From Albidovulum denitrificans (GTDB taxonomy: Bacteria; Pseudomonadota; Alphaproteobacteria; Rhodobacterales; Rhodobacteraceae), in contig NZ_PVEP01000002.1 of NCBI RefSeq assembly GCF_002973535.1, positions 62,001-126,000 on the forward strand: a stretch of 64,000 nucleotides of DNA, read 5' to 3'. The translations under genes were made by a program, and so were the position numbers. Within the stretch, counting starts at the first letter, position 1. Each line of letters opens with the position of its first letter. Under the pieces are notes generated by a model, which had not been told where the DNA came from, made no database searches, and was given only the letters and a program-made list of their open reading frames with translations. Positions 1 to 64,000 of this stretch are shown here, piece by piece.

Positions 1-922
1 TCTGCGCGTCCTTGAGGCGGCGGGCGATGGTGGCGCGCAGCCGCGTCATCTTCACCCGCTCTTCCCGCGCCGCATCCTCGGCCGGGACAGGTGCGCGGGG
101 GGCAGAGGCCGGGGCGGGCGCGGCCGAAGCCACGGGCGCGGCGGCGGGGGCAGGGGCGGCCGACGCCTTGGCAACGTCTTCCTTCATCACCCGTCCGTCG
201 CGGCCAGAGCCTGTGACCTGATCGGAGGACAGGCCCTTTTCCGCCATCGCCTTCTTGGCCGAAGGCGCGTCTTCCACATCCTTGCGTTCGGTCAGCGTTT
301 CGGGTCCGGCGCCGGGGGAATCGACGGCCTCCGCCCTGGCCGCTGCGGACGGGGCGGCGCCCGTGGCGCCTTCGGTCACGACGGCAAGGCGGGCCTTGGC
401 ATCGACCGTGCTGCCCTCGGGCGCGACGATCTCGGCCAGCACGCCGGCGACGGGCGAGGGGACCTCGACCGAGACCTTGTCGGTCTCAAGCTCACACAGC
501 ATCTCGTCCACGGCGACGGCGTCGCCCGGCTTCTTGAACCAGGTGGAGACGGTCGCCTCGGTCACGCTTTCGCCCAGCGTCGGGACCATCACGTCGATAT
601 TCTTGCCAGCCATCTTGCCCTCATCGGCTTGCGGCGCGGAAACGGCGCCTTTCTTGGGGGTTACATCTTCGGAACCGGATTTCCCGGCCTCGGTAATCTG
701 CGCGAGCAGCGCGTTCACGCCGACGGTCGTGCCTTCGGCGGCGACGATCTCGGCCAGCTTTCCGGCGACGGGAGAGGGGACCTCGACCGTCACCTTGTCG
801 GTCTCAAGCTCGCACAGCATTTCATCCACTGCGACGGTGTCGCCCGGTTTCTTGAACCAGGTGGCGACCGTCGCCTCGGTCACGCTTTCGCCCAGCGTGG
901 GGACGCGAACCTCGACCGCCAT
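1..922 (-). CDS. sucB: 2-oxoglutarate dehydrogenase E2 (dihydrolipoyl succinyltransferase), 3' end outside window
   Basis: E2 core of the 2-oxoglutarate dehydrogenase complex; it moves succinyl groups from E1 to CoA. About 307 N-terminal residues are visible. There are two tandem lipoyl domains, near residues 1-77 and 107-183, each with an ETDKV lipoylation motif (Lys43 and Lys149). A peripheral-subunit-binding domain lies near residues 217-246 (AKKAMAEKGL...GRDGRV), followed by an Ala/Pro linker. The catalytic domain is just starting (VKMTRLRATIARRL) at the window edge. The ATG overlaps the sucA stop by one base (TGATG), so translation is probably coupled. The two lipoyl segments are nearly identical at the DNA level with a 318-nt period. 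Two lipoyl domains are, as I recall, usual for Rhodobacterales SucB. Confidence 0.96.
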   Translation of the reverse strand, partial: MAVEVRVPTLGESVTEATVATWFKKPGDTVAVDEMLCELETDKVTVEVPSPVAGKLAEIVAAEGTTVGVNALLAQITEAGKSGSEDVTPKKGAVSAPQADEGKMAGKNIDVMVPTLGESVTEATVSTWFKKPGDAVAVDEMLCELETDKVSVEVPSPVAGVLAEIVAPEGSTVDAKARLAVVTEGATGAAPSAAARAEAVDSPGAGPETLTERKDVEDAPSAKKAMAEKGLSSDQVTGSGRDGRVMKEDVAKASAAPAPAAAPVASAAPAPASAPRAPVPAEDAAREERVKMTRLRATIARRLKDAQ

Positions 923-3888
923 CAGGCACCTCCCGCGACGCCGAGCGCGTCGGCGACAAGCGCCTCCTGCTCGGCCTTGTGGCGGCTGGCGAGGCCCGTC
1001 GCGGGCGACGCCGTGGCGGACCGTCCGGCATAGACCGGGCGCTGGGCCTTGGCCCCGATCCGGGTCAGGACCCATTCGAGGTTGGGTTCGACAAAGAACC
1101 AGGCCCCCTGGTTCTTCGGCTCTTCCTGGCACCAGATCACCTCGGCGCCCTTGAAGCGGTCCAGCTCCTTCACCAGCGACTGCGCCGGGAAGGGGTAGAA
1201 CTGTTCAAGCCGCAGGAGGTAGACATCGGTCAGCCCGCGCTTGTCGCGTTCGGCCAGAAGGTCGAAATAGACCTTGCCGGAACAGATCACGACCCGCTTG
1301 ATCTTCTTGTCCGCGACCAGCTTCGTGTCCGAATGCCCCTTCTGCGCGTCGTCCCAGAGGACGCGGTGGAAGGTCGACCCGGTGGTGAAATCCTCGGCAT
1401 CCGAAACCGCGAGCGGGTGGCGCAGAAGCGATTTCGGCGTCATCAGCATAAGGGGCTTGCGGAAGCTGCGATGGATCTGGCGGCGCAGGATGTGGAAGTA
1501 GTTCGCGGGGGTGGAGCAGTTGGCGACGATCCAGTTGTCCTGGGCGCAAAGTTGCAGCCAGCGTTCCAGCCGGGCAGAGGAGTGCTCCGGCCCTTGCCCC
1601 TCGAACCCGTGCGGCATCAGGCAGACGAGGCCCGACATGCGCAGCCATTTGCTTTCGCCCGAGGAGATGAACTGGTCGAACATGATCTGCGCGCCGTTGG
1701 CGAAGTCGCCGAACTGCGCCTCCCACATGGTCAGCGCGTTGGGTTCGGCCAGCGAATAGCCGTATTCGAAGCCCAGCACCGCGTATTCGGAAAGCATCGA
1801 GTCGATGACCTCATACCGCGCCTGACCCGCCTTGATGTGGTTCAGCGGATAATGCCGTTCCTCGGTCGTCTGGTCGACGAAGGCGGAGTGACGCTGGCTG
1901 AATGTGCCGCGCGTGCAGTCCTGGCCGGACAGGCGCACCGGATAGCCCTCGGTCAGGAGCGAGCCGAAGGCCAGCGCCTCGGCCGTGGCCCAGTCGAACC
2001 CGGTGCCGGATTTGAACATCGCCGACTTGGCGTCCAGAAGCCGGGTCACGGTCTTGTGGATGTCGAACCCGTCGGGGACGCGGGTCAGCGCGGTCCCGAT
2101 TTCGGCCATCAGCTTCTTGGTGATCGCGGTCTTGCCGGGCGAATATTCCTCCCCCTCGCGGTTGAGGTGTGACCAGCGCCCGTCAAGCCAGTCGGCCTTG
2201 TTCGGCTTGTAGCTTTTGCCGGTCTCGAATTCCTCGTTCAGATGCGCCTGGAAGGCGGCCTTCATGTCCTCGATCTCACCTTCCGGGATCAGGCCGTCCT
2301 TGACCAGACGCTCGGTATAAAGCTGAAGCGTGGTCTTGTGGGTCTTGATCGTCTTGTACATCGCCGGGTTGGTGAACATCGGCTCATCGCCTTCGTTGTG
2401 ACCGAAGCGGCGATAGCAGAAGATGTCGATGACGGCGTCCTTGCCGAACATCTGCCGATACTCGGTCGCGACCTTGGCGGCGTGGACGACGGCCTCCGGG
2501 TCGTCGCCGTTGACGTGGAAGATCGGCGCCTCGACCATCAGCGCGATGTCGGTCGGGTAGGGCGAGGAGCGGCTGAAATGCGGCGCGGTGGTGAAACCGA
2601 TCTGGTTGTTCACGACGATATGGATCGTGCCGCCGGTGCGGTGGCCGCGCAGGCCCGAGAGGCCAAAGCATTCGGCCACGACACCCTGACCGGCAAAGGC
2701 CGCGTCGCCGTGCAGCAGGATCGGCAGCACCGCGCGGCGCTCTGACTGGTCCGAGAGCTGGTCCTGCTTGGCGCGCACCTTGCCAAGGACGACCGGATCG
2801 ACCGCCTCAAGATGCGAGGGGTTGGCGGTCAATGACAGGTGAACGGTGTTGCCGTCGAAGGTCCGGTCGGACGACGCGCCGAGGTGGTATTTCACGTCGC
2901 CGGAACCATCGACATCCTCGGGCTTGAAGCTGCCGCCCTGGAATTCGTTGAAGATGGCGCGGTAGGGCTTCATCAGCACATTGGCCAGAACCGACAGACG
3001 GCCCCGGTGCGGCATGCCGACGACGATCTCCTTGACGCCAAGATTGCCGCCGCGCTTGACGATCTGTTCCATCGCCGGGATCAGCGCCTCGCCCCCGTCA
3101 AGGCCAAAGCGCTTGGTCCCCATGTACTTGACATGCAGGAACTTTTCGAAGCCCTCCGCCTCGACCAGCTTGTTCAGGATCGCCTTGCGGCCCTCGCGGG
3201 TGAACTGGATTTCCTTGCCGAAACCTTCGATCCGCTCCTTCAGCCACGCGGCCTGGGCCGGGTCGGAGATATGCATGTATTGCAGCGCGAAGGTGCCGCA
3301 ATAGGTGCGCTTCACGATCTCCATGATCTGCCGCATCGACGCGATTTCAAGGCCAAGCACGTTGTCGATGAAGATCGGCCGGTCCATGTCGGCCTCGGTG
3401 AAGCCGTAGGATTTCGGGTCAAGCTCAGGGTGCGGCGTCGTCTCACGCAGGCCGAGCGGGTCGAGATCGGCGATCAGGTGGCCCCGGATCCGGTAGGCGC
3501 GGATGATCATCAGCGCGCGGATACTGTCGAGAACGGCGCGCTTGACCTGATCATCGCTGACCGCGACGCCCTTTTCGGCGGCCTTGGCGCGGATCTTGTC
3601 GCCCGCGGCCTTGCCTTCGGCCACCTGCGGCCATTCGCCCGTCAGCGCCCCGGTCAGGTCGTCGGCGGGCACCGGCGGCCAGTCCGGCCGCTCCCACGAG
3701 GCGCCGCGCGCTTCCTTGCGCACATCGGTTTCGCTGTCGCCGAGCGAGCGGAAGAACGCGGCCCAGCTTTCATCGACCGCCGAAGGGTCGGCCGCGAAGC
3801 GGGCGTAAAGCTGTTCGACATATTCCGCGTTATGCCCTTGCAGGAACGAGGAAGCGTGGAACTGGTCGTTGGGGGACTGGTCGGTCAT
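922..3888 (-). CDS. sucA: 2-oxoglutarate dehydrogenase E1 component
   Basis: Thiamine-diphosphate-dependent E1; decarboxylates 2-oxoglutarate and transfers the succinyl group to the E2 lipoyl arm. At 988 aa it is a little longer than the roughly 930-residue E. coli enzyme. The N-terminal E2-docking helix motif (SSFLQGHNAEYVEQLY) is present. Conserved blocks include VGMPHRGRLSVLANV near residue 293, YHLGASSDR near 335, HGDAAFAGQGVVAE near 395 (ThDP region) and RRFGHNEGDEP near 495. It follows the sulfotransferase-like gene by 55 nt and is overlapped by sucB. Expression is expected from the suc promoter upstream of sucC, with possible modulation by the hairpin at 4691-4718. Confidence 0.97.
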   Translation of the reverse strand: MTDQSPNDQFHASSFLQGHNAEYVEQLYARFAADPSAVDESWAAFFRSLGDSETDVRKEARGASWERPDWPPVPADDLTGALTGEWPQVAEGKAAGDKIRAKAAEKGVAVSDDQVKRAVLDSIRALMIIRAYRIRGHLIADLDPLGLRETTPHPELDPKSYGFTEADMDRPIFIDNVLGLEIASMRQIMEIVKRTYCGTFALQYMHISDPAQAAWLKERIEGFGKEIQFTREGRKAILNKLVEAEGFEKFLHVKYMGTKRFGLDGGEALIPAMEQIVKRGGNLGVKEIVVGMPHRGRLSVLANVLMKPYRAIFNEFQGGSFKPEDVDGSGDVKYHLGASSDRTFDGNTVHLSLTANPSHLEAVDPVVLGKVRAKQDQLSDQSERRAVLPILLHGDAAFAGQGVVAECFGLSGLRGHRTGGTIHIVVNNQIGFTTAPHFSRSSPYPTDIALMVEAPIFHVNGDDPEAVVHAAKVATEYRQMFGKDAVIDIFCYRRFGHNEGDEPMFTNPAMYKTIKTHKTTLQLYTERLVKDGLIPEGEIEDMKAAFQAHLNEEFETGKSYKPNKADWLDGRWSHLNREGEEYSPGKTAITKKLMAEIGTALTRVPDGFDIHKTVTRLLDAKSAMFKSGTGFDWATAEALAFGSLLTEGYPVRLSGQDCTRGTFSQRHSAFVDQTTEERHYPLNHIKAGQARYEVIDSMLSEYAVLGFEYGYSLAEPNALTMWEAQFGDFANGAQIMFDQFISSGESKWLRMSGLVCLMPHGFEGQGPEHSSARLERWLQLCAQDNWIVANCSTPANYFHILRRQIHRSFRKPLMLMTPKSLLRHPLAVSDAEDFTTGSTFHRVLWDDAQKGHSDTKLVADKKIKRVVICSGKVYFDLLAERDKRGLTDVYLLRLEQFYPFPAQSLVKELDRFKGAEVIWCQEEPKNQGAWFFVEPNLEWVLTRIGAKAQRPVYAGRSATASPATGLASRHKAEQEALVADALGVAGGA

Positions 3889-3943
3889 GGGGTCACCTCA
3901 TGCGAGTTGAGACCGGGGTTGAAATGGTGGAGGGAAGCGGTGG

Positions 3944-4663
3944 TCATCCCCGCCTCCCGGTCAGCGCGCCGACAAGGCCCTTGAGGCCCGCGGGTTTCGC
4001 GGCGGGGGCCTTGGATTTCGGGATCTGGTCGATGGCATAGCCGAAGCGGGCGAAATCCTCGGCATAGGTCTCGGCCACCCGCGCCAGCGTCTCGGCCGAG
4101 GGCGTCATGCGCGGGTCGTCCTTCGACATCGCCTTCTTGCGCACATTCTCCGCCGCGATCTCACGCGGGCCGTCCTTGTTGCCCGCCAGCCGGTCAAGAT
4201 GCGCGACAACGGGGGCAAGCCCGTCCTCCATGCGGAAGGCGGCCGCGTCCGCAGGCACAAGGTCGGCCATCGGGCGCAGGTGGTTGTCGTAAAGGAACGG
4301 CTCCGCCTCGCGCCGTTTCAGCCAGTCGTCGAACCATTCGTCGATGGACCAGAGCGGCGCCACGGTCTTTTCGACCTCCACCTGAAACTGGAAGGCTGAG
4401 GTGAGCCGCTTCAGCGGATGGCGCACGACGGCGAAGGAACTGGCGATCCAGCCTTCGGGGATCAGCTTGTGAAACGCGTCAAGCGGCAGGTGCTGCGGCG
4501 AGGATTTGGTCCAGCGCGACGGCTCGGGATCGCTGAGGAAGCGGCTGTTGACGAAGGCGAGCGCGCCGAAGCGCTTCTCAAGATAATGCTCCACAGATGT
4601 GCCGGCGCATTTCGGCACATGGGCGTAATAGTGCAACCTGTCACCGATACGGAAAATGGGCAT
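3944..4663 (-). CDS. sulfotransferase-family (Sulfotransfer_2-like) protein inside the suc operon
   Basis: 239-aa soluble protein resembling PAPS-dependent carbohydrate sulfotransferases. A 5'-phosphosulfate-binding loop, HVPKCAGTS, is at residues 15-23. A 3'-phosphate-binding motif, VVRHPLKRLTSAF, spans residues 79-91 with Arg81 and Ser89. The basic C-terminal tail (KSKAPAAKPAGLKG...TGRRG) is low complexity. The gene lies between sucD and sucA in the same orientation, so it is cotranscribed with TCA-cycle genes although nothing links it to that pathway. The acceptor is unknown; a surface polysaccharide or lipid is the family's usual target. The family call rests on motif recognition; activity is inferred. 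Confidence 0.75.
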   Translation of the reverse strand: MPIFRIGDRLHYYAHVPKCAGTSVEHYLEKRFGALAFVNSRFLSDPEPSRWTKSSPQHLPLDAFHKLIPEGWIASSFAVVRHPLKRLTSAFQFQVEVEKTVAPLWSIDEWFDDWLKRREAEPFLYDNHLRPMADLVPADAAAFRMEDGLAPVVAHLDRLAGNKDGPREIAAENVRKKAMSKDDPRMTPSAETLARVAETYAEDFARFGYAIDQIPKSKAPAAKPAGLKGLVGALTGRRG

Positions 4664-4690
4664 CGCCGCCGTGTCCTCCCCTGGCGTCGT

Positions 4691-4718
4691 CGCGGCCCCG
4701 GTGGTTTTCGGGGCCGCG
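4691..4718 (-). other. intercistronic hairpin between sucD and the sulfotransferase gene
   Basis: A perfect 9-bp G+C stem (CGCGGCCCC/GGGGCCGCG) with a 10-nt loop lies between the sucD stop (4727) and the next gene start (4663). In the transcribed minus strand no U-run follows, so it is unlikely to be a strong intrinsic terminator. An RNA-processing, stabilising or attenuating role between sucCD and sucAB is an inference. Confidence 0.6.
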
Positions 4719-4726
4719 CCGGACGC

Positions 4727-5611
4727 TTACCCCTTGATCGCCTTCATCACCGCCTCGCCCAGCGTGGCGGGGCTGTCGGCGACGACGATCCCGGCGGCTT
4801 TCATCGCCTCAATCTTGCTCTCCGCGTCGCCCTTGCCGCCCGCGACGATGGCCCCGGCATGGCCCATCCGGCGGCCCTTCGGCGCGGTGCGACCGGCGAT
4901 AAAGCCCGCGACCGGCTTCTTGCGGCCGCGCTTCGCCTCATCGGCCAGGAACTGCGCCGCCTCTTCCTCGGCCGAACCGCCGATCTCGCCGATCATGATG
5001 ATCGACTGCGTTTCGTCATCGGCCAGGAACATCTCCAGCACGTCGATATGTTCCATCCCCTTGATCGGGTCGCCGCCGATGCCGACGGCCGAGGACTGGC
5101 CCAGACCCACGTCCGAGGTCTGCTTCACCGCCTCATAGGTCAGCGTGCCGGAGCGGCTGACGACGCCGACCGAGCCGCGCTTGAAGATATTGCCGGGCAT
5201 GATGCCGATCTTGCATTCGTCCGGCGTCATGATGCCGGGGCAGTTCGGGCCGATGAGTTTGGATTTCGACCCGGAAAGCGCCCGCTTGACGCGCATCATG
5301 TCAAGAACCGGGATGCCTTCGGTGATGGCCACGATCAGCGGGATTTCGGCGTCGATCGCCTCAAGGATGCTGTCGGCGGCGAAGGGGGGCGGAACGTAGA
5401 TCACGCTGGCATTTGCGCCGGTCCGCTCCACCGCCTCATGGACGGAATTGAAGACCGGCAGCCCGATATGTTCGGTCCCGCCTTTGCCGGGAGTCACACC
5501 ACCGACCATCTTGGTGCCATAGGCGATGGCCTGTTCGGTGTGGAAGGTGCCTTGCGAGCCGGTGAGGCCCTGGCAGATGACTTTAGTGTTCTTGTCGATA
5601 AGGACGGACAT
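4727..5611 (-). CDS. sucD: succinate-CoA ligase (ADP-forming) alpha subunit
   Basis: Makes succinate and ATP from succinyl-CoA together with SucC. 294 aa, the normal length. An N-terminal CoA-binding Rossmann domain ([18 protein letters not shown]) is followed by GPNCPGI near residue 121, GIGGDP near 178 and the phospho-histidine loop [10 protein letters not shown] with His251. Its ATG lies 3 nt after the stop of the 55-aa small gene; the run AAGGGAA at the end of that gene serves as ribosome-binding site. Confidence 0.97.
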
Positions 5612-5614
5612 GCG

Positions 5615-5782
5615 TCAGTTCCCTTGCTTTTCTATGGCTTGCGCTGCGTCGATCTGGTTCTTCGTGTAGTAGTAGTACCCACCTCCGGCTAAGCCGACGA
5701 TTAGTACAATTACCCAAGTCGGTACGAACAATCGAAGAACCAGAAGGCTTCCTCCGATGAAGAGTGCGATTGAGAAGCCCAT
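5615..5782 (-). CDS. 55-aa single-pass membrane protein between sucC and sucD
   Basis: Short reading frame with a hydrophobic segment covering roughly residues 5-35 ([17 protein letters not shown], then [13 protein letters not shown]), a YYYY run and a charged tail. It begins 2 nt after the sucC stop and ends 3 nt before the sucD start. A good Shine-Dalgarno (GAAGGGG) lies in the end of sucC. By my count the gene is about 50% G+C and uses GTA, CTA, TTA, ATA and GGA codons, which are rare in both neighbours; this suggests recent entry or relaxed selection. The perfect packing and own ribosome-binding site argue it is translated. I recognise no family; function unknown. Confidence 0.72.
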
Positions 5783-5784
5783 GG

Positions 5785-6978
5785 CTACCCCTTCACCGCC
5801 TTCACGATTTTCTGCGCGGCGTCGCTCAGGTCGTCGGCGGCGATGACGTTCAGGCCGGAGGTGTTGATGATCTCCTTGCCCTTCTCGACATTCGTCCCCT
5901 CAAGCCGGACGACCAGCGGCACTTTCAGGCCCACTTCCTTGACCGCGGCCACCACGCCCTCGGCGATGATGTCGCAGCGCATGATGCCGCCGAAGATGTT
6001 GACGAGGATGCCCTTCACGTTGGGGTCCGAGGTGATGATCTTGAAGGCCTCGGTCACCTTCTCCTTCGTGGCGCCGCCGCCGACGTCGAGGAAGTTGGCC
6101 GGTTCCGCGCCGTAAAGCTTGATGATGTCCATCGTCGCCATCGCGAGGCCCGCGCCGTTGACCATGCAGCCGATCTCGCCATCCAGCGCGATGTAGTTCA
6201 GGTCGAACTTGGAGGCGGCAAGCTCCTTCGGGTCCTCTTCCGTCTCATCGCGCAGCGCGGCAATGTCGGGGTGGCGGTAGATCGCGTTGCCGTCGAAACC
6301 CATCTTGGCGTCGAGGCATTTCAGGTCGCCCGCCGGCGTCACGATCAGCGGGTTGATCTCAAGCATCTCCATGTCTTTTTCGAGGAAAAGCTTGTAGAGT
6401 GTGCGGATCAGGCCCACGCATTGCTTGACCTGCGCGCCCTGAAGGCCAAGCGCGAAGGCCACGCGGCGGCCGTGGAAATCGGAAAGACCCGAGGCCGGAT
6501 CGACGGAGAAGGTCAGGATCTTCTCGGGCGTCTTGGCGGCCACTTCCTCGATATCCATCCCGCCTTCGGTCGAGCAGACGAAGGCCACGCGGCTGGTCTG
6601 GCGATCGACCAGAAGGGCGAGGTAAAGCTCACGCGCGATGTCGCTGCCATCCTCGATATAGATCCGGTTGACCTGCTTGCCGGGGGCGCCTGTCTGATGG
6701 GTGATCAGGGTGCGGCCCAGCATCTGCTTGGCCAGCTGCGCGGCCTCTTCCACCGACTTGGCAAGGCGAACACCGCCCTTTTCACCGGCCTCGGGTTCCT
6801 TGAAGTGGCCCTTGCCGCGCCCGCCGGCGTGGATCTGCGCCTTCACGACCCAGAGCGGCCCGTCAAGCTCACCGGCCGCCGTCTTGGCCTCTTCCGCGCG
6901 CAACACGGGCCGGCCATCGGAAACCGGCGCGCCATATTGGCGCAGGAGAGCCTTGGCCTGGTATTCGTGGATGTTCAT
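5785..6978 (-). CDS. sucC: succinate-CoA ligase (ADP-forming) beta subunit
   Basis: Nucleotide-binding subunit of succinyl-CoA synthetase; 397 aa, family-typical. It starts with the hallmark [16 protein letters not shown], followed by an ATP-grasp fold ([17 protein letters not shown] near residues 43-59; LEINPLIV near 200) and the C-terminal ligase domain ([13 protein letters not shown] near 290; [10 protein letters not shown] near 320). First gene of the sucC-small ORF-sucD-sulfotransferase-sucA-sucB unit. A twin GTGATCAC module lies 109-138 nt upstream of the start. Confidence 0.97.
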
Positions 6979-7086
6979 CGCCTCAGTCCCTGTCCATTAG
7001 GTTCGCCCCGGTGATGACACATAGGGGCGCAGGCATGAACGAATAATTACGTGAGGCGGGAAAGCGGCGCGGAAAACCCGCTTTTT

Positions 7087-7116
7087 GTGATCACGCGATT
7101 TGAGGGTGTGATCACA
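7087..7116 (-). promoter_or_regulatory. twin GTGATCAC operator upstream of the suc operon
   Basis: Two GTGATCAC palindromes at 7087-7094 and 7108-7115 (the upstream copy extended to TGTGATCACA at 7107-7116), 21 bp apart. Read in the sucC direction the module is followed by AAAAAGCGGGTTTTCCGC, matching the base order after the sdhC module (13572-13602). Binding protein not identified; a dimeric TCA-cycle regulator is inferred. Confidence 0.75.
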
Positions 7117-7191
7117 TTTCCGGCCGGTCCTGCGCGAATCAGTCGCGGTTGACCTTGCTTGCGGGCAGATCATAACTGAGACGTCGGTTGA

Positions 7192-8241
7192 ATGCGAAAG
7201 GGACGGCCTGTGGTTTTGCCGCGTTGGGGGATCGTGACGACGGCGGATGCGCCGGTGTCCCTGCTGATCGCCCATGCCGCCCATCACCTCGTCGCTGGGG
7301 CGGGGGAGGTTCACCTTTATCTCGACAACGCCCCGGAGGCGGCAGAGGATCTGGCCCCGTTGCGGTGCCTGCCCGGCGTCCGCGTGACCGTCGCCGACCG
7401 GGCCTGGTGGCGCGGCCAGGGGCGGCGGCGGCCGCGCCTGCACCAGGTGCGCCAGACCCACAACGCCACCGCCGCGCTGGCCGCGACCGGGATGGACTAC
7501 CTCATCCACCTCGATATCGACGAATTCCTCTGGCAGTGGGAACCGCTGGCCGAGGAACTGTCGCTGCTGCCCGAGGGGCATTTCCTGAAGATCGGTAATA
7601 TCGAGCGGGTCCATGCCGCGACGGACCCCGGCACAGACATCTTTTCCCCGCTCTTCCGCCTGCCCGAAGCCCTTGTCTCGGGGCGGGAGGCGGCGGAGGA
7701 GGATCTGCGGAACGGCGGCCTGACCCGGCAGGGCCTGACCGGGCATTCAAGCGGCAAGGCCGCAAGCCCGGCGGGCCTTGGCTATACCGCCGGTATCCAC
7801 CGCCCGCGTCTTTCGGCCCGCCGTGGTGGCCTTTATCCGCGCCACCGCTTGTCCGAAAGCGCGACGATCCTGCATTTCGACGGCGTCACGCCGCGCGACT
7901 GGCTGCACAAGCTTTTGCGCAAGGGCGAGGCGCTTGAGCGTGACCCGCAAAGCCCTGCCGCAGAGGAACGCGCGCGACAGGTGGCGGCGCTGATGGCCTG
8001 CGGCCCCGATCTGGCGGCGGCGCTTGCGCTTTACGACCGGCTGAAACGGCTCGACCCGGCGCGCGAGGCGACATGGCGCGGCGAGGGCCGGGTGATCGAG
8101 GTTCCCTTCGACCCCGCCGGGGCCATTGCTGAACTGCTGCCGGGCCATGTCGCCGACTTGAGCCGCGATGGCTATGACCGCTGGCTGGCATCGACGAAGG
8201 GCGATGTGTTTGCCCGGTTCGGGATGCCTGTCGGCGGGTAG
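7192..8241 (+). CDS. glycosyltransferase family 2-like protein (DxD, PF13704 type)
   Basis: 349-aa cytosolic glycosyltransferase-like protein of a type common in Rhodobacteraceae. The N-terminal segment (VVLPRWGIVTTADAPVSLL) begins a GT-A fold, and a DxD nucleotide-sugar/metal motif, HLDIDEFLW, is seen at residues 107-114 (Asp108, Asp110). The middle part (residues 170-240) is rich in Arg/Gly/His, with ILHFDGVTPRDWLHKLLRKGE near residue 225 as in related proteins. The gene stands alone, divergent from the suc operon, whose control module lies about 75 bp before its ATG. The target is unknown. The ATG at 7192 is chosen because homology-like sequence starts directly after it. Confidence 0.75.
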   Translation: MRKGRPVVLPRWGIVTTADAPVSLLIAHAAHHLVAGAGEVHLYLDNAPEAAEDLAPLRCLPGVRVTVADRAWWRGQGRRRPRLHQVRQTHNATAALAATGMDYLIHLDIDEFLWQWEPLAEELSLLPEGHFLKIGNIERVHAATDPGTDIFSPLFRLPEALVSGREAAEEDLRNGGLTRQGLTGHSSGKAASPAGLGYTAGIHRPRLSARRGGLYPRHRLSESATILHFDGVTPRDWLHKLLRKGEALERDPQSPAAEERARQVAALMACGPDLAAALALYDRLKRLDPAREATWRGEGRVIEVPFDPAGAIAELLPGHVADLSRDGYDRWLASTKGDVFARFGMPVGG

Positions 8242-8351
8242 GTCTTCGGAAAAGGCGTGGAGCCGCGGCGGCGGATGACCGCGGGGGCGGCGGGGCCTGG
8301 GGTCCCTTGCTTACGGGCCGGTGAGGGACGCGCGGGCCGAGGTGGCGAGGC

Positions 8352-8463
8352 AGGTGAAGTTGGCAGCGTCCCGGGCTTGACCCGGGACCTCCGCCGCCGG
8401 AAGACGAGGTCCCGGATCGGGTCCGGGACGGCAAGGAATAGGCCTTCCTGCCCCGCTCCCAAC
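8352..8463. repeat. direct repeat, copy 1 (hairpin-forming)
   Basis: About 112 bp, repeated 181 bp further on. It opens with AGGTGAAGTTGGCAGCG and holds two hairpins: CCCGGG-CTTGA-CCCGGG and GTCCCGGA/TCCGGGAC. It ends in CCCCGCTCCC-AAC. The pattern resembles dispersed noncoding hairpin repeats of G+C-rich alphaproteobacteria. Confidence 0.8.
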
Positions 8464-8532
8464 CCCCGACAGCCAAATCTCCGTGCCAGGCGATGCGCGA
8501 CGGCGCGGGCGCGCCGCTGTTTCGGGCGCAAG

Positions 8533-8645
8533 AGGTGAAGTTGGCAGCGTCCCGGGCTTGATCCGGGACCTCTGCCACCGGAAGAAGAGGTCCCGGATCA
8601 GGTCCGGGACGGGACAGCACGGGCCTTCCCGTCCCGCTCCCCAAC
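8533..8645. repeat. direct repeat, copy 2 (hairpin-forming)
   Basis: Second copy of the 112-bp element, differing at scattered positions (for example GATCCGGG for GACCCGGG). Some differences fall in hairpin stems. Both copies lie between the 3' ends of the converging glycosyltransferase and mdh genes. Confidence 0.8.
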
Positions 8646-8690
8646 GGCCGTCAGGACGCGCTGCCCATCCGCGCGTCACCCCCCAAACGT

Positions 8691-8720
8691 AAAAGGCGCG
8701 CCACCGGGACGGGGCGCGCC
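8691..8720 (-). terminator. intrinsic terminator of mdh
   Basis: On the minus strand an 8-bp stem GGCGCGCC/GGCGCGCC (8713-8720 and 8695-8702) with a 10-nt loop is followed by TTTTACG. It lies 24 nt beyond the mdh stop. Confidence 0.8.
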
Positions 8721-8743
8721 GTTCTGTCTCAAATCAACCCGGA

Positions 8744-9841
<1,098 letters not shown>

Positions 9842-9862
9842 GTTTTGCGGGGCAGGGCGGGC

Positions 9863-10609
9863 ATGGAAGGGGCGGTATTCTGGACCATCGCGGTGATCGC
9901 CTCGGCCCTTGTCGGCATGTCGAAGGGCGGGCTGCCGGTGGTGGCGATGCTGTCGGTGCCGCTTCTGGCGCTGGTGATGCCGCCGGTCGCGGCGGCGGGG
10001 CTTTTGCTGCCGGTCTATATCGTGTCGGACATGTTCGGGCTTTACGCCTATCGCCACGCCTTCGACCGGCGGGTGCTGGCGATCCTTGCGCCCGCCGCGA
10101 CCGTCGGGGTCGGGATCGGCTGGGCCACGGCGGCCATGGTGCCGGAGCGGCTGGTGATCGGGCTTATCGGTCTGATCGGCACCGTCTTCGCGCTGCGCCT
10201 GCTGCTGCGGCGCGGGCCGCAAGGCCCCGCGAAGACGCCACAGGTCGCGCCCGGTCTTTTCTGGGGCGCCGCGGCCGGGTTCACCAGTTTCGTCAGCCAT
10301 GCGGGCGGGCCGCCCTATCAGGTCTATGTCCTGCCCCTGCGCCTTGAAAAGGCGGTCTTTGCCGGGACCACCACGGTGCTGTTCGCCTATGTCAACGCGA
10401 TCAAGCTGATCCCCTACTGGGCGCTTGGCACGCTGACCTTCGACGATCTGAAGATCGCGGCGGTGCTGATGGTGCCGGCTTCCATCTCGGTCTTCGCAGG
10501 CGTTGCGCTGGTGAAGATCCTGCCGGAGAAGCTTTTCTTCCAGATCGTCACCTGGGCGCTTCTGGCAGTATCGCTGCGATTGCTGTGGGAAGGGGCAATG
10601 GGCGCATAG
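9863..10609 (+). CDS. TauE/SafE-family (sulfite exporter-like) membrane permease
   Basis: 248-aa inner-membrane protein with about eight hydrophobic segments and the family features: an N-terminal ALVGMSKGGLPVVAMLSVPLLALVM-like block, and a second-half repeat GAAAGFTSFVSHAGGPP. TauE/SafE proteins export sulfite, sulfoacetate or other organic anions; the substrate here is not evident. The ATG at 9863 is preferred over in-frame upstream starts (9740, 9824), because the hydrophobic region starts right after it and family members have about 250 residues. It is divergent from mdh. Confidence 0.85.
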   Translation: MEGAVFWTIAVIASALVGMSKGGLPVVAMLSVPLLALVMPPVAAAGLLLPVYIVSDMFGLYAYRHAFDRRVLAILAPAATVGVGIGWATAAMVPERLVIGLIGLIGTVFALRLLLRRGPQGPAKTPQVAPGLFWGAAAGFTSFVSHAGGPPYQVYVLPLRLEKAVFAGTTTVLFAYVNAIKLIPYWALGTLTFDDLKIAAVLMVPASISVFAGVALVKILPEKLFFQIVTWALLAVSLRLLWEGAMGA

Positions 10610-10688
10610 CGCCGCGCCGGTCCGCGTGCGAGAGAAGCAGAATCAGCGCCGCGAAGCCAAGCGACAATCCGAACAGGTCCCGTGCCAT
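10548..10688 (-). CDS. possible small truncated protein (46 aa), antisense to the end of the TauE-like gene
   Basis: A strong Shine-Dalgarno (AGGGGG) precedes ATG at 10688. The product starts MARDLFGLSLGFAALILLLS, a plausible signal/anchor that resembles, from memory, the start of a small secreted Rhodobacteraceae protein. The frame then runs into Arg/Pro-rich residues and ends inside the opposite gene. It may be a truncated remnant or a chance frame. Confidence 0.3.
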   Translation of the reverse strand: MARDLFGLSLGFAALILLLSHADRRGAMRPLPLPTAIAAILPEAPR

Positions 10689-10849
10689 CGTCATCCCCCT
10701 GAAACAGCGCACGGCCATCCTTTCCGTCTGCCCTGAACAAAGGGAAAAACCGGCGTTCGGTCAAAAATTGCTGCGGTGCGGAAATTTTTGGCTTGCCGAA
10801 TATGCCGGAAATATGGTCATTGACGAAATATTGTTGCGAGGAGAGTCCG

Positions 10850-11707
10850 ATGCTTGCCGAAACCCTGCGCCCCTGCCGCTCTGTCCTCTATATTCCGGGG
10901 TCGCGGGAACGTGCGCTGGAGAAGGCCCGCGACCTTCCCGCAGATGCGATCATCTTCGACCTCGAAGATGCCGTCGCGGCTGAAGAAAAACCCGCCGCGC
11001 GGGCGCTTTTGGCGCAGGTTCTGGGCGCGCATGACTATGGCGGGCGGATACGGATCGTGCGGATCAACGGGCTGGACACCGAATGGGGCCGCGCCGATGT
11101 CGCGGCTTTTGTCGGCGCGGGGATCGACGCGATCCTGATCCCCAAGGTCTCCTCCCCCGCCGATCTTGATGCGGTTGCCGCGCTGATCCCGGACACGCCC
11201 CTCTGGGCGATGATGGAGACGCCGCTGGGCATGTTGAATGCCGCCGCCATCGCCGCCCATCCGCGACTGGCCGGGATGGTCATGGGGACGAACGACCTTG
11301 CCAAGGACCTCAACACCCGCTTCCGCCCGGATCGGGAGCCGTTGTTGACCGGCCTTGGCCTTTGCCTTCTGGCCGCCAAGGCCTATGGGCGGATCATCGT
11401 CGATGGCGTCTACAACGCCTTCAAGGATGAGGAAGGGCTGCGCGGCGAATGCGCGCAAGGCCGCGACATGGGCTTTGACGGCAAGACCCTGATCCACCCC
11501 GCGCAACTGGCCATCGCCAACGACGCCTTCGCCCCGTCCGAGGCGGAAATCGACCTCGCCCGCCGCCAGATCGCGGCCTTTGAAGAGGCCGAGGCGGCCG
11601 GGCAGGGCGTGGCCGTCGTCGATGGCAGGATCGTCGAAAATCTCCATGTCGTGACCGCGCGCAAGACGATTGCCCGGTCCGAGGCTATTGCGGCCATGGC
11701 GAATTAG
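10850..11707 (+). CDS. mcl2: HpcH/HpaI CoA-ester lyase family, probable (3S)-malyl-CoA thioesterase
   Basis: 285 aa, CitE-like TIM barrel. It has SVLYIPGSRERALEKA at residues 11-26, the metal-site motif IIFDLEDAV near 33-41, an RINGLDT loop near 72, MMETPLGMLNA near 124, and MGTNDLAKDL near 145. Length, sequence and the clustering with mch and sdh fit Mcl2 of Rhodobacter, which releases free malate from malyl-CoA at the end of the ethylmalonyl-CoA pathway. An Mcl1-type malyl-CoA lyase is longer (about 318 aa) and diverges in sequence. The start at 10850 is supported by GAGGAG seven bases upstream. A generic citrate-lyase-beta-like function cannot be excluded. Confidence 0.82.
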   Translation: MLAETLRPCRSVLYIPGSRERALEKARDLPADAIIFDLEDAVAAEEKPAARALLAQVLGAHDYGGRIRIVRINGLDTEWGRADVAAFVGAGIDAILIPKVSSPADLDAVAALIPDTPLWAMMETPLGMLNAAAIAAHPRLAGMVMGTNDLAKDLNTRFRPDREPLLTGLGLCLLAAKAYGRIIVDGVYNAFKDEEGLRGECAQGRDMGFDGKTLIHPAQLAIANDAFAPSEAEIDLARRQIAAFEEAEAAGQGVAVVDGRIVENLHVVTARKTIARSEAIAAMAN

Positions 11708-11743
11708 TCCAAACTCGCGCCGGTTCGCGACAGGAGGTTCGCC

Positions 11744-12301
11744 ATGCAAGTTCTGATCCTGGGTCTCGTCCTCTGGACGGCTGCCCATCTGTTCCGCCGG
11801 GTGCTGCCGGGGCTGCGCGCAAGGCTGGGCGAAGGCCCCGGCAAGATGCTGGTCGCGGTCCTGTCGCTGGCGGCGGTCTTCCTGATGGTCATCGGCTATC
11901 GCCGGGCCGAGGTCGACCCGGTCTATACGCCGATGGACGGCATCGGCCATCTGAACAACCTGCTGATGCTGATCGCGCTGTTCCTCTTCGGCGTCTCGCA
12001 CAGCAAGGGCCGCGTGAAGGCGATGGTCCGCCACCCGATGCTGTGGTCGGTCGTCATCTGGGCCGTCGCGCATCTGCTGGTGAACGGCGATCTGGCCTCG
12101 CTCGTCATGTTCGGCTGGCTCGGTCTCTGGGCGCTGGTGGAGATCGTCTTGATCAACGCGCAAGTGGAATGGAAACGCCCCGCGCCCGGCCCGCTGCGCA
12201 GCGACGCCATCGCGCTGGTGATCGCGCTGGTCCTCTACGGGCTGATCGCGGGGGTGCATATCTGGCTGGGCTACAACCCGTTTCTGGGAACCTATGGATG
12301 A
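11744..12301 (+). CDS. NnrU-family integral membrane protein
   Basis: 185 aa with five to six predicted transmembrane helices (LILGLVLWTAAHLF at the N-terminus, AVLSLAAVFLMVIGY, LLMLIALFLFGVSH, VVIWAVAHLLVNG, LVIALVLYGLIAG). The HPMLWSVVIWAVAHLLVNGD block is characteristic of the NnrU family, which was first linked to nitric-oxide-related loci in Rhodobacter; the biochemical role is unknown. An excellent AGGAGG ribosome-binding site precedes the ATG. It follows mcl2 by 36 nt and overlaps the next gene by 4 nt (ATGA), so it belongs to the mcl2-nnrU-DUF1737-mch unit. Confidence 0.88.
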   Translation: MQVLILGLVLWTAAHLFRRVLPGLRARLGEGPGKMLVAVLSLAAVFLMVIGYRRAEVDPVYTPMDGIGHLNNLLMLIALFLFGVSHSKGRVKAMVRHPMLWSVVIWAVAHLLVNGDLASLVMFGWLGLWALVEIVLINAQVEWKRPAPGPLRSDAIALVIALVLYGLIAGVHIWLGYNPFLGTYG

Positions 12302-12501
12302 AACTTTACCGTTTCCTCAGCGATGACGACAACGCCGCCTTCTGTCACAAGGTCACGGCGGCGCTGAACGCGGGCTGGGTGCTTCATGGCGGCCCGGCCT
12401 ATGGTTTCGACGCCGCGCGCGGTGTGATGCGCTGCGGGCAGGCGGTGGTGAAGGAGGTGGCGGGCGATTACACGCCCGAGCTGCAACTGGGGGAACAATG
12501 A
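12298..12501 (+). CDS. small DUF1737-family protein (67 aa)
   Basis: Begins MKLYRFLSDDDNAAFCHKV and contains ALNAGWVLHGGPAY and CGQAVVKEV, the recognisable signature of DUF1737 proteins, small soluble proteins of unknown function. It overlaps nnrU by ATGA at its start and mch by ATGA at its stop, so translation is coupled to both. Length is complete for the family. This same position beside mesaconyl-CoA hydratase appears, as I recall, in other Rhodobacteraceae. Confidence 0.82.
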   Translation: MKLYRFLSDDDNAAFCHKVTAALNAGWVLHGGPAYGFDAARGVMRCGQAVVKEVAGDYTPELQLGEQ

Positions 12502-13529
12502 AGACCAATCCGGGCCGTTTCTTTGAGGATTACCGGCTGGGCGAGGTGATCGTCCATGCCGTGCCGCGCACCCTGTCGGGGGGGGAGCGGGCGCTGTACC
12601 ACGCGCTCTACCCGGCGCGTCATGCGCTTTATTCCTCGGACGAGTTCGCGCGCGGATGCGGTCTGGCGGCGGCGCCGATGGACGACCTGATCGCCTTTCA
12701 CACCGTCTTCGGCAAGACGGTGCCGGACATCAGCCTGAATGCGGTGGCCAATCTCGGCTATGCCGAGGGGCGCTGGCGGCACCCGGTCTGGCCCGGCGAT
12801 ACGCTGCGGTCGCAATCCGAGGTGATCGGGCTGAAGGAGAACTCCAACGGCAAGTCGGGCGTCGTCTATGTCCGCACGCGGGGCCTGAACCAGACGGGTG
12901 AGGTGGTGCTGGACTATGTCCGCTGGGTGATGGTGCGCAAGCGCAACCTCGACCTGCCCGCGCCCGCCCCGGTTGTTCCCGAATTGAAGAAATCCGTGGC
13001 GCCAGGCGATCTGATCGTGCCGGAAGGGTTGGATTTCTCCAACTACGATTTCGCGCTGGCGGGCGAGGGGCATCGCTGGGGCGACTATGCGTTGGGCGAG
13101 AAGATCGACCATGTCGACGGCGTCACGGTGGAAGAGGCCGAGCATATGCTGGCCACCCGCCTCTGGCAGAACACCGCCAAGGTCCACTTCGACGCCACCA
13201 ACCGCGAGGACGGGCGGCGTCTGATCTATGGCGGGCATGTGATCTCTCTGGCGCGGGCGCTGTCCTTCAACGGGCTGGCCAACGCGCAGCTGATCGTGGC
13301 GCTGAACGCAGGCGCGCATGCCAACCCCTGCTTCTCTGGCGATACGGTGCGGGCATGGTCCGAGGTGCTGGACAAGGCCGAAACAGCGGCCCCCGGCGTC
13401 GGCGCGATCCGTCTGCGGCTGGTCGCGGTGAAGCAAGGGGGGGCGGAATTCGCGCTGAAGGGCGCGGATGGGAAATATCTGCCCGAGGTGCTTCTGGATC
13501 TCGACTACTGGGCGCTCATGCCCCTTTGA
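12498..13529 (+). CDS. mch: mesaconyl-CoA hydratase (ethylmalonyl-CoA pathway)
   Basis: 343 aa, two hot-dog (MaoC-like) halves. It closely resembles, from memory, the R. sphaeroides enzyme: MKTNPGRFFEDYRLGE at the start, SGGERALYHALYPARHAL near residue 27, FGKTVPDISLNAVANLGYAE near 70, GLKENSNGKSGVVYVRTRGL near 110. It interconverts mesaconyl-C1-CoA and erythro-beta-methylmalyl-CoA during acetyl-CoA assimilation without isocitrate lyase. Last gene of the mcl2 unit, 223 bp upstream of sdhC. Its presence predicts that ccr, ecm, mcd and mcl1 lie elsewhere in the genome. Confidence 0.93.
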   Translation: MKTNPGRFFEDYRLGEVIVHAVPRTLSGGERALYHALYPARHALYSSDEFARGCGLAAAPMDDLIAFHTVFGKTVPDISLNAVANLGYAEGRWRHPVWPGDTLRSQSEVIGLKENSNGKSGVVYVRTRGLNQTGEVVLDYVRWVMVRKRNLDLPAPAPVVPELKKSVAPGDLIVPEGLDFSNYDFALAGEGHRWGDYALGEKIDHVDGVTVEEAEHMLATRLWQNTAKVHFDATNREDGRRLIYGGHVISLARALSFNGLANAQLIVALNAGAHANPCFSGDTVRAWSEVLDKAETAAPGVGAIRLRLVAVKQGGAEFALKGADGKYLPEVLLDLDYWALMPL

Positions 13530-13571
13530 CCCGGCAAGCGCGGTCCGCGTTCCCGCCTGCCGGCCGCGTAC

Positions 13572-13602
13572 TGTGATCACGCCTTGAAAAATCGTGATCA
13601 CA
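13572..13602 (+). promoter_or_regulatory. twin GTGATCAC operator upstream of sdhCDAB
   Basis: GTGATCAC at 13573-13580 (extended TGTGATCAC) and 13594-13601 (extended GTGATCACAAA), again 21 bp apart. The sequence that follows (CACCAGGTTTTTCGC) parallels the suc module in the same orientation. It ends about 150 nt before the sdhC ATG. The shared arrangement implies one regulator for sdh and suc; the protein is not identified here. Confidence 0.75.
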
Positions 13603-13752
13603 AACACCAGGTTTTTCGCTAACACGCGCCGAAACGACGAATTTATGCCAATCGCGGCGTGACATGGGCGTGATTTGGGTCCATGAAGAGGGCGACGGCG
13701 CCCCTGTGAGCCACCCGCTCGCCGGGGGCGCGGAAGCTTCAAGGGGAGAGAC

Positions 13753-14142
13753 ATGGCCGATGTGAACCGGGGCAAGCGCCCGCTATCGCCCTTTATGATC
13801 GGGCCTTACTACCGCCCGCAGCTGACCTCGATCACCTCGATCCTGACCCGGATTACCGGAAACGCCCTGATCGTTGCGGCGCTGCTGATCGTCTGGTGGC
13901 TGCTCGCCGCCGCGACCAGCGCCGAATATTTCGCGGTCGCCGACGGTGTCCTGCGCAGCTGGTTCGGCAAGCTTGTGCTGTTCGGATCGATCTGGGCCGT
14001 CTGGTACCACTTCCTCGCCGGGCTGCGGCACCTTTACTACGACAGCGGCCGCGGCCTTGATATTCCCACCGCCGAAAAGCTCGGCTGGGGCGTCATCTTC
14101 GGGTCGGTCATCCTGACCCTGTTCACCGTTACCATTCTCTGA
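13753..14142 (+). CDS. sdhC: succinate dehydrogenase cytochrome b556 subunit
   Basis: Membrane anchor of complex II; 129 aa with three transmembrane helices. It has RPLSPFMIGPYYRPQLTSITSI at residues 9-30 (quinone-site Ser region), Arg33, and the haem motif WYHFLAGLRHLYYD at residues 84-97, with His86 and His93. The GGGGAG ribosome-binding site is close to ATG. First gene of the sdh operon. Confidence 0.96.
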   Translation: MADVNRGKRPLSPFMIGPYYRPQLTSITSILTRITGNALIVAALLIVWWLLAAATSAEYFAVADGVLRSWFGKLVLFGSIWAVWYHFLAGLRHLYYDSGRGLDIPTAEKLGWGVIFGSVILTLFTVTIL

Positions 14143-14154
14143 AAGGGCCTCGCG

Positions 14155-14526
14155 ATGCGTTACCTGACCGACCGCAAGCGCGCCGACGGCCTTGGCTCCG
14201 CCAAAAGCGGGACCGAGCATTTCTGGCACATGCAGGTCAGCGCCGTGGCGCTGGCGATCCTGATCCCGCTCTTCATCCTGACCTTCGGCCGCATCCTTGG
14301 CGCGCCCTATGAGGATGTCGTGGCCTATTACAGCCGTCCCTTCCCGGCGATCGTGGCCGGGCTGACGCTGATCGTGGGCATGACCCATTTCAAGAACGGC
14401 GCCCAGGTGATGATCGAGGACTATGTCCACGGGTTCGCCCGCAAGGCCCTGGTCGTCGGCACGGTCTGCCTGTCCTATGCCGTGATGGCAACCGGACTTT
14501 ACGCCCTGATCCGGCTCGCGCTTTAA
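14155..14526 (+). CDS. sdhD: succinate dehydrogenase membrane anchor subunit
   Basis: 123 aa with three transmembrane helices. The N-terminal motif GLGSAKSGTEHFWHMQVSA and the haem/quinone block GMTHFKNGAQVMIEDYVHG (His78) are typical of alphaproteobacterial SdhD. Twelve nucleotides after sdhC and 12 before sdhA, so cotranscribed. Confidence 0.95.
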   Translation: MRYLTDRKRADGLGSAKSGTEHFWHMQVSAVALAILIPLFILTFGRILGAPYEDVVAYYSRPFPAIVAGLTLIVGMTHFKNGAQVMIEDYVHGFARKALVVGTVCLSYAVMATGLYALIRLAL

Positions 14527-14538
14527 GGAACTCTCTCC

Positions 14539-16341
14539 ATGACCGCTTATCCTTACGAAGTACACGAATACGATGTCGTCGTGGTGGGCGCGGGCGGATC
14601 GGGCCTGCGCGCGACGCTTGGCATGGCCGAGCAGGGGCTGAAGACGGCCTGCGTGACCAAGGTCTTCCCGACCCGCTCGCACACCGTCGCGGCGCAGGGC
14701 GGCATCGCGGCGTCACTGTCGAACATGGGGCCGGACCACTGGCAGTGGCACATGTATGACACGGTCAAGGGCTCGGACTGGCTGGGCGACACCGACGCGA
14801 TGGAATACCTCGCGCGCGAGGCGCCGAAGGCGGTCTATGAGCTGGAACATTACGGCGTGCCGTTTTCGCGCACCGAAGAGGGCAAGATCTATCAGCGCCC
14901 CTTCGGCGGCCATACGACCGAATTCGGCGAAGGCCCCCCGGTGCAGCGCACCTGCGCCGCCGCCGACCGGACCGGCCACGCCATCCTGCACACGCTTTAC
15001 GGCCAGTCCCTGAAGCAGCAGGCGGAATTCTATATCGAATACTTCGCCATCGACCTCATCATCACCGACGGCGCCTGCACCGGCGTTGTGGCGTGGAAGC
15101 TTGACGATGGCACGATGCATGTCTTCAACGCCAAGATGGTGGTGCTGGCGACGGGCGGCTATGGGCGCGCCTATTTCTCCGCCACCGGCGCCCATACCTG
15201 CACCGGCGACGGCGGCGGGATGGTCGCGCGCGCGGGCCTGCCGCTTCAGGATATGGAGTTCGTCCAGTTCCACCCGACCGGCATCTACGGCGCGGGCTGC
15301 CTGATTACCGAAGGCGCGCGGGGCGAGGGCGGCTATCTCACCAACTCCGAAGGCGAGCGGTTCATGGAACGCTATGCCCCCACCTACAAGGACCTTGCCA
15401 GCCGCGACGTCGTCAGCCGCTGCATGACGATCGAGATCCGCGAAGGGCGCGGCGTCGGCCCGAACAAGGACCATATCCACCTGCACCTGAACCACCTTCA
15501 GCCGGAAACACTGGCCGAACGGCTTCCCGGCATCTCGGAATCGGCGCGGATCTTCGCCGGTGTCGATGTCACCAAGGAACCGATCCCGGTCCTGCCAACG
15601 GTGCATTACAACATGGGCGGCATCCCGACCAACTATCATGGCGAGGTGCTGAACCCGACCAAGGACAATCCCGACGCCGTCTTCCCCGGCCTCATGGCGG
15701 TGGGTGAGGCGGGCTGCGCCAGCGTTCACGGCGCCAACCGTCTTGGCTCCAACTCGCTGATCGACCTTGTCGTCTTCGGCCGTGCCGCCGCCATCCGCGC
15801 GGGGGAGATCCTTGACCCCAAAGAGCGTAACCAGCCGGTCGACAAGGCGGGCGTCGAGAAGGCGCTGGACCGCTTCGACGGCCTGCGCAACGCCAATGGG
15901 TCCGTCCCCACCGCCGAACTCAGGCTTGAGATGCAGCAGACCATGCAGGCCGATGCCGCCGTCTTCCGCACCGACAAGTCGCTGGCCGAGGGCGTGGAGA
16001 AGATGGAGAAGGTCGCGGGCAAGATCGCCGACCTCAAGGTCACCGACCGCTCGCTGATCTGGAACTCCGACCTGATGGAGACGCTGGAACTGACCAACCT
16101 GATGCCGAACGCGCTGGCCACCATCGTGGCGGCCGAGGCGCGCAAGGAAAGCCGCGGCGCCCACGCGCATGAGGATTACCCCGACCGCGATGACAAGAAC
16201 TGGCGCGTGCATTCGCTGTCCTGGGTCGATGGCAACAAGGTCCGCCTCGGCTCCCGTCCCGTTCACCTCGATCCGTTGACGACCGAGGAGAAGGGCGGCA
16301 TTGATCTCAAGAGGATCGCGCCGAAAAAGAGGGTTTACTGA
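14539..16341 (+). CDS. sdhA: succinate dehydrogenase flavoprotein subunit
   Basis: 600 aa, normal length. Oxidises succinate to fumarate at a covalently bound FAD. FAD-binding [12 protein letters not shown] at residues 14-25; covalent-FAD histidine His48 in [32 protein letters not shown] near residue 247 carries the catalytic Arg/His set; [15 protein letters not shown] near 400. The stop overlaps the start of the following secreted protein by one base (TGATG). Confidence 0.98.
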
Positions 16342-16940
16342 TGCACACACTCGCCCGCACGACACTGCTTGCAGCCATGGCGCTTGCGCCGATGTCCGCT
16401 CCGGCCGTTGCGCGGGCGAAGGCGGATTACGCCCGCCAGTGCCAGATCGAGGTGAAGCCGAAGGGCTATTACAGCTATGACAGCAGCGCGGGTATCCCCG
16501 TCGTCCGGCCAGCCGAGGGCGGAACGGCAGAGGAAGCCGCACGGCTGAACGCCTGCATCCAGGCCAGGGCCGCCGGCCGCACGGCCCCGGCCTCTGCCGC
16601 GACCCCGGTACAGGAATACGGCGCCCAGGCGCCGACCTATACCAAGCGCCAGCGCGGCGCCGCGGCCCTGTCGGGCGGGGCGGGTTATCACGGCTCTTAC
16701 CTCGAAGGCGGCACCGGGCAGGGCGCGTCGCTGACCGCGCCCGAGGGCCAGCGCAAGACCTGGTGGCAAAGGGTCTTCGGCGGCGTCGGCGGCAGAGGCG
16801 TGTCGCTGCCCGCGGGCTATCCGCTGATGCCGGGGGATGAGGCGCTTTGGAACTCGCTGACCGTGGCGCAGCAGGAACGCGCGCGGCGCTTCCTGGAAGA
16901 CGGCTCCACGATCCGCTCGTCGCTGAAACCGGATTACTGA
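16341..16940 (+). CDS. secreted protein of unknown function in the sdh operon (199 aa)
   Basis: Signal peptide [24 protein letters not shown] with a likely cleavage site near residue 26, so periplasmic. The mature part has two cysteines ([27 protein letters not shown]), a Gly/Ala-rich middle and a C-terminal helical stretch ([24 protein letters not shown]). It overlaps sdhA by one base and the next gene by one base (TGATG twice), so its translation is tied to the complex II genes. I recognise no domain. A role in complex II assembly or an unrelated envelope function are both possible; neither is shown. Confidence 0.75.
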
Positions 16941-17236
16941 TGCGCGCCGTGTTGACCCTTGCCGGCATCCTGCCCGCCCTTGCGGCCTGTGGCCCGGTCT
17001 CCGTCGAACAGGCGGAACGCGCCTGCGCCGAGCGCGCCCGCACCGCCGCCAGCCCGATCCGGCTGAGCGAGGCCGCCTTTGGCAGCGACGGGATGCATGC
17101 CGCGGTCGATATCGACGTCAACACCGACACCCTGTCCGGCAGGGACCCGTCGGCCCTCTACAACGCCTGCGTGCTGCGCAGGTCCGGCCAGCCACCCCGG
17201 CAGCCGCTTTATACCCGCCCCGACTGGAAGGGATAA
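16940..17236 (+). CDS. small lipoprotein-like protein in the sdh operon (98 aa)
   Basis: Starts [26 protein letters not shown] forms a lipobox, predicting lipidation at Cys17 after signal peptidase II cleavage. The mature domain is about 80 residues with two further cysteines ([17 protein letters not shown]). The start at 16940 is chosen over an in-frame ATG at 16847 because it gives a proper lipoprotein signal and overlaps the preceding stop by one base. It ends 5 nt before sdhB. No family recognised. Confidence 0.75.
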
Positions 17237-17241
17237 GTCAC

Positions 17242-18018
17242 ATGGTTCAGTTCTCACTTCCCAAGAATTCGAAGGTCCGGGTCGGCAAGACCTGGCCGAA
17301 GCCCGAGGGGAAGACGATCCGCAAGTTCCAGATTTACCGCTGGGACCCCGACACGGGCGAAAACCCGCGTGTCGATACCTATTTCATCGACATGGACAAG
17401 TGCGGTCCGATGGTTCTGGACGCGCTGATCAAGATCAAGAATGAGATCGACCCGACGTTGACCTTCCGCCGGTCCTGCCGCGAGGGGATCTGCGGCTCCT
17501 GCGCGATGAACATCGACGGGATCAACACGCTGGCCTGTATCTATGGTCTGGATGAGATCAAGGGCGACGTGAAGATCTATCCGCTGCCGCATATGCCGGT
17601 CGTGCGCGACCTGATCCCGGACCTGACGCATTTCTACGCCCAGCACGCCTCGATCATGCCCTGGCTTGAGACGAAGACGAACCGCCCCGAAAAGGAATGG
17701 CGCCAGTCGATCGAGGATCGCAGGAAGCTTGACGGGCTTTATGAATGCGTGATGTGCGCGTCTTGCTCCACCTCCTGCCCGAGCTATTGGTGGAACGGCG
17801 ACCGTTACCTTGGCCCGGCCGCGCTGCTGCACGCCTATCGCTGGATCGTCGACAGCCGCGACGAGGCGACGGGTGAGCGGCTGGATGAGCTTGAGGATCC
17901 GTTCAAGCTTTACCGCTGCCACACGATCATGAACTGCGCCAAGACCTGCCCCAAGGGCCTGAACCCGGCCAAGGCGATTGCCGAGATCAAGAAGATGATG
18001 GTCGAGCGGATCGTATGA
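17242..18018 (+). CDS. sdhB: succinate dehydrogenase iron-sulfur subunit
   Basis: 258 aa, complete. Carries electrons from FAD to quinone through three clusters. [16 protein letters not shown]...LAC near residues 76-97 binds [2Fe-2S]; [12 protein letters not shown] near 171-182 binds [4Fe-4S]; [17 protein letters not shown] near 229-245 binds [3Fe-4S]. Last gene of the operon, followed by a terminator. Confidence 0.97.
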
Positions 18019-18044
18019 CGCCGCAGCACCGACCGGAACAGCAA

Positions 18045-18070
18045 ACGGGCCGCTTTCGCGGCCCGTTTTC
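18045..18070 (+). terminator. intrinsic terminator of the sdh operon
   Basis: Nine-bp stem ACGGGCCGC/GCGGCCCGT with a TTTC loop, followed by TTTCGTTT. It lies 27 nt after the sdhB stop and before the converging RND gene. Confidence 0.88.
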
Positions 18071-18087
18071 GTTTCGCGTGAGTGGTG

Positions 18088-21000
18088 TCACGTCCTTAGG
18101 ACGCGGTAGACTGCCGGGATCACGAGGACCGTCAGCAGGGTCGAAGACGCCAGCCCGAAGAGGAGCGAGATGGCAAGCCCCTGGAAGATCGGGTCGGTCA
18201 GGATCACCGCCGCGCCGATCATGGCGGCCAGCGCCGTCAGCAGGATCGGTTTGAAGCGGATGGCGCCTGCCTCGATCAGCACCTCGGTCAGCGGCCGGTC
18301 CGGCCCCTTGGCATGGCGGATGAAGTCCACCAAGAGGATGGAGTTCCGCACGATGATGCCCGCCAGCGCGATGAAGCCGATCATCGACGTGGCCGAAAAG
18401 GGCGCCCCGAACAGCCAGTGGCCCCCAAGGATGCCGATGAAGGTCAAGGGGATCGGCGTCAGGATGACCAGCGGCACCTTGAACGATCCGAATTGCGCCA
18501 CGACAAGGATATAGATCCCCAGAAGCGCCACGCCAAAGGCCGCGCCCATGTCGCGGAACGTGACCCAGGTCACCTCCCACTCGCCGTCCCACAGAAGCGT
18601 GGCGTGGCTTTCATCCTCGGGCTGGCCATGCAGGCTGATGACCGGCTTTTCCAGCCCGGTCCAGTCCATCGCGTCGATGGCGTCCTGCACCGCCAGCATC
18701 CCGTAAAGCGGCGCCTCGAAATCGCCCGCCAGTTCGGCGGTCACCATCTCGGCCGGGCGGCCATTGTGGCGGAAGATCGGGAAAGAGGTATCCTCTTCCG
18801 TCACGTCCACGACGTCGCCCAGTTCCACCACGCCGCGGCTGCCGGGCAGGACATTGGCGGGGATCGGGGTGGTCAGGAACGCTTCATCCAGCACCCGCTC
18901 GCCCTTCGGGCGCTCAACCCGGATCGGGATCGGCATCCGGCCCTCGCCGCGATGGGAATAGCCGATGGTCGTGCCGCCGTTGAGGATGCCGATCGTGTCG
19001 AAGACATCCGTTTCCTGCACCTGGAAGAACTCCGCCTTGTCGGTGGAGACGGTGGCGCGCAGCTTGCGCGCGGGCGTGCCGAAGGAATTGTCGACATCGA
19101 CGATATAGGGGACCGAGCGGAACGCCTCTTCCACCTTGGCGGCAACCGCGCGGCGGGTGGCGCCGTCCGGCCCGTAGATCTCGGCCAGAAGGGTCGCCAG
19201 AACCGGCGGGCCGGGGGGCGGTTCGACGGTTTTCAGGCGCGTGCCCTCGGGGACGTTCAGTTTGGAAATCCGGTCGCGGATCTCCAGCGCGATCTGGTGG
19301 CTGGTGCGGTCACGTTCGCCCTTGGGCGTCAGGTTGATCGCGACCTCGCCCATTTCCGGCGCGGCGCGCAGGTAGTAATGGCGCACGAGGCCGTTGAAGT
19401 TGAAGGGCGAGGCGGTCCCCGCATGGGTCTGGACCGATACCACCTCGGGCAGGGCCAGCACCTCTTTCGTTACCGCCTGCGCCACGGCATCCGTCGCCTC
19501 AACCGACGACCCTTCGGGCAGGTCGATCACCACCGACAGCTCCGACTTGTTGTCGAAGGGCAGAAGCTTCACCGTCACATGCTTGGTGTAGAAAAGGCCG
19601 AGCGATCCGATGGTCAGCGCCAGCACGACCCCGATGAACAGCCAGCTGCGCGCTTTCGACTTCAGGATCGGCTTGGCGACCGAGGCATAGGCGCGGCCCA
19701 GAGCGCCGCCGGGATGGCCGCCATGGGCGTCGTCATGGCCATGGCCCGCCATCTTCGCGCGCCCGGCGATCTTCAGCATCAGCCAGGGCGTGACCATGAC
19801 CGCGACGAAGAAGGAAAAGATCATCGCGGCCGAGGCATTGGCGGGAATGGGCGACATGTAAGGCCCCATCAGCCCCGAGACGAAAAGCATCGGCAAAAGT
19901 GCTGCAACCACGGTCAGCGTGGCGACGATGGTGGGGTTGCCAACCTCGGCCACCGCGTCGATGGCGGCTGTCTTGCGGTCGCGCTTGTCGCCCATGCCCC
20001 AGTGCCGGGCGATGTTCTCGATCACCACGATGGCGTCATCGACAAGGATCCCGATGGAGAAGATCAGCGCGAAAAGCGACACCCGGTTCAGCGTGTAGCC
20101 CATGACATATGAGGCGAAAAGCGTCAGCAGGATCGTCACCGGGATCACGACCGCCACGACGATCGCCTCGCGCCAGCCGATCGTGGCCCAGACCAGCGCG
20201 ATGATCGACACGGTGGCAAGCGCGAGGTGATAGAGAAGCTCATTCGCCTTCTCATTGGCGCTTTCGCCATAGTCGCGGGTGACCTCGACCTTGACGCCCT
20301 CGGGGATCAGCGACCCTTCAAGGCTTTCGGTGCGGTGCAGGATCTCTTCCGCGACCGTGACCGCGTTCGACCCGGCGCGCTTCGCAATCGCCAGCGTCAC
20401 GGCGGGGGCGCGCTCAACCGCGCCGTTTTCCAGCGTGACGTTCGACACCATCTGCCCCTCGGGCGTGTCGGCAAAGCCCACATCGGCCACGTCGCGGACA
20501 TAGACGGGCCGCCCGTCGCGGGTGGTCAAAAGGAGGTTCCCGATCTCATCGGGGGACCGCAGGGTTTCCCCCACCACCAGCATGATCTGGTCGCCCTCAT
20601 CGCGGACCAGCCCGGCGGGGAAGGCGGCATTGGCGCCCTGCACCTTGCCCGCCAGCTGTTGCAGCGTGACGCCGTAAAGCGCAAGTTTCGCCGGATCGGG
20701 CGCGATCCGCAGCCGCTCGGCGGTTTCGCCCACGATATAGGTCAGCCCGACATCGGGGATCTTCGTCACCTCGGTGCGCAATTCCCGCGCGATCCGGGTC
20801 AGGTCATTGGCACTGATCCGGCCCTTCGCCTCGGCCTTCGGGCTAAGCGTCAGGGACAGGATCGCCACGTCGTCGATGCCACGGCCCACGATCAGCGGTT
20901 CGGGAATGCCGACCGGGATGCGGTCCATATTGGCGCGGACCTTGTCATGCACGCGCAACACGGCGGCGTCCGAGGAGGTGCCGACAAGAAAGCGCGCCGT

Positions 21001-21315
21001 CACCATCACCCGGTCGTCATAGGTCTGGGAATAGACATGCTCGACCCCGTCGATGCCCTTGACGATGGTCTCCAGCGGTTCGGTGATCAGCTTTTCGGCG
21101 TCCCCGGCCTTCAGGCCATTGGCCTGCACGTGGATATCGACCATCGGGACGGAGATTTGCGGTTCTTCCTCGCGCGGGAGCGAGATCAGCGCGACGATCC
21201 CGAAGACGAAGGCCGCCATCAGGAACAATGGCGTCAGAGGCGAACGGATGAAGGCTTTCGTCAGCGCGCCCGCGATGCCGAGATGGGGGCCGGGATTGGA
21301 ATTGTCCGTGCTCAC
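18088..21315 (-). CDS. RND-family efflux transporter permease (first system)
   Basis: 1075-aa inner-membrane proton antiporter, AcrB-like fold with two repeats of TM1-6 plus periplasmic loop. The N-terminal TM is followed by LPREEEPQISVPMVDIHV. TM4 carries the proton-relay acidic pair in FSIGILVDDAIVVIENIARH near residue 415. The second half ends in PILLTALAAMIGAAVIL and a short C-terminus. Start is GTG at 21315, overlapping the adaptor stop by 4 nt (GTGA). It lacks the long C-terminal tail of HAE1 pumps. Operon order: YgaP-like gene, adaptor, permease, under a persulfide-type operator. The substrate is unknown. Confidence 0.92.
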   Translation of the reverse strand: MSTDNSNPGPHLGIAGALTKAFIRSPLTPLFLMAAFVFGIVALISLPREEEPQISVPMVDIHVQANGLKAGDAEKLITEPLETIVKGIDGVEHVYSQTYDDRVMVTARFLVGTSSDAAVLRVHDKVRANMDRIPVGIPEPLIVGRGIDDVAILSLTLSPKAEAKGRISANDLTRIARELRTEVTKIPDVGLTYIVGETAERLRIAPDPAKLALYGVTLQQLAGKVQGANAAFPAGLVRDEGDQIMLVVGETLRSPDEIGNLLLTTRDGRPVYVRDVADVGFADTPEGQMVSNVTLENGAVERAPAVTLAIAKRAGSNAVTVAEEILHRTESLEGSLIPEGVKVEVTRDYGESANEKANELLYHLALATVSIIALVWATIGWREAIVVAVVIPVTILLTLFASYVMGYTLNRVSLFALIFSIGILVDDAIVVIENIARHWGMGDKRDRKTAAIDAVAEVGNPTIVATLTVVAALLPMLFVSGLMGPYMSPIPANASAAMIFSFFVAVMVTPWLMLKIAGRAKMAGHGHDDAHGGHPGGALGRAYASVAKPILKSKARSWLFIGVVLALTIGSLGLFYTKHVTVKLLPFDNKSELSVVIDLPEGSSVEATDAVAQAVTKEVLALPEVVSVQTHAGTASPFNFNGLVRHYYLRAAPEMGEVAINLTPKGERDRTSHQIALEIRDRISKLNVPEGTRLKTVEPPPGPPVLATLLAEIYGPDGATRRAVAAKVEEAFRSVPYIVDVDNSFGTPARKLRATVSTDKAEFFQVQETDVFDTIGILNGGTTIGYSHRGEGRMPIPIRVERPKGERVLDEAFLTTPIPANVLPGSRGVVELGDVVDVTEEDTSFPIFRHNGRPAEMVTAELAGDFEAPLYGMLAVQDAIDAMDWTGLEKPVISLHGQPEDESHATLLWDGEWEVTWVTFRDMGAAFGVALLGIYILVVAQFGSFKVPLVILTPIPLTFIGILGGHWLFGAPFSATSMIGFIALAGIIVRNSILLVDFIRHAKGPDRPLTEVLIEAGAIRFKPILLTALAAMIGAAVILTDPIFQGLAISLLFGLASSTLLTVLVIPAVYRVLRT

Positions 21316-22274
21316 TTCGTCACCACCTCGTCACCGGCTTGCAGCCCGGTCAGAACCTCGATCATCGCCGCGCCGTCGTGGGTGAAGGGATCGCCCGTCA
21401 CCACCGTGCGCTCCACCTCGGCCCCGCCTTCGGTGACGGTCACGAAATCAAGCCCCGACCGCGTGGTCACCGCGCCCGCGGGAACCGCAAGAGCGGCGCG
21501 GCTGCCGACCGGCAGTTCGACCAGGACGCGGGCGTTTACATAGGCGGTGTCAAGGCCATCGACATTCACATCCGCCACCACGCGACCGTTTTCGATCAGC
21601 GGATAGATCTTGGCGATAGTCCCGCTGCCTTGTGTCCCGCTTGCGGTGATGCGGATCTCCGCCCCCTGTTTCAGCGCATCGGCAAAGCGTTCCGGCACCG
21701 CAAGGCGCAGGAAGAACCCGCCCTCACCGATGGTCGCGACCGGCTCCCCCGGCATCAGGACGGAACCGAGCGTCGCGGGTACGGTCAGAACGCGCCCGTC
21801 GCCGGGGGCAAGCACCTTGCCCTCATCCGCCTGCTGAAGGGAAATCTTGCGCTGCGCCTCGGTCGCGGTGATCTGGCCGGTGACCACATCGACCTGGGTG
21901 CGCAACTGATCCAGCCGCTGCGCCGTGGCGACGCCCCGATCGACAAGCGCCTGTCCCCGCTCAAGATCGGCCTTCGCCGTCTCAAGCTGGGATTGCAGCG
22001 CCTCGATCTGGGCGTCATAGGCGGCGATCTGGAAGGCGATCTTGTCGTCATGGATCAGGGCGATTTCCTGCCCCGCCCTGACCTGATCGCCCTCGGTCAC
22101 CGACAGGCTTTGCACCGTGCCGCCGATCCGGGCGCGGGCTGGCACGGTTTCACGCGCCTCGACCGTGCCGTAGACGGATTTCCACTCCGTCACCGTGACC
22201 GGCTCAAGCTTGACCGTCCCGGCCAGCGCGGGGCTGGCGGCGAGAAGGCAGGTGGCAAGCATCAATGCACGCAT
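21312..22274 (-). CDS. RND efflux periplasmic adaptor (membrane fusion protein, first system)
   Basis: 320 aa. A signal peptide (MRALMLATCLLAASPALAG) is followed by a short beta-barrel and lipoyl half (ARIGGTVQSLSVTEGDQVRAGQ near residue 47), a coiled-coil hairpin around residues 85-145 (IEALQSQLETAKADLERGQALV) and the barrel domain. There is no lipobox. It pairs with the permease downstream through a 4-nt overlap. No outer-membrane factor gene is nearby, so it probably uses a shared TolC-like channel. Confidence 0.9.
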   Translation of the reverse strand: MRALMLATCLLAASPALAGTVKLEPVTVTEWKSVYGTVEARETVPARARIGGTVQSLSVTEGDQVRAGQEIALIHDDKIAFQIAAYDAQIEALQSQLETAKADLERGQALVDRGVATAQRLDQLRTQVDVVTGQITATEAQRKISLQQADEGKVLAPGDGRVLTVPATLGSVLMPGEPVATIGEGGFFLRLAVPERFADALKQGAEIRITASGTQGSGTIAKIYPLIENGRVVADVNVDGLDTAYVNARVLVELPVGSRAALAVPAGAVTTRSGLDFVTVTEGGAEVERTVVTGDPFTHDGAAMIEVLTGLQAGDEVVTK

Positions 22275-22295
22275 GTCGGCGGCCTTTCTTCTGGT

Positions 22296-22496
22296 TCAGA
22301 ACGCACAGCCCGGTTTGATGCCGAGCTTGCGGAAGATCATCGCGGCCGGACAAAATCCGGTAAACGCCGATTGCAGCATATTCAGACCGATGAAAACCGT
22401 GAACCAGATAAAGTAGGGCGAGACCCAGACGGTCAGCGCGACGGACAGCAGGACCATCACGCCGGCAAAGGCCAGAACGGTGCGATCGAGGGACAT
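22296..22496 (-). CDS. YgaP-like DUF2892 membrane protein (66 aa)
   Basis: Small inner-membrane protein with two helices (TVLAFAGVMVLLSVALTVWV and YFIWFTVFIGLNMLQSAFTGF), then a CPAAMIFRKLGIKPGC segment with two cysteines, as in DUF2892/YgaP-family proteins. In E. coli YgaP this module is fused to a rhodanese; here it stands alone. An AAGGAG ribosome-binding site lies 7 nt upstream. First gene of the operon with the RND adaptor and permease, directly behind an ATTC-N8-GAAT operator. Association with reactive sulfur handling is inferred from family and operator. Confidence 0.85.
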   Translation of the reverse strand: MSLDRTVLAFAGVMVLLSVALTVWVSPYFIWFTVFIGLNMLQSAFTGFCPAAMIFRKLGIKPGCAF

Positions 22497-22521
22497 GGGG
22501 AACTCCTTGGCTTGGTTTCAC

Positions 22522-22555
22522 ATTCAAGATAGTGAATACATCTTCGCGATTGCAA
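22522..22555 (-). promoter_or_regulatory. promoter with ATTC-N8-GAAT (SqrR/BigR-type) operator
   Basis: On the minus strand a promoter reads TTGCAA (22550-22555), an 18-bp spacer and TATCTT (22526-22531). The palindrome ATTC-AAGATAGT-GAAT (22522-22537) covers the -10 box, a repressor position. ATTC-N8-GAAT is, as I recall, the site of the ArsR-family persulfide sensor SqrR of R. capsulatus. Confidence 0.7.
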
Positions 22556-22689
22556 GTGCCAGCCCCGAAATCGCTTTTCCCCTGCGGCAAATTTGCAGCG
22601 GGCAGGGCAGGGGGCGGAGGGGGATTCACAGGCGGGGCGCCGCCGTGCTACTTTGCCGCCAAAGGGCCGCAAAGGTCCGGGGGCAGGCG

Positions 22690-23757
22690 ATGGGTACGGG
22701 CGGCAGATCGGTCAGCAGGCCGGGCGTGGGGCAGGGGATCTTCGCAATCCCGGCCGCGCACTGCGAAATCGACGGCGTGCGGGGCGCGCCTTGCGGGGAC
22801 ATCTTCATCGGCTCCACCTGGCGCTGGAAGGGCGGCGCGGCGCGGATCGACGGCCCCTCCGGCCTCTTGCGGCTGGACGGCGCGCTGGGCGCGGATGAGG
22901 TGCAGGAGGGCGCGCGCCGGGCGGTGCGAAAGTTGCTGGGCGACCTCGTCCCGCCGGTGTCCCTGCGCCCGCAGACGGATATGACGGCCCCGGTGGCAGG
23001 CTTCACCGTCACGGACGGGCAGGCGCGCTATGCCATCGGCTTTGCCGCCGGGGGGGCGCTCTTGACGGTCACCGGCGCGCTGCCGCCCCGCGACCGCGAC
23101 CTGACCGTCATCGACCGGCAGGGCGCGCTGCCCGCCAGCCATCTCCCCGGCGCGGCGGGTGGGGCGATCTGTTTCACCCCCGGCACCCGCATCCTGACCC
23201 CCGACGGCACCTGCCCGGTCGAGGAGATCGCCCCCGGCCAGACCATCCTGACCCGCGACAACGGCCCGCAAGAGGTCCTCTGGACCGGCCAGCACCGTCT
23301 GGGCGGCGCGCGGCTTTTCGCGATGCCGCATCTGCGCCCGATCCGGCTGCGCGCCGGGGCGCTGGCGACCGGTATCCCCGACGGCGACCTGATCGTCTCA
23401 CCGGAACATCGCCTGCTGGTCACCGGCGCCAGCGCCCGCGCGCTTTTCGGCGAAACCGAGGTGCTGGTCGAGGCGCGCGACCTGCTCGACGACCGCCGCG
23501 TCACGGTCGAACATGGGCTGACCGAGGTCCGCTATATCCACCTCCTGACCGCGCGGCATCAGGTGATCTGGGCCAATGGCGTCGCGACCGAGACCTTCCA
23601 CCCCGCCCGCGCCGACCTGACCCTGATCGACCCGGCCGCGCGCGACGCCCTTCTGTCGGTCGCGCCGGGGATCGGGGCCGACCCCGCCGCCTATGGCGCC
23701 GATGCCCGCCGTTGCCTGACCCGGCCCGAGGCGGCGATCCTGACCCACAGGCCGTAA
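22690..23757 (+). CDS. Hint (Hedgehog/intein-type) domain protein
   Basis: 355 aa. A ~150-residue N-terminal region is followed by a Hint_2-type domain beginning at Cys near residue 161 (ICFTPGTRILTPDGTCPVEEIAPGQ). HRLLVTG near residue 241 and the closing HQVIWANGVATETFHP near 293-308 are also typical. Such proteins are abundant in Rhodobacteraceae and often linked to secreted or RTX-like proteins; whether this Hint domain self-processes is unknown, and no C-terminal extein-like partner of size is present. The ATG at 22690 is preferred because upstream in-frame sequence lies over the divergent promoter of the YgaP-like gene. Confidence 0.8.
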   Translation: MGTGGRSVSRPGVGQGIFAIPAAHCEIDGVRGAPCGDIFIGSTWRWKGGAARIDGPSGLLRLDGALGADEVQEGARRAVRKLLGDLVPPVSLRPQTDMTAPVAGFTVTDGQARYAIGFAAGGALLTVTGALPPRDRDLTVIDRQGALPASHLPGAAGGAICFTPGTRILTPDGTCPVEEIAPGQTILTRDNGPQEVLWTGQHRLGGARLFAMPHLRPIRLRAGALATGIPDGDLIVSPEHRLLVTGASARALFGETEVLVEARDLLDDRRVTVEHGLTEVRYIHLLTARHQVIWANGVATETFHPARADLTLIDPAARDALLSVAPGIGADPAAYGADARRCLTRPEAAILTHRP

Positions 23758-23773
23758 GGCGGGGCAAAGCCCG

Positions 23774-23801
23774 TTGACTCCGCCGCGATGCCCTGTATAA
23801 G
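23774..23801 (+). promoter_or_regulatory. sigma-70-type promoter of rpsD
   Basis: TTGACT (23774-23779), 16-bp spacer, TATAAG (23796-23801), 17 bp after the Hint gene stop. Near-consensus, as expected for a ribosomal protein gene. Confidence 0.8.
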
Positions 23802-23849
23802 CCGCCCGTCCCGGTGAAACGCCGGGGCATTTCATTTGGTGTTGGTGGA

Positions 23850-23927
23850 CCCCGCAAGGGGGACCCTGTCGCCCCGGACCCGATCCGGGGAAAGGACAAC
23901 GCCCTTCACAGCCGCCCCCTTGGCGGC
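23850..23927 (+). promoter_or_regulatory. structured rpsD leader (three hairpins)
   Basis: The roughly 140-nt leader holds three consecutive hairpins: CCCC-GCAA-GGGG (23850-23861), CCCCGGA-CCCGA-TCCGGGG (23872-23890) and GCCGCC-CCCTT-GGCGGC (23911-23927). None is followed by a T-run. S4 is a known autoregulator in other bacteria; such a role here is inference. Confidence 0.45.
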
Positions 23928-23949
23928 GACCCATAGAAGGAGATCAGCG

Positions 23950-24570
23950 GTGACCAAACGCACCTCTGCCAAGTACAAGATCGACCGCCGGATGGGCGAA
24001 AACATCTGGGGCCGTCCGAAATCCCCGGTCAACAAGCGTGAATACGGCCCCGGCCAGCACGGCCAGCGCCGCAAGAACAAGCTTTCGGACTTCGGCACGC
24101 AGCTGCGCGCCAAGCAGAAGCTGAAGGGCTATTACGGCGACCTGACCGAAAAGCAGTTCCGCCGCATCTATGCGGAAGCGGAGCGTGTGAAGGGCGACAC
24201 CGGCGAAAACCTGATCGGCCTCCTGGAGCGCCGTCTCGACGCCGTCGTCTACCGCGCGAAATTCGTGCCGACCGTCTTTGCCGCGCGCCAGTTCGTGAAC
24301 CACGGCCATGTCACGGTGAACGGCAAGCGGGTGAACATCCCCTCCTACCGCGTCAAGGAAGGCGACGTGATCGCCGTCCGCGACAAGTCCCGCCAGCTTG
24401 CCCTCGTGCTTGAGGCCGTGGGTCTGGCCGAGCGTGACGTGCCGGACTATGTCGAGGCCGACCACTCGAAGATGACCGCGACCTTCGTGCGCACGCCCGC
24501 GCTGGGCGACGTGCCCTACGCGGTGCAGATGGAACCGCACCTCGTCGTCGAATATTACGCCAAGAACTGA
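23950..24570 (+). CDS. rpsD: 30S ribosomal protein S4
   Basis: 206 aa, full length. Primary 16S rRNA-binding protein that starts small-subunit assembly. Starts at GTG 23950 (product begins with [20 protein letters not shown]), with AAGGAG ten bases upstream. The S4 RNA-binding domain is at residues ~96-156 ([40 protein letters not shown]). A monocistronic unit with its own promoter and terminator, unlike the E. coli alpha operon. Confidence 0.98.
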
Positions 24571-24597
24571 TCCTTCGGCGCAGACACAGAAAAACCG

Positions 24598-24627
24598 GGC
24601 CGCCCGCGCAAGCGAGGCGGCCTTTTT
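24598..24627 (+). terminator. intrinsic terminator of rpsD
   Basis: Stem GGCCGCC/GGCGGCC (24598-24604, 24616-24622), 11-nt loop, then TTTTT. It lies 28 nt after the rpsD stop. Confidence 0.9.
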
Positions 24628-24744
24628 CTGCGCCGCCTGCCTGCGATTGCCTCAGTATCGTCACTTTTCTGGCGACAATCCCTGCCAGATCGCGCGCAAA
24701 GTCCCGTTTTGGGCCGCTGCGCCAAGGCAATTGAAAGGTTCGCG

Positions 24745-26037
24745 TTGCAGACCCCGTCCGTCGCCCCCCGTTTGCCCGGTTTGAACCCGTCGCTGGTACG
24801 GCGCGCGACGCTTGTCCTGTCGGTCTATCTCGCGGTGATGCTGATTGCGGTCCTGTACCACTTCTTGCAGAGCCGGGCCGAGGGGCAGGCCGGCTATGAT
24901 TTCCGCTATTTCTGGGTCGCGGGACGGGTCTGGCTTGAGGGCCTGTCGCCCTACGGACCCGATCTTCCCCGTCTGTCGGCAGAGATGATCCCCGAAGGTC
25001 ATGTCCCGCGGATCTGGCCCTATCCGCCGACGCTCTGGCTTCCGACGGCCTTTCCCGCCCTCTTCCCGTTCGAAACGGCCTGGAGAATTTGGCTGGGGTT
25101 GCACGGGGTGGCGATGATCCTGGCCAGCGCCGTGATCGCCGTCGGCTTGCCCGCGCTGCGCATTTCTCTTGGCGCAGGTGGTGAGTTTGCCGTGCCGCGT
25201 CCGCTTTTCTTCGCACTGCACCTGGGACTGATGGCCTATGGCGAGGCCAATCTGCTCAGCGCGAACAGCGGGCAGGTGACCGGGCTTCTCTATCTCGGTG
25301 CGGCGGTGATGATGGTCGGGCTCTATCACGACCGTGACAAGACAGCGATCGTCGGGCTGACGATCTTGCTGATGAAGCCGCATATCGGTGCGGCCGTCGC
25401 GCTTGGTCTTCTGATTTCCGGCGCGCGGGGCAGGCGGCTTGTCCTCTGGGCTGCGGTGGCATCGGTCGTCCTGATGCTGCCCGCCCTTGCCATCGCACCG
25501 ACGGCGATTTTCGACTGGCTGCGGGGACTGGCCCGCTATGACGGAGAGAACAGCGCCAATCTGCCCGAGGCGATGACGGGGCTGCGCAACTTGCTGTGGG
25601 AGTTCGGCGGCCTGACGCTGGGCAATCTTGCCGCCTCGCTGGCCGGTCTGGCCGTGTCGGGCGTGATCGCGGTCTGGCTTTGCCGGAAGGATCGTCGCGG
25701 CGAGGCGCCCCTGACGGACGAAGGGCGGCTGACCCGACTGTCGGCGGCGATGATCCTGGCCGCCCTCGCCGCCGCGCCACTGCACCTTTACGATTTCGTT
25801 CTTCTCGGCGTCGCCCTACCGTTGTTGCCGCTTCTGGCGCCGACACGGGTGTGTGCCGCCCTGATCGCCATCCTCATGCTGACGCGACCCTGCTATCTTC
25901 ATGTGCAGGTCACCGGCGAACTGCCCACCCAGATCTTCGTCGGCTCCACCTTCGCGACCCTGGGCGCGGCGGTCCTTCTGGCCGTCCTGCTCGTCCCCGC
26001 CCCTGTGGCCGGTCTGCGTCGGCCCGCGCCCCTCTGA
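24745..26037 (+). CDS. GT87/DUF2029-like membrane glycosyltransferase
   Basis: 430-aa polytopic protein with roughly ten hydrophobic helices, similar to DUF2029 (GT87, polyprenyl-phosphate-dependent mannosyltransferase-like) proteins. The first helix is followed by a periplasmic loop with YDFRYFWVAGRVWLEGLSPYG (Asp near residue 42, usual for this GT-C fold) and RIWPYPPTLWLP. LLMKPHIGAAVALGLL near residue 206 matches the family KPH motif. No ATG is available. TTG at 24745 is chosen because GAAAGG lies just upstream; TTG at 24709 is the alternative. Stands alone before hisC. Donor and acceptor unknown. Confidence 0.75.
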   Translation: MQTPSVAPRLPGLNPSLVRRATLVLSVYLAVMLIAVLYHFLQSRAEGQAGYDFRYFWVAGRVWLEGLSPYGPDLPRLSAEMIPEGHVPRIWPYPPTLWLPTAFPALFPFETAWRIWLGLHGVAMILASAVIAVGLPALRISLGAGGEFAVPRPLFFALHLGLMAYGEANLLSANSGQVTGLLYLGAAVMMVGLYHDRDKTAIVGLTILLMKPHIGAAVALGLLISGARGRRLVLWAAVASVVLMLPALAIAPTAIFDWLRGLARYDGENSANLPEAMTGLRNLLWEFGGLTLGNLAASLAGLAVSGVIAVWLCRKDRRGEAPLTDEGRLTRLSAAMILAALAAAPLHLYDFVLLGVALPLLPLLAPTRVCAALIAILMLTRPCYLHVQVTGELPTQIFVGSTFATLGAAVLLAVLLVPAPVAGLRRPAPL

Positions 26038-26112
26038 CCGCCCCGCCGCTTCCGTTCTGGCATTCCCATCCCGGCCTCGGTAGAAAACCGGGAATCTGCC
26101 GGAGTCACTGCC

Positions 26113-27198
26113 ATGACCGAGTTCATCCGCCCCCAGCCGGGTATCCTTGAGATCGACCTCTATCAGGGCGGTGCCGCGCATGTCGCGGGGCGCAGCGACG
26201 CGATCAAGCTGTCGTCGAACGAAAACCCCTTCGGCCCCTCCGACAAGGCCAAGGAGGCGTTCCAGCGCGCGGTTCACAAGCTGCACCGCTACCCCTCGAC
26301 CGACCATGCCGCGCTGCGTCAGGCGATCGGCGAGGTGCATCGCCTCGACCCGGCGCGGATCATCTGCGGTGTCGGCTCGGATGAGGTGATCGGCCTTCTT
26401 TGCAACGCCTATGCGGGCCGTGGGGATGAGGTGGTGTTCACCGAACACGGCTTCCTGATGTACCGCATCTACACGCTGGCCGCGGGCGCCAAGCCCGTGG
26501 TGGTGCGCGAACGCGACCGGACGACCGATGTCGACGCGATCCTTGCCGCCTGCACCGCCAGGACAAGGCTGGTCTTCATCGCCAACCCGAACAACCCCAC
26601 CGGCACGATGATCGGCCCGGCCGAGGTCGAACGGCTGGCCGCCGGGCTGCCGAAACAGGCGATCCTCGTCCTCGACGGGGCCTATGCCGAATATGTCGAG
26701 GGCTTCGACGGCGGGGCCGAGATCGCGACCGCGCGGGAAAACGTCTTCATGACGCGCACGTTTTCCAAGATCTACGGGCTTGGCGGCCTCAGGATCGGCT
26801 GGGGCTATGGGCCGCAGGCGATCATCGACGTGCTGAACCGCATCCGGGGGCCGTTCAACCTGTCGAACGCGCAGCTTGAAACGGCCGAGGCCGCGATGCG
26901 CGATCAGGACCACGTCGCCCGCTGCCGGGCCGAAAATGCCCGGATGCGCGCCTGGCTGGCCGAGGCGCTGGCCGAACTTGGCGTGCCGTCGGACACCTCG
27001 ACGGCGAATTTCATCCTCGCCCGTTTCGCGGATGAGGGCGAGGCGAACGCCTGCGACGACTTCCTGCAAGGGCAGGGCCTGATCGTGCGGCGCGTGGCGG
27101 GCTACGGCCTGCCCAACTGCCTGCGCATCACCATCGGGGATGAGGCCTCCTGCCGCCGCGTGGCCCATGCCATCGGCCAGTTCAAGGCCCGCGCATGA
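26113..27198 (+). CDS. hisC: histidinol-phosphate/aromatic aminotransferase
   Basis: 361-aa PLP-dependent class-I/II aminotransferase. [17 protein letters not shown] near residue 35; PNNPTGTMI near 158; [11 protein letters not shown] near 190; PLP lysine Lys219 in [20 protein letters not shown]. HisC acts on histidinol phosphate, but paralogues transaminate phenylpyruvate, 4-hydroxyphenylpyruvate or arogenate. Here the gene overlaps tyrC by ATGA and no other his gene is near, so the tyrosine/phenylalanine route is a good reading. Confidence 0.92.
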
Positions 27199-28133
27199 CC
27201 GCTCCGTCCCAGTCCCCTATCTATGACCGCGTCGCCCTGATCGGGCTTGGCCTCATCGCCTCTTCCATGGGCCATGCGATGAAGAAATGGGGGCTGGCGC
27301 GCAGCGTCGCGGGCCATGCCCGCACCGCCGAAACCCGCGCCGCGGCCCTTGAGCTGGGCTTTTGCGACGAGGTCTTCGAAACCGCCGCCGAGGCCGCGAA
27401 GGGCGCCGATCTGGTCGTCCTTGCCGTGCCGGTGGGCAATATGGGCGCGCTCGCCGAAGAGATCGCGCCGGTCCTGAAGCCCGGTGCGACCGTCACCGAT
27501 GTCGGTTCGGTCAAACAGGCGGTGATCGAGGCCGTCGCGCCGCATATTCCCAACGGTGTCAACTTCATCCCCGGACATCCTCTTGCCGGGACTGAACATT
27601 CCGGGCCAAGGTCCGGTTTTGCCACGCTTTTCGCAAACAGATGGGTCCTTCTGATCCCCGGCGAGGCCGCCCCCGACGCGGTCGCGAAACTGCGCGCCTA
27701 TTGGGAAGCCATGGGCGCCTTTGTCGAAGAGATGGACGCGGCGCATCATGACCTTGTCCTTGCCGTGACCAGCCACACGCCGCACCTGATCGCCTACACG
27801 ATGGTGGGCGTGGCCGATCACCTGCGCCGGGTGACGGAAAGCGAAGTCATCAAGTATTCCGCCGCCGGGTTTCGCGATTTCACCCGCATCGCGGCCTCGG
27901 ACCCGACGATGTGGCGCGATGTCTTCCTGACCAACCGCGAGGCGACGCTGGACATCCTCGGCCGCTTCACCGAGGAGCTGTTCATGCTGCAACGCGCGAT
28001 CCGCATGGGCGACGGCGACATGCTGCATGACTATTTCACCCGCACCCGCGCGATCCGGCGCGGCATTATCGAGGCCGGGCAGGATACCGCCGCGCCGGAT
28101 TTCGGCCGTTCCGTCACCGGGGCGGGGGAATGA
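27195..28133 (+). CDS. tyrC: prephenate/arogenate (cyclohexadienyl) dehydrogenase
   Basis: 312 aa. NAD-dependent oxidative decarboxylation of prephenate or arogenate in tyrosine synthesis. Rossmann loop [14 protein letters not shown] at residues 15-28; [11 protein letters not shown] near 101; the conserved [16 protein letters not shown] near 118-133 holds the catalytic His; [11 protein letters not shown] near 193. There is no fused chorismate mutase or ACT domain, so it is the short alphaproteobacterial type. ATGA overlaps occur with both hisC and the next gene. Confidence 0.92.
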
Positions 28134-29080
28134 GGCGGGCTTTTTGCGCGCTGGTGCTGGCCCTGATGCCGGGGCTGGCGCTGGCGACGCCGCCGGAAAC
28201 CTCTCCGCGTCCGATGGCGCGGCTGTCGCAGGGCGGGGCGGTGCCGGGGATCGTGCCGGTTACGCTGCCGATGGCGCCCCCGCCGGGGCTGACGGCTGTC
28301 GCGCCGGTCATCCGCGCCGTGCCGGGCGCACGGCCCGCGCCGCGCCCGATGCGGCAGGCGACGCCGCAGCCGCTGCGCCCCCGCACCCGGCCCGAGGGAA
28401 CCCGCGCGACACCGACGCCCGGCCTGACCGTCAAGGCCCCGTCACACCTCGCCGTTCTGGTCGCGCTGCGCCCACCGATGCGCCCCGCCGGTCTGGCCCG
28501 CACGGCCCGCAAGGCCGCCTATATGGCCCAACCGCTGCCCGGTGCGATTGCCGGGCGGAAGGGCGCGGTCTGCGGCGATCCGGCGATCCGGGGCGTCGCC
28601 ATCGCGCCCATCGCGGCGAAGGTAAAGGGCTGCGGGCTGAAGGAAGGGGTGCGCGTGACCTCGGTCGCGGGGGTGCGGCTGTCGACGCCTGCGAATATCG
28701 ATTGCACCACCGCCAAGGCCCTGAAAACATGGGTCGAACGCAGCGCCATCCCGGCGGTCGGCAAGCGCGGCGGCGGCCTTGCCGCGCTGACCGTCGCGGC
28801 CAGCTATTCCTGCCGCACCCGCAACAACCAGCCGGGCGCGAAGGTCAGCGAGCATGGCAGGGGCCGGGCCATCGACATTTCCGGCTTTGTCCTTGCCAAT
28901 GGCAAATCGGCCTCCGTCCTCAAGGGTTGGGGCAATGGCGCGGCGGGCAAGTCGCTGGCGGCGATGCGCAAGGGCGCCTGCGGGCCGTTCACGACCGTTC
29001 TGGGGCCGGGATCGGACCGCTTCCACCGCGATCACCTGCATCTGGATACGACGCGCGGGCGCGGGCCGTACTGCCGCTAA
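28130..29080 (+). CDS. extensin-like family secreted protein
   Basis: 316 aa. Signal peptide ([19 protein letters not shown]), a Pro/Ala/Arg-rich linker to about residue 140, and a C-terminal extensin-like domain (PF06904 type). That domain has CGDPAIRGVAIAPI, GVRLSTPANIDCTTAKAL, the S-E-H-G-R-G-R-AIDISGF block near residue 240 and FHRDHLHLDTTRGRGPYC at the end. Cysteines are paired as in periplasmic relatives. The HGRGRAID and DHLHLD motifs resemble D-Ala-D-Ala peptidase-like zinc sites, which suggests a cell-wall role. Translationally coupled to tyrC by ATGA. Confidence 0.88.
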   Translation: MRRAFCALVLALMPGLALATPPETSPRPMARLSQGGAVPGIVPVTLPMAPPPGLTAVAPVIRAVPGARPAPRPMRQATPQPLRPRTRPEGTRATPTPGLTVKAPSHLAVLVALRPPMRPAGLARTARKAAYMAQPLPGAIAGRKGAVCGDPAIRGVAIAPIAAKVKGCGLKEGVRVTSVAGVRLSTPANIDCTTAKALKTWVERSAIPAVGKRGGGLAALTVAASYSCRTRNNQPGAKVSEHGRGRAIDISGFVLANGKSASVLKGWGNGAAGKSLAAMRKGACGPFTTVLGPGSDRFHRDHLHLDTTRGRGPYCR

Positions 29081-29098
29081 CCCGAAACGCCATAGGCG

Positions 29099-30100
29099 TC
29101 AGAAGCGCGGCGCGGGGCCAAGGGGCAGGGGGCCAAGCGCCACCCAGCCGCCGGTGAACGAAAGCGGCAGCGACAGTTCCCCGGCCCCGCCGGACAGCAG
29201 CGCCAACTGCCCCATCGTGCGGGTCAGCGCCGGGGCCTCTGCCTCCGCGATCACGCCAAGGGCCACCAGAAGCGGCGGCAGATCGCGCCAGTTCGCAAGG
29301 CGAAGCTGGATCGTCCCTTCGGGCGTGCCATCCGCGCCGATGCGCAGATCGCCCGCGCCGCGCAGCGCCAGCCGCCCCCAGTCAAGCTCAAGCGAGCGGA
29401 CCTTGAGCGCCGTCATCCGGGGCGGCACCTCTGCCGCGCTGCGGTCAAGCGCCCGGTCCAGCACCGCGTCGGCGTCAAGCCGCACACGGCCCGGCCCGTC
29501 GGCCAGCCCGGCCTTCGCAAGCATCACCGCCGGGGCGCCGGCCAGCGTCAGCGCCGTGGCCTCGGCCCCCAGCCGGTAGCGAAAGCCCTCGCCGTCTTCC
29601 TGCCGCGCCGCCAGCCGCAGCGCATCCATCGCCAGCGACCAGCCCTGATCGGACCGCGCGGTCAGGGGGCCGCTGACCGCCTCGGCATGGGTCAGCGGCA
29701 CGGCGGAGGAAAGGCCAAAGGCGACGCTGGCGCGCATGTCCTTGGTCGTCACGGCAAAGGTTTCGCCCGCCACGCGCAACGTCTGCTCTGGCGGCAGGAC
29801 GGCGATCACCCGGTTCGGGCTATAGGCCAGCGCGTGAACCGCGACCTGAGGCACTGACCAGGCCCATCCGGCGGCGGGGTCGCGGACCGACAGGTCCGCC
29901 AGATCCGCCTCGAACCGCGCGGGGAAGCCGCCGATGGAGAAGGCGCCATAGCCCAGCCGCCCGTCTTCCTGCATCTGGTCAAGCGCCGTGCGCCCTTCGC
30001 TTGTCAGGACCCGCGCGCCGACGAACCAGTAGCCGCACCAAAGGACGGTCAGAACCGCCACGATCCGCATCAAGGCCCGCATCCGCCACCCTTTCCCCAT
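29099..30100 (-). CDS. DUF2125 domain protein
   Basis: 333 aa. One N-terminal transmembrane segment or uncleaved signal (ALMRIVAVLTVLWCGYWFVG), then a beta-rich periplasmic domain as in DUF2125 proteins (GYGAFSIGGFPARFEADLADLSVRDP near residue 50; KVRSLELDWGRLAL near 230). Function unknown; alphaproteobacterial family. Convergent with the extensin-like gene (18-bp gap) and divergent from the ChaC-like gene. The first ATG is used; an internal ATG six codons later is equally possible. Confidence 0.82.
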   Translation of the reverse strand: MGKGWRMRALMRIVAVLTVLWCGYWFVGARVLTSEGRTALDQMQEDGRLGYGAFSIGGFPARFEADLADLSVRDPAAGWAWSVPQVAVHALAYSPNRVIAVLPPEQTLRVAGETFAVTTKDMRASVAFGLSSAVPLTHAEAVSGPLTARSDQGWSLAMDALRLAARQEDGEGFRYRLGAEATALTLAGAPAVMLAKAGLADGPGRVRLDADAVLDRALDRSAAEVPPRMTALKVRSLELDWGRLALRGAGDLRIGADGTPEGTIQLRLANWRDLPPLLVALGVIAEAEAPALTRTMGQLALLSGGAGELSLPLSFTGGWVALGPLPLGPAPRF

Positions 30101-30156
30101 CCGTCGCGATGGTATTTAAGGTCCGGGCAAGGAAAGGACCAGTGAGGGGGCGCGTG

Positions 30157-30687
30157 ATGTGGGTCTTCGGCTATGGATCGCTGTTGTGGGAGCCGGGCTT
30201 TGCCTTCACCGAACGGGTGATGGCGCGGCTGGACGGCTGGCACCGCAGTTTCTGCATGCGCTCGATCCACCATCGCGGGACTGAGGCCGAACCGGGGCTG
30301 GTCCTGGCCCTCGACGCCGCCCATGGCGCCGCCTGCGAAGGCGTGGCCTTCGCCGTCGCGCCGGACCATCAGGCGGAAACGCTGGCCTATCTGCGCGAAC
30401 GCGAACTCATCTCCTCGGCCTATCTGGAAAAGGTCCTGCCCCTCAGGCTGGGTGACGGGCGGCAGGTGGAGGCGGTGACCTATGTCATCGACCCCGACCA
30501 TGTGCAGTATTGCGGCGGGCTGCCGCTTGAGGAACAGGCGCAGATCATCGCCCGCGCCAGAGGCGGGCGGGGGGAGAACCGCGATTACCTCTGGAATACC
30601 GCCACGCATCTTCACGACCTTGGCATCGCCGACGCGGAACTCGACTGGCTTTCCGCAAGGGTGCGTGATCTGACACCCCCCGCCTGA
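30157..30687 (+). CDS. ChaC-like gamma-glutamylcyclotransferase
   Basis: 176 aa. Starts MWVFGYGSLLWEPGF, the substrate-binding loop of glutathione-specific gamma-glutamylcyclotransferases, which cleave glutathione to 5-oxoproline and Cys-Gly. Further family blocks are GWHRSFCMRSIHHRGTEAEPG near residue 28, AYLRERELISSAYLEKVLPL near 78, and GRGENRDYLWNT near 140. GTG at 30154 directly precedes the ATG and could also serve. The 5-oxoproline it would produce is the substrate of PxpABC encoded at 39321-41820. Confidence 0.88.
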   Translation: MWVFGYGSLLWEPGFAFTERVMARLDGWHRSFCMRSIHHRGTEAEPGLVLALDAAHGAACEGVAFAVAPDHQAETLAYLRERELISSAYLEKVLPLRLGDGRQVEAVTYVIDPDHVQYCGGLPLEEQAQIIARARGGRGENRDYLWNTATHLHDLGIADAELDWLSARVRDLTPPA

Positions 30688-30759
30688 CCTTTGACCTTGA
30701 GCGGTCGCGGCCCGCCGCCTATTGTCCCGCCAGAGGCAAGGACAGGGGCGGCCGGCCAG

Positions 30760-31959
30760 ATGGACAAATCCGTGCGCAGCGCGCAGCCGTTTTTCTCGCA
30801 GCCGGTGCGTCAGGTGCTGATGATGCTGATCGTGCTGGTGCTGGTGGGCGTCGGCGCCTATCTGACCTATGGCCGCATCCTGCCGATCTTCACCGCAAAC
30901 CTTTGGCTGAACGGGATGATCCTCGCGGTCTTCCTTCTGGGCGTCCTGACCTGCTTCTGGCAGGTGGCGCAGCTTGTCCGCTCGGTCAGCTGGATCGAGG
31001 GCTTCGCCGCCCGGACGCCGGGGCATGAGATCACCATCGCGCCCCGGATGCTGGCCCCGCTGGCGGCCCTTCTACGCTCACGCGGGCCGCGCGGCGGGCA
31101 GATTTCATCGACCTCCGCGCGGTCGATCCTCGAATCCGTGGCGACCCGGATAGATGAGGCGCGCGACATCACGCGCTACCTGACCAGCCTGCTGATCTTC
31201 CTCGGCCTTCTTGGCACCTTCTACGGTCTTGCCACCACGGTCCCCGCCGTCGTCGACACGATCCGCGCCCTGGCCCCGCAGGAGGGCGAAAGCGGGTTGC
31301 AGGTCTTCGATAAGCTGATGAGCGGGCTTGAACGGCAGCTGGGCGGTATGGGAACGGCGTTTTCCTCCTCGCTCCTTGGCCTCGCCGGGTCGCTGGTGGT
31401 CGGCCTTCTGGAACTTTTCGCGGGCCATGGCCAGAACCGCTTTTACCGCGAGCTTGAGGAATGGCTGACCTCCTTCACCCGCCTCGGCTTCGCCGGCGGC
31501 GATGGGGAGGGCGGGGAAGGCGGACTGGATCAGGCGGCGGTCGCGGGCGTTCTGGACCACATGGCCGATCAGGTCGAAACGATGCAGGCGCTTCTGGAAC
31601 GCTCCGACGCGGGCCGCACGGCGGTCAACGCCCGGCTTGAGACGCTGGCAGGATCGGTCGAGGCGCTGACGCGCGAGTTGCAGGGATCGGGCGGGTCGGC
31701 CGCGATCCTGACCCGGATCGCCGAGGGGCAGGACCGGATGGCCGCCGCCCTGACCGGCAGTGGGGAAGGGGAGGGCGCAGGCCCCGACGCCGAAAGCCGG
31801 ATGCGGCTGCGCTCCATCGACATGCAGCTTCTCAGGCTGCTGGAAGAGGTCGCGGCGGGGCGGCAGGAAAGCATGGCCGACCTGCGCGGCGATCTGGCGC
31901 AACTGACCCGCGCGGTACGGGCGCTGGCCCGTCAGGCGCCACCGGGCGAGCGGGGCTGA
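30760..31959 (+). CDS. MotA/TolQ/ExbB-like proton-channel protein
   Basis: 399 aa. Four predicted helices: VLMMLIVLVLVGVGAYLTYG, LNGMILAVFLLGVLTCFW, and the conserved pair SLLIFLGLLGTFYGLATTV and MGTAFSSSLLGLAGSLVVGLLELF, which forms the MotA/TolQ channel signature. A cytoplasmic tail after residue ~230 is helical. The ATG at 30760 is preferred over TTG at 30691. It is followed after 3 nt by the MotB/OmpA-like gene, so the two should form a proton-driven stator-like complex. Not flagellar MotA by context. Confidence 0.85.
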   Translation: MDKSVRSAQPFFSQPVRQVLMMLIVLVLVGVGAYLTYGRILPIFTANLWLNGMILAVFLLGVLTCFWQVAQLVRSVSWIEGFAARTPGHEITIAPRMLAPLAALLRSRGPRGGQISSTSARSILESVATRIDEARDITRYLTSLLIFLGLLGTFYGLATTVPAVVDTIRALAPQEGESGLQVFDKLMSGLERQLGGMGTAFSSSLLGLAGSLVVGLLELFAGHGQNRFYRELEEWLTSFTRLGFAGGDGEGGEGGLDQAAVAGVLDHMADQVETMQALLERSDAGRTAVNARLETLAGSVEALTRELQGSGGSAAILTRIAEGQDRMAAALTGSGEGEGAGPDAESRMRLRSIDMQLLRLLEEVAAGRQESMADLRGDLAQLTRAVRALARQAPPGERG

Positions 31960-31962
31960 GCC

Positions 31963-33597
31963 ATGGCGCTGTCGCGCGGACGTGGCGGACAACGGTTCTC
32001 GGCCCTGATCTGGCCGGGCTTCGTCGACGCGATGACGACGCTGCTTTTGATCCTGATCTTCCTCGTCACCATCTTCATGGTGGTGCAATTCGCCCTGCGC
32101 GACGCGATTTCCACCAAGGACAACGAACTGAAGGACCTCTCGGCGCAGGTCTCTGACCTTGCCGATGCGCTGGGCCTTGAACGCAGCCGCAGCGCGTCGC
32201 TGTCCGACAACCTCAATGCCGCGCAGGCCGAGGCGGACCGCCAGTCTACCCTCATCGCCACGCTGAGGGGGCAGGTGGCGGAAGGGCAGCGCAACCTTGA
32301 TCAGGCGCAGGCGCAGATCACGTCCTTTGAGGCGCAGGTCGCTTCGCTTCTGTCGGAACGCGATGCCGCGCGGGGGCAGGTCAGCGACCTGACGGCAGAG
32401 CGGGAGAAGCTGCTGTCGGATCAGGAGGCACTGAACCTCGCCGTCGCCAAGGCGCGGTCAGAGATCGACGCGCAGGAAGAGGCCGCAAGGCTCGCCGCCG
32501 CCCGGCGCGAGGCGCTTGAGGCGCTGGTGGCCGACCTCAAGGCCAAGGGCGAGGCGGCGGACCAGAAGCTGAGCGAGGCCGAGGCCGCAAGGCTGACCGA
32601 GGCCGCCGCCGCCGCGGCACTGCGCGACAAGCTGAAAGGCGCGGAGGATGAATTGACCGCCATGACCCTTGCGCTGGAGGATCAGCGCAAGAAGGCGGAG
32701 GATACGCTGACCCTTCTGGCCGCCGCCGAAGCGGCGAAGAAGCAGTTGGACGAAAGGCTTGCCACCCAGGCCGACCTTGCCGATCAGGCCGACCAGGCGC
32801 TCAGCGAGGCGGACAGGCAAAAGGCGCTGCTGGCCGTCGCGAATGATGCGCTGTCAAAGGAAAAGGCGGCCTCTGCGGCGTCCGAACGCAAGGTTGCGCT
32901 GCTGAACCAGCAGGTCGCGGCGCTGCGGGTGCAGCTTGGCTCGCTTCAGGATCTTCTCGATGCGTCCGAGGCGCGCGATGCCGACGCCAAGGTGCAGATC
33001 GACGCGCTGGGGACGCGGCTGAATTCGGCCCTTGCGCAGGTCGCCTCTGAACAGAAACGCCGCGCGGAACTGGAAGAGGCCGAACGCATAAGGCTGGAGG
33101 AAGAGGCGAAATCGCTGAAGGCGGAGACCAAGGAACTGGCCCGCTACCGTTCGGAGTTCTTTGGCAAGCTGTCGCAGATCCTTGCCGGGCGCGAAGGGGT
33201 GCGCGTGGTGGGGGACCGCTTCGTCTTCTCCTCCGAGGTGCTGTTCAATCCCGGCGCCGCCGACCTGTCGCCCGAAGGCAAGGCGCAGATCGCGCAGGTG
33301 GTCGCGACGCTCAGCGATGTCTCCGCCGAAATCCCGCCGGGCATCGACTGGATCATCCGCGTCGATGGCCATACCGACGACGTGCCGCTGTCGGGCTTTG
33401 GCGAATTCCGCGACAACTGGGAGCTTAGCCAGGCGCGCGCCCTGTCTGTGGTGCGCTACATGCAAGGCACACTGGGCTTCCCGCCGAACCGTCTGGCCGC
33501 TGCGGGCTTTGGTGAATATCAGCCCGTCGCCCCCGGCGACAGCGCCGAGGCGCGCGCGCAGAACCGCCGGATCGAGCTGAAGCTGACCGAACGCTGA
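31963..33597 (+). CDS. MotB/OmpA-like protein with very long coiled coil
   Basis: 544 aa. The single N-terminal helix (WPGFVDAMTTLLLILIFLVTIFMVV) has Asp22 at the position of the MotB/TolR proton-carrying aspartate. Residues ~45-380 are an uninterrupted Ala/Glu/Lys/Arg/Leu-rich coiled coil. The C-terminus is an OmpA-like peptidoglycan-binding domain (NPGAADLSPEGKAQI; RVDGHTDDVPL; NWELSQARALSVVRYM; NRRIELKLTER). The coiled coil is far longer than the linker in MotB, enough to span a wide periplasm. Together with the upstream channel it looks like a proton-motive-force machine anchored in the wall. Function unknown. Confidence 0.85.
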   Translation: MALSRGRGGQRFSALIWPGFVDAMTTLLLILIFLVTIFMVVQFALRDAISTKDNELKDLSAQVSDLADALGLERSRSASLSDNLNAAQAEADRQSTLIATLRGQVAEGQRNLDQAQAQITSFEAQVASLLSERDAARGQVSDLTAEREKLLSDQEALNLAVAKARSEIDAQEEAARLAAARREALEALVADLKAKGEAADQKLSEAEAARLTEAAAAAALRDKLKGAEDELTAMTLALEDQRKKAEDTLTLLAAAEAAKKQLDERLATQADLADQADQALSEADRQKALLAVANDALSKEKAASAASERKVALLNQQVAALRVQLGSLQDLLDASEARDADAKVQIDALGTRLNSALAQVASEQKRRAELEEAERIRLEEEAKSLKAETKELARYRSEFFGKLSQILAGREGVRVVGDRFVFSSEVLFNPGAADLSPEGKAQIAQVVATLSDVSAEIPPGIDWIIRVDGHTDDVPLSGFGEFRDNWELSQARALSVVRYMQGTLGFPPNRLAAAGFGEYQPVAPGDSAEARAQNRRIELKLTER

Positions 33598-33604
33598 GGC
33601 GGCG

Positions 33605-34681
33605 CTATTCCGCCGCCATCTGCGCGTAGGGTGTGGACAGGGACAGCGCGCGTTCCTCCTCCGTCATATCCTCGACGATCCCGTCGAAGAGCGGCGTGGA
33701 AAGGTAGCGCTCGCCGGTATCGGGCAGCATGGCAAGGATGACCGAGCCCTTGGGCGCCGTCTCTGCCACCTTCATCGCCACGGCAAAGGTCGCGCCGCCG
33801 GAGATGCCGGTAAAGATGCCCTCTTCGGCCGCCAGCCGTTTTGACCACTTGATGCCCTCGGGGCCGGGAATGGTGATGAGGTCGTCGTAGAAGGCCTTGT
33901 CCAGCGCTTCCTGCAACACCAGCGGGATGAAATCGGGCGTCCAGCCCTGAATCGGGTGCGGCTCAAACGCCGGGTGGCCGCCCGAGGGGCCGCCATCGGG
34001 CGCGCGGTCCTGCGGGGTGCCGGATTGCACAAGGGCCGCGTTGGCGGGTTCGGTCAGGATGATCTTCGTTTCCGGCCGTTCCTTCCGCAACACACGCGCG
34101 ACGCCGGTCACGGTGCCGCCGGTGCCATAGCCCGAAACGAAGTAATCCAGCCGCTCGCCTTCGAAATCGGCCATGATCTCCCGCGCCGTGGTGGCTTCGT
34201 GGATATCGGCATTGGCCGAGGTTTCGAACTGACGGGCAAGGAACCAGCCATTCGCCTCGGCCAGTTCCTTGGCCTTGGCATACATGCCATAACCTTTCAG
34301 CGCGCGCGGCGTCAGCACCACCTTGGCGCCCAGAAACCGCATCAGCCGCCGCCGCTCGACCGAAAAGCTGTCGGCCATCGTCACCACCAGCGGATAGCCC
34401 TTGGCGGCGCAGACCATGGCAAGGCCGATGCCGGTATTGCCCGATGTCGCCTCGATCACCGTCTGGCCGGGGGTCAGCTTGCCGTCACGTTCCGCCGCCT
34501 CGATGATGTTCAGCGCCAGCCGGTCCTTGACCGAGGCGGCCGGGTTGAACGCCTCGGCCTTCACATAGACCGTGACGCCCGCGGGCGCGATCCGGTTGAT
34601 GCGGATGACGGGCGTATCGCCCACGGTGTCGAGGATGGAGGCGTAGCGCTTGCCGCGCCCGTTGGTCGTGCGAATGCCCAT
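33605..34681 (-). CDS. cysK: cysteine synthase A (O-acetylserine sulfhydrylase)
   Basis: 358 aa, somewhat longer than E. coli CysK (323). PLP lysine Lys52 in NPAASVKDRLAL; substrate loop TSGNTGIGLA near residue 80; SGYGTGGTVTGVARVL near 184; ISGGATFAVA near 292. Makes cysteine from O-acetylserine and sulfide. An insertion around residues 225-255 (QDRAPDGGPSGGHPAFEPHP) matches alphaproteobacterial CysK. It lies downstream of the A+T-rich inverted repeat that separates it from the RND operon, and convergent with the MotB-like gene (7-bp gap). Confidence 0.93.
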   Translation of the reverse strand: MGIRTTNGRGKRYASILDTVGDTPVIRINRIAPAGVTVYVKAEAFNPAASVKDRLALNIIEAAERDGKLTPGQTVIEATSGNTGIGLAMVCAAKGYPLVVTMADSFSVERRRLMRFLGAKVVLTPRALKGYGMYAKAKELAEANGWFLARQFETSANADIHEATTAREIMADFEGERLDYFVSGYGTGGTVTGVARVLRKERPETKIILTEPANAALVQSGTPQDRAPDGGPSGGHPAFEPHPIQGWTPDFIPLVLQEALDKAFYDDLITIPGPEGIKWSKRLAAEEGIFTGISGGATFAVAMKVAETAPKGSVILAMLPDTGERYLSTPLFDGIVEDMTEEERALSLSTPYAQMAAE

Positions 34682-34729
34682 GTCTCAAGTCCCCCCTGTG
34701 GACGGCAAACCGCTGTGTCGCGATCACTT

Positions 34730-34822
34730 TATAGCATTTCGGGTTTACACTGAATCAGAATTCGAACTTATTTCCTTCGAATTCTGATACTTACTTTCTC
34801 AACGTAAACCCGAAACGCTTTA
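34730..34822. repeat. 93-bp A+T-rich inverted repeat, possible MITE or terminator
   Basis: Arms TA-AGC-TTTCGGGTTTAC at both ends (one or two differences) enclose a perfect 13-bp hairpin, ATCAGAATTCGAA (34754-34766) and TTCGAATTCTGAT (34776-34788), with a 9-nt loop. It is far more A+T-rich than its surroundings. It lies between the second RND permease stop and the cysK start and may act as terminator for one and leader for the other. Confidence 0.7.
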
Positions 34823-34842
34823 GCACAGGTTTGGCGCGCGCC

Positions 34843-37800
34843 CTACTCGGCAGGGTTCGCCGCCGGTTTGCGCCGGAACCACCTGCGTTTCTCCGGCGCA
34901 CCATGCTTCGGCGCATCCCGCGTGACCAGCATCAACAGCGAGGGCGTCACCACCAGCGTCAGAACGGTCGCGAAGGCCAGGCCGAAGACGATGGCCGAGG
35001 AAAGCGAGATCCACCACTGCGTCGAGGGCGCGCCATAGGTCGTTTCATGGTTCAGCAGTTCAAGGTTCAGGCCGAAGGCGATCGGCAGCACGCCCAGAAT
35101 CGCGGTCAGCGCGGTCAGGACGACGGGCCGGGCGCGTTCGTGGCAGGTCTCAAGGATCGCCTCGACCTTCGGCATCCCTTCGCGGCGCAACGTGTCATAG
35201 GTGTCGATCAGCACGATGTTGTTGTTCACCACGACCCCGGCCAGCGCGATGATGCCGATGCCGGTCATCACGATGCCAAAGGGCTGGCCCATGATCATCA
35301 GCCCCAGGAGCACGCCGATGGTGGACATGACCACGGCCGAAAAGATCAGCCCGACGGAGATGAAGTTGTTGAACTGCGCCAGAAGCACCAGGAAGATCAG
35401 GAACAGCGCCGCGCCGAAGGCCTTGCCAAGGAAGGCGCCGGCGGCGGCCTGTTCCTCATCCGCGCCGGCCATTTTCCAGCGGATGCCCTTGCTTTCCAGA
35501 TCGGCTTTGCCAAGCTCCTCCGCGATCACCTGACGGACCGGGTCGGCCTGCACGCCTTCGCGGATATTGGCCTGAACGGTTACGGTGCGCGCGCCGTCGA
35601 TACGGCTGAGCGTGCCGGTCGTGGGGGCGGGGGTGCGGGTGACGAAGTTCGACAGCGGTACCGGCCCCTCGGGCGTTTCGATCCTGAGCTGGTCGAGTTG
35701 GGAGATGGTGCGCTGATCCGGCGGCAGGCGCAGGACGATGTCCACCGCATCATCCGATCCGGCGGGGCGGTAGTCGGACAGTTTCAGCCCGTTGGTCACA
35801 AGCTGCACCACAGCGCCCACGGCGGCGGGCGACAGGCCGTAACGCGCGGCGGCGGCGCGGTCGACCTTCAGTTCCCAGTCGACGCCGGGGGGCGGCAAGC
35901 CGTTGTCGATGTCGATCACGTCGGGCATCTTCTTCAACTCATCCGCGACGGTCCGGGCCACGGCGTTCAGCCCCGCGGGGTCGGCGGCCGAAAGCTGCAC
36001 CTGGATCGCCTTGCCGGTCGGCGGACCGGCATCGGGTACGGAAACCTCCACATCGACGCCGGGAATGCCGGTCATGGCGATGCGCAGATCGGCGAGGATC
36101 GCGTTTGCATCCTTGCGTTCGCGCCAATCGACGAATTCATACTGAATCACCCCGATCACGTCGGCGGCCACCTCATTGCCACCGCCCCCGGCCTTGCCGG
36201 AACGGGTATAGACGGTCTTGATGCCGGGCCAGCCAAGGATGCGGTCCTCGGCCTGCTTGACCAGCGCGTCCTTCTCGTCAATCGACAGGTTGCCACGCGC
36301 ATGGACGTACAGCAGGCCATAGTCCGGCTCGACACTGGGGAAGAACTCCACCCCCTTGCCGTAGGTGCCATAGGCGTAAGGCACCGCGACCAGCAGGGCG
36401 AGCGCGGTCAGCACGACGGTCCAGGGATGCCGGATCGCGCGCCCGACGAAGCGCATGTAAAGGCTGTCGCGCCCGTGATCCTCTTCCGGGACCGGGCGGG
36501 CGATGATGGCGCCGATGGTCGGCGCGAAGATCAGCGCATAGACGAGTGATGCCGACAGCGTGGAGATCAGCGTGATCGGCATGTATTTCATGAACTCGCC
36601 CACGACGCCGGGCCAGAAGAGAAGCGGCGAAAAGGCCGCGACCCGCGTTGCCGTCGCCGCCAGAACCGGCCCGGTCATTTTGTGCGAGGCCTGGGCAAAG
36701 GCGGTGCGCTTGTCCATCCCCTCGGCCATGCGGCGTTCGGCATATTCGGTGACGATGATCGCGTCATCGACCAGCATCCCGACGGCAAGGATCAGGCTGA
36801 ACAGCACCACGATATTGACCGTCAGCCCGGCAAGTTGCAGCCCGAGGATACCGATCAGGAACGAGGCCGGGATGGCCAGCCCGATCAGGATCGAGGCACG
36901 GCCCGACAGCGCGAAGAGGATGACGATGAAGACAAGGATCACCGCCGTCAGGACCGAGTTCTGAAGGTCGCCCAGTAGTTGGCGGATCGTGGTGGACTTG
37001 TCCTGGCTGTAGGCGACCTCGGTCCCGGCGGGCAGCGTCTTCTGGAACGCCTCTGTCACCTGCTTTACCGCATCGACCGTATCGACAAGGTTGGCGCCGG
37101 TGCGCTTCGATACCTCGATGGCGATGGCGGGCTTGCCGTCAAGCCGGGTGATCGTCTCGGGGTCCTTGGCGGTGTTGCGGATCGCGGCGATATCGCGCAC
37201 CCGCACGGTCGCGTTGCCACCCGACAGCACCGGCAGGTTGGCGACATCCTCGATGGTCTCGATCAGCGAGGGGACCTTGATCGCATAGCGCCCCTCGGCC
37301 CCTTCCAGCGCGCCTGCGGCGATCAGCTGGTTATTGGCCGTCACGCCCTGGATCATCGTATCAAGACGGATGCCGTATGATGTCAGCTTGGCCGGATCGA
37401 CGATGATCTCCACCAGATCGTCGCGCACGCCCTGAAGGGCGGCGTCGAGGACGCCGGGGATCTCCTCGATCCGGTCGCGGAGTTCGCGCCCCGCCCTGGT
37501 CAGCACCCGTTCCGGCACATCGCCTGACAGCGTCACGACAAGGACCGGGAATTCCGAGATATTGACCTCGTTCACCGTCGGCTCATCCGTACCCTGCGGC
37601 AGGTCGCGCTTGGCCTCGGATACCTTGGTGCGCACATCGTCCAGCGCCTTGTTCAGGTCGGTGCCTGCCTGAAACTCCATCAACACGTTGCCGCCGCCCT
37701 GATAGGCGGTCGATTTCATTTCCTTGATCCCGGTGATGGTCTTCAGCGAGGTTTCCATGGGCCTGAGGAGCAGCCGCTCGCTATCCTCGGGCGAGATGCC

Positions 37801-37956
37801 CTGATAGGTCATGCTGACATAGATGATCGGGATCTGGACGTCCGGCTCGGCCTCTTTCGGGATCGTGACATAGGCCTGCGCCCCGGCGATCATCAGGAAG
37901 ATGAGGACCGAGATCGTCAGCCGCGCGTTGCGGATGGCGGTTTCGACGATCTGCAT
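34843..37956 (-). CDS. RND-family efflux transporter permease (second system)
   Basis: 1037 aa, AcrB-like two-repeat permease. YVTIPKEAEPDVQIPIIYV after TM1; the TM4 acidic pair in LAVGMLVDDAIIVTEYAERR near residue 400; a second-half block GVVVNNNIVLIDTYDTLRREG near 940, where Asn replaces the acid, as usual. Basic C-terminal tail (KRRWFRRKPAA). One base separates it from the upstream adaptor. The PKEAEPDVQIP signature is that of a broad proteobacterial HAE1-like subgroup; substrate unknown. Confidence 0.93.
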   Translation of the reverse strand: MQIVETAIRNARLTISVLIFLMIAGAQAYVTIPKEAEPDVQIPIIYVSMTYQGISPEDSERLLLRPMETSLKTITGIKEMKSTAYQGGGNVLMEFQAGTDLNKALDDVRTKVSEAKRDLPQGTDEPTVNEVNISEFPVLVVTLSGDVPERVLTRAGRELRDRIEEIPGVLDAALQGVRDDLVEIIVDPAKLTSYGIRLDTMIQGVTANNQLIAAGALEGAEGRYAIKVPSLIETIEDVANLPVLSGGNATVRVRDIAAIRNTAKDPETITRLDGKPAIAIEVSKRTGANLVDTVDAVKQVTEAFQKTLPAGTEVAYSQDKSTTIRQLLGDLQNSVLTAVILVFIVILFALSGRASILIGLAIPASFLIGILGLQLAGLTVNIVVLFSLILAVGMLVDDAIIVTEYAERRMAEGMDKRTAFAQASHKMTGPVLAATATRVAAFSPLLFWPGVVGEFMKYMPITLISTLSASLVYALIFAPTIGAIIARPVPEEDHGRDSLYMRFVGRAIRHPWTVVLTALALLVAVPYAYGTYGKGVEFFPSVEPDYGLLYVHARGNLSIDEKDALVKQAEDRILGWPGIKTVYTRSGKAGGGGNEVAADVIGVIQYEFVDWRERKDANAILADLRIAMTGIPGVDVEVSVPDAGPPTGKAIQVQLSAADPAGLNAVARTVADELKKMPDVIDIDNGLPPPGVDWELKVDRAAAARYGLSPAAVGAVVQLVTNGLKLSDYRPAGSDDAVDIVLRLPPDQRTISQLDQLRIETPEGPVPLSNFVTRTPAPTTGTLSRIDGARTVTVQANIREGVQADPVRQVIAEELGKADLESKGIRWKMAGADEEQAAAGAFLGKAFGAALFLIFLVLLAQFNNFISVGLIFSAVVMSTIGVLLGLMIMGQPFGIVMTGIGIIALAGVVVNNNIVLIDTYDTLRREGMPKVEAILETCHERARPVVLTALTAILGVLPIAFGLNLELLNHETTYGAPSTQWWISLSSAIVFGLAFATVLTLVVTPSLLMLVTRDAPKHGAPEKRRWFRRKPAANPAE

Positions 37957-37957
37957 G

Positions 37958-39103
37958 TCAGTTCGCCCCGGCGGCCGGCTCGATGGTCGTGGTCTGGACG
38001 TTCACCTTCTCGCCGTCGCGGACAAGGTCCTGCCCGGCGACGATGATCCGTGTTCCGGCATCGACCCCGGCAAGGACCAGCCCCTCGGGCGTGTCGTCGA
38101 TCAATTCGACCGAGGCGAAATGCGCGACATTGTCGGCATCGAGGACGCGCAAGCCAAGCTCCCCCTCATCCGACAGCGTGATGACCGAGCGCGGCACCGT
38201 CACCGTCTTTACCGGCGCGGCGAAAAGCTTCAGTTCCGCTGTCATGCCCGCGGGGATCTGATGATCGGGGTTCGCCAGCACGACCTCGACCGGATAGGTG
38301 CGGGTGTTGCCGGTCGCGACGCGCGACAGGTGGCGCACGGTGCCTTCGGCCATGGCGCCGCTGACCAGCTTCACCTCGACCTTGTCGCCGACCTCGACAT
38401 AGCCGACATCGACCTCGCTGACCTCCGCGCGCACGATGATCGGGTCAAGCGCCAGCAGCGTGGCGATCGGGGTGCCGGTCTGGACCCATTCGCCAAGCTC
38501 CACATCGACGCTGTCGATGACGCCCGCGAAAGGCGCGTTCAGCGCCAGCCGGTCGGCGGCGGCCTTGGCCTGGCTCAGCGCCGCCTCGGCGGCCGCAAGT
38601 GCCGCGCGCTGGCCTATCAGCTGCAACTCGGCGGTGTTGCCGCTGCGGTAAAGTTTCTCGGCCACGTCAAGCTCCTGCTTGCGCTGGGTCAGCGCGGCCT
38701 TGGCGGTTTCCACCCCGGCGGCAAGCTCCGGGCCTTCGATGGTCATCACCGCCTCACCGGCGGCGATATCCGCGCCCTCGGCAATCGGCAGCGACAGGAT
38801 CACGCCGCTTGTCCGCGCGGCCAGGACCGAGCGCTTGTCGGCATCCGTCACGCCGGAAATGCGGATCGCGCGGGCGTGTTCCTTCACCTCCGGCGTGATC
38901 GCCGCGACGGTGCGCAGCGTTTCGGCCTTGCCTTCCGCCGCGTCGGGCGCTGTCTGTTCCTGCCCCGCCTCATCCCTTGCGGGGACGGCGGCATTCGCCT
39001 CCTCGCTGCCGACCGAGGCGAATTTTCCCGTGCCGACCCAGATCCCGGCCGCGACCAGCACGAGGATGGCGGAAAGGCGATGCGCCCTGAATCGAGATGA
39101 CAT
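37958..39103 (-). CDS. RND efflux periplasmic adaptor (second system)
   Basis: 381 aa. An N-terminal signal anchor (RLSAILVLVAAGIWVGTGKF) is followed by an Ala/Glu-rich spacer, a lipoyl half (GVILSLPIAEGADIAAGEAV near residue 100), a coiled-coil hairpin near 130-190 (TAKAALTQRKQELDVAEKLYR), the closing lipoyl half (APFAGVIDSVDVELGEWV) and a barrel domain. No lipobox cysteine. Pairs with the permease immediately downstream. A TGAAC-N6-GTTCA palindrome lies 106 bp upstream. Confidence 0.92.
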   Translation of the reverse strand: MSSRFRAHRLSAILVLVAAGIWVGTGKFASVGSEEANAAVPARDEAGQEQTAPDAAEGKAETLRTVAAITPEVKEHARAIRISGVTDADKRSVLAARTSGVILSLPIAEGADIAAGEAVMTIEGPELAAGVETAKAALTQRKQELDVAEKLYRSGNTAELQLIGQRAALAAAEAALSQAKAAADRLALNAPFAGVIDSVDVELGEWVQTGTPIATLLALDPIIVRAEVSEVDVGYVEVGDKVEVKLVSGAMAEGTVRHLSRVATGNTRTYPVEVVLANPDHQIPAGMTAELKLFAAPVKTVTVPRSVITLSDEGELGLRVLDADNVAHFASVELIDDTPEGLVLAGVDAGTRIIVAGQDLVRDGEKVNVQTTTIEPAAGAN

Positions 39104-39208
39104 GATACGAATCCTGCGGCTGCAACCAGTTCACCCGGGCCGGCCCGTCAAAACAGGCCCGGTGCGCGTTTCCAAATGTCCTTCGCCCTGCATATACAAT
39201 CAAGTAAA

Positions 39209-39224
39209 TGAACGCGAAAGTTCA
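39209..39224. promoter_or_regulatory. TGAAC-N6-GTTCA palindrome upstream of the second RND operon
   Basis: Perfect 5+5-bp inverted repeat with a 6-bp centre in the A+T-rich gap between divergent RND adaptor and pxpB genes. Size and symmetry suit a TetR-family operator, which often controls RND pumps; no regulator gene is adjacent. Confidence 0.4.
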
Positions 39225-39320
39225 ATATCTCGGTCAACATTATCTCGGCCGGTTTTTCGCGGAAATATGCTGGACTAAGGGGGCAAAATCCGGTTCCAAG
39301 GGGTGAAACGGAGGGCAAAC

Positions 39321-40076
39321 GTGGCTTTGGCGGGCGAAACGGGCGATCTGCCGCGGGTGGTGCCGATGGGGTTGGGCGGCATTCTGGTGCAGCTTTCCGA
39401 CCGTCTCGACGATGCCGCGAACCGCCGCGCGCTGGCCCTTGCCGCCCGGATCGAGGCCGAGGTCGGGACCGGGGCGCTGGCGGGGGTGGAGGAGGCCGCG
39501 CCCTCGCTCGGTTCCGTCTTCCTGCGCCTTGACCCCTTGCGCGCCGACCGGGTGGCCATCACCGGCAGGATCGCGGAGCTTTTGAAGGATGCGGCAGGGC
39601 AGGGGACGGCGCCGTCGCGGCGCTGGACCATCCCGGTGGCCTTTGGCGGCGCGGGCGGGCCTGACCTTGATGCGGTGGCGGCCGAACTGGGCTGCTCGGC
39701 GCAGGCGGCGGTTGAGGATCTGACCGCCCAGGACCTGCGCGTCATGGCGATCGGCTTCGCGCCGGGGCTGCCCTATATGGGCATCCTGCCCGACCGCTGG
39801 GACATTCCGCGCAAGGCCGGGCTGACGCCGAATGTGCCCGCGGCGGGCATCGTCGTGGCCGTCCGGCAGGTGATCCTGTTCCCCGCCGACACGCCCACCG
39901 GCTGGTGGCATGTCGGACAGTCGGGCCTGCGCGCCTTCCGTCCCGGCGCGGCGGACCCCTTCGCCTTTCGCGCGGGCGACAGCGTCCGCCTGCGGGCCGT
40001 GGGACCGGACGAATTGCAGGCGCTTCGCGAGGCCGATCCCGAAGGCGGCGGGGCGCGGCTTGAGGTGCTGCCATGA
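39321..40076 (+). CDS. pxpB: 5-oxoprolinase subunit PxpB (KipI-like)
   Basis: 251 aa. Part of the ATP-dependent PxpABC 5-oxoprolinase. Contains VVPMGLGGILVQLSDRLDD near residue 13, RWTIPVAFGGAGGPDLDAVA near 100 and the conserved FAPGLPYMGILPDRWDIPRK near 146, with GWWHVGQSGLRAF near 194. GTG at 39321 is taken as start because GGAGGG lies 6 nt upstream; GTG at 39303 is the alternative. ATGA overlap with pxpC. Could also be called allophanate hydrolase subunit 1, an older name of the same fold. Confidence 0.88.
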   Translation: MALAGETGDLPRVVPMGLGGILVQLSDRLDDAANRRALALAARIEAEVGTGALAGVEEAAPSLGSVFLRLDPLRADRVAITGRIAELLKDAAGQGTAPSRRWTIPVAFGGAGGPDLDAVAAELGCSAQAAVEDLTAQDLRVMAIGFAPGLPYMGILPDRWDIPRKAGLTPNVPAAGIVVAVRQVILFPADTPTGWWHVGQSGLRAFRPGAADPFAFRAGDSVRLRAVGPDELQALREADPEGGGARLEVLP

Positions 40077-41083
40077 CCCGCGCGCTTCTCGTCCACCGCG
40101 CCGGTCCGGCGATCACCGTGCAGGACCTCGGCCGGCCCGGCTACCTTGCCCGTGGCCTGTCGCGCGGCGGGGCGGCGGACCGGCTTGCGCTGCGGCAGGG
40201 GGCGGCGCTTCTGGGGCAGGCGGCGGGGGCGGCGCTGGAAATGGCGGGCCTTGGCGGCAGTTTCACCGTCACCGCGCCGACCCGGATCGCCCTGACCGGC
40301 GCGCCCATGCGCGTCCGCCGCGACGGCACGGCGCTGGTCTGGGGCGCAAGCCACCTCCTTTCCCCCGGCGAACGGCTTGAGATCGGCGCGGTTGAGGCCG
40401 GGGTCTACGGCTACCTGACCCTGGGCGGCGGGATCGCGACGGACCCCGTCCTTGGCAGCCGCGCGGCCCACCTGACGGCGGCGATCGGGCGGCGGCTGGC
40501 CGATGGCGACCGGCTTCCCCTTGGCCCCGATCAGGGTGCCGGGACGGGGCTGGCGCTGACCGACCGGCCCCATACCGGCGGCGGCACGATCCGCATCCTG
40601 CCCACCGCCCAGACCGCCCTCTTCGCGCCCGAGGACCGCGCCCGGTTCGAAGCCACGGCCTTTCACCGCGACGGCCCCGGCAACCGGCAGGGCGTGAAAC
40701 TGGCGGGCGGCGCGCCGATTGCGACGCAGGGCCAGCGCAGCCTCTTGTCGGAAACCGTGCAGCCGGGCGACATCCAGATGATCGGCGCGGGCGCGCCTTA
40801 CGTCCTTTTGAGCGAATGCCAGACCATGGGCGGCTATCCCCGCATCGCGACCGTCCTGCCCGACGACCTGCCGCGCGTGGCGCAGGCCGCCCCCGGCGAC
40901 CGGCTGCGCTTTCGCTTCGTCACGCTGGAGGAGGCGCTGGCCGACCACGCCCGCCAGCGGCCGGGCGGGCGGGTCAAGATCGGGACAAGGCGGCTCTTGC
41001 GGGACCCGGCGGAGATGGCCGATCTTCTGTCCCATCAACTGATCAGCGGCGTCACCGATGGACGCGGGGAGGGGGAGGAATGA
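40073..41083 (+). CDS. pxpC: 5-oxoprolinase subunit PxpC (KipA-like, biotin-dependent carboxyltransferase family)
   Basis: 336 aa. Starts MTRALLVHRAGPAITVQDLG RPGY-like (two blocks), with RGGAADRLALRQGAALLG near residue 31, the AMP-binding-type carboxyltransferase fold and FHRDGPGNRQGVKLAG near 200. SECQTMGGYPRIATVLPDDL near 246 is the family hallmark. Overlaps pxpB and pxpA by ATGA, forming a tightly coupled pxpBCA unit. Confidence 0.88.
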   Translation: MTRALLVHRAGPAITVQDLGRPGYLARGLSRGGAADRLALRQGAALLGQAAGAALEMAGLGGSFTVTAPTRIALTGAPMRVRRDGTALVWGASHLLSPGERLEIGAVEAGVYGYLTLGGGIATDPVLGSRAAHLTAAIGRRLADGDRLPLGPDQGAGTGLALTDRPHTGGGTIRILPTAQTALFAPEDRARFEATAFHRDGPGNRQGVKLAGGAPIATQGQRSLLSETVQPGDIQMIGAGAPYVLLSECQTMGGYPRIATVLPDDLPRVAQAAPGDRLRFRFVTLEEALADHARQRPGGRVKIGTRRLLRDPAEMADLLSHQLISGVTDGRGEGEE

Positions 41084-41820
41084 CCCGGATCGACCTGAAC
41101 GCGGATATGGGCGAAGGCATGGGCGACGATGCCGCGATGCTGTCCATCGTCACCTCGGCCAATGTCGCCTGCGGGATGCATGCGGGCGACCCCGACACGA
41201 TGGCGCGCACGATGCGCGCGGCAATCGAACGGGGCGTCGGCATCGGCGCCCATCCCGGCTTTGCCGACCGGGAGAATTTCGGCCGCCGCCGGACGGTTCT
41301 GCCACCAGAAAACCTTGCCACCCTGATCCGCTATCAGGTCGGGGCGGCGCAGGCGATCGTTCAGGCGGCGGGCGGACGGCTGAGGCACCTGAAACTGCAC
41401 GGGGCGATGTCGAACATGGCCGCGACCGACCGCGCCATGGCGCTGACCTGCTATCGCGCCGCGCTGGAAGTGCAGGGCGACCTGATCCTGATGGTCCAGG
41501 CCGCGACCGAGATGGAGCGCGCGGCGGTTGAGCTTGGCGCGCCCTACGCCGCCGAGATCTTTGCCGACCGCGCCTATGAGGAGGACGGAACCCTTCTCGA
41601 CCGCTCCAAACCCGGCGCGGTGCTGCATGACGCGGCTGAGGCGGCGGCGCGCATCGGCGCGATGATCGGCGAAGGCGCGATCATCACCGCCTCCGGGCGC
41701 CGCATCCCCTCGCGCATCGACACGGTCTGCGTCCACGGCGATACGCCGGGCGCGGTGGCCATGGCGCGGGAGTTGCGGGCGGCGCTTGAAGGGCAGGGGG
41801 TAGAGGTAGCGGGGCTGTGA
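41080..41820 (+). CDS. pxpA: 5-oxoprolinase subunit PxpA (LamB/YcsF family)
   Basis: 246 aa. Begins MTRIDLNADMGEGMGDDAAM, with SANVACGMHAGDPDTM near residue 27, GAHPGFADRENFGRR near 55 and LKLHGAMSNMAA near 104, followed by DRAYEEDGTLLDRSKPGAVL near 162. Together with PxpB and PxpC it opens 5-oxoproline to glutamate using ATP. The ChaC-like enzyme encoded at 30157 is one possible source of 5-oxoproline. Confidence 0.92.
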   Translation: MTRIDLNADMGEGMGDDAAMLSIVTSANVACGMHAGDPDTMARTMRAAIERGVGIGAHPGFADRENFGRRRTVLPPENLATLIRYQVGAAQAIVQAAGGRLRHLKLHGAMSNMAATDRAMALTCYRAALEVQGDLILMVQAATEMERAAVELGAPYAAEIFADRAYEEDGTLLDRSKPGAVLHDAAEAAARIGAMIGEGAIITASGRRIPSRIDTVCVHGDTPGAVAMARELRAALEGQGVEVAGL

Positions 41821-41898
41821 GGGGGGAGAATGGCGGCTATGCGGGACAAATTGAGCTTTCGCTGAGGCTGCACCAATGGCCGCTATCGTTGCGATTGA

Positions 41899-42705
41899 CT
41901 AGATAGCATCAACTGCTGCTCTATCAGGCGATGTGATAATTCGCTTGAGCAGCGGTCTGAGCGGCCAAAGAAGCATCCTGCCAATCAGCGTCAAGACTGG
42001 CCTCGAATTCCGCATCATTGTCCGAGCATATTCATCTGCTTCCTTTTCCTGTTCAGCCACCTGACCGCCCTCAATGTGACCAGATGCGTGATGCCCAACC
42101 TCATGGTAGAAGGTGAACTCCGCATCCAGACGGCACCACCAAAGCTTGATACCCTTGGGTGTGCTAGCAGGCCATGTCAGGATGATGCCGGAGAAGAACA
42201 AGTTATATTTGCCCAGATAATCAAGGCCGGGTTGGCGCGCGATTACATCTATGCGGGTAACGTTGTCTAGCGTCAGGCCTTTAGTCTTGCACCAAGTTTC
42301 TACATTTTTGACGACTACATCGCGATCCGCGATGTCAGAGGCAACAAACAAAGGTATTCTGTCGGTTATCAGCTTGGCGGGATTTTCGAGAACACGCCGT
42401 GAAAGAATATCCAACGTCTTAACATGCATGGGATGCAAGTTGCTCTTTCGTAGCCTTGCGATTTCCTGCTCAAATGCAGATGCGTCAAGCTCATCCAAGA
42501 GGGCAAGTAGTACGCCAAAGTACTTGGAAAGAGGTCCGCGAGGATTCTCAGACCATGCTGACGACGCCAGTTTTTCTTGAACCTGGCGGACTGACGCATC
42601 GCGGTCGTTTAAGGCTTCCCGCCATGCATCCCGAACGGTTTCGACATGATTCGTCGAAATCCCTCGCAACAGTTTCCCGATGGCTGGTTTGGATTTCTCA
42701 GTCAT
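41899..42705 (-). CDS. orphan HExxH metallopeptidase-like protein (ImmA/IrrE-like signature), low G+C
   Basis: 268 aa. The C-terminal half carries a gluzincin-type zinc site FYHEVGHHASGH (His201, Glu202, His205) followed by EKEADEYARTMM (residues 220-231), the ExxAD third-ligand motif seen in ImmA/IrrE-like (M78) proteins. Then comes a hydrophobic stretch (VLTLIGRMLLWPLRPLL). The N-terminal ~110 residues are helical with no recognised domain. G+C is about 50% in sampled stretches, well below the neighbours. ATG at 42705 is the likely start, but no clear Shine-Dalgarno precedes it. No antitoxin, repressor or phage gene is adjacent. Confidence 0.7.
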   Translation of the reverse strand: MTEKSKPAIGKLLRGISTNHVETVRDAWREALNDRDASVRQVQEKLASSAWSENPRGPLSKYFGVLLALLDELDASAFEQEIARLRKSNLHPMHVKTLDILSRRVLENPAKLITDRIPLFVASDIADRDVVVKNVETWCKTKGLTLDNVTRIDVIARQPGLDYLGKYNLFFSGIILTWPASTPKGIKLWWCRLDAEFTFYHEVGHHASGHIEGGQVAEQEKEADEYARTMMRNSRPVLTLIGRMLLWPLRPLLKRIITSPDRAAVDAI

Positions 42706-42908
42706 ATAAGAACCATAGCAACAAGAAGAGGCGTTTTTCAGCCACGACTGAAGTGTCTGCAAAAGTAATTTTGTACTTATGCAATTAGCAGTCCTAGCAG
42801 AGAACAGCCATTCGGGCATAATGCAGCATCACGCACTCTGGGCTCAAACCGCACCCCCGCCCCCGAAACGCGAAAGCCCCGACCCGCGCGGCGGCTCCCC
42901 CCCCCGCC

Positions 42909-43811
42909 TTACTCCGCCGCGCTCAGATCCGGGTCGTCCGCAATCCGCGCCAGGTACTTGCCGTATTGCGTCTTCAGATAGGGCCGGGCCAATTCGCGCA
43001 ACTGGTCGGCGTCGATCCAGCCATTGAGAAATGCGATCTCCTCCGGGCAGCCGACCTTCAGGTTCTGGCGGTCCTCGATCGTGCGGATGAAATCGGCGGC
43101 CTCAAGCAGGCTTTCATGCGTCCCGGTATCCAGCCAGGCAAAGCCCCGGCCCAGCGTTTCCACGTTCAGCCTGCCGTCGCGGTGGTAGTGGTTCAGCAGA
43201 TCGGTGATCTCCAGTTCCCCCCTTGCCGAAGGCTTGATCGCCTTGGCCCGCGCGGGTGCTTCGGCGTCAAGGAAATAGATGCCGGTCACGGCATAGGAGC
43301 TTTTGGGATGCTCGGGCTTTTCCACGATGGACAGCACCTTGCCCGCGCGGTCGAATTCGACCACGCCGTAACGCTCCGGGTCCGACACGCGATAGCCAAA
43401 GACGGTGCCGCCCCCGGTCCGCGCATCGGCCGCGCGCAGCTTGGCCGACAGGCCCTCGCCGAAAAACACGTTGTCGCCCAGCACCATGGCCGAAGGCGCG
43501 CCGTCAAGGAAATCCTCGGCCAGAAGATAGGCCTGCGCCAGCCCGTCGGGCGAGGGTTGTTCGACATATTCGAACCGCATCCCCCAGGCCGCGCCATCGC
43601 CCAGAAGCGCCCTGAACTGCGGCAGATCGCGGGGGGTGGAGATGATGCAGACCTCGCGGATGCGCGACAGCATCAGCGCCGAAAGCGGGTAGTAGATCAT
43701 CGGCTTGTCGTAAAGCGGCAGCATCTGTTTCGACACCGCATGGGTGATCGGGTAAAGCCGGGTCCCGGACCCGCCCGCCAGAATGATGCCCTTCCTGCCC
43801 GTCCCGCTCAT
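42909..43811 (-). CDS. rfbA: glucose-1-phosphate thymidylyltransferase
   Basis: 300 aa. First step of dTDP-L-rhamnose synthesis. Nucleotidyltransferase signature [25 protein letters not shown] split over residues 7-31; [15 protein letters not shown] near 33; [12 protein letters not shown] near 110; [19 protein letters not shown] near 163. Overlaps rfbD by ATGA. Last gene of the rfbDA pair. Confidence 0.96.
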
Positions 43812-44677
43812 GCCTCTGCCTCCAACTCACCAATGACGTCTGCCAGGCTTTTGCGCCAGTCGGGCTGGGTGATGCCATAGGTTTTTACAAGAAGCGAGCA
43901 GTCGAGCGCGGAATTGCCGGGCCGTTTCGCGGGCGTGGGGTAATCCGACGACGGAATGCGATTGACCACGGGTTTGCGCGGAAGGGACGAGGCGGCAAAG
44001 ATCGCCTCGGCGAAATCGGCCCAGCTGACGGTGGGCGCGCCCGCGAAATGGTAGATGCCCGGCACGCCGCGCCCCTTGCCGAACGCGGCGGCGATGGTGA
44101 AAAGCGCGTCCGCAATGTCCGTCGCCGCCGTTGGCCCGCCGCGCTGGTCATCGACAACGCTCAGCACCTCGCGCTCCGCCCCCACCCGCAGCATCGTCTT
44201 GACGAAATTCTTGCCATGGGCGGAAAAGACCCAGGCCGTGCGCAGGATCACCGCTTGCCCGCCCGCCTCGGCCACCCGGTGTTCACCCAGAAGCTTCGAT
44301 GCGCCATAGGCGCCCAAGGGCGCGACCGGATCGCCCTCGCTCCAGGGCCGGGTGCCAGAGCCGTCGAAGACATAGTCGGTTGAGACATGGAGGAACGGCA
44401 GCCCCCGCGCCGCCGCCGCGCGGGCCATCGCGCCGGGCGCCTCGCCATTGACCAGATCGGCCGTCGCGCGGTCGGTTTCGGCCTGATCGACGGCGGTATA
44501 GGCGGCGGCGTTGAGGATGAGGTCCGCATCGGTGGCGGCCACCGCGGCGGCGCAGGCGGCCGGGTCGGTCAGGTCGGCCGTATCGCGCCCGACGGCCTGA
44601 ACCGCGACGCCCTCGGGCGCCCTGCGCAAAAGCTCCCGCGCGAGCTGCCCTGTCGTTCCGAAGACCAGAATTCGCAT
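43808..44677 (-). CDS. rfbD: dTDP-4-dehydrorhamnose reductase
   Basis: 289 aa. Last step of dTDP-rhamnose synthesis, NAD(P)H-dependent. [17 protein letters not shown] gives the Rossmann loop; [14 protein letters not shown] near residue 63; [10 protein letters not shown] near 104; active-site [10 protein letters not shown] near 128; [12 protein letters not shown] near 265. The ATG at 44677 follows AAGGA; the frame stays open further upstream, but that part is not homologous. It is separated from rfbCB by the divergent degP gene. Confidence 0.95.
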
Positions 44678-44921
44678 GAACCGTCCTTTCCGCCTTGACC
44701 CTGCCTTACCCTCTACGGCGCGAGTGATCGCGCAGCGCACACGGCGATTCAACCCCATGTGAGAGGGCTGACACATAGTTGGGTTCGGGCGGAAAAGCGA
44801 CAATCTGTTGCCCGAGGGGCCGCGAGGAGGGGACGAAAACCGCGCCCCGCGCCGGTCCCGACCCCTGTCCGGCCAGCCCGGCAATGCACCGTCTCAGAAC
44901 CGACACGGAAAGACCGATACC

Positions 44922-46448
44922 ATGAAAACACCCACTCTTCCCTCGCGCGGCCGCAAGGTCCTTCTGGCGGGCGTTTCCGCCCTGTCGCTGATCGTCGCCG
45001 TCCAGATGCCCGTTCTGGGCCTTGACCCGTTCAACGGCGCGGCCATCGCCGCCACCACCACGACGATGAGCAATGCCGACATCGTCGCGCAGATGAAACC
45101 GGCCGTCGTCACCGTCCTGACCGAACTTTCGCCGCAGGCCGATCAGACCGGGGCCGGGCCGGATACTATGCCGCCCGACGAATTCTTCCGCCGCTTCTTC
45201 GGCGAGAACGGCCCCTTCGGCGGCATGCCCGGAATGCCGCAGATGCCGGGCGGCCGTCAGGCGCCGCAGCAGGGGGGGCATGCGCTCGGCTCCGGCTTCA
45301 TCGTCTCGGCCGACGGCTATGTGGTCACGAACGCCCATGTCGTCGACAACGCGCAGAAGATCACCATCAAGACCGAAGACGGCCAGGAACTGCCCGCGAC
45401 GCTGGTCGGCACCGATGCCAAGAACGACATCGCCGTCCTGAAGGTCGATGCCAAGGACAAGCTGCCGACGGTGCAATGGGGCAATTCCGACAGCCTGCGC
45501 GTCGGCGACCCGATCCTGGCCATCGGCGACCCCTTCGGCGTCGGCACCACGGTGACCTCGGGCATCGTTTCGGCCCGTGGGCGCGACCTGCATTCGGGGC
45601 CGTATGACGATTTCATCCAGATCGACGCGCCGATCAACCACGGCAACTCCGGCGGTCCGCTGGTGAATGGCGAAGGCAAGGTCGTCGGCATTAACTCGGC
45701 CATCTATTCGCCGAACGGCGGCAATGTGGGCCTTGGCTTCGCGATCCCCTCGGCGCAGGCCGAAAAGGTCGTGGGCCGGATCATCGAAAGCGGCTCGATC
45801 CAGCACGGGTTCATCGGCGTGACGATCCAGCCCGTCGATGACCAGATCGCGGGCACCATCGGGTTGAAGGAGGCCAAGGGCGCGCTGATCGCCTCGGTCC
45901 AGGACGGATCGCCCGCCGCCGCGGCAGAGCTGAAGCCGGGTGACGTGATCGTCAAGGTCAACGGCACCGCGGTGGAGACGCCGCGCAACGTCTCGCGCGC
46001 CATCGCCGACCTTGCGCCGGGCGACAAGGCGGAGCTGACGCTCTGGCGCGACGGGGCAGAGACGACGGCCACGCTGACGGTCGGCACGCTGGGCGGTGAG
46101 GATACCGCGCAAGGCACGCTGCCGGGCCAGGCCGGTCCGGGCGCCGAAGTGCCGGACCTTGGCCTGTCGGTCGAACCGCTGACGCCGGACCTTGCCGCCC
46201 GGATGGGCGTGCCGGAGGATACCGCAGGCGTCGTCGTGACCGGGGTGGACCCCAAGGGCGCCGCCGCCGACAAGGGGCTGCGCGAGGGCGATATCATCGT
46301 CTCTGTCAATCAGACACCGGTCGACAGCGCCAAGGCCGTCACCTCTGCCGTGGATGCGGCAAAGACCCAGAACCGCGACGGCGCGCTGCTGCTGGTCCAG
46401 CGCGGCGACGGCAAATCCTTCGTGGCGGTGCCGTTCGCGCATTCCTAA
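44922..46448 (+). CDS. degP: DegP/HtrA-family periplasmic serine protease
   Basis: 508 aa. Signal region at the N-terminus (KVLLAGVSALSLIVAVQMPV), a Gly/Met/Pro-rich LA loop (residues 95-118) and a trypsin-like domain with His139 (TNAHVVD), Asp169 (NDIAVL) and Ser243 (HGNSGGP). Two PDZ domains follow (residues ~275-370 and ~395-500). Degrades misfolded envelope proteins. It is the only plus-strand gene amid the rml genes and probably has its own promoter in 44706-44921, where I found no convincing sigma-factor boxes. Confidence 0.94.
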   Translation: MKTPTLPSRGRKVLLAGVSALSLIVAVQMPVLGLDPFNGAAIAATTTTMSNADIVAQMKPAVVTVLTELSPQADQTGAGPDTMPPDEFFRRFFGENGPFGGMPGMPQMPGGRQAPQQGGHALGSGFIVSADGYVVTNAHVVDNAQKITIKTEDGQELPATLVGTDAKNDIAVLKVDAKDKLPTVQWGNSDSLRVGDPILAIGDPFGVGTTVTSGIVSARGRDLHSGPYDDFIQIDAPINHGNSGGPLVNGEGKVVGINSAIYSPNGGNVGLGFAIPSAQAEKVVGRIIESGSIQHGFIGVTIQPVDDQIAGTIGLKEAKGALIASVQDGSPAAAAELKPGDVIVKVNGTAVETPRNVSRAIADLAPGDKAELTLWRDGAETTATLTVGTLGGEDTAQGTLPGQAGPGAEVPDLGLSVEPLTPDLAARMGVPEDTAGVVVTGVDPKGAAADKGLREGDIIVSVNQTPVDSAKAVTSAVDAAKTQNRDGALLLVQRGDGKSFVAVPFAHS

Positions 46449-46472
46449 GACGCAGACGAAAGACGAAAAGGG

Positions 46473-46498
46473 GGGGCGGGCCCGTCCGGGCCGCCCCC
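46473..46498. terminator. bidirectional G+C hairpin between degP and the converging gene
   Basis: Stem GGGGGCGG...CCGCCCCC with an inner GCCCG/CGGGC part, 25 nt after the degP stop and touching the stop of the minus-strand hydrolase-like gene. There is no clear T-run on either side, so termination efficiency is uncertain. Confidence 0.5.
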
Positions 46499-46974
46499 TA
46501 TGCCGCCTGCCGTCGCGGCCGGTTGATCCACAGCGTGACGGCCGCGACCCAGATCGAGGCTTCAAGCGCGAAACTCCAGTGCAGCAAGAAGGACCAGAGC
46601 CAGAAGTCGTGGCTGGGTGGTACGTCGAAGAAGGAGACGAGCCGGGTGCTGAACGGCGCGCCCCACATGATGTCGCCCACGACGGTGTCGAGGATCAGGT
46701 GCAGGAAGACCGACGCAAGGAAGGCCAGCGCGGGCAGGCGCGCGGCGGTCCGCCAGACTAGCGGCAGAATCACGGCGCTGAGGATCATCCAGAAGAACGG
46801 GACATGGACCCAGTAGCGGTGGTGGTGAACGCTCCAGTTGTCGATCAGGACGAAATAGGCAAGGTCGAAATCGGGAAAGACCGCCCCGGCAAGCGCGGCG
46901 GGCAGGACGAACCGCCCTGGCCGGTTGACCCCGCGCCCCAGAAGATAGCCGGCCGGAAGGTGGGCGGTGATCAT
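46498..46974 (-). CDS. YdjM/DUF457-like membrane metal-dependent hydrolase family protein
   Basis: 158 aa with four hydrophobic segments. Begins MITAHLPAGYLLGRG; the conserved FPDFDLAYF (residues 33-41) and SVHHHRYWVHVPFF (48-61), plus LHLILDTVVGDIMW near 92, give the His/Asp pattern of the YdjM (DUF457) family. Catalysis has not been shown for most members. The start at 46974 lies 4 nt after the rfbB stop, so it is the third gene of rfbC-rfbB-ydjM-like. Confidence 0.8.
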   Translation of the reverse strand: MITAHLPAGYLLGRGVNRPGRFVLPAALAGAVFPDFDLAYFVLIDNWSVHHHRYWVHVPFFWMILSAVILPLVWRTAARLPALAFLASVFLHLILDTVVGDIMWGAPFSTRLVSFFDVPPSHDFWLWSFLLHWSFALEASIWVAAVTLWINRPRRQAA

Positions 46975-46978
46975 GCCC

Positions 46979-48022
46979 TTACCCGGTTCCCAGCCGCTGT
47001 CCGACGCCGTCGCGGTCCTGAAGCGCGCGCCACCAGTCCTCATGCGCGAGATACCAGTCGATCGTCTTCTCCAGCCCCTCATCCAGCGTGACCGAGGGGC
47101 GCCAGCCCAGTTCCTCGCGGATGCGGGTCGGGTCGATGGCATAGCGCTGGTCATGGCCGGGGCGGTCGGCGACGAAGGTGATCTGCCCGGAATAGGGGGC
47201 GTTGCCGGGGCGTTTTTCATCAAGGATCGCGCAGATCTTCTGCACCAGCTCAAGGTTCGTGGCCTCGTTTTCCCCCCCGATATTGTAGCTGCGCCCAAGC
47301 GCCCCCTTCTGGACGACCAGCAGCAGCGCGTCGGCATGGTCCTCGACAAACAGCCAGTCGCGAATGTTGTCGCCCTTGCCGTAGATCGGGATCGGCGCGC
47401 CCGCTAAGGCCTTCAGGATCACCACCGGGATCAGCTTTTCGGGGAAGTGGTAGGGGCCATAATTGTTCGAACAGTTGGTCAGCACGACCGGCAGCCCGTA
47501 GGTTTCCGCCCAGGCCCGGACGAGGTGGTCCGACGACGCCTTGGATGCCGAGTAGGGGGAGCGGGGATCGTAAGGCGTGTCCTCGGTGAACTTCACCCCC
47601 GGATCGGCGGGGAGCGAGCCAAAGACCTCATCGGTGGAGATATGGTGGAAGCGAAAGCCCTGCGGCTTGCCCTGCGCGGTCCAGTAGGCGCGGGCGGCCT
47701 CAAGCATCGTGTAGGTGCCGATGATATTGGTTTCCATGAAGGCCGCGGGGCCGTCGATGGAGCGATCGACATGGCTTTCGGCGGCCAGATGCATGATCGC
47801 GTCGGGCTTGTGCCGGTCAAGGATCGCATCCACCGCCGCGCGGTCGCAGATGTCGGCCTTCTCGAACGCATAGGCGGGGCTGTCCGCGACCTCGGCCACA
47901 TTGGTCAGCGACCCGGCATAGGTCAGCTTGTCGAGGTTGACGACCGAATGCCCGGCCCGGATCGCGCGGCGGATCACGGCCGAGCCGATGAACCCCGCGC
48001 CGCCTGTGACGAGAAGCTTCAT
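46979..48022 (-). CDS. rfbB: dTDP-glucose 4,6-dehydratase
   Basis: 347 aa. Second step of dTDP-rhamnose synthesis; NAD-bound SDR enzyme. [20 protein letters not shown] Rossmann loop; [15 protein letters not shown] near residue 78; [10 protein letters not shown] near 127; catalytic [15 protein letters not shown] near 155; [14 protein letters not shown] near 257. ATGA overlap with rfbC. Confidence 0.96.
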
Positions 48023-48588
48023 GCCGTCACCTCATAGCGGAAGGGGCTTTGGAAATCCTTCAGGTAAGGCGCCTTGGCGTCCTTCTCCGACAGGACCGCG
48101 CCGGCGGTGTCGATGCCCCAGTCGATGCCGATCTGCGGATCGTCGAAGCGCACCGCGCCGTCGCAGTCGGGCGCGTAGACGTCGGAGCATTTGTAAAGCA
48201 GCTCGCTGTCTGGTTCCCGAGTGATGAAGCCATGCAGGAACCCGGCCGGGATCAGCAGTTGCCGCCCGTTGTCGGCCGACAGCTCCTCTCCCACCCACTG
48301 ACCGTAGGTGGGGGAGCCGACGCGGATATCCACCGCCACGTCGAAGACCCGGCCCCGCCCGCAGCGCACCAGTTTTGTCTGCGCATGGGGCGGCGCCTGG
48401 AAATGCAGCCCCCGTACCGTGCCGACAGTGGCCGACATCGAATGGTTGTCCTGCACGAAATCGTACACGATCCCCTGACGCGCCAGCGTCTCCTTGTTCC
48501 AGACCTCGGAAAACCAGCCGCGCGCATCGCCGAAGCGGCGCGGCGTCAGGATCAGCACACCGGGGAGTTTTGTCTTGTCTATCTGCAT
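48019..48588 (-). CDS. rfbC: dTDP-4-dehydrorhamnose 3,5-epimerase
   Basis: 189 aa, cupin fold. [16 protein letters not shown] near residue 24; [21 protein letters not shown] near 44-64 with the catalytic His; [21 protein letters not shown] near 76; [11 protein letters not shown] near 110. ATG at 48588 gives the family length. First gene of the rfbC-rfbB-hydrolase unit. Confidence 0.95.
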
Positions 48589-49150
48589 GGAAACCTGGCC
48601 ACTTGTCGTTGCGGCGGACCATATCGGGGCCGACGCGGTGGTGAAAGCGGAAATGGGGCGGGGTGCGGGCGGGCTGGCGAAACCTCGCGGCCGGGTGTAA
48701 CTGACCGGTGGCATTGTTTCCGTTCCGTGGCCGATCACGGGCGTCTTCGACGGCCTTTCGCGGGGCTGAAACGTGGCTTGTCGCGGTTCGCCGGGAATCG
48801 TGCTATTTCTTGGCGGATGCAGAAAAACGCTGGCGGCTGCACGGCTGGCGAGAGATAAATGCAAGGTGACGGGCGGATTGGTTGAGTGATAGTCGACTGC
48901 GATTTCGATGCAGATGCGTGACGAAGGGGACGGCCCCGGCGGGCGCAGACCCCGAAAGATTGACTGACCGAGGATTTGAAGGCGCGATGCGGTATTTCGG
49001 AACGGCAGGCGTGACCATGCCCTGCCCTGATGCGTTGAGGGGGGCGGGCGATACAGGGCGCATCGTCATAATCCTGCCCCGGACATCTGGGATGAGGGGC
49101 CGCGCCGGGCAGGCGCGCGCAGGCGGAACGGACAGCGAAGGCAGCGCGGC
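48589..49150. other. 562-bp gap between divergent rfbC and UDP-glucuronate decarboxylase genes
   Basis: Holds a plausible plus-strand promoter, TTGTCG (48778-48783), 17-bp spacer, TGCTAT (48801-48806), giving an mRNA leader of roughly 340 nt before the ATG at 49151. A 90-codon GTG-start frame ending on that ATG is present but has no recognisable content. No clear promoter was seen for rfbC and no terminator-like hairpin for attenuation. Confidence 0.45.
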
Positions 49151-50128
49151 ATGAGCGTGATTTCCAAGCGGATTCTGGTGACGGGCGGTGCGGGCTTCCT
49201 TGGCTCCCACCTTTGCGAACGGCTGGTCGCGGCCGGGCATGACGTGCTGTGCGTCGACAACTACTTTACCGGCCGGCGCGAGAACGTGGCCCATCTGATC
49301 GGCCATCCCCGGTTCGAGATCATGCGCCATGACGTGACCTTCCCGCTTTATGTCGAGGTGGACGAGATCTACAACCTCGCCTGTCCCGCCAGCCCGATCC
49401 ACTATCAGCACGACCCGGTGCAAACGACGAAGACCTCGGTCCATGGCGCCATCAACATGCTGGGTCTGGCCAAGCGTCTGCGCGCCAAGATCCTTCAGGC
49501 CTCCACCTCCGAGGTCTATGGCGACCCGCAGGTCCATCCGCAGCGCGAGGGCTACTGGGGCCATGTGAACCCGATCGGCTACCGGTCCTGCTATGACGAG
49601 GGCAAGCGCTGTGCCGAGACGCTGTTCTTCGACTACCACCGCCAGCACAGGCTGCGCATCAAGGTGGCGCGGATATTCAACACCTATGGCCCCCGGATGC
49701 ACCCGCAGGACGGCCGCGTGGTGTCGAACTTCATCATGCAGGCGCTGGCGGGCGAGCCGATCACCATCTATGGCGATGGCAGCCAGACCCGGTCCTTCTG
49801 CTTTGTCGATGACCTGATCGAGGGGCTGATCCGCCTGATGGAAACCCCCGATGAGGTCACCGGGCCGATGAATATCGGCAACCCGGTGGAAATGACGATC
49901 AAGGAACTGGCCGAGGCGGTGATCGACCTCACCGGCTCCTCCTCGAAACTCGTCCACAAGGCGCTGCCGCAGGACGACCCGATCCAGCGCCAGCCCGATA
50001 TCGGTCTTGCCCGCAGCGCGCTGGGCTGGGAGCCGCAGGTGGCGCTGCGCGACGGACTTTCCAAGACCATCAGCTATTTCAGGGCCTTGCGCGAAGAACT
50101 TGACGCGGCAGGGCGGGTGGAGGCATGA
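49151..50128 (+). CDS. UDP-glucuronate decarboxylase (UDP-xylose synthase)-like epimerase/dehydratase
   Basis: 325-aa SDR protein. [19 protein letters not shown] at residues 7-25; [16 protein letters not shown] near 36; [20 protein letters not shown] near 76, the hallmark of UXS enzymes; [14 protein letters not shown] near 117; catalytic YDEGKRCAE near 147; [15 protein letters not shown] near 178. Makes UDP-xylose from UDP-glucuronate as precursor for surface polysaccharide. First gene of the plus-strand polysaccharide operon; overlaps the next gene by ATGA. Confidence 0.92.
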
Positions 50129-51684
50129 CCGTCACAACGATGCAGACCCAGACGCGAAGCGGTAGCGCGGTTGGCAACGCGCTCTGGATCATCGCGGCCT
50201 TCGTCGCGATGTTCAGCGTCATGGTCATCAATGGCCGCCCGTTGTTCTATTTCGACACGATCGGTTATATCTCGCAGGGTCATAACGGCTTGCGGCAGTT
50301 GGGGTTTGAGGGCGAATCCCCGATCCAGGCGGAAAATGCCCAAGCCTGGGCGCAGCAGGAAGCAGGGGTGAATGGCGGCGAGACCACCGCGCCCCGGCCC
50401 GACCTGCCCCAGATCGACGCGAAGAACACGGTAGATGGCTCCCGCTCCGCGCCCTATGCGCTTCTGACCGGCCTGCTGGCGCGGCTTGGCCTGCTTGAAG
50501 GGCTGAACCTTCTGAACGCCCTGGCGGTGATGCTGGCGGTCTGGCTGCCGATGCGGATCGCGCAGCGCAAGATGGGTCTGCATGTCTCGCTGGCGCAGAT
50601 GGTCTGCCTGCCGGTGATCGTCGCCTCGCTGGGCTCGCTGCCCTTCTTCGTGGCCTATCTGATGCCCGACACCTTCGCGCCGGTGCTTCTGCTTTGCATC
50701 GCCTCGCTGACGATCTTCGGGCGCGGGATGCGCTGGTGGGAGCTTTTGCTGACCATGGGCCTTGCCTCTTTCGCCGTGGTCTCGCACCTGTCGCATCTGG
50801 CCATCGCGGCGCTGATGGTCCCGGCCTCACTTCTCGTATCGCTCATCATCACGCGGCATCGCTGGTGGCTGCCGCCCGCGCTGGTGCTGGTCGTCCTCGG
50901 CATCGGCTTTGCCGAACAAAGCCTTCTGCGCACCGCCGCGAAAGAGGTCTCCGGCTCCGAGGTGGTGATCAAACCCTATATCACCGCGCGGCTGATCCAG
51001 GACGGGCCGGGCCTGCACTATCTGGAAACGCATTGCCCGAATGACGCGATCCCGACCTGCAAGCTTTATACCGCGCTGCAAATCTCGGACGATCCCTATC
51101 GCCTGACCGCGACGCATATCGTGTTCGAGACGAGCCAGCAGCTTGGCTCCTTCCGGCTGATGACGCCGGACGACCAGCGCGTCGTGGCCGAGGCGCAGAT
51201 CGGCTTTTTCTTCGACGTTCTGGCCGATGCGCCCTTCGACACGACCTTTGCCTTCCTCAAGAACACCCTGATCCAGTCGCGTCTGGTCAGCGTCGACATG
51301 ACCCTGCCGACCGAGGCCATCGTGGCGCAGAACGCCGCCGCGTCGGGGCTGATGACGGGGCCGTTCACGCATGGGCGGCTGACAGAGGACCTTGGCTGGT
51401 TCGGCCCGGTCAACGCGATGCAGGACATGCTCTACCTCGTGTCGCTGATCGTGGCGGCGGGGCTGCTTTTCTGGCCGAACCGGGTGCCGGGACGGATCAA
51501 GGGTTTTGTGGTGATGCTGCTTCTGGGCATCCTCGCCAATGCGCTGGTCTGTGGCGGCATCTCGCAGCCCGCGACGCGCTATGGCGCGCGGGTGATCTGG
51601 CTGCTGCCCCTGGGTGCGACGATCCTTGTCCTCTTCTTCCGCCGCGCGCGGCAGTTCGCCAACGGGGCGGGGGGGCAGATATGA
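50125..51684 (+). CDS. polytopic membrane protein of the polysaccharide operon (519 aa), unrecognised
   Basis: About ten to eleven hydrophobic helices, with a first periplasmic loop ([20 protein letters not shown]) carrying an Asp soon after TM1, and a large soluble loop around residues 270-425. The Asp-after-TM1 pattern recalls GT-C glycosyltransferases, but I cannot assign it to one. ATGA overlaps with the genes on both sides place it firmly in the operon, so a role in glycan transfer, polymerisation or export is likely. Confidence 0.75.
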
Positions 51685-52697
51685 CGGCGGGTGGCCCGAC
51701 AATCTCGGTCGTGATGCCCGCCTTCGGGGCCGAGCGGTTGATGCCGCGCGTTCTGGCGCCCCTGATGGCGATGCAGGCGCGGGGCGAGGTGACGGAGGTC
51801 ATCGTGGTCGATGACCGCTCCCCCGACCGCACGGCCGAGGTCGCGCGCGGGATGGGCGCGCGGGTCCTGACCACACCGCAGAACGGCGGGCCGGGCCTGG
51901 CGCGCAACATGGCGGCGCAAGAGGCGGTGGGCGACATCCTGTGGTTCGTCGACAGCGACGTGATCGCCCATGACGACGGCGCCGGAAAGGTCCGCGCCGC
52001 CTTTGCCGACCCCGAGGTCGCGGCGGTCTTCGGGTCCTATGACAGCGCGCCCGACGGGCAGCACTGGTTTTCCCGCTACAAGAACCTGATGCACCGCTTC
52101 TACCACCAGACCGCGCAGCGCGACGCGCATACGTTCTGGGCCGGGTGCGGCGCGGTCAGGAAGGACATGTTCCTGAAGATCGGCGGCTTTGACGTGGAAA
52201 CCTACCGCGTGCCGTCGATCGAGGACATCGAGCTTGGCTACCGCATCCGCCGCGCGGGCGGGCGCATCACCGTCGATCCGACGCTTCTGGGCAAGCACCT
52301 GAAGGTCTGGACGCCGAAGGGCGCCTTTCACACCGACATCTTCCGCCGCGCGCTGCCCTGGTCGCGGCTGATGATCGCGCGCGAGGGGGTGCATAACGAC
52401 CTCAACACCAGCCATGGCGAAAAGGCCAAGGCGGTGCTGGCGGGGCTGCTGATCCTGTCGATCCTCGCGCTGCCCTTCGCGCCGGGGATCTGGCCCCTGA
52501 CGCTGGCGCTGATCCTGCTGGCCATCCTCGCCAACGGGCGCTTCGTGCGCTTCATGTATGCCCATGGCGGCGCGGGCTTTGCCGCGGCGACGCTGGCCTG
52601 GCACCAGTTCTACTACGTCTACTCGGCCACGGCCTTTGCCTGGTGCCTGTTCGAATATCACGTCCTGGGCGTGAAGAACCGCCTGCATGTGCCGTAA
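51681..52697 (+). CDS. family 2 glycosyltransferase with C-terminal membrane part
   Basis: 338 aa. GT-A fold: ISVVMPAFGAERLMPRVL at residues 7-24, VVDDRSPDRTAEVARGMGAR near 40, NGGPGLARNMAAQ near 66 and DSDVIAHDDG near 90 (DxD type). SIEDIELGYRIRRAG near 178 holds the ED acceptor-base motif. Two hydrophobic helices (VLAGLLILSILALPFAPGIW, LILLAILANGRFVRF) follow. Transfers a sugar to a lipid-linked or nascent glycan; specificity unknown. Confidence 0.88.
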   Translation: MTAGGPTISVVMPAFGAERLMPRVLAPLMAMQARGEVTEVIVVDDRSPDRTAEVARGMGARVLTTPQNGGPGLARNMAAQEAVGDILWFVDSDVIAHDDGAGKVRAAFADPEVAAVFGSYDSAPDGQHWFSRYKNLMHRFYHQTAQRDAHTFWAGCGAVRKDMFLKIGGFDVETYRVPSIEDIELGYRIRRAGGRITVDPTLLGKHLKVWTPKGAFHTDIFRRALPWSRLMIAREGVHNDLNTSHGEKAKAVLAGLLILSILALPFAPGIWPLTLALILLAILANGRFVRFMYAHGGAGFAAATLAWHQFYYVYSATAFAWCLFEYHVLGVKNRLHVP

Positions 52698-52742
52698 CGG
52701 GCCGCGAAGGTACAACAAACCCAACCGGAAGCGGGGAAGGGA

Positions 52743-53663
52743 ATGAAGGATATGGATACCAAGACCGCCGGCAAGACGGCCGCGCAGAAGATCGCGTCCG
52801 AGCTTGACGGCATGACGCTCAGCATCGTGATCCCGGCCTATAATGAGGAAGGCGCGGTGCGTCACACGATCGAGGAAGTCCGCGCGGCGATGGACCCGCA
52901 GGGCATCCCCTATGAGATCATCGTCGTCGATGACGGGTCCGAGGACCGCACGCTTGAGATCGCGCGCGAAACCGGCGTGATCGTGGACAGCAATCAGGTC
53001 AATACCGGCTACGGCGCCAGCCTGAAGCGCGGGATCAAGAAGGCGCAATACGAATACGTCGCCATCATCGACGCCGACGGCACCTATCCGCCGCATTACC
53101 TGCCCTCGATGCTGGCCATGTGCCGCGATCAGGACATGGTGGTGGGCGACCGGGGGGCGGCGATGAAGAACGTCCCCTGGGTTCGCAAACCGGCGAAATG
53201 GGTGTTGAACACCTTCGCCTCCTTCCTGGCGGAGCGGAAGCTGAACGACCTCAATTCCGGCCTGCGGGTGTTCCGCAAGTCGGAGCTTGTCCCCTTCATC
53301 CCGCTCCTGCCGCAGAAGTTTTCCTTCACCACGACGATCACGCTTTGCATGTCGTGTAATGGCAAGCGGATGATGTATACGCCGATCGAATACGGCAAGC
53401 GGGTTGGAAAATCGAAAATCCGGCCGGTGGATTTCCTGAACTTCATCATCCTCGTCCTGCGCATGACGGTGCTGTTCAACCCGCTCAGGGTCTTCATCCC
53501 GCTGGGCCTTGCGCTGATGGGCGTGGGGGCGTTGAAATTCCTCTATGACATCTGGATGGACAACCTGTCGGAAACGACGATCTTCGCCTTCCTGTCGGCC
53601 CTCATCATCTGGTCGCTGGGCCTGATCGCCGACATGATCTCGCGCCTGCACCTGAGGCCCTGA
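52743..53663 (+). CDS. DPM1/GtrB-like family 2 glycosyltransferase with two C-terminal helices
   Basis: 306 aa. LSIVIPAYNEEGAVRHTIEE at residues 22-41, IVVDDGSEDRTLEIARETG near 60, YGASLKRGIKKAQ near 89, IIDADGTYPPHYLPSM near 107 (DxD). Two C-terminal helices follow (VFIPLGLALMGVGALKFLY; IFAFLSALIIWSLGLI). This layout fits polyprenyl-phosphate sugar transferases. GGAAGGGA lies close to the ATG at 52743; a second ATG at 52752 is also possible. A 45-nt gap separates it from the previous gene. Confidence 0.88.
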   Translation: MKDMDTKTAGKTAAQKIASELDGMTLSIVIPAYNEEGAVRHTIEEVRAAMDPQGIPYEIIVVDDGSEDRTLEIARETGVIVDSNQVNTGYGASLKRGIKKAQYEYVAIIDADGTYPPHYLPSMLAMCRDQDMVVGDRGAAMKNVPWVRKPAKWVLNTFASFLAERKLNDLNSGLRVFRKSELVPFIPLLPQKFSFTTTITLCMSCNGKRMMYTPIEYGKRVGKSKIRPVDFLNFIILVLRMTVLFNPLRVFIPLGLALMGVGALKFLYDIWMDNLSETTIFAFLSALIIWSLGLIADMISRLHLRP

Positions 53664-53665
53664 TC

Positions 53666-54640
53666 GTGGCCGTCGGGCGCAGCGCGATGCGGAAATGGCT
53701 GATCCGGGCATCCGGGTCGGCGGTCGTGCTTGGCTTCATCTTCTGGTTCTTGCCGAAGGAGGCGATCCTTCAGGGCTTCACCCGGCTCAGCTGGCCCCTG
53801 TTCCTGTCGGTTCTGGGGGCGTTCCTGCTGTGCCATGTCGCCACCGCGTCGAAATGGTGGCTGCTGATGGAGCGCGCGGTCAGCTTCCCGGTCGCGCTCA
53901 GGGCGCATTTCGCGGGGCTGGCGGCCAATCTCTGCCTGCCCGGCGCCGCCGGGGGCGATGCGGTGCGCGCGGGGCTGGCCCATGCGGCGCTGCGTGACGG
54001 GCCGAAGGTGGCGGCGGCGGCGGTGGGCGACCGGATGATCGACCTTGCCGCGCTGGCCTGCCTGATGCTGACCGGCTTCATGCTGCTGCCCGAGGCGGGT
54101 GAGCCGGGCGAACAGGGCATGGTGGTGCCGGTCGCGATGGCCGTGCTGGCGCTGGCGGCGGCGGCGCTTTTCGCCTTTCCGCCGGTGGCGCGGCTGGTCT
54201 GGACCCGCTGGCCCGGCCTGCCCGCGCGGGGCCTTGCGCTGCGCGTCGCGGAGGCCTTCGGCGCGCTGGCGAAACGGCCGGTCCTGCTGCTCTTCACGCT
54301 GGTCTATTCGGCGGCGATCCAGTCGGTGCTGATCTGGCTGTCGATCCGTCTGGCAGAGCCGGTGGGCGTCCATGTCCCCTTCGCTGCGTGGTTTTTCGCC
54401 TGGCCGCTGGCCAAGATCATCGCCACGCTGCCCCTGTCGCTGGGCGGGCTTGGCGTGCGCGAAGGCTCGCTTGCAGCCCTTCTGGTGCCGTTTGGCGCCG
54501 CCGCGCCCGATGTCGTGGCCTCGGGCCTTGCCTGGCAGGGCATTCTTTACCTCGCCGGCGCCATCGGTGCGCTGATCCTGGTGCTTTCGGGCGGGCGGCT
54601 GCAAACCCGCGCCACCACCCTCAAGGAGATTTCCGAATGA
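53666..54640 (+). CDS. YbhN/LPG-synthase-type (UPF0104) membrane protein
   Basis: 324 aa with about eight helices. The conserved FAGLAANLCLPGAAGGDAVRAG near residue 85 and KIIATLPLSLGGLGVREGSLAALL near 250 are the hallmarks of this flippase-like family (PF03706 type), known for lysyl-phosphatidylglycerol synthase N-domains and lipid or lipid-linked sugar translocation. GTG at 53666, 2 nt after the previous stop, is used; ATG 53687 is the alternative. Overlaps the next gene by ATGA. Confidence 0.82.
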   Translation: MAVGRSAMRKWLIRASGSAVVLGFIFWFLPKEAILQGFTRLSWPLFLSVLGAFLLCHVATASKWWLLMERAVSFPVALRAHFAGLAANLCLPGAAGGDAVRAGLAHAALRDGPKVAAAAVGDRMIDLAALACLMLTGFMLLPEAGEPGEQGMVVPVAMAVLALAAAALFAFPPVARLVWTRWPGLPARGLALRVAEAFGALAKRPVLLLFTLVYSAAIQSVLIWLSIRLAEPVGVHVPFAAWFFAWPLAKIIATLPLSLGGLGVREGSLAALLVPFGAAAPDVVASGLAWQGILYLAGAIGALILVLSGGRLQTRATTLKEISE

Positions 54641-56079
54641 CGAGTTCCAAGGGTGAAGGCCGCGCGAAACCGCGTGTGCTGGTGCTTGGCGCGGGCCCTG
54701 CGGGCATCGCCGCCGCCTACCGGCTGAGCAAGGGCAAGGCCGAGGCAGAGGTCTTTGAACGCGCGCCGGTCGCGGGGGGCAATTCGACCTCGTTCCAGAT
54801 CGACGGCATCTGGTGCGACTATGGCTCGCACCGCTTTCACCCGGTGGCCGATCCGAATGTGATTGCCGATGTGAAGGGGCTTTTGGGCGATGATCTTCTG
54901 CTTCAGCCGCGCCATGGCCGTATCCGGCTGGGCGGGCGCTGGATCCACTTCCCGCTAAAGCTTCAGGACGCGCTTTTGAAACTGCCGCCGGCCTTTGCGG
55001 CCTCCCTGATCGGCGACATGGTGCTGAAGAAGTTCCGCAAGGCATCCACCGGGCCGCGCAGTTTCTCCTCCGTCCTTTACGACGGCCTCGGCCCGACGAT
55101 TTCGGAAAATTTCTACTTCCCCTATGTCCGCAAGCTTTGGGGCCTTGACCCCGACAAGCTGGCCGTGACGCTGGCGGAACGCCGCGTCTCCGGATCGTCC
55201 ATCGGCAAGATCCTTGGCAAGATGATGCGGATGATCCCCGGTCTCAGGGGCGAGACGACGGGAAGATTCTACTATCCGAAGAAGGGCTTCGGGCAGATTT
55301 CGAATGCGATGGTTGAAGCAGCGCGGGGGCAGGGTGCAGCCTTCCGCTTTGGCGCTGACATCGTGCGGATCGAACGGGACGGGAGCCGCGTCACGGGCAT
55401 CGTCACCCGCGAGAATGGCGAAGAGGTGCTGCACAGCGCCGATCAGGTCTATTCGACGATCCCGCTGACGACCGTCGCCCGCCTGATGGACCCAGCCCCC
55501 CCGGCCGAGGTGATCGAGGCGGCCAAGGCAATCCGGTTTCGGGGCATGATCCTTGTCTACCTGATCCTGGAAACCGACCAGTTCACCGAATACGACGCGC
55601 ATTACTTCCCCGAACTCTCGATCCCGATCAGCCGCATGTCGGAGCCGAAGAACTACAATTCCGCCACCGGGCCGAAGGGCAGGACGATCCTTTGCGCCGA
55701 ACTGCCCTGCGATCCGGGTGAGAAGTGGTGGGACATGACGGATGAGGAGCTGGGGCGGCACTATTGCGACTGGCTCGGCAACCTCGGCCTGCCGGTCAAG
55801 GTGCCGGTGATACGGACCGAAACGCGCCGCATCGCCCATGCCTATCCGGTCTATGACCTTGACTATCAGCGCCATTTCGAAACCGTGGACAACTGGCTTT
55901 CGACGCTGGACGGCTTCCTCAGCTTCGGGCGGCAGGGGCTTTTTGCCCATGACAACACGCACCACGCCTTCGCCATGGCCTATGCGGCGGCCGATGTGCT
56001 GACGGCCGAAGGCGGGGTGGACCGCGCCCAATGGGCCGCGCATCGCAAGGATTTCGAACACCACCGCGTCGAGGACTGA
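54637..56079 (+). CDS. FAD-dependent oxidoreductase, UDP-galactopyranose-mutase/amine-oxidase-like
   Basis: 480 aa. VLVLGAGPAGIAAAYRLSKG at residues 14-33 binds FAD; FERAPVAGGNSTSFQIDGIW with DYGSHRFHP near 63 matches the GMC-unlike, UGM/protoporphyrinogen-oxidase-like fold. Further blocks: FYFPYVRKLWGLDPDKLAVT near 152, GRFYYPKKGFGQISNAM near 206, and a C-terminal FSFGRQGLFAHDNTHHAFAM near 427. Relatives in polysaccharide loci isomerise or oxidise nucleotide-linked sugars. Exact reaction not determinable here. Confidence 0.8.
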   Translation: MTSSKGEGRAKPRVLVLGAGPAGIAAAYRLSKGKAEAEVFERAPVAGGNSTSFQIDGIWCDYGSHRFHPVADPNVIADVKGLLGDDLLLQPRHGRIRLGGRWIHFPLKLQDALLKLPPAFAASLIGDMVLKKFRKASTGPRSFSSVLYDGLGPTISENFYFPYVRKLWGLDPDKLAVTLAERRVSGSSIGKILGKMMRMIPGLRGETTGRFYYPKKGFGQISNAMVEAARGQGAAFRFGADIVRIERDGSRVTGIVTRENGEEVLHSADQVYSTIPLTTVARLMDPAPPAEVIEAAKAIRFRGMILVYLILETDQFTEYDAHYFPELSIPISRMSEPKNYNSATGPKGRTILCAELPCDPGEKWWDMTDEELGRHYCDWLGNLGLPVKVPVIRTETRRIAHAYPVYDLDYQRHFETVDNWLSTLDGFLSFGRQGLFAHDNTHHAFAMAYAAADVLTAEGGVDRAQWAAHRKDFEHHRVED

Positions 56080-56080
56080 C

Positions 56081-56851
56081 ATGGCGGGGCCGGTCGTCGA
56101 TATCCTGATGTACCACTCGATCTCGGGGCAGGGCGGGCCGACGGCCATCGCGCCCGACGCCTTCGCCGCGCAGATGCGCGCGATCGCCGAGACGGGCGTG
56201 CCGGTCATCACGCTGGACGATTTCTGCGCGGCCAAGATCGGCGGCGCGGTGTTGCCGGACCGGTCGGTGATCCTGACCTTCGACGACGGCTTTCAGGATT
56301 TCGCCGATGCCGCCTGGCCGGTGATGAAGGACCTTGGGTTTCGCCCCATCGTCTATCTGCCGACCAACTATATCGGCGGTCGTGAGGGCTGGCGCGGGAT
56401 CGCCGCGCAGCCCCGCAAGCTGATGGGCTGGGACACGATCCGCCGCCTTCAGGGCGAGGGCGTGATCTTCGGCAGCCATACCGAAAGCCACCCCGACCTC
56501 GACGCGCTTGAGGAGGCGGCGGTGGAGGCAGAGCTGATCCGCTCCCGCGACCGGATCGCGGCGGAACTGGGCGCCGCGCCCCTGCATTTCGCGCCGCCCT
56601 ATGGCATCGCGGGCAAGGCCACGCAGGCGCGCATCGCGCACTATTACCGCAGCTCCGTCGGCACCCGTCTGGCCAGCGCCGGGCCTGCCTCGGAACGCTT
56701 CGACCTGCCGCGGCTTGAGATGTTCTATTTCACCGATCCGGCCCGCTGGCGCGCCCATCTGGCCGGGCGCGGCTCTGCCTATCTGGCGGCGCGGCGGGGG
56801 TTGCGCGCGGTCAAGGGCGCGGTGATGAAACCCTGGAAGGGCGTCGCGTGA
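56081..56851 (+). CDS. polysaccharide deacetylase (NodB-like, CE4)
   Basis: 256 aa, no signal peptide. NodB motif 1 LTFDDGF with Asp68 and Asp69; zinc histidines in SHTESHP (His133, His137); FAPPYGIAGKATQ near residue 170. Removes N-acetyl groups from amino sugars of a glycan or lipid-linked precursor; the lack of a signal peptide suggests cytosolic action. One base after the flavoprotein gene stop, and overlapping the flippase by ATGA. Confidence 0.87.
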   Translation: MAGPVVDILMYHSISGQGGPTAIAPDAFAAQMRAIAETGVPVITLDDFCAAKIGGAVLPDRSVILTFDDGFQDFADAAWPVMKDLGFRPIVYLPTNYIGGREGWRGIAAQPRKLMGWDTIRRLQGEGVIFGSHTESHPDLDALEEAAVEAELIRSRDRIAAELGAAPLHFAPPYGIAGKATQARIAHYYRSSVGTRLASAGPASERFDLPRLEMFYFTDPARWRAHLAGRGSAYLAARRGLRAVKGAVMKPWKGVA

Positions 56852-58308
56852 CCGTCGGCGCCAAGTTCATCCGGGGCGTCGCCTGGATGGCAGCGGGCGG
56901 CTGGACCGAACAGGCGATCAAGTTCGCCGTCTTCGCCGTTCTTGCCAATATCCTCGGGCCTGAGCTTTACGGGCTGATGGCGATGGCGGCGGTTTTCTCC
57001 GTCTCGGCGGAACAGCTTGTCCGCGAAAGCGTGTCGGAATACCTGATCGCCGCGCATGACCCGGATGAGGCGGACTATAACGCGACCTTCTGGCTGACGA
57101 CCGGAATCGGCCTGACGCTGGCGGTCTTCCTGAACCTGATCTCCGGCCCCGTGGCACAGGTCTACGGTCAGGCCGAGGTGGGGGAGATGTTGCGCGTTCT
57201 GTCGGTCACCGTGCCGCTGATCGCCTTCACCGCCGTCCCCGTCGCGATCCTGCGGCGGGAGTTCAACTTTCGCGCCATGTCTCTGCGCGCCGTCGCGGGG
57301 GAGGTCGTCGGCGGCGCGGTTGGGATCGGCATGGCGCTGACCGGCTGGGGGGTGTGGAGCTATGTCGGCCACTGGGTCGCGCTGATTGCGACCAATGTCG
57401 TCCTTGCCTGGACGGCGGTCGACTGGCGGCCGGGCCTGCGCACGACCCCCGCCCATCTGCGCCGCGCCGGTGCCTTCGGCATCCGTGTCCTAGGCCTGCG
57501 CGCGGGCGAGGTCAGCCTTGTGCAACTGCCGGTCTTCCTGATCGGCGTCACGCTCGGCCCGCTCGCGACCGGCCTTTACGGCATCGCCTGGCGGCTTGTG
57601 GAACCCTTGTCGAACCTGATTTCCACCCCCTTGCGCATGGTGTCGCAGCCCGCCTTCGCAGAGATCAACCGCGCCGGCGGGCGGGCGGGCGACCTGCTTC
57701 TCGACATCGCGCGCATGTCGGGGCTGGCGGCGTTTCCCTTCTTCGCGGGTCTTGCCGTGCTGGCCCGCCCGATCCTGGGCGTGGTTTTCGGGCCGGAATG
57801 GCTGCCCGCCGCGCCGGTCTTGCAGGTGATGTCCTTCCTCGGCCTCTACATCTGCATCGCGATGGTGCAGCAAAGCTTTTGCCTTGCCGCCGGTCATGCG
57901 GGCGACATCACGATCCTGACCTGGGCCACGGTCGCGCTGGCCGCCGTCCTGATGCTGATCGCCGCCCCCTATGGTGTGGTCGCGATCACAGCGGGCTTTG
58001 TCGCCGCCTTCTACCTGCTTTGGGTCTTGCGCTTCCGCATCGTTTCGCGCCTCGGCGGCGGCGCGATCGGGCCGCTGATCGCCTGCAATGGGAAACCTGC
58101 CATCGCGGCGCTGGTCATGGCGGGGGCGGTGCATGTCATCCACGGCGCGCTGACCGGCGCGGGCTGGTCGGCGGGGCTGGCGCTGGGCGTCAGCATCCTT
58201 GCCGGGATCGCGGTCTTTGCCGCCCTTGCGATCCTGATGATGCGCGACCGGCTGGCCCTGTTCCTGAGCTATGTCGCGCCGGGGCGCTTCCCCGCGCCCG
58301 AGGTCTGA
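56848..58308 (+). CDS. Wzx-like polysaccharide flippase (MOP superfamily)
   Basis: 486 aa with about 12-14 helices. N-terminal FIRGVAWMAAGGWTEQAIKF and VFAVLANILGPELYGLMAMAAV, followed by the family's SEYLIAAHDPDEADYNATFWLT loop near residue 63. TPLRMVSQPAFAEINRAGGRAG near 254 and LGVVFGPEWLPAAPVLQVMSF near 308 are typical of lipopolysaccharide O-unit flippases. Presumably moves the lipid-linked repeat unit across the inner membrane for this locus. Confidence 0.88.
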   Translation: MTVGAKFIRGVAWMAAGGWTEQAIKFAVFAVLANILGPELYGLMAMAAVFSVSAEQLVRESVSEYLIAAHDPDEADYNATFWLTTGIGLTLAVFLNLISGPVAQVYGQAEVGEMLRVLSVTVPLIAFTAVPVAILRREFNFRAMSLRAVAGEVVGGAVGIGMALTGWGVWSYVGHWVALIATNVVLAWTAVDWRPGLRTTPAHLRRAGAFGIRVLGLRAGEVSLVQLPVFLIGVTLGPLATGLYGIAWRLVEPLSNLISTPLRMVSQPAFAEINRAGGRAGDLLLDIARMSGLAAFPFFAGLAVLARPILGVVFGPEWLPAAPVLQVMSFLGLYICIAMVQQSFCLAAGHAGDITILTWATVALAAVLMLIAAPYGVVAITAGFVAAFYLLWVLRFRIVSRLGGGAIGPLIACNGKPAIAALVMAGAVHVIHGALTGAGWSAGLALGVSILAGIAVFAALAILMMRDRLALFLSYVAPGRFPAPEV

Positions 58309-58316
58309 GAGGTTTC

Positions 58317-59579
58317 ATGCGTTCGCTCTCCATCGTCATGTTCACCACCTTCTACCCGCCCCATTCCTTCGGCGGCGACGCCATCGGCGTGCAGCGGATG
58401 GCGCGTGCGCTGGCGGCGCGCGGCCATGACGTGACCGTGGTGCATGAGGAAGACAGCTACCGCATCCTCGGCGGCAAGGTGCAGGGCGAGGGCGCGCCGG
58501 ATGGCGTCCGCCGCATCGGCCTTCGGGCGAAAAATCCGATGCTGTCGAACGTGCTGACCCAGCAGCTTGGCCGCCCCGTCATCCATGGCCCCCGCATCCG
58601 CGAGATACTGGAGGCGCGCAAGCCCGACATCATCTGGCACAACAACACCTCGCTGATCGGCGGTCCCGGCCTTCTGGGTATGGGCGACGCGCTGAAGATC
58701 TATGAGGCGCATGAACATTGGCTGGTCTGCCCGACCCATGTCCTCTGGCGCTATGGGCGGGAGCTTTGTGACGAACGCCACTGCCTGAAATGCCAACTGT
58801 CCTACAAACGCCCGCCGCAGCTTTGGCGCGCGACGGGGATGCTGGACCGGGCGCTGGCGGGCATGGACCTCATCATCGCCAAAAGCGAATTCAGCCGCGC
58901 GAAACATGCCGAATTCGGGCTGCGCCACGACATGACCGTGCTGCCCTATTTCCTGCCCGACCTGGCGCAGATGGCCGCGCCCTTCACCGGCCACCCGCGC
59001 CCCTATTTCCTGTTCGTGGGCCGTCTGGAGAAGATCAAGGGCCTGCAAGACGTCTTCCCGGCGATGGACCGCTACCCGGATGCCGACCTCATCATCCTTG
59101 GCGATGGCGACTATGCGGCGGAGCTGAAACGGCTGGCGGAGGGGCGGCGGAATATCCTTTTCCTCGGCCGCAAGAGCCCTGAGGAGCTGGACGCCTATTA
59201 TCGCGGTGCGCAGGGCCTCATCGTGCCATCGGTCTGTTATGAGACCTTCGGGATCATCCTGATCGAAAGCTTCCGCCTTGGCACCCCGGTGATCGCCCGG
59301 CGGTTGGGGCCGTTCCCCGAGATTGTCGAGCGGTCGGGCGGGGGCGCGCTCTTTTCCACCGAGGATGATCTGGTCGCGGCGATGCGGGGGCTTCAGGGTG
59401 ACCCGGCCCATCGCGCCCAGCAATCCGCCGCCGCGCGCAAGGCGTTCGAGACGGTCTGGCACGAAACGCCGGTGATGGCCGCCTATGGCGCGGCACTGGC
59501 CGGGGCGGCGCATCGCCGGGGCGACGCGGAGCTGGCCCGCGCGCTGGAGGGCGGGGCGTTCGAGAACGGCGCGGGTTAA
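58317..59579 (+). CDS. family 4 glycosyltransferase
   Basis: 420 aa, GT-B fold. N-terminal domain MFTTFYPPHSFGGDAIGVQR and HGHxV-like ALAARGHDVTVVHEED; C-terminal nucleotide-sugar domain FLFVGRLEKIKGLQDVFPAM near residue 231, LIILGDGDYAAELKRL near 260 and YETFGIILIESFRLGTPVIA near 311 with the EX7E-type acids. A CxxC-containing insert (CDERHCLKCQLSYKRPP near 152) is as in related transferases. Start at 58317 follows GAGAGG. The stop shares TTAA with the converging GMC-like gene. Confidence 0.9.
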   Translation: MRSLSIVMFTTFYPPHSFGGDAIGVQRMARALAARGHDVTVVHEEDSYRILGGKVQGEGAPDGVRRIGLRAKNPMLSNVLTQQLGRPVIHGPRIREILEARKPDIIWHNNTSLIGGPGLLGMGDALKIYEAHEHWLVCPTHVLWRYGRELCDERHCLKCQLSYKRPPQLWRATGMLDRALAGMDLIIAKSEFSRAKHAEFGLRHDMTVLPYFLPDLAQMAAPFTGHPRPYFLFVGRLEKIKGLQDVFPAMDRYPDADLIILGDGDYAAELKRLAEGRRNILFLGRKSPEELDAYYRGAQGLIVPSVCYETFGIILIESFRLGTPVIARRLGPFPEIVERSGGGALFSTEDDLVAAMRGLQGDPAHRAQQSAAARKAFETVWHETPVMAAYGAALAGAAHRRGDAELARALEGGAFENGAG

Positions 59580-61117
59580 TCGCTTAGCGCGCCGATCCTG
59601 TGGGCGTTGGCCATCACCGAATAGGTGATCGTCGTCGCCGGGATCGCGGGCAGGCTGGTGGCGTCGATCAGGTGCAGCCTTTCCCAGCCAAGGGGGCGGC
59701 CCAGACGGTCGGACTGCCCCGCCTTCGGTTCTGCCGCCATCGGGACCGAGGCGCCGACATGAAAGCTCGACCCCGGCGCGCCGGGTCTGGTGGCGAAACT
59801 CAGGGGCAGCAGTCCGAGTTTCGACATCGCCCGCCCCATATGCCGGGCCGCGGCCTTCAGCGTCCCCTCCATCCCCTCATGCGTCTCAAGCCGGGCCGAC
59901 AGGCGGCCATCGGCGGCAAGGCGCAGCGCGATGCGGTGGGAGTGGTCGGAATGCAGGAACATCTGCGCCACGATCAGCCGCCGCGCCAGCGCCGCGAAGA
60001 GGGGGGCGGAAAAGGGAATCTTGCTGGCGTAATTCCCGATCAGGTCGCGCGGGAAAAACTCGTTCCAGGTGTAAAGCTGGGAATGGACCAGATGGGGGGA
60101 AATGGCGGGGGCGGCGATCTCCACAAAGGCCTGCGGCAGGGTGTGGAAGCGGCCCCGGTCGGGCCGGGTGCGGTTGGCCCAGCGATGCAGCATCGGCAGG
60201 AAGGCATGCTGGCTGTCGCGCAGCGTCAGCTCCCCCAGGCCGGGCTGTGAGGCCAGAAGGATGCGCGCGGTTTCCAGCACTCCGGCGCCGAGATAGGCGC
60301 GCGCGCCCCTGATCGTGCCGCCGCCCTCAAGGTGCAGGGTCACGGCGCCGTCACCCTCATCAACCCGGGTCACGACGGCGCCGGGGCGGTAGCTGAAACC
60401 GGGGTGCTGGCGGAGATTCGCCAGCGTGTCGCCTGCCTTCCAGATCAGCCCGTAGGGGCAGCCATGCAGGCAAAGGCCACAAAGCCGACAGCCGCTATCG
60501 ACCGCCTGCCTTGCCTGACCGGCGGTCACGCCCATCCGGGCCAGCGCGTCCCCCCGCCGCGCCATCCGCGACAGCAACTCGCGCGCCTGCGGCGACGGCT
60601 CAATCCCCCTCCGCCCCGCCATCGGCGGTTCGGGCAGCAGCGGCGCCAGCGCATCGGGGACGCCCGCGACCGGCAGGAACCCGGTGACCGCGCGGTAATG
60701 CGGCGCAAGATCGGCCGCCGTGACGGGCCAGTCCGCCATGTCGCGCGCGGCATAGGGCAGAACGGCCGCGCCCCACAGGTTCGACAGCCCCCCCGCCGCG
60801 CGGGATGCGCGGAGCGCAAACCAGCCGGGCAGGTCGGCCATCGTCTCCGCCCCCGGCTCCATCGCGAAATCGGACCCGTAGCGGCGCACCTGCCCCGGCA
60901 GGGTCGCGAATTGCGGCGCCATCCAGCCGTCCCGGTCCTGCGCCGTCCAGCCCCCCGGATCGTCCGCGGCCATGGCGTCACGGCGTCGGGCGGCGTCCCT
61001 GTCCAGCACCTTGCCGCCATCGACCATCACCACGGTCCGCCCGCGCGCCAGAAGGGCCATCGCGGCCGACACCCCGGCGGGGCCGGAGCCGATGACGATA
61101 TGCGCGCCCTCAGTCAC
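59576..61117 (-). CDS. GMC-type FAD oxidoreductase with a four-cysteine (ferredoxin-like) motif
   Basis: 513 aa. HIVIGSGPAGVSAAMALLARG near the start binds FAD; AGGLSNLWGAAV near residue 108; a CxxCxxCxxxCP cluster (CRLCGLCLHGCPYG at 210-223) like that seen in some GMC-family dehydrogenases; C-terminal SSFHVGASVPMA and HLIDATSLPAIPATTITYSVMANAHRIG split over the last 80 residues. GTG 61117 is preferred (8-nt overlap with the upstream gene); ATG 61141 is the alternative. Substrate unknown; context suggests a glycan, lipid or alcohol. Confidence 0.75.
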   Translation of the reverse strand: MTEGAHIVIGSGPAGVSAAMALLARGRTVVMVDGGKVLDRDAARRRDAMAADDPGGWTAQDRDGWMAPQFATLPGQVRRYGSDFAMEPGAETMADLPGWFALRASRAAGGLSNLWGAAVLPYAARDMADWPVTAADLAPHYRAVTGFLPVAGVPDALAPLLPEPPMAGRRGIEPSPQARELLSRMARRGDALARMGVTAGQARQAVDSGCRLCGLCLHGCPYGLIWKAGDTLANLRQHPGFSYRPGAVVTRVDEGDGAVTLHLEGGGTIRGARAYLGAGVLETARILLASQPGLGELTLRDSQHAFLPMLHRWANRTRPDRGRFHTLPQAFVEIAAPAISPHLVHSQLYTWNEFFPRDLIGNYASKIPFSAPLFAALARRLIVAQMFLHSDHSHRIALRLAADGRLSARLETHEGMEGTLKAAARHMGRAMSKLGLLPLSFATRPGAPGSSFHVGASVPMAAEPKAGQSDRLGRPLGWERLHLIDATSLPAIPATTITYSVMANAHRIGALSD

Positions 61118-62606
61118 GCCTGAGAACGACCATGCCGCCATCCCCCAGCGTCCCGCTGAAACAGCGCAGCACCTTGAGGGGCAGGTCCGTCACGCGGTCG
61201 GGGTCGCACATATCGGTCCCGTCATCATAGCCCGCATCGGCGCCAAGCGCCGGGACATCGCGGAAGGACCGCGCCGGGAAACCGACGACAAGGATCACCG
61301 GCCCCGGTTCGGCCAGGGCGGCGCGGTATTCGTCGTCCGTGTAGATCTCCGGCCAGCCCGCCTTGTACCAGCTGTTCAGGTCGGGGCCGGTATGACCCAC
61401 GGCAAGCACACGCTCGCCCGGCTGCTGAATCCCGGTCACATAGGCATAGGCCCCGGCGGTGTCCTGCTTCGGGAAATCGTAGTTCCGCTTCGCCAGATAG
61501 GCCGAGATCGCGACGACCCCGACGGTGCCGAGGATGAAAAGCCCCCGTCCCAGCGCCGCGCTGCCCGTCATGCGGCCGATGAGGTCGCAGAAAAACCGCC
61601 CCCCCAGCACGATCAGCAGCACCAGAAAGCCGATATCGACGAAGAAGAAACGCGGCCAGATGCGCATGCCCACCGTCATCAGAAGCGCCACGGTCAAAAG
61701 GATGTGCAGGACCGTGATCGGGGCGAAAAGCGGCTCCCTCCGCCGCAGCGAAAGGCTGCCGAGGCCAACGAGGGCCAGCACCGCCAGCCCGGTGACGGCC
61801 ACCAGCGCGCCGCTTTGGCCGATGCCGGTGCGGATCGCCTCCATCGCCGTCCAGACCGGGTTCTGGTATTCCTTCATCACATCGACGGCAGAGGTTTCGG
61901 AGACGTTCGAAACCGTGGCGAGAAGGCTGGGCAGGATCGGCAGGTAAAGCAGGATCGTCAGCACACCGCCGATCACGAAGCCCATCAGTGGCAGCTTGAC
62001 CAGCGCCCCGTCCAGCCGCCCGCGCGCCAGTCGCCAGAGGATGAGGCCAAGCCAGACCACCCCCTGCGCCATGAAGAAGAAGGCGCCCGTCAGATGGGTG
62101 AAGACCGCCGCCGCGAGGGTGACGCCAAAGGCGACCCATGTCCCCGTTGCCGGGCTTCGCAGCCCGCGCAGGAAGTAAAGCATCCCCAGCGTCGAGAAGA
62201 GCGCGAGGCCGGTGTAACCGCGCGCGTTCTGGGAAAACCAGATCTCGTGATACGAAAGCGCCAGCAGCAGCGCCGTCACATGGGCGATCGTCACGCCCGC
62301 CATCTCGCGCGCCAGAACCCAGGTCGCCCAGATCACGCCCAGCCCGAACAGCATCGCCGGCAGGCGGATCGCCCAGGGTTCGCGCCCGAACAGCTCCATC
62401 GTCGCCTTGGCCGCGATGTTGTGGAGGTAGTGGTGGTTCATCGAATAGTCGCGAAGCATGTCGCCCCAGGGCAGGTCGAGATGCGTGACGACGGTGTGGA
62501 TCTCATCATGCCAGAGCGGCGCGTTCAGGCCCCAGATCCGCAGGACCGCCGCCAGCGCGAGGATCGCGGCAAGCCAGAAAGTGTCGCGCCTCGATGTCTC
62601 CGCCAT
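61110..62606 (-). CDS. GT-C (GT39/ArnT-like) membrane glycosyltransferase
   Basis: 498 aa with about ten helices. After TM1 comes LNAPLWHDEIHTVVTHLDLPW with the acidic DE pair of GT39/GT83 enzymes; then SMNHHYLHNIAAKATMELFG and LLLALSYHEIWFSQNARGYTG, both typical of Glyco_transf_39-type proteins. A C-terminal soluble domain follows from about residue 370. Uses a polyprenyl-phosphate sugar as donor, acting in the periplasm. Second gene of the minus-strand trio, between the epimerase and the GMC-like gene. Confidence 0.87.
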   Translation of the reverse strand: MAETSRRDTFWLAAILALAAVLRIWGLNAPLWHDEIHTVVTHLDLPWGDMLRDYSMNHHYLHNIAAKATMELFGREPWAIRLPAMLFGLGVIWATWVLAREMAGVTIAHVTALLLALSYHEIWFSQNARGYTGLALFSTLGMLYFLRGLRSPATGTWVAFGVTLAAAVFTHLTGAFFFMAQGVVWLGLILWRLARGRLDGALVKLPLMGFVIGGVLTILLYLPILPSLLATVSNVSETSAVDVMKEYQNPVWTAMEAIRTGIGQSGALVAVTGLAVLALVGLGSLSLRRREPLFAPITVLHILLTVALLMTVGMRIWPRFFFVDIGFLVLLIVLGGRFFCDLIGRMTGSAALGRGLFILGTVGVVAISAYLAKRNYDFPKQDTAGAYAYVTGIQQPGERVLAVGHTGPDLNSWYKAGWPEIYTDDEYRAALAEPGPVILVVGFPARSFRDVPALGADAGYDDGTDMCDPDRVTDLPLKVLRCFSGTLGDGGMVVLRRD

Positions 62607-62608
62607 GG

Positions 62609-63580
62609 TCAGGCCGCCATCGCCGCGCGTTTCTCGGCGACGATGTCGCGGATGATTTCGGCCAGCGGGCGGCGCGGGCGGAAGCCGATGGTGCGTTCCA
62701 GTTTCGAGACGTCGGGCAGGCGGCGGGCCATATCCTCGAACCCGACCGGATAGACGTCGGAATAGGGGATAAGCTGGATTTCCGAGGTGGACCCCGTCGC
62801 GGCGATCACCTGTTCGGCAAGGCCGCGGATCGACACTTCCTGATCGTTGGCGACGTTGAAGACCTCACCCTGCGCGGCGGGTGTGTCCATCAGCCGGACG
62901 AGCGATTCCACCACATCGGCGACATGGCCGAAGCAGCGGGTCTGTTCGCCCGTGCCGTGAACCATCAGCGGCAGCCCCTCCAGCGCGGATTGCACGAAAT
63001 TGGGCAGGACCATGCCGTAACGCCCGGTCTGGCGCGGCCCGGTCGTGTTGAAGAAGCGCAGCACGATGGCGGGCAGGCCGACCTCGCGCACATAAGCCAG
63101 CGTCAGGAATTCGTCGAGCTGCTTGGCCGAGGCATAGGACCAGCGCAGGTTCTTCGTCGCGCCGATGGTCAGGTCGTCGTCTTCGGAGAACGGGAATTTC
63201 GTCGCCTTCCCATAGACTTCCGAGGTCGAGGCGACGAAGGTCAGCTTCTTGTCCTTCAGCGCCGCCTTCAGCACGTTTTCGGTGCCGTTGATATTGGTCA
63301 GGATCGAACGCGAGGGTTCGTCCATGATCAGCTTCACGCCGACCGCGGCGGCGAGGTGAAAGATTACCTCGGCCTCATCCACCAGCGCCTGCACGAGGCA
63401 GGGGTCGAGGATCGTCCCGGTGACGAGGCGAAAGCGGTTGCTGCCCTCAAGGCTTGCGAGGTTCTCGCGCCGCCCGGTCGACAGATCGTCCAGCGCACAG
63501 ACGCTGTGACCCTCGGCCACAAGCCGTTCGGCCAGATGCGACCCGATGAACCCCGCGCCGCCGGTAATGAGAACCTTCAT
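62609..63580 (-). CDS. NAD-dependent nucleotide-sugar epimerase/dehydratase
   Basis: 323-aa extended [43 protein letters not shown] near residue 36; HLAAAVGVKLIMDEPSRSI near 75; TSEVYG near 118; catalytic YASAKQLDEF near 147; FFNTTGPRQTGRYGMVLPNF near 175. GalE/UDP-sugar epimerase-like. ATG 63580 directly begins the Rossmann motif. It is 2 nt before the GT-C gene, so first in the minus-strand trio. Confidence 0.9.
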   Translation of the reverse strand: MKVLITGGAGFIGSHLAERLVAEGHSVCALDDLSTGRRENLASLEGSNRFRLVTGTILDPCLVQALVDEAEVIFHLAAAVGVKLIMDEPSRSILTNINGTENVLKAALKDKKLTFVASTSEVYGKATKFPFSEDDDLTIGATKNLRWSYASAKQLDEFLTLAYVREVGLPAIVLRFFNTTGPRQTGRYGMVLPNFVQSALEGLPLMVHGTGEQTRCFGHVADVVESLVRLMDTPAAQGEVFNVANDQEVSIRGLAEQVIAATGSTSEIQLIPYSDVYPVGFEDMARRLPDVSKLERTIGFRPRRPLAEIIRDIVAEKRAAMAA

Positions 63581-63936
63581 ATCGCCTCGCTGAAACACGC
63601 CCCGATGAACGCCGCGATGCTAACACGCACCCCCGCGCCCCGCCATCGGCATCTGCGGACTTTGCTGCGAATGCGAAACAGTCGGGGGCGGCGCCTGCGG
63701 ATGGTTGCCCGGCGCGACCCGCCCGACCGCGCGATGGCGCGAATCTGCTGCCACGTATTTGGGCATTCTCCGGGCGATCGGGGGTCAAAAACGCCTCGAA
63801 AGCGCCATTGTTCGCCACAAAGGTACAACATTCCCGACTGGTCGCGTTGTGGTTGCCTGCCTTATTGTGCAGGTGCAATAAGTCTCCGGGCTGTGATATT
63901 GATAACGTCTGCGGGCGGCCTGCATCTGGATTGAAC
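63581..63936. other. 356-bp divergent intergenic region
   Basis: Between the epimerase gene and the last, cut-off gene. The right part is A+T-richer and holds the inverted repeat TTATTG-N8-CAATAA at 63862-63881; TTGCCT lies 17 bp before CAATAA, so a promoter there is possible. Nothing else was recognised. Confidence 0.5.
63862..63881. promoter_or_regulatory. inverted repeat TTATTG-N8-CAATAA upstream of the last gene
   Basis: Perfect 6+6 inverted repeat, 56 bp before the ATG at 63937, overlapping a possible -10 (CAATAA) preceded by TTGCCT with 17-bp spacing. Candidate operator. Confidence 0.35.
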
Positions 63937-64000
63937 ATGACCAACGCATTTTCCCTGTTCTCGACCCTGAAGGATCGCATTTCCTCGCGCCAGGCGCGGA
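63937..64000 (+). CDS. start of a gene cut by the window edge
   Basis: Only 21 residues are visible (MTNAFSLFSTLKDRISSRQA...). There is no clear Shine-Dalgarno. It is divergent from the epimerase gene and lies at the edge of the polysaccharide locus. Nothing more can be said about its function. Confidence 0.45.
   Translation, partial: MTNAFSLFSTLKDRISSRQAR

Follow-up and report, generated by a model that had tools for sequence, protein, structure and literature searches.

Paired palindromes upstream of the suc and sdh operons form a conserved module in Rhodobacteraceae, with AkgR as the putative regulator

The stretch of DNA analysed here (the window; 64,000 nt, G000:C2:62001-126000) carries genes for succinyl-CoA ligase and 2-oxoglutarate dehydrogenase on one strand and a succinate dehydrogenase operon on the other (Table 1). 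Exact matching placed the palindrome GTGATCAC at four positions in the window, and these copies form two pairs, each with a spacing of 21 bp from start to start, one upstream of sucC and the other upstream of sdhC. The first-pass annotation had described this twin arrangement before the same two genes; the matches were exact at all four places, and the gene calls for sucC and sdhC were confirmed by Pfam. The gap from the end of the pair to the start codon is 108 bp for sucC (minus strand) and 151 bp for sdhC (plus strand). An agreement of both orientation and flanks between the two pairs had also been claimed, of which the part concerning the flanks stands; the sites themselves have no orientation, since each GTGATCAC is a perfect palindrome and only its flanks can have one. 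Amongst the neighbouring genes, a mesaconyl-CoA hydratase gene (PF19315; 12498-13529, plus strand) lies directly upstream of the sdhC pair, and a similar protein was seen by eye in the corresponding place in another genome (G199, locus L232). An ORF of 239 aa between sucA and sucD (3944-4663, minus strand) gave no NCBIfam match.

Table 1. Features of the suc and sdh regions, in window coordinates
Feature	Position	Strand	Basis
Putative operator palindrome GTGATCAC, sucC-near copy	7087..7094	no strand	exact match; conserved before sucC in relatives
Putative operator palindrome GTGATCAC, sucC-far copy	7108..7115	no strand	exact match; conserved before sucC in relatives
Putative operator palindrome GTGATCAC, sdhC-far copy	13573..13580	no strand	exact match; conserved before sdhC in relatives
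Putative operator palindrome GTGATCAC, sdhC-near copy	13594..13601	no strand	exact match; conserved before sdhC in relatives
First two A/T tracts, sucC pair	7073..7086	-	sequence (AAAAA 7082-7086, TTTT 7073-7076)
First two A/T tracts, sdhC pair	13602..13616	+	sequence (AAA 13602-13604, TTTTT 13612-13616)
Predicted sdhC core promoter	13659..13687	+	motif search and scan (-35 GTGACA 13659-13664, 17 bp, weak -10 CATGAA 13682-13687)
sucA/odhA, 2-oxoglutarate dehydrogenase E1	922..3888	-	Pfam OxoGdeHyase_C, E1_dh, Transket_pyr
sucD, succinyl-CoA ligase alpha subunit	4727..5611	-	NCBIfam NF004230, over cut-off
sucC, succinyl-CoA ligase beta subunit	5785..6978	-	Pfam ATP-grasp_2, Ligase_CoA
sdhC, first gene of the succinate dehydrogenase operon	13753..14142	+	Pfam Sdh_cyt
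Probable sdhD	14155..14526	+	ORF, by position between sdhC and sdhA
sdhA, succinate dehydrogenase flavoprotein	14539..16341	+	Pfam FAD_binding_2, Succ_DH_flav_C
sdhB, succinate dehydrogenase iron-sulfur subunit	17242..18018	+	Pfam Fer2_3, 4Fe-4S families

Shuffled versions of the window contained 0.79 matches to GTGATCAC on average, with at least four in 1 of 100 shuffles. In a pattern search of the whole genome (4,107,985 bases), the exact arrangement GTGATCAC-N13-GTGATCAC was found at the sucC and sdhC sites only, and its reversed control at 0 places. The single palindrome matched at 29 places genome-wide and its reversed control at one; this control contains CTAG, a tetranucleotide that bacteria often avoid, and the comparison is therefore not a fair one. 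The 25 copies remaining outside the window pairs were all single, 14 of them inside a coding-like ORF according to a crude codon model, and an inspection by eye of these 25 copies found the AAA flank after none of them. One of these single copies (L220) is followed, 34 bp on, by an ORF of 336 aa.

Searched with up to one mismatch allowed, the 21-bp pair was present in 261 of 295 genomes of the family, a set in which each genus is represented once and the window's own genus twice. Going by the list, two pairs per genome were usual, and the reversed control pair was read in none of the family genome rows. The same search in a class-wide sample found the pair in 31 of 289 genomes; the window's family contributes four of these genomes, of which three carry the pair, and removal of the four left 28 of 285 genomes from other families of the class, 26 of the 28 having a mismatch. 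Exact pairs outside the family were found in two genomes, G440 and G495.

Position-specific conservation was examined in 80 named sucC loci, comprising 31 with SucC 80-89% identical and mostly Rhodobacteraceae names (L045-L075) and 49 with SucC at most 76% identical (L076-L124). The pair was present upstream of sucC in 30 of the 31 closer loci, the sole miss being L053, in which the upstream sequence differs, and in 0 of the 49 more distant ones, a count that includes L106, titled Rhodobacteraceae although its SucC is only 75% identical. Enough sequence upstream of sdhC was available for 21 of the 31 loci, and 19 of these carried the pair, with one intact site retained in each of the two misses (L046 and L057). 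The absence from close relatives that would have spoken against the module was thus not seen. The spacers and flanks of the pairs have diverged between relatives, so the conserved element is the palindromes themselves. Additionally, amongst 64 pair-bearing loci, a script placed 62 pairs before sucC or sdhC, 31 before each. The twin GTGATCAC arrangement is a conserved module of the family, and its retention before both genes strongly supports shared control of suc and sdh.

Chance or a repeat without regulatory function could be invoked for the palindromes, given the 29 single matches in this genome and the roughly one in ten genomes of other families in which a pair with no more than one mismatch turned up. 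Against this stand the restriction of the exact pairs of this genome to suc and sdh and the retention of the pair in orthologous promoters whose spacers and flanks have diverged; such position-specific conservation already contradicts the reading, to which we attach hardly any weight. A second reading makes the sucC pair a control element of the divergent glycosyltransferase gene at 7192 instead of sucC, as the window pair lies only 77 bp before the start of that gene. A relative of the glycosyltransferase gene was found in 4 of the 31 named loci, compared with the pair before sucC in 30, and the sdhC pair exists without such a gene. This target was rejected, its likelihood being negligible.

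Two of the 64 pairs lay elsewhere than before sucC or sdhC (L146, which is the fumC-like case in genome G042, and L150). In G042, a third exact GTGATCAC-N13-GTGATCAC at C16:228293-228321 (about 3994-4022 of L230) marks the 5' end of an ORF whose product has fumarase C domains, and it therefore seems that a TCA gene other than those of suc and sdh can acquire the module. By eye, this pair is followed after about 125 bp by the likely ATG of the ORF.

The named loci, which were not selected for having a pair, also provided an account of the spacing. It was 21 bp in 28 sucC promoters and 17 sdhC promoters, and 20 bp in two of each; a scan that allowed 9-45 bp returned nothing besides these two values. 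The exact 21-bp spacing of the first-pass annotation thus holds for both window pairs but not as an invariant, given the 20-bp pairs of relatives. Palindromes that lie two turns apart and never half a turn off have the geometry required for two proteins to sit on the same side of the helix, and binding of two dimers in this manner would fit a spacing of either 20 or 21 bp.

A further regularity was observed between the pair and the genes when 72 sucC and 51 sdhC promoters, a mixture of the window, named loci, the ten genomes whose pair is spaced at 20 bp and loci selected for bearing a pair, were aligned on the end of the pair. For sucC, A/T content peaked at 0-3, 9-12, 20-22, 30-32 and 40-42 bp past the pair (100, 99, 85, 75 and 89%), and for sdhC at about 0-2, 9-12, 19-21, 29-33 and 40-43 bp (94, 90, 69, 90 and 78%). 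The A-rich stretch followed by a GGTTTT-CGC block, which had been noted from the window, was recovered here as the first two of about five A/T tracts roughly 10 bp apart. Over the 45 bp that follow the pair, the Fourier amplitude at a period of 10-10.5 bp was 0.161 for sucC and 0.140 for sdhC, and the maxima in 2000 controls, in which every sequence was shifted independently, were 0.043 and 0.050, respectively. Phase coherence between sequences was 0.88 for sucC and sdhC alike. The periodicity before sucC was stronger in the 30 named pair-bearing loci than in 14 pair-free genomes of the family (p 0.001) or in 30 outgroup loci (p 1e-8).

A two-block motif search in 20 sdhC promoters returned a -35 element GTGACA and, after 16 bp, a -10 element beginning with TA (TA....), with a log-likelihood of 76 compared with at most 1.8 in shuffled controls. 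This predicted core promoter, GTGACA-N16-TA, is strongly conserved before sdhC in relatives. In the window, the predicted -35 lies 57 bp after the pair; the -10 is weak, and the promoter of this genome may therefore depend more on an activator. When 51 sdhC promoters were scanned without any positional information, the -35 fell 57-60 bp past the pair in 39 of them and at 46-48, 68-70 or 78-80 bp in nine, which corresponds to a shift of one turn towards the pair or of one or two turns away from it. Three promoters did not fit, two having their best match at +11 and +22 and one at +94, below the score cut; in L052, which is among these three, a count by eye places a second GTGACT at +58. The nine positions away from the mode were phased with it (Rayleigh p 0.0002 at both 10.5 and 11.0 bp). 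With the three misfits added, the value at 10.5 bp was 0.13, which is not significant, and that at 11.0 bp was 0.006; one of the nine (L127, +46) has a poor -35, TGGCCA, and dropping it gave p 0.0003 at 10.5 bp. We regard this as good, though not final, evidence that the sdhC pair must face the polymerase. At class I CRP promoters of Escherichia coli, the activator site tolerates shifts relative to the promoter by whole helical turns only. The sdhC pair resembles this arrangement in being a putative upstream activator site with mostly whole-turn shifts, but CRP belongs to an unrelated protein family, uses one operator and usually sits closer to the promoter. For sucC, a search of 41 promoters returned CGTTTA-16-ATGCCA at +43 to +48 in most of them and no core promoter as clean as that of sdhC; the sucC motif fits this genome poorly (+28, posterior 0.57), and promoter phasing is therefore not claimed for sucC.

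AkgR, a GntR-family activator, is reportedly the protein RSP_0981 of Rhodobacter sphaeroides, an assignment attributed to Imam and colleagues in mBio in 2015. The palindrome GTGATCAC has been identified amongst the AkgR sites of R. sphaeroides (PMC6365646, in the portion available), and RSP_0981, a GntR-family regulator, was predicted to control sucCD, sdh and the 2-oxoglutarate dehydrogenase (odh) genes (PMC4344238, in the portion available). The window module agrees with this regulon, as portrayed in those portions, in its palindrome, which lies upstream of the target genes, and in its targets, suc and sdh, with odh reached through the suc operon. The candidate AkgR of this genome, P0002, is encoded outside the window (G000:C2:57476-58144). 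Its gene lies some 11 kb away from sucC, on the opposite end of the suc-odh cluster, and one short ORF from lpd (lpd being assigned by eye). It is a protein of 222 aa with an N-terminal GntR winged helix (PF00392, 59 bits) and a C-terminal FCD domain (PF07729, 55 bits), both over their cut-offs, an architecture that places it in the FadR subfamily of the GntR family; among proteins of known structure, its best match by sequence is McbR (4p9f, E 2.5e-19), a regulator of the GntR family. In 10 of the 31 named loci, the sequence around sucC also covered a relative with 70-77% identity, which may lie farther away in the others. Going by the RSP numbering, RSP_0981 presumably sits on the sdh side, whereas P0002 lies on the lpd side.

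The presence of a candidate akgR gene was compared with that of the pair across the family. A strong akgR match (E below 1e-70) was found in 265 genomes, 252 of them with the 21-bp pair and 13 without, and the other 30 genomes divided into nine with and 21 without (Fisher p 1e-16). Thirty of the 34 genomes lacking a 21-bp pair were searched for sucC. The sucC promoter was readable in 10 of the 13 such genomes with strong akgR, and all 10 had an exact 20-bp pair, which brings the counts with and without a pair to 262 and 3 for strong akgR and to 9 and 21 for the rest. Of 17 pair-free genomes with akgR lacking or weak that were searched, 14 had a readable sucC promoter and none of these carried a pair. 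Among the nine genomes having the pair without a strong akgR match, most assemblies are fragmented or incomplete; this excuse is harder to make for G114 (100% complete, in 320 contigs) and G004 (97% complete, in 1160 contigs). With the cut-off set to 1e-50, G281 combines an akgR-like gene with the absence of a pair. A SucC tree of 39 rows, itself poorly resolved, requires about nine changes of the pair and eight of akgR, with only three independent contrasts on well-supported branches (sign test p 0.25). Before sucC of G157 (L206), a genome with no detected akgR match, GTGATAAC stands where a site would be expected and is followed 21 bp on by GTCATAAA, with T/A flanks; this is perhaps a decayed pair, in a genome that is only 80% complete.

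Co-occurrence with akgR is not specific by itself, because the nearest paralogue, P0003, is also mostly missing from the pair-free genomes, with an ortholog-level match in 1 of the 14 readable ones in which akgR was lacking or weak. That another GntR regulator of the genome occupies the pairs, the GntR gene near suc being a bystander, is one alternative. This genome has 20 GntR-domain matches over the Pfam cut-off, and PS417_07240 of Pseudomonas simiae, a GntR-like regulator of deoxyribonate oxidation, has been proposed to bind the conserved palindrome GTGATCAC at -47 to -40 from its own start codon (PMC6365646, in the portion available). That protein is only 32% identical to AkgR, and the specificity is thus not unique to AkgR; it differs from the present case in its pathway and, in the same portion of PMC6365646, in having a single palindrome described and no pair. 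Several observations argue against such a substitute. P0003 adjoins, by eye, ORFs of polyamine-type transport and aminotransferase functions. Of the 10 genomes whose pair is spaced at 20 bp, 4 had no ortholog-level match to it, so the pair does not require P0003. None of the 26 GntR loci of this genome showed an exact GTGATCAC over a range of about 1.5 kb, and P0003 was not supported as the binder. Additionally, relatives carry the palindrome at the start of the candidate akgR gene itself. We therefore consider a different GntR regulator unlikely.

Of 38 readable loci, 20 had an exact GTGATCAC immediately in front of the akgR start codon (15 of 30 akgR loci of 3.5-3.7 kb and 5 of 8 named loci). 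In these 15 loci it occurs once each, always directly before the akgR start codon, and it was found nowhere else in the 30. The start of P0002 in this genome is without it. Several of the loci lacking the palindrome (amongst L157-L185) have GTGCTTGGC or GTGTTTCCC in the corresponding position, which gives the impression that different promoter sequence has taken the place of the operator. By eye, the akgR-start palindrome lies about one promoter spacer after a TTGAC, and a dimer bound there would cover the -10 or the ribosome-binding region, which led us to propose autorepression.

A regulator of another family, such as the LacI-family protein CceR or NtrC, has also been considered for the pairs, as RSP_1663 (CceR), a regulator of central carbon metabolism, was predicted at mdh and sdh of R. 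sphaeroides and NtrC at sdh (PMC4344238, in the portion available). The CceR motif predicted there, [A/G/T]GTT-N6-8-AAC[A/C/T], is not GTGATCAC, which is the conserved element of the pair, and it is the start of akgR that the palindrome marks. Binding by a protein of another family therefore appears very unlikely. Altogether, the tentative AkgR lead of the first-pass annotation gained support from the published GTGATCAC motif and RSP_0981 targets, from the co-occurrence with the GntR gene and from the palindrome at the akgR start, and each pair most likely represents putative docking sites for AkgR.

As judged from sequence, it is highly probable that the palindromes are operators for AkgR dimers, that twin dimers activate suc-odh and sdh with the assistance of the A/T tracts, and that akgR is autorepressed in many relatives. 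Under this proposal, AkgR, as a regulator of the GntR/FadR type, would use each GTGATCAC as the operator for a single dimer. Upstream of the core promoters of sucC and sdhC, a pair of dimers would occupy the same side of the double helix at a distance of two turns and would jointly activate the sucCD-odh and sdhCDAB operons from there. The A/T tracts spaced at about 10 bp between the pair and the promoter could bend the DNA towards RNA polymerase, or they could provide minor-groove sites for the alpha C-terminal domains of the polymerase. In many relatives, a dimer at the single palindrome of the akgR start would repress akgR itself. Binding of AkgR at these sites, the number of dimers, activation, bending and autorepression are steps that we infer. 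More tentatively, and with the balance leaning somewhat against it, the module may be a composite, helically phased device in which the regulator and the C-terminal domains of the polymerase form a curved complex on one face of the DNA and so activate the lower TCA cycle throughout the family. In such a device, the sdhC promoter would slide relative to the operators in whole turns only, and the A/T tracts would carry the phase from the operators to the promoter.

The regulator, its targets and its motif are already in print, and it is the phased layout that may be new. The twin layout is absent from the available text of PMC6365646, PMC4344238, PMC4419725, PMC7471390 and PMC11323563, the last of which has AkgR only in its reference list as far as that text goes. 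A full-text literature search for the letters of GTGATCAC gave nothing on this system among the matches listed. The twin spacing, the A/T phasing and the akgR-start site do not occur in the accounts of the AkgR regulon in the available portions of PMC6365646 and PMC4344238.

These observations turn a hand-read motif into a defined putative operator for two core TCA operons in most of the sampled genera of a large and ecologically important family. The promoter is compact, and its rules of activation, namely the number of sites, their spacing, helical phase and the A/T tracts, can be tested singly. TCA regulation in uncultured relatives would thereby become predictable from sequence.
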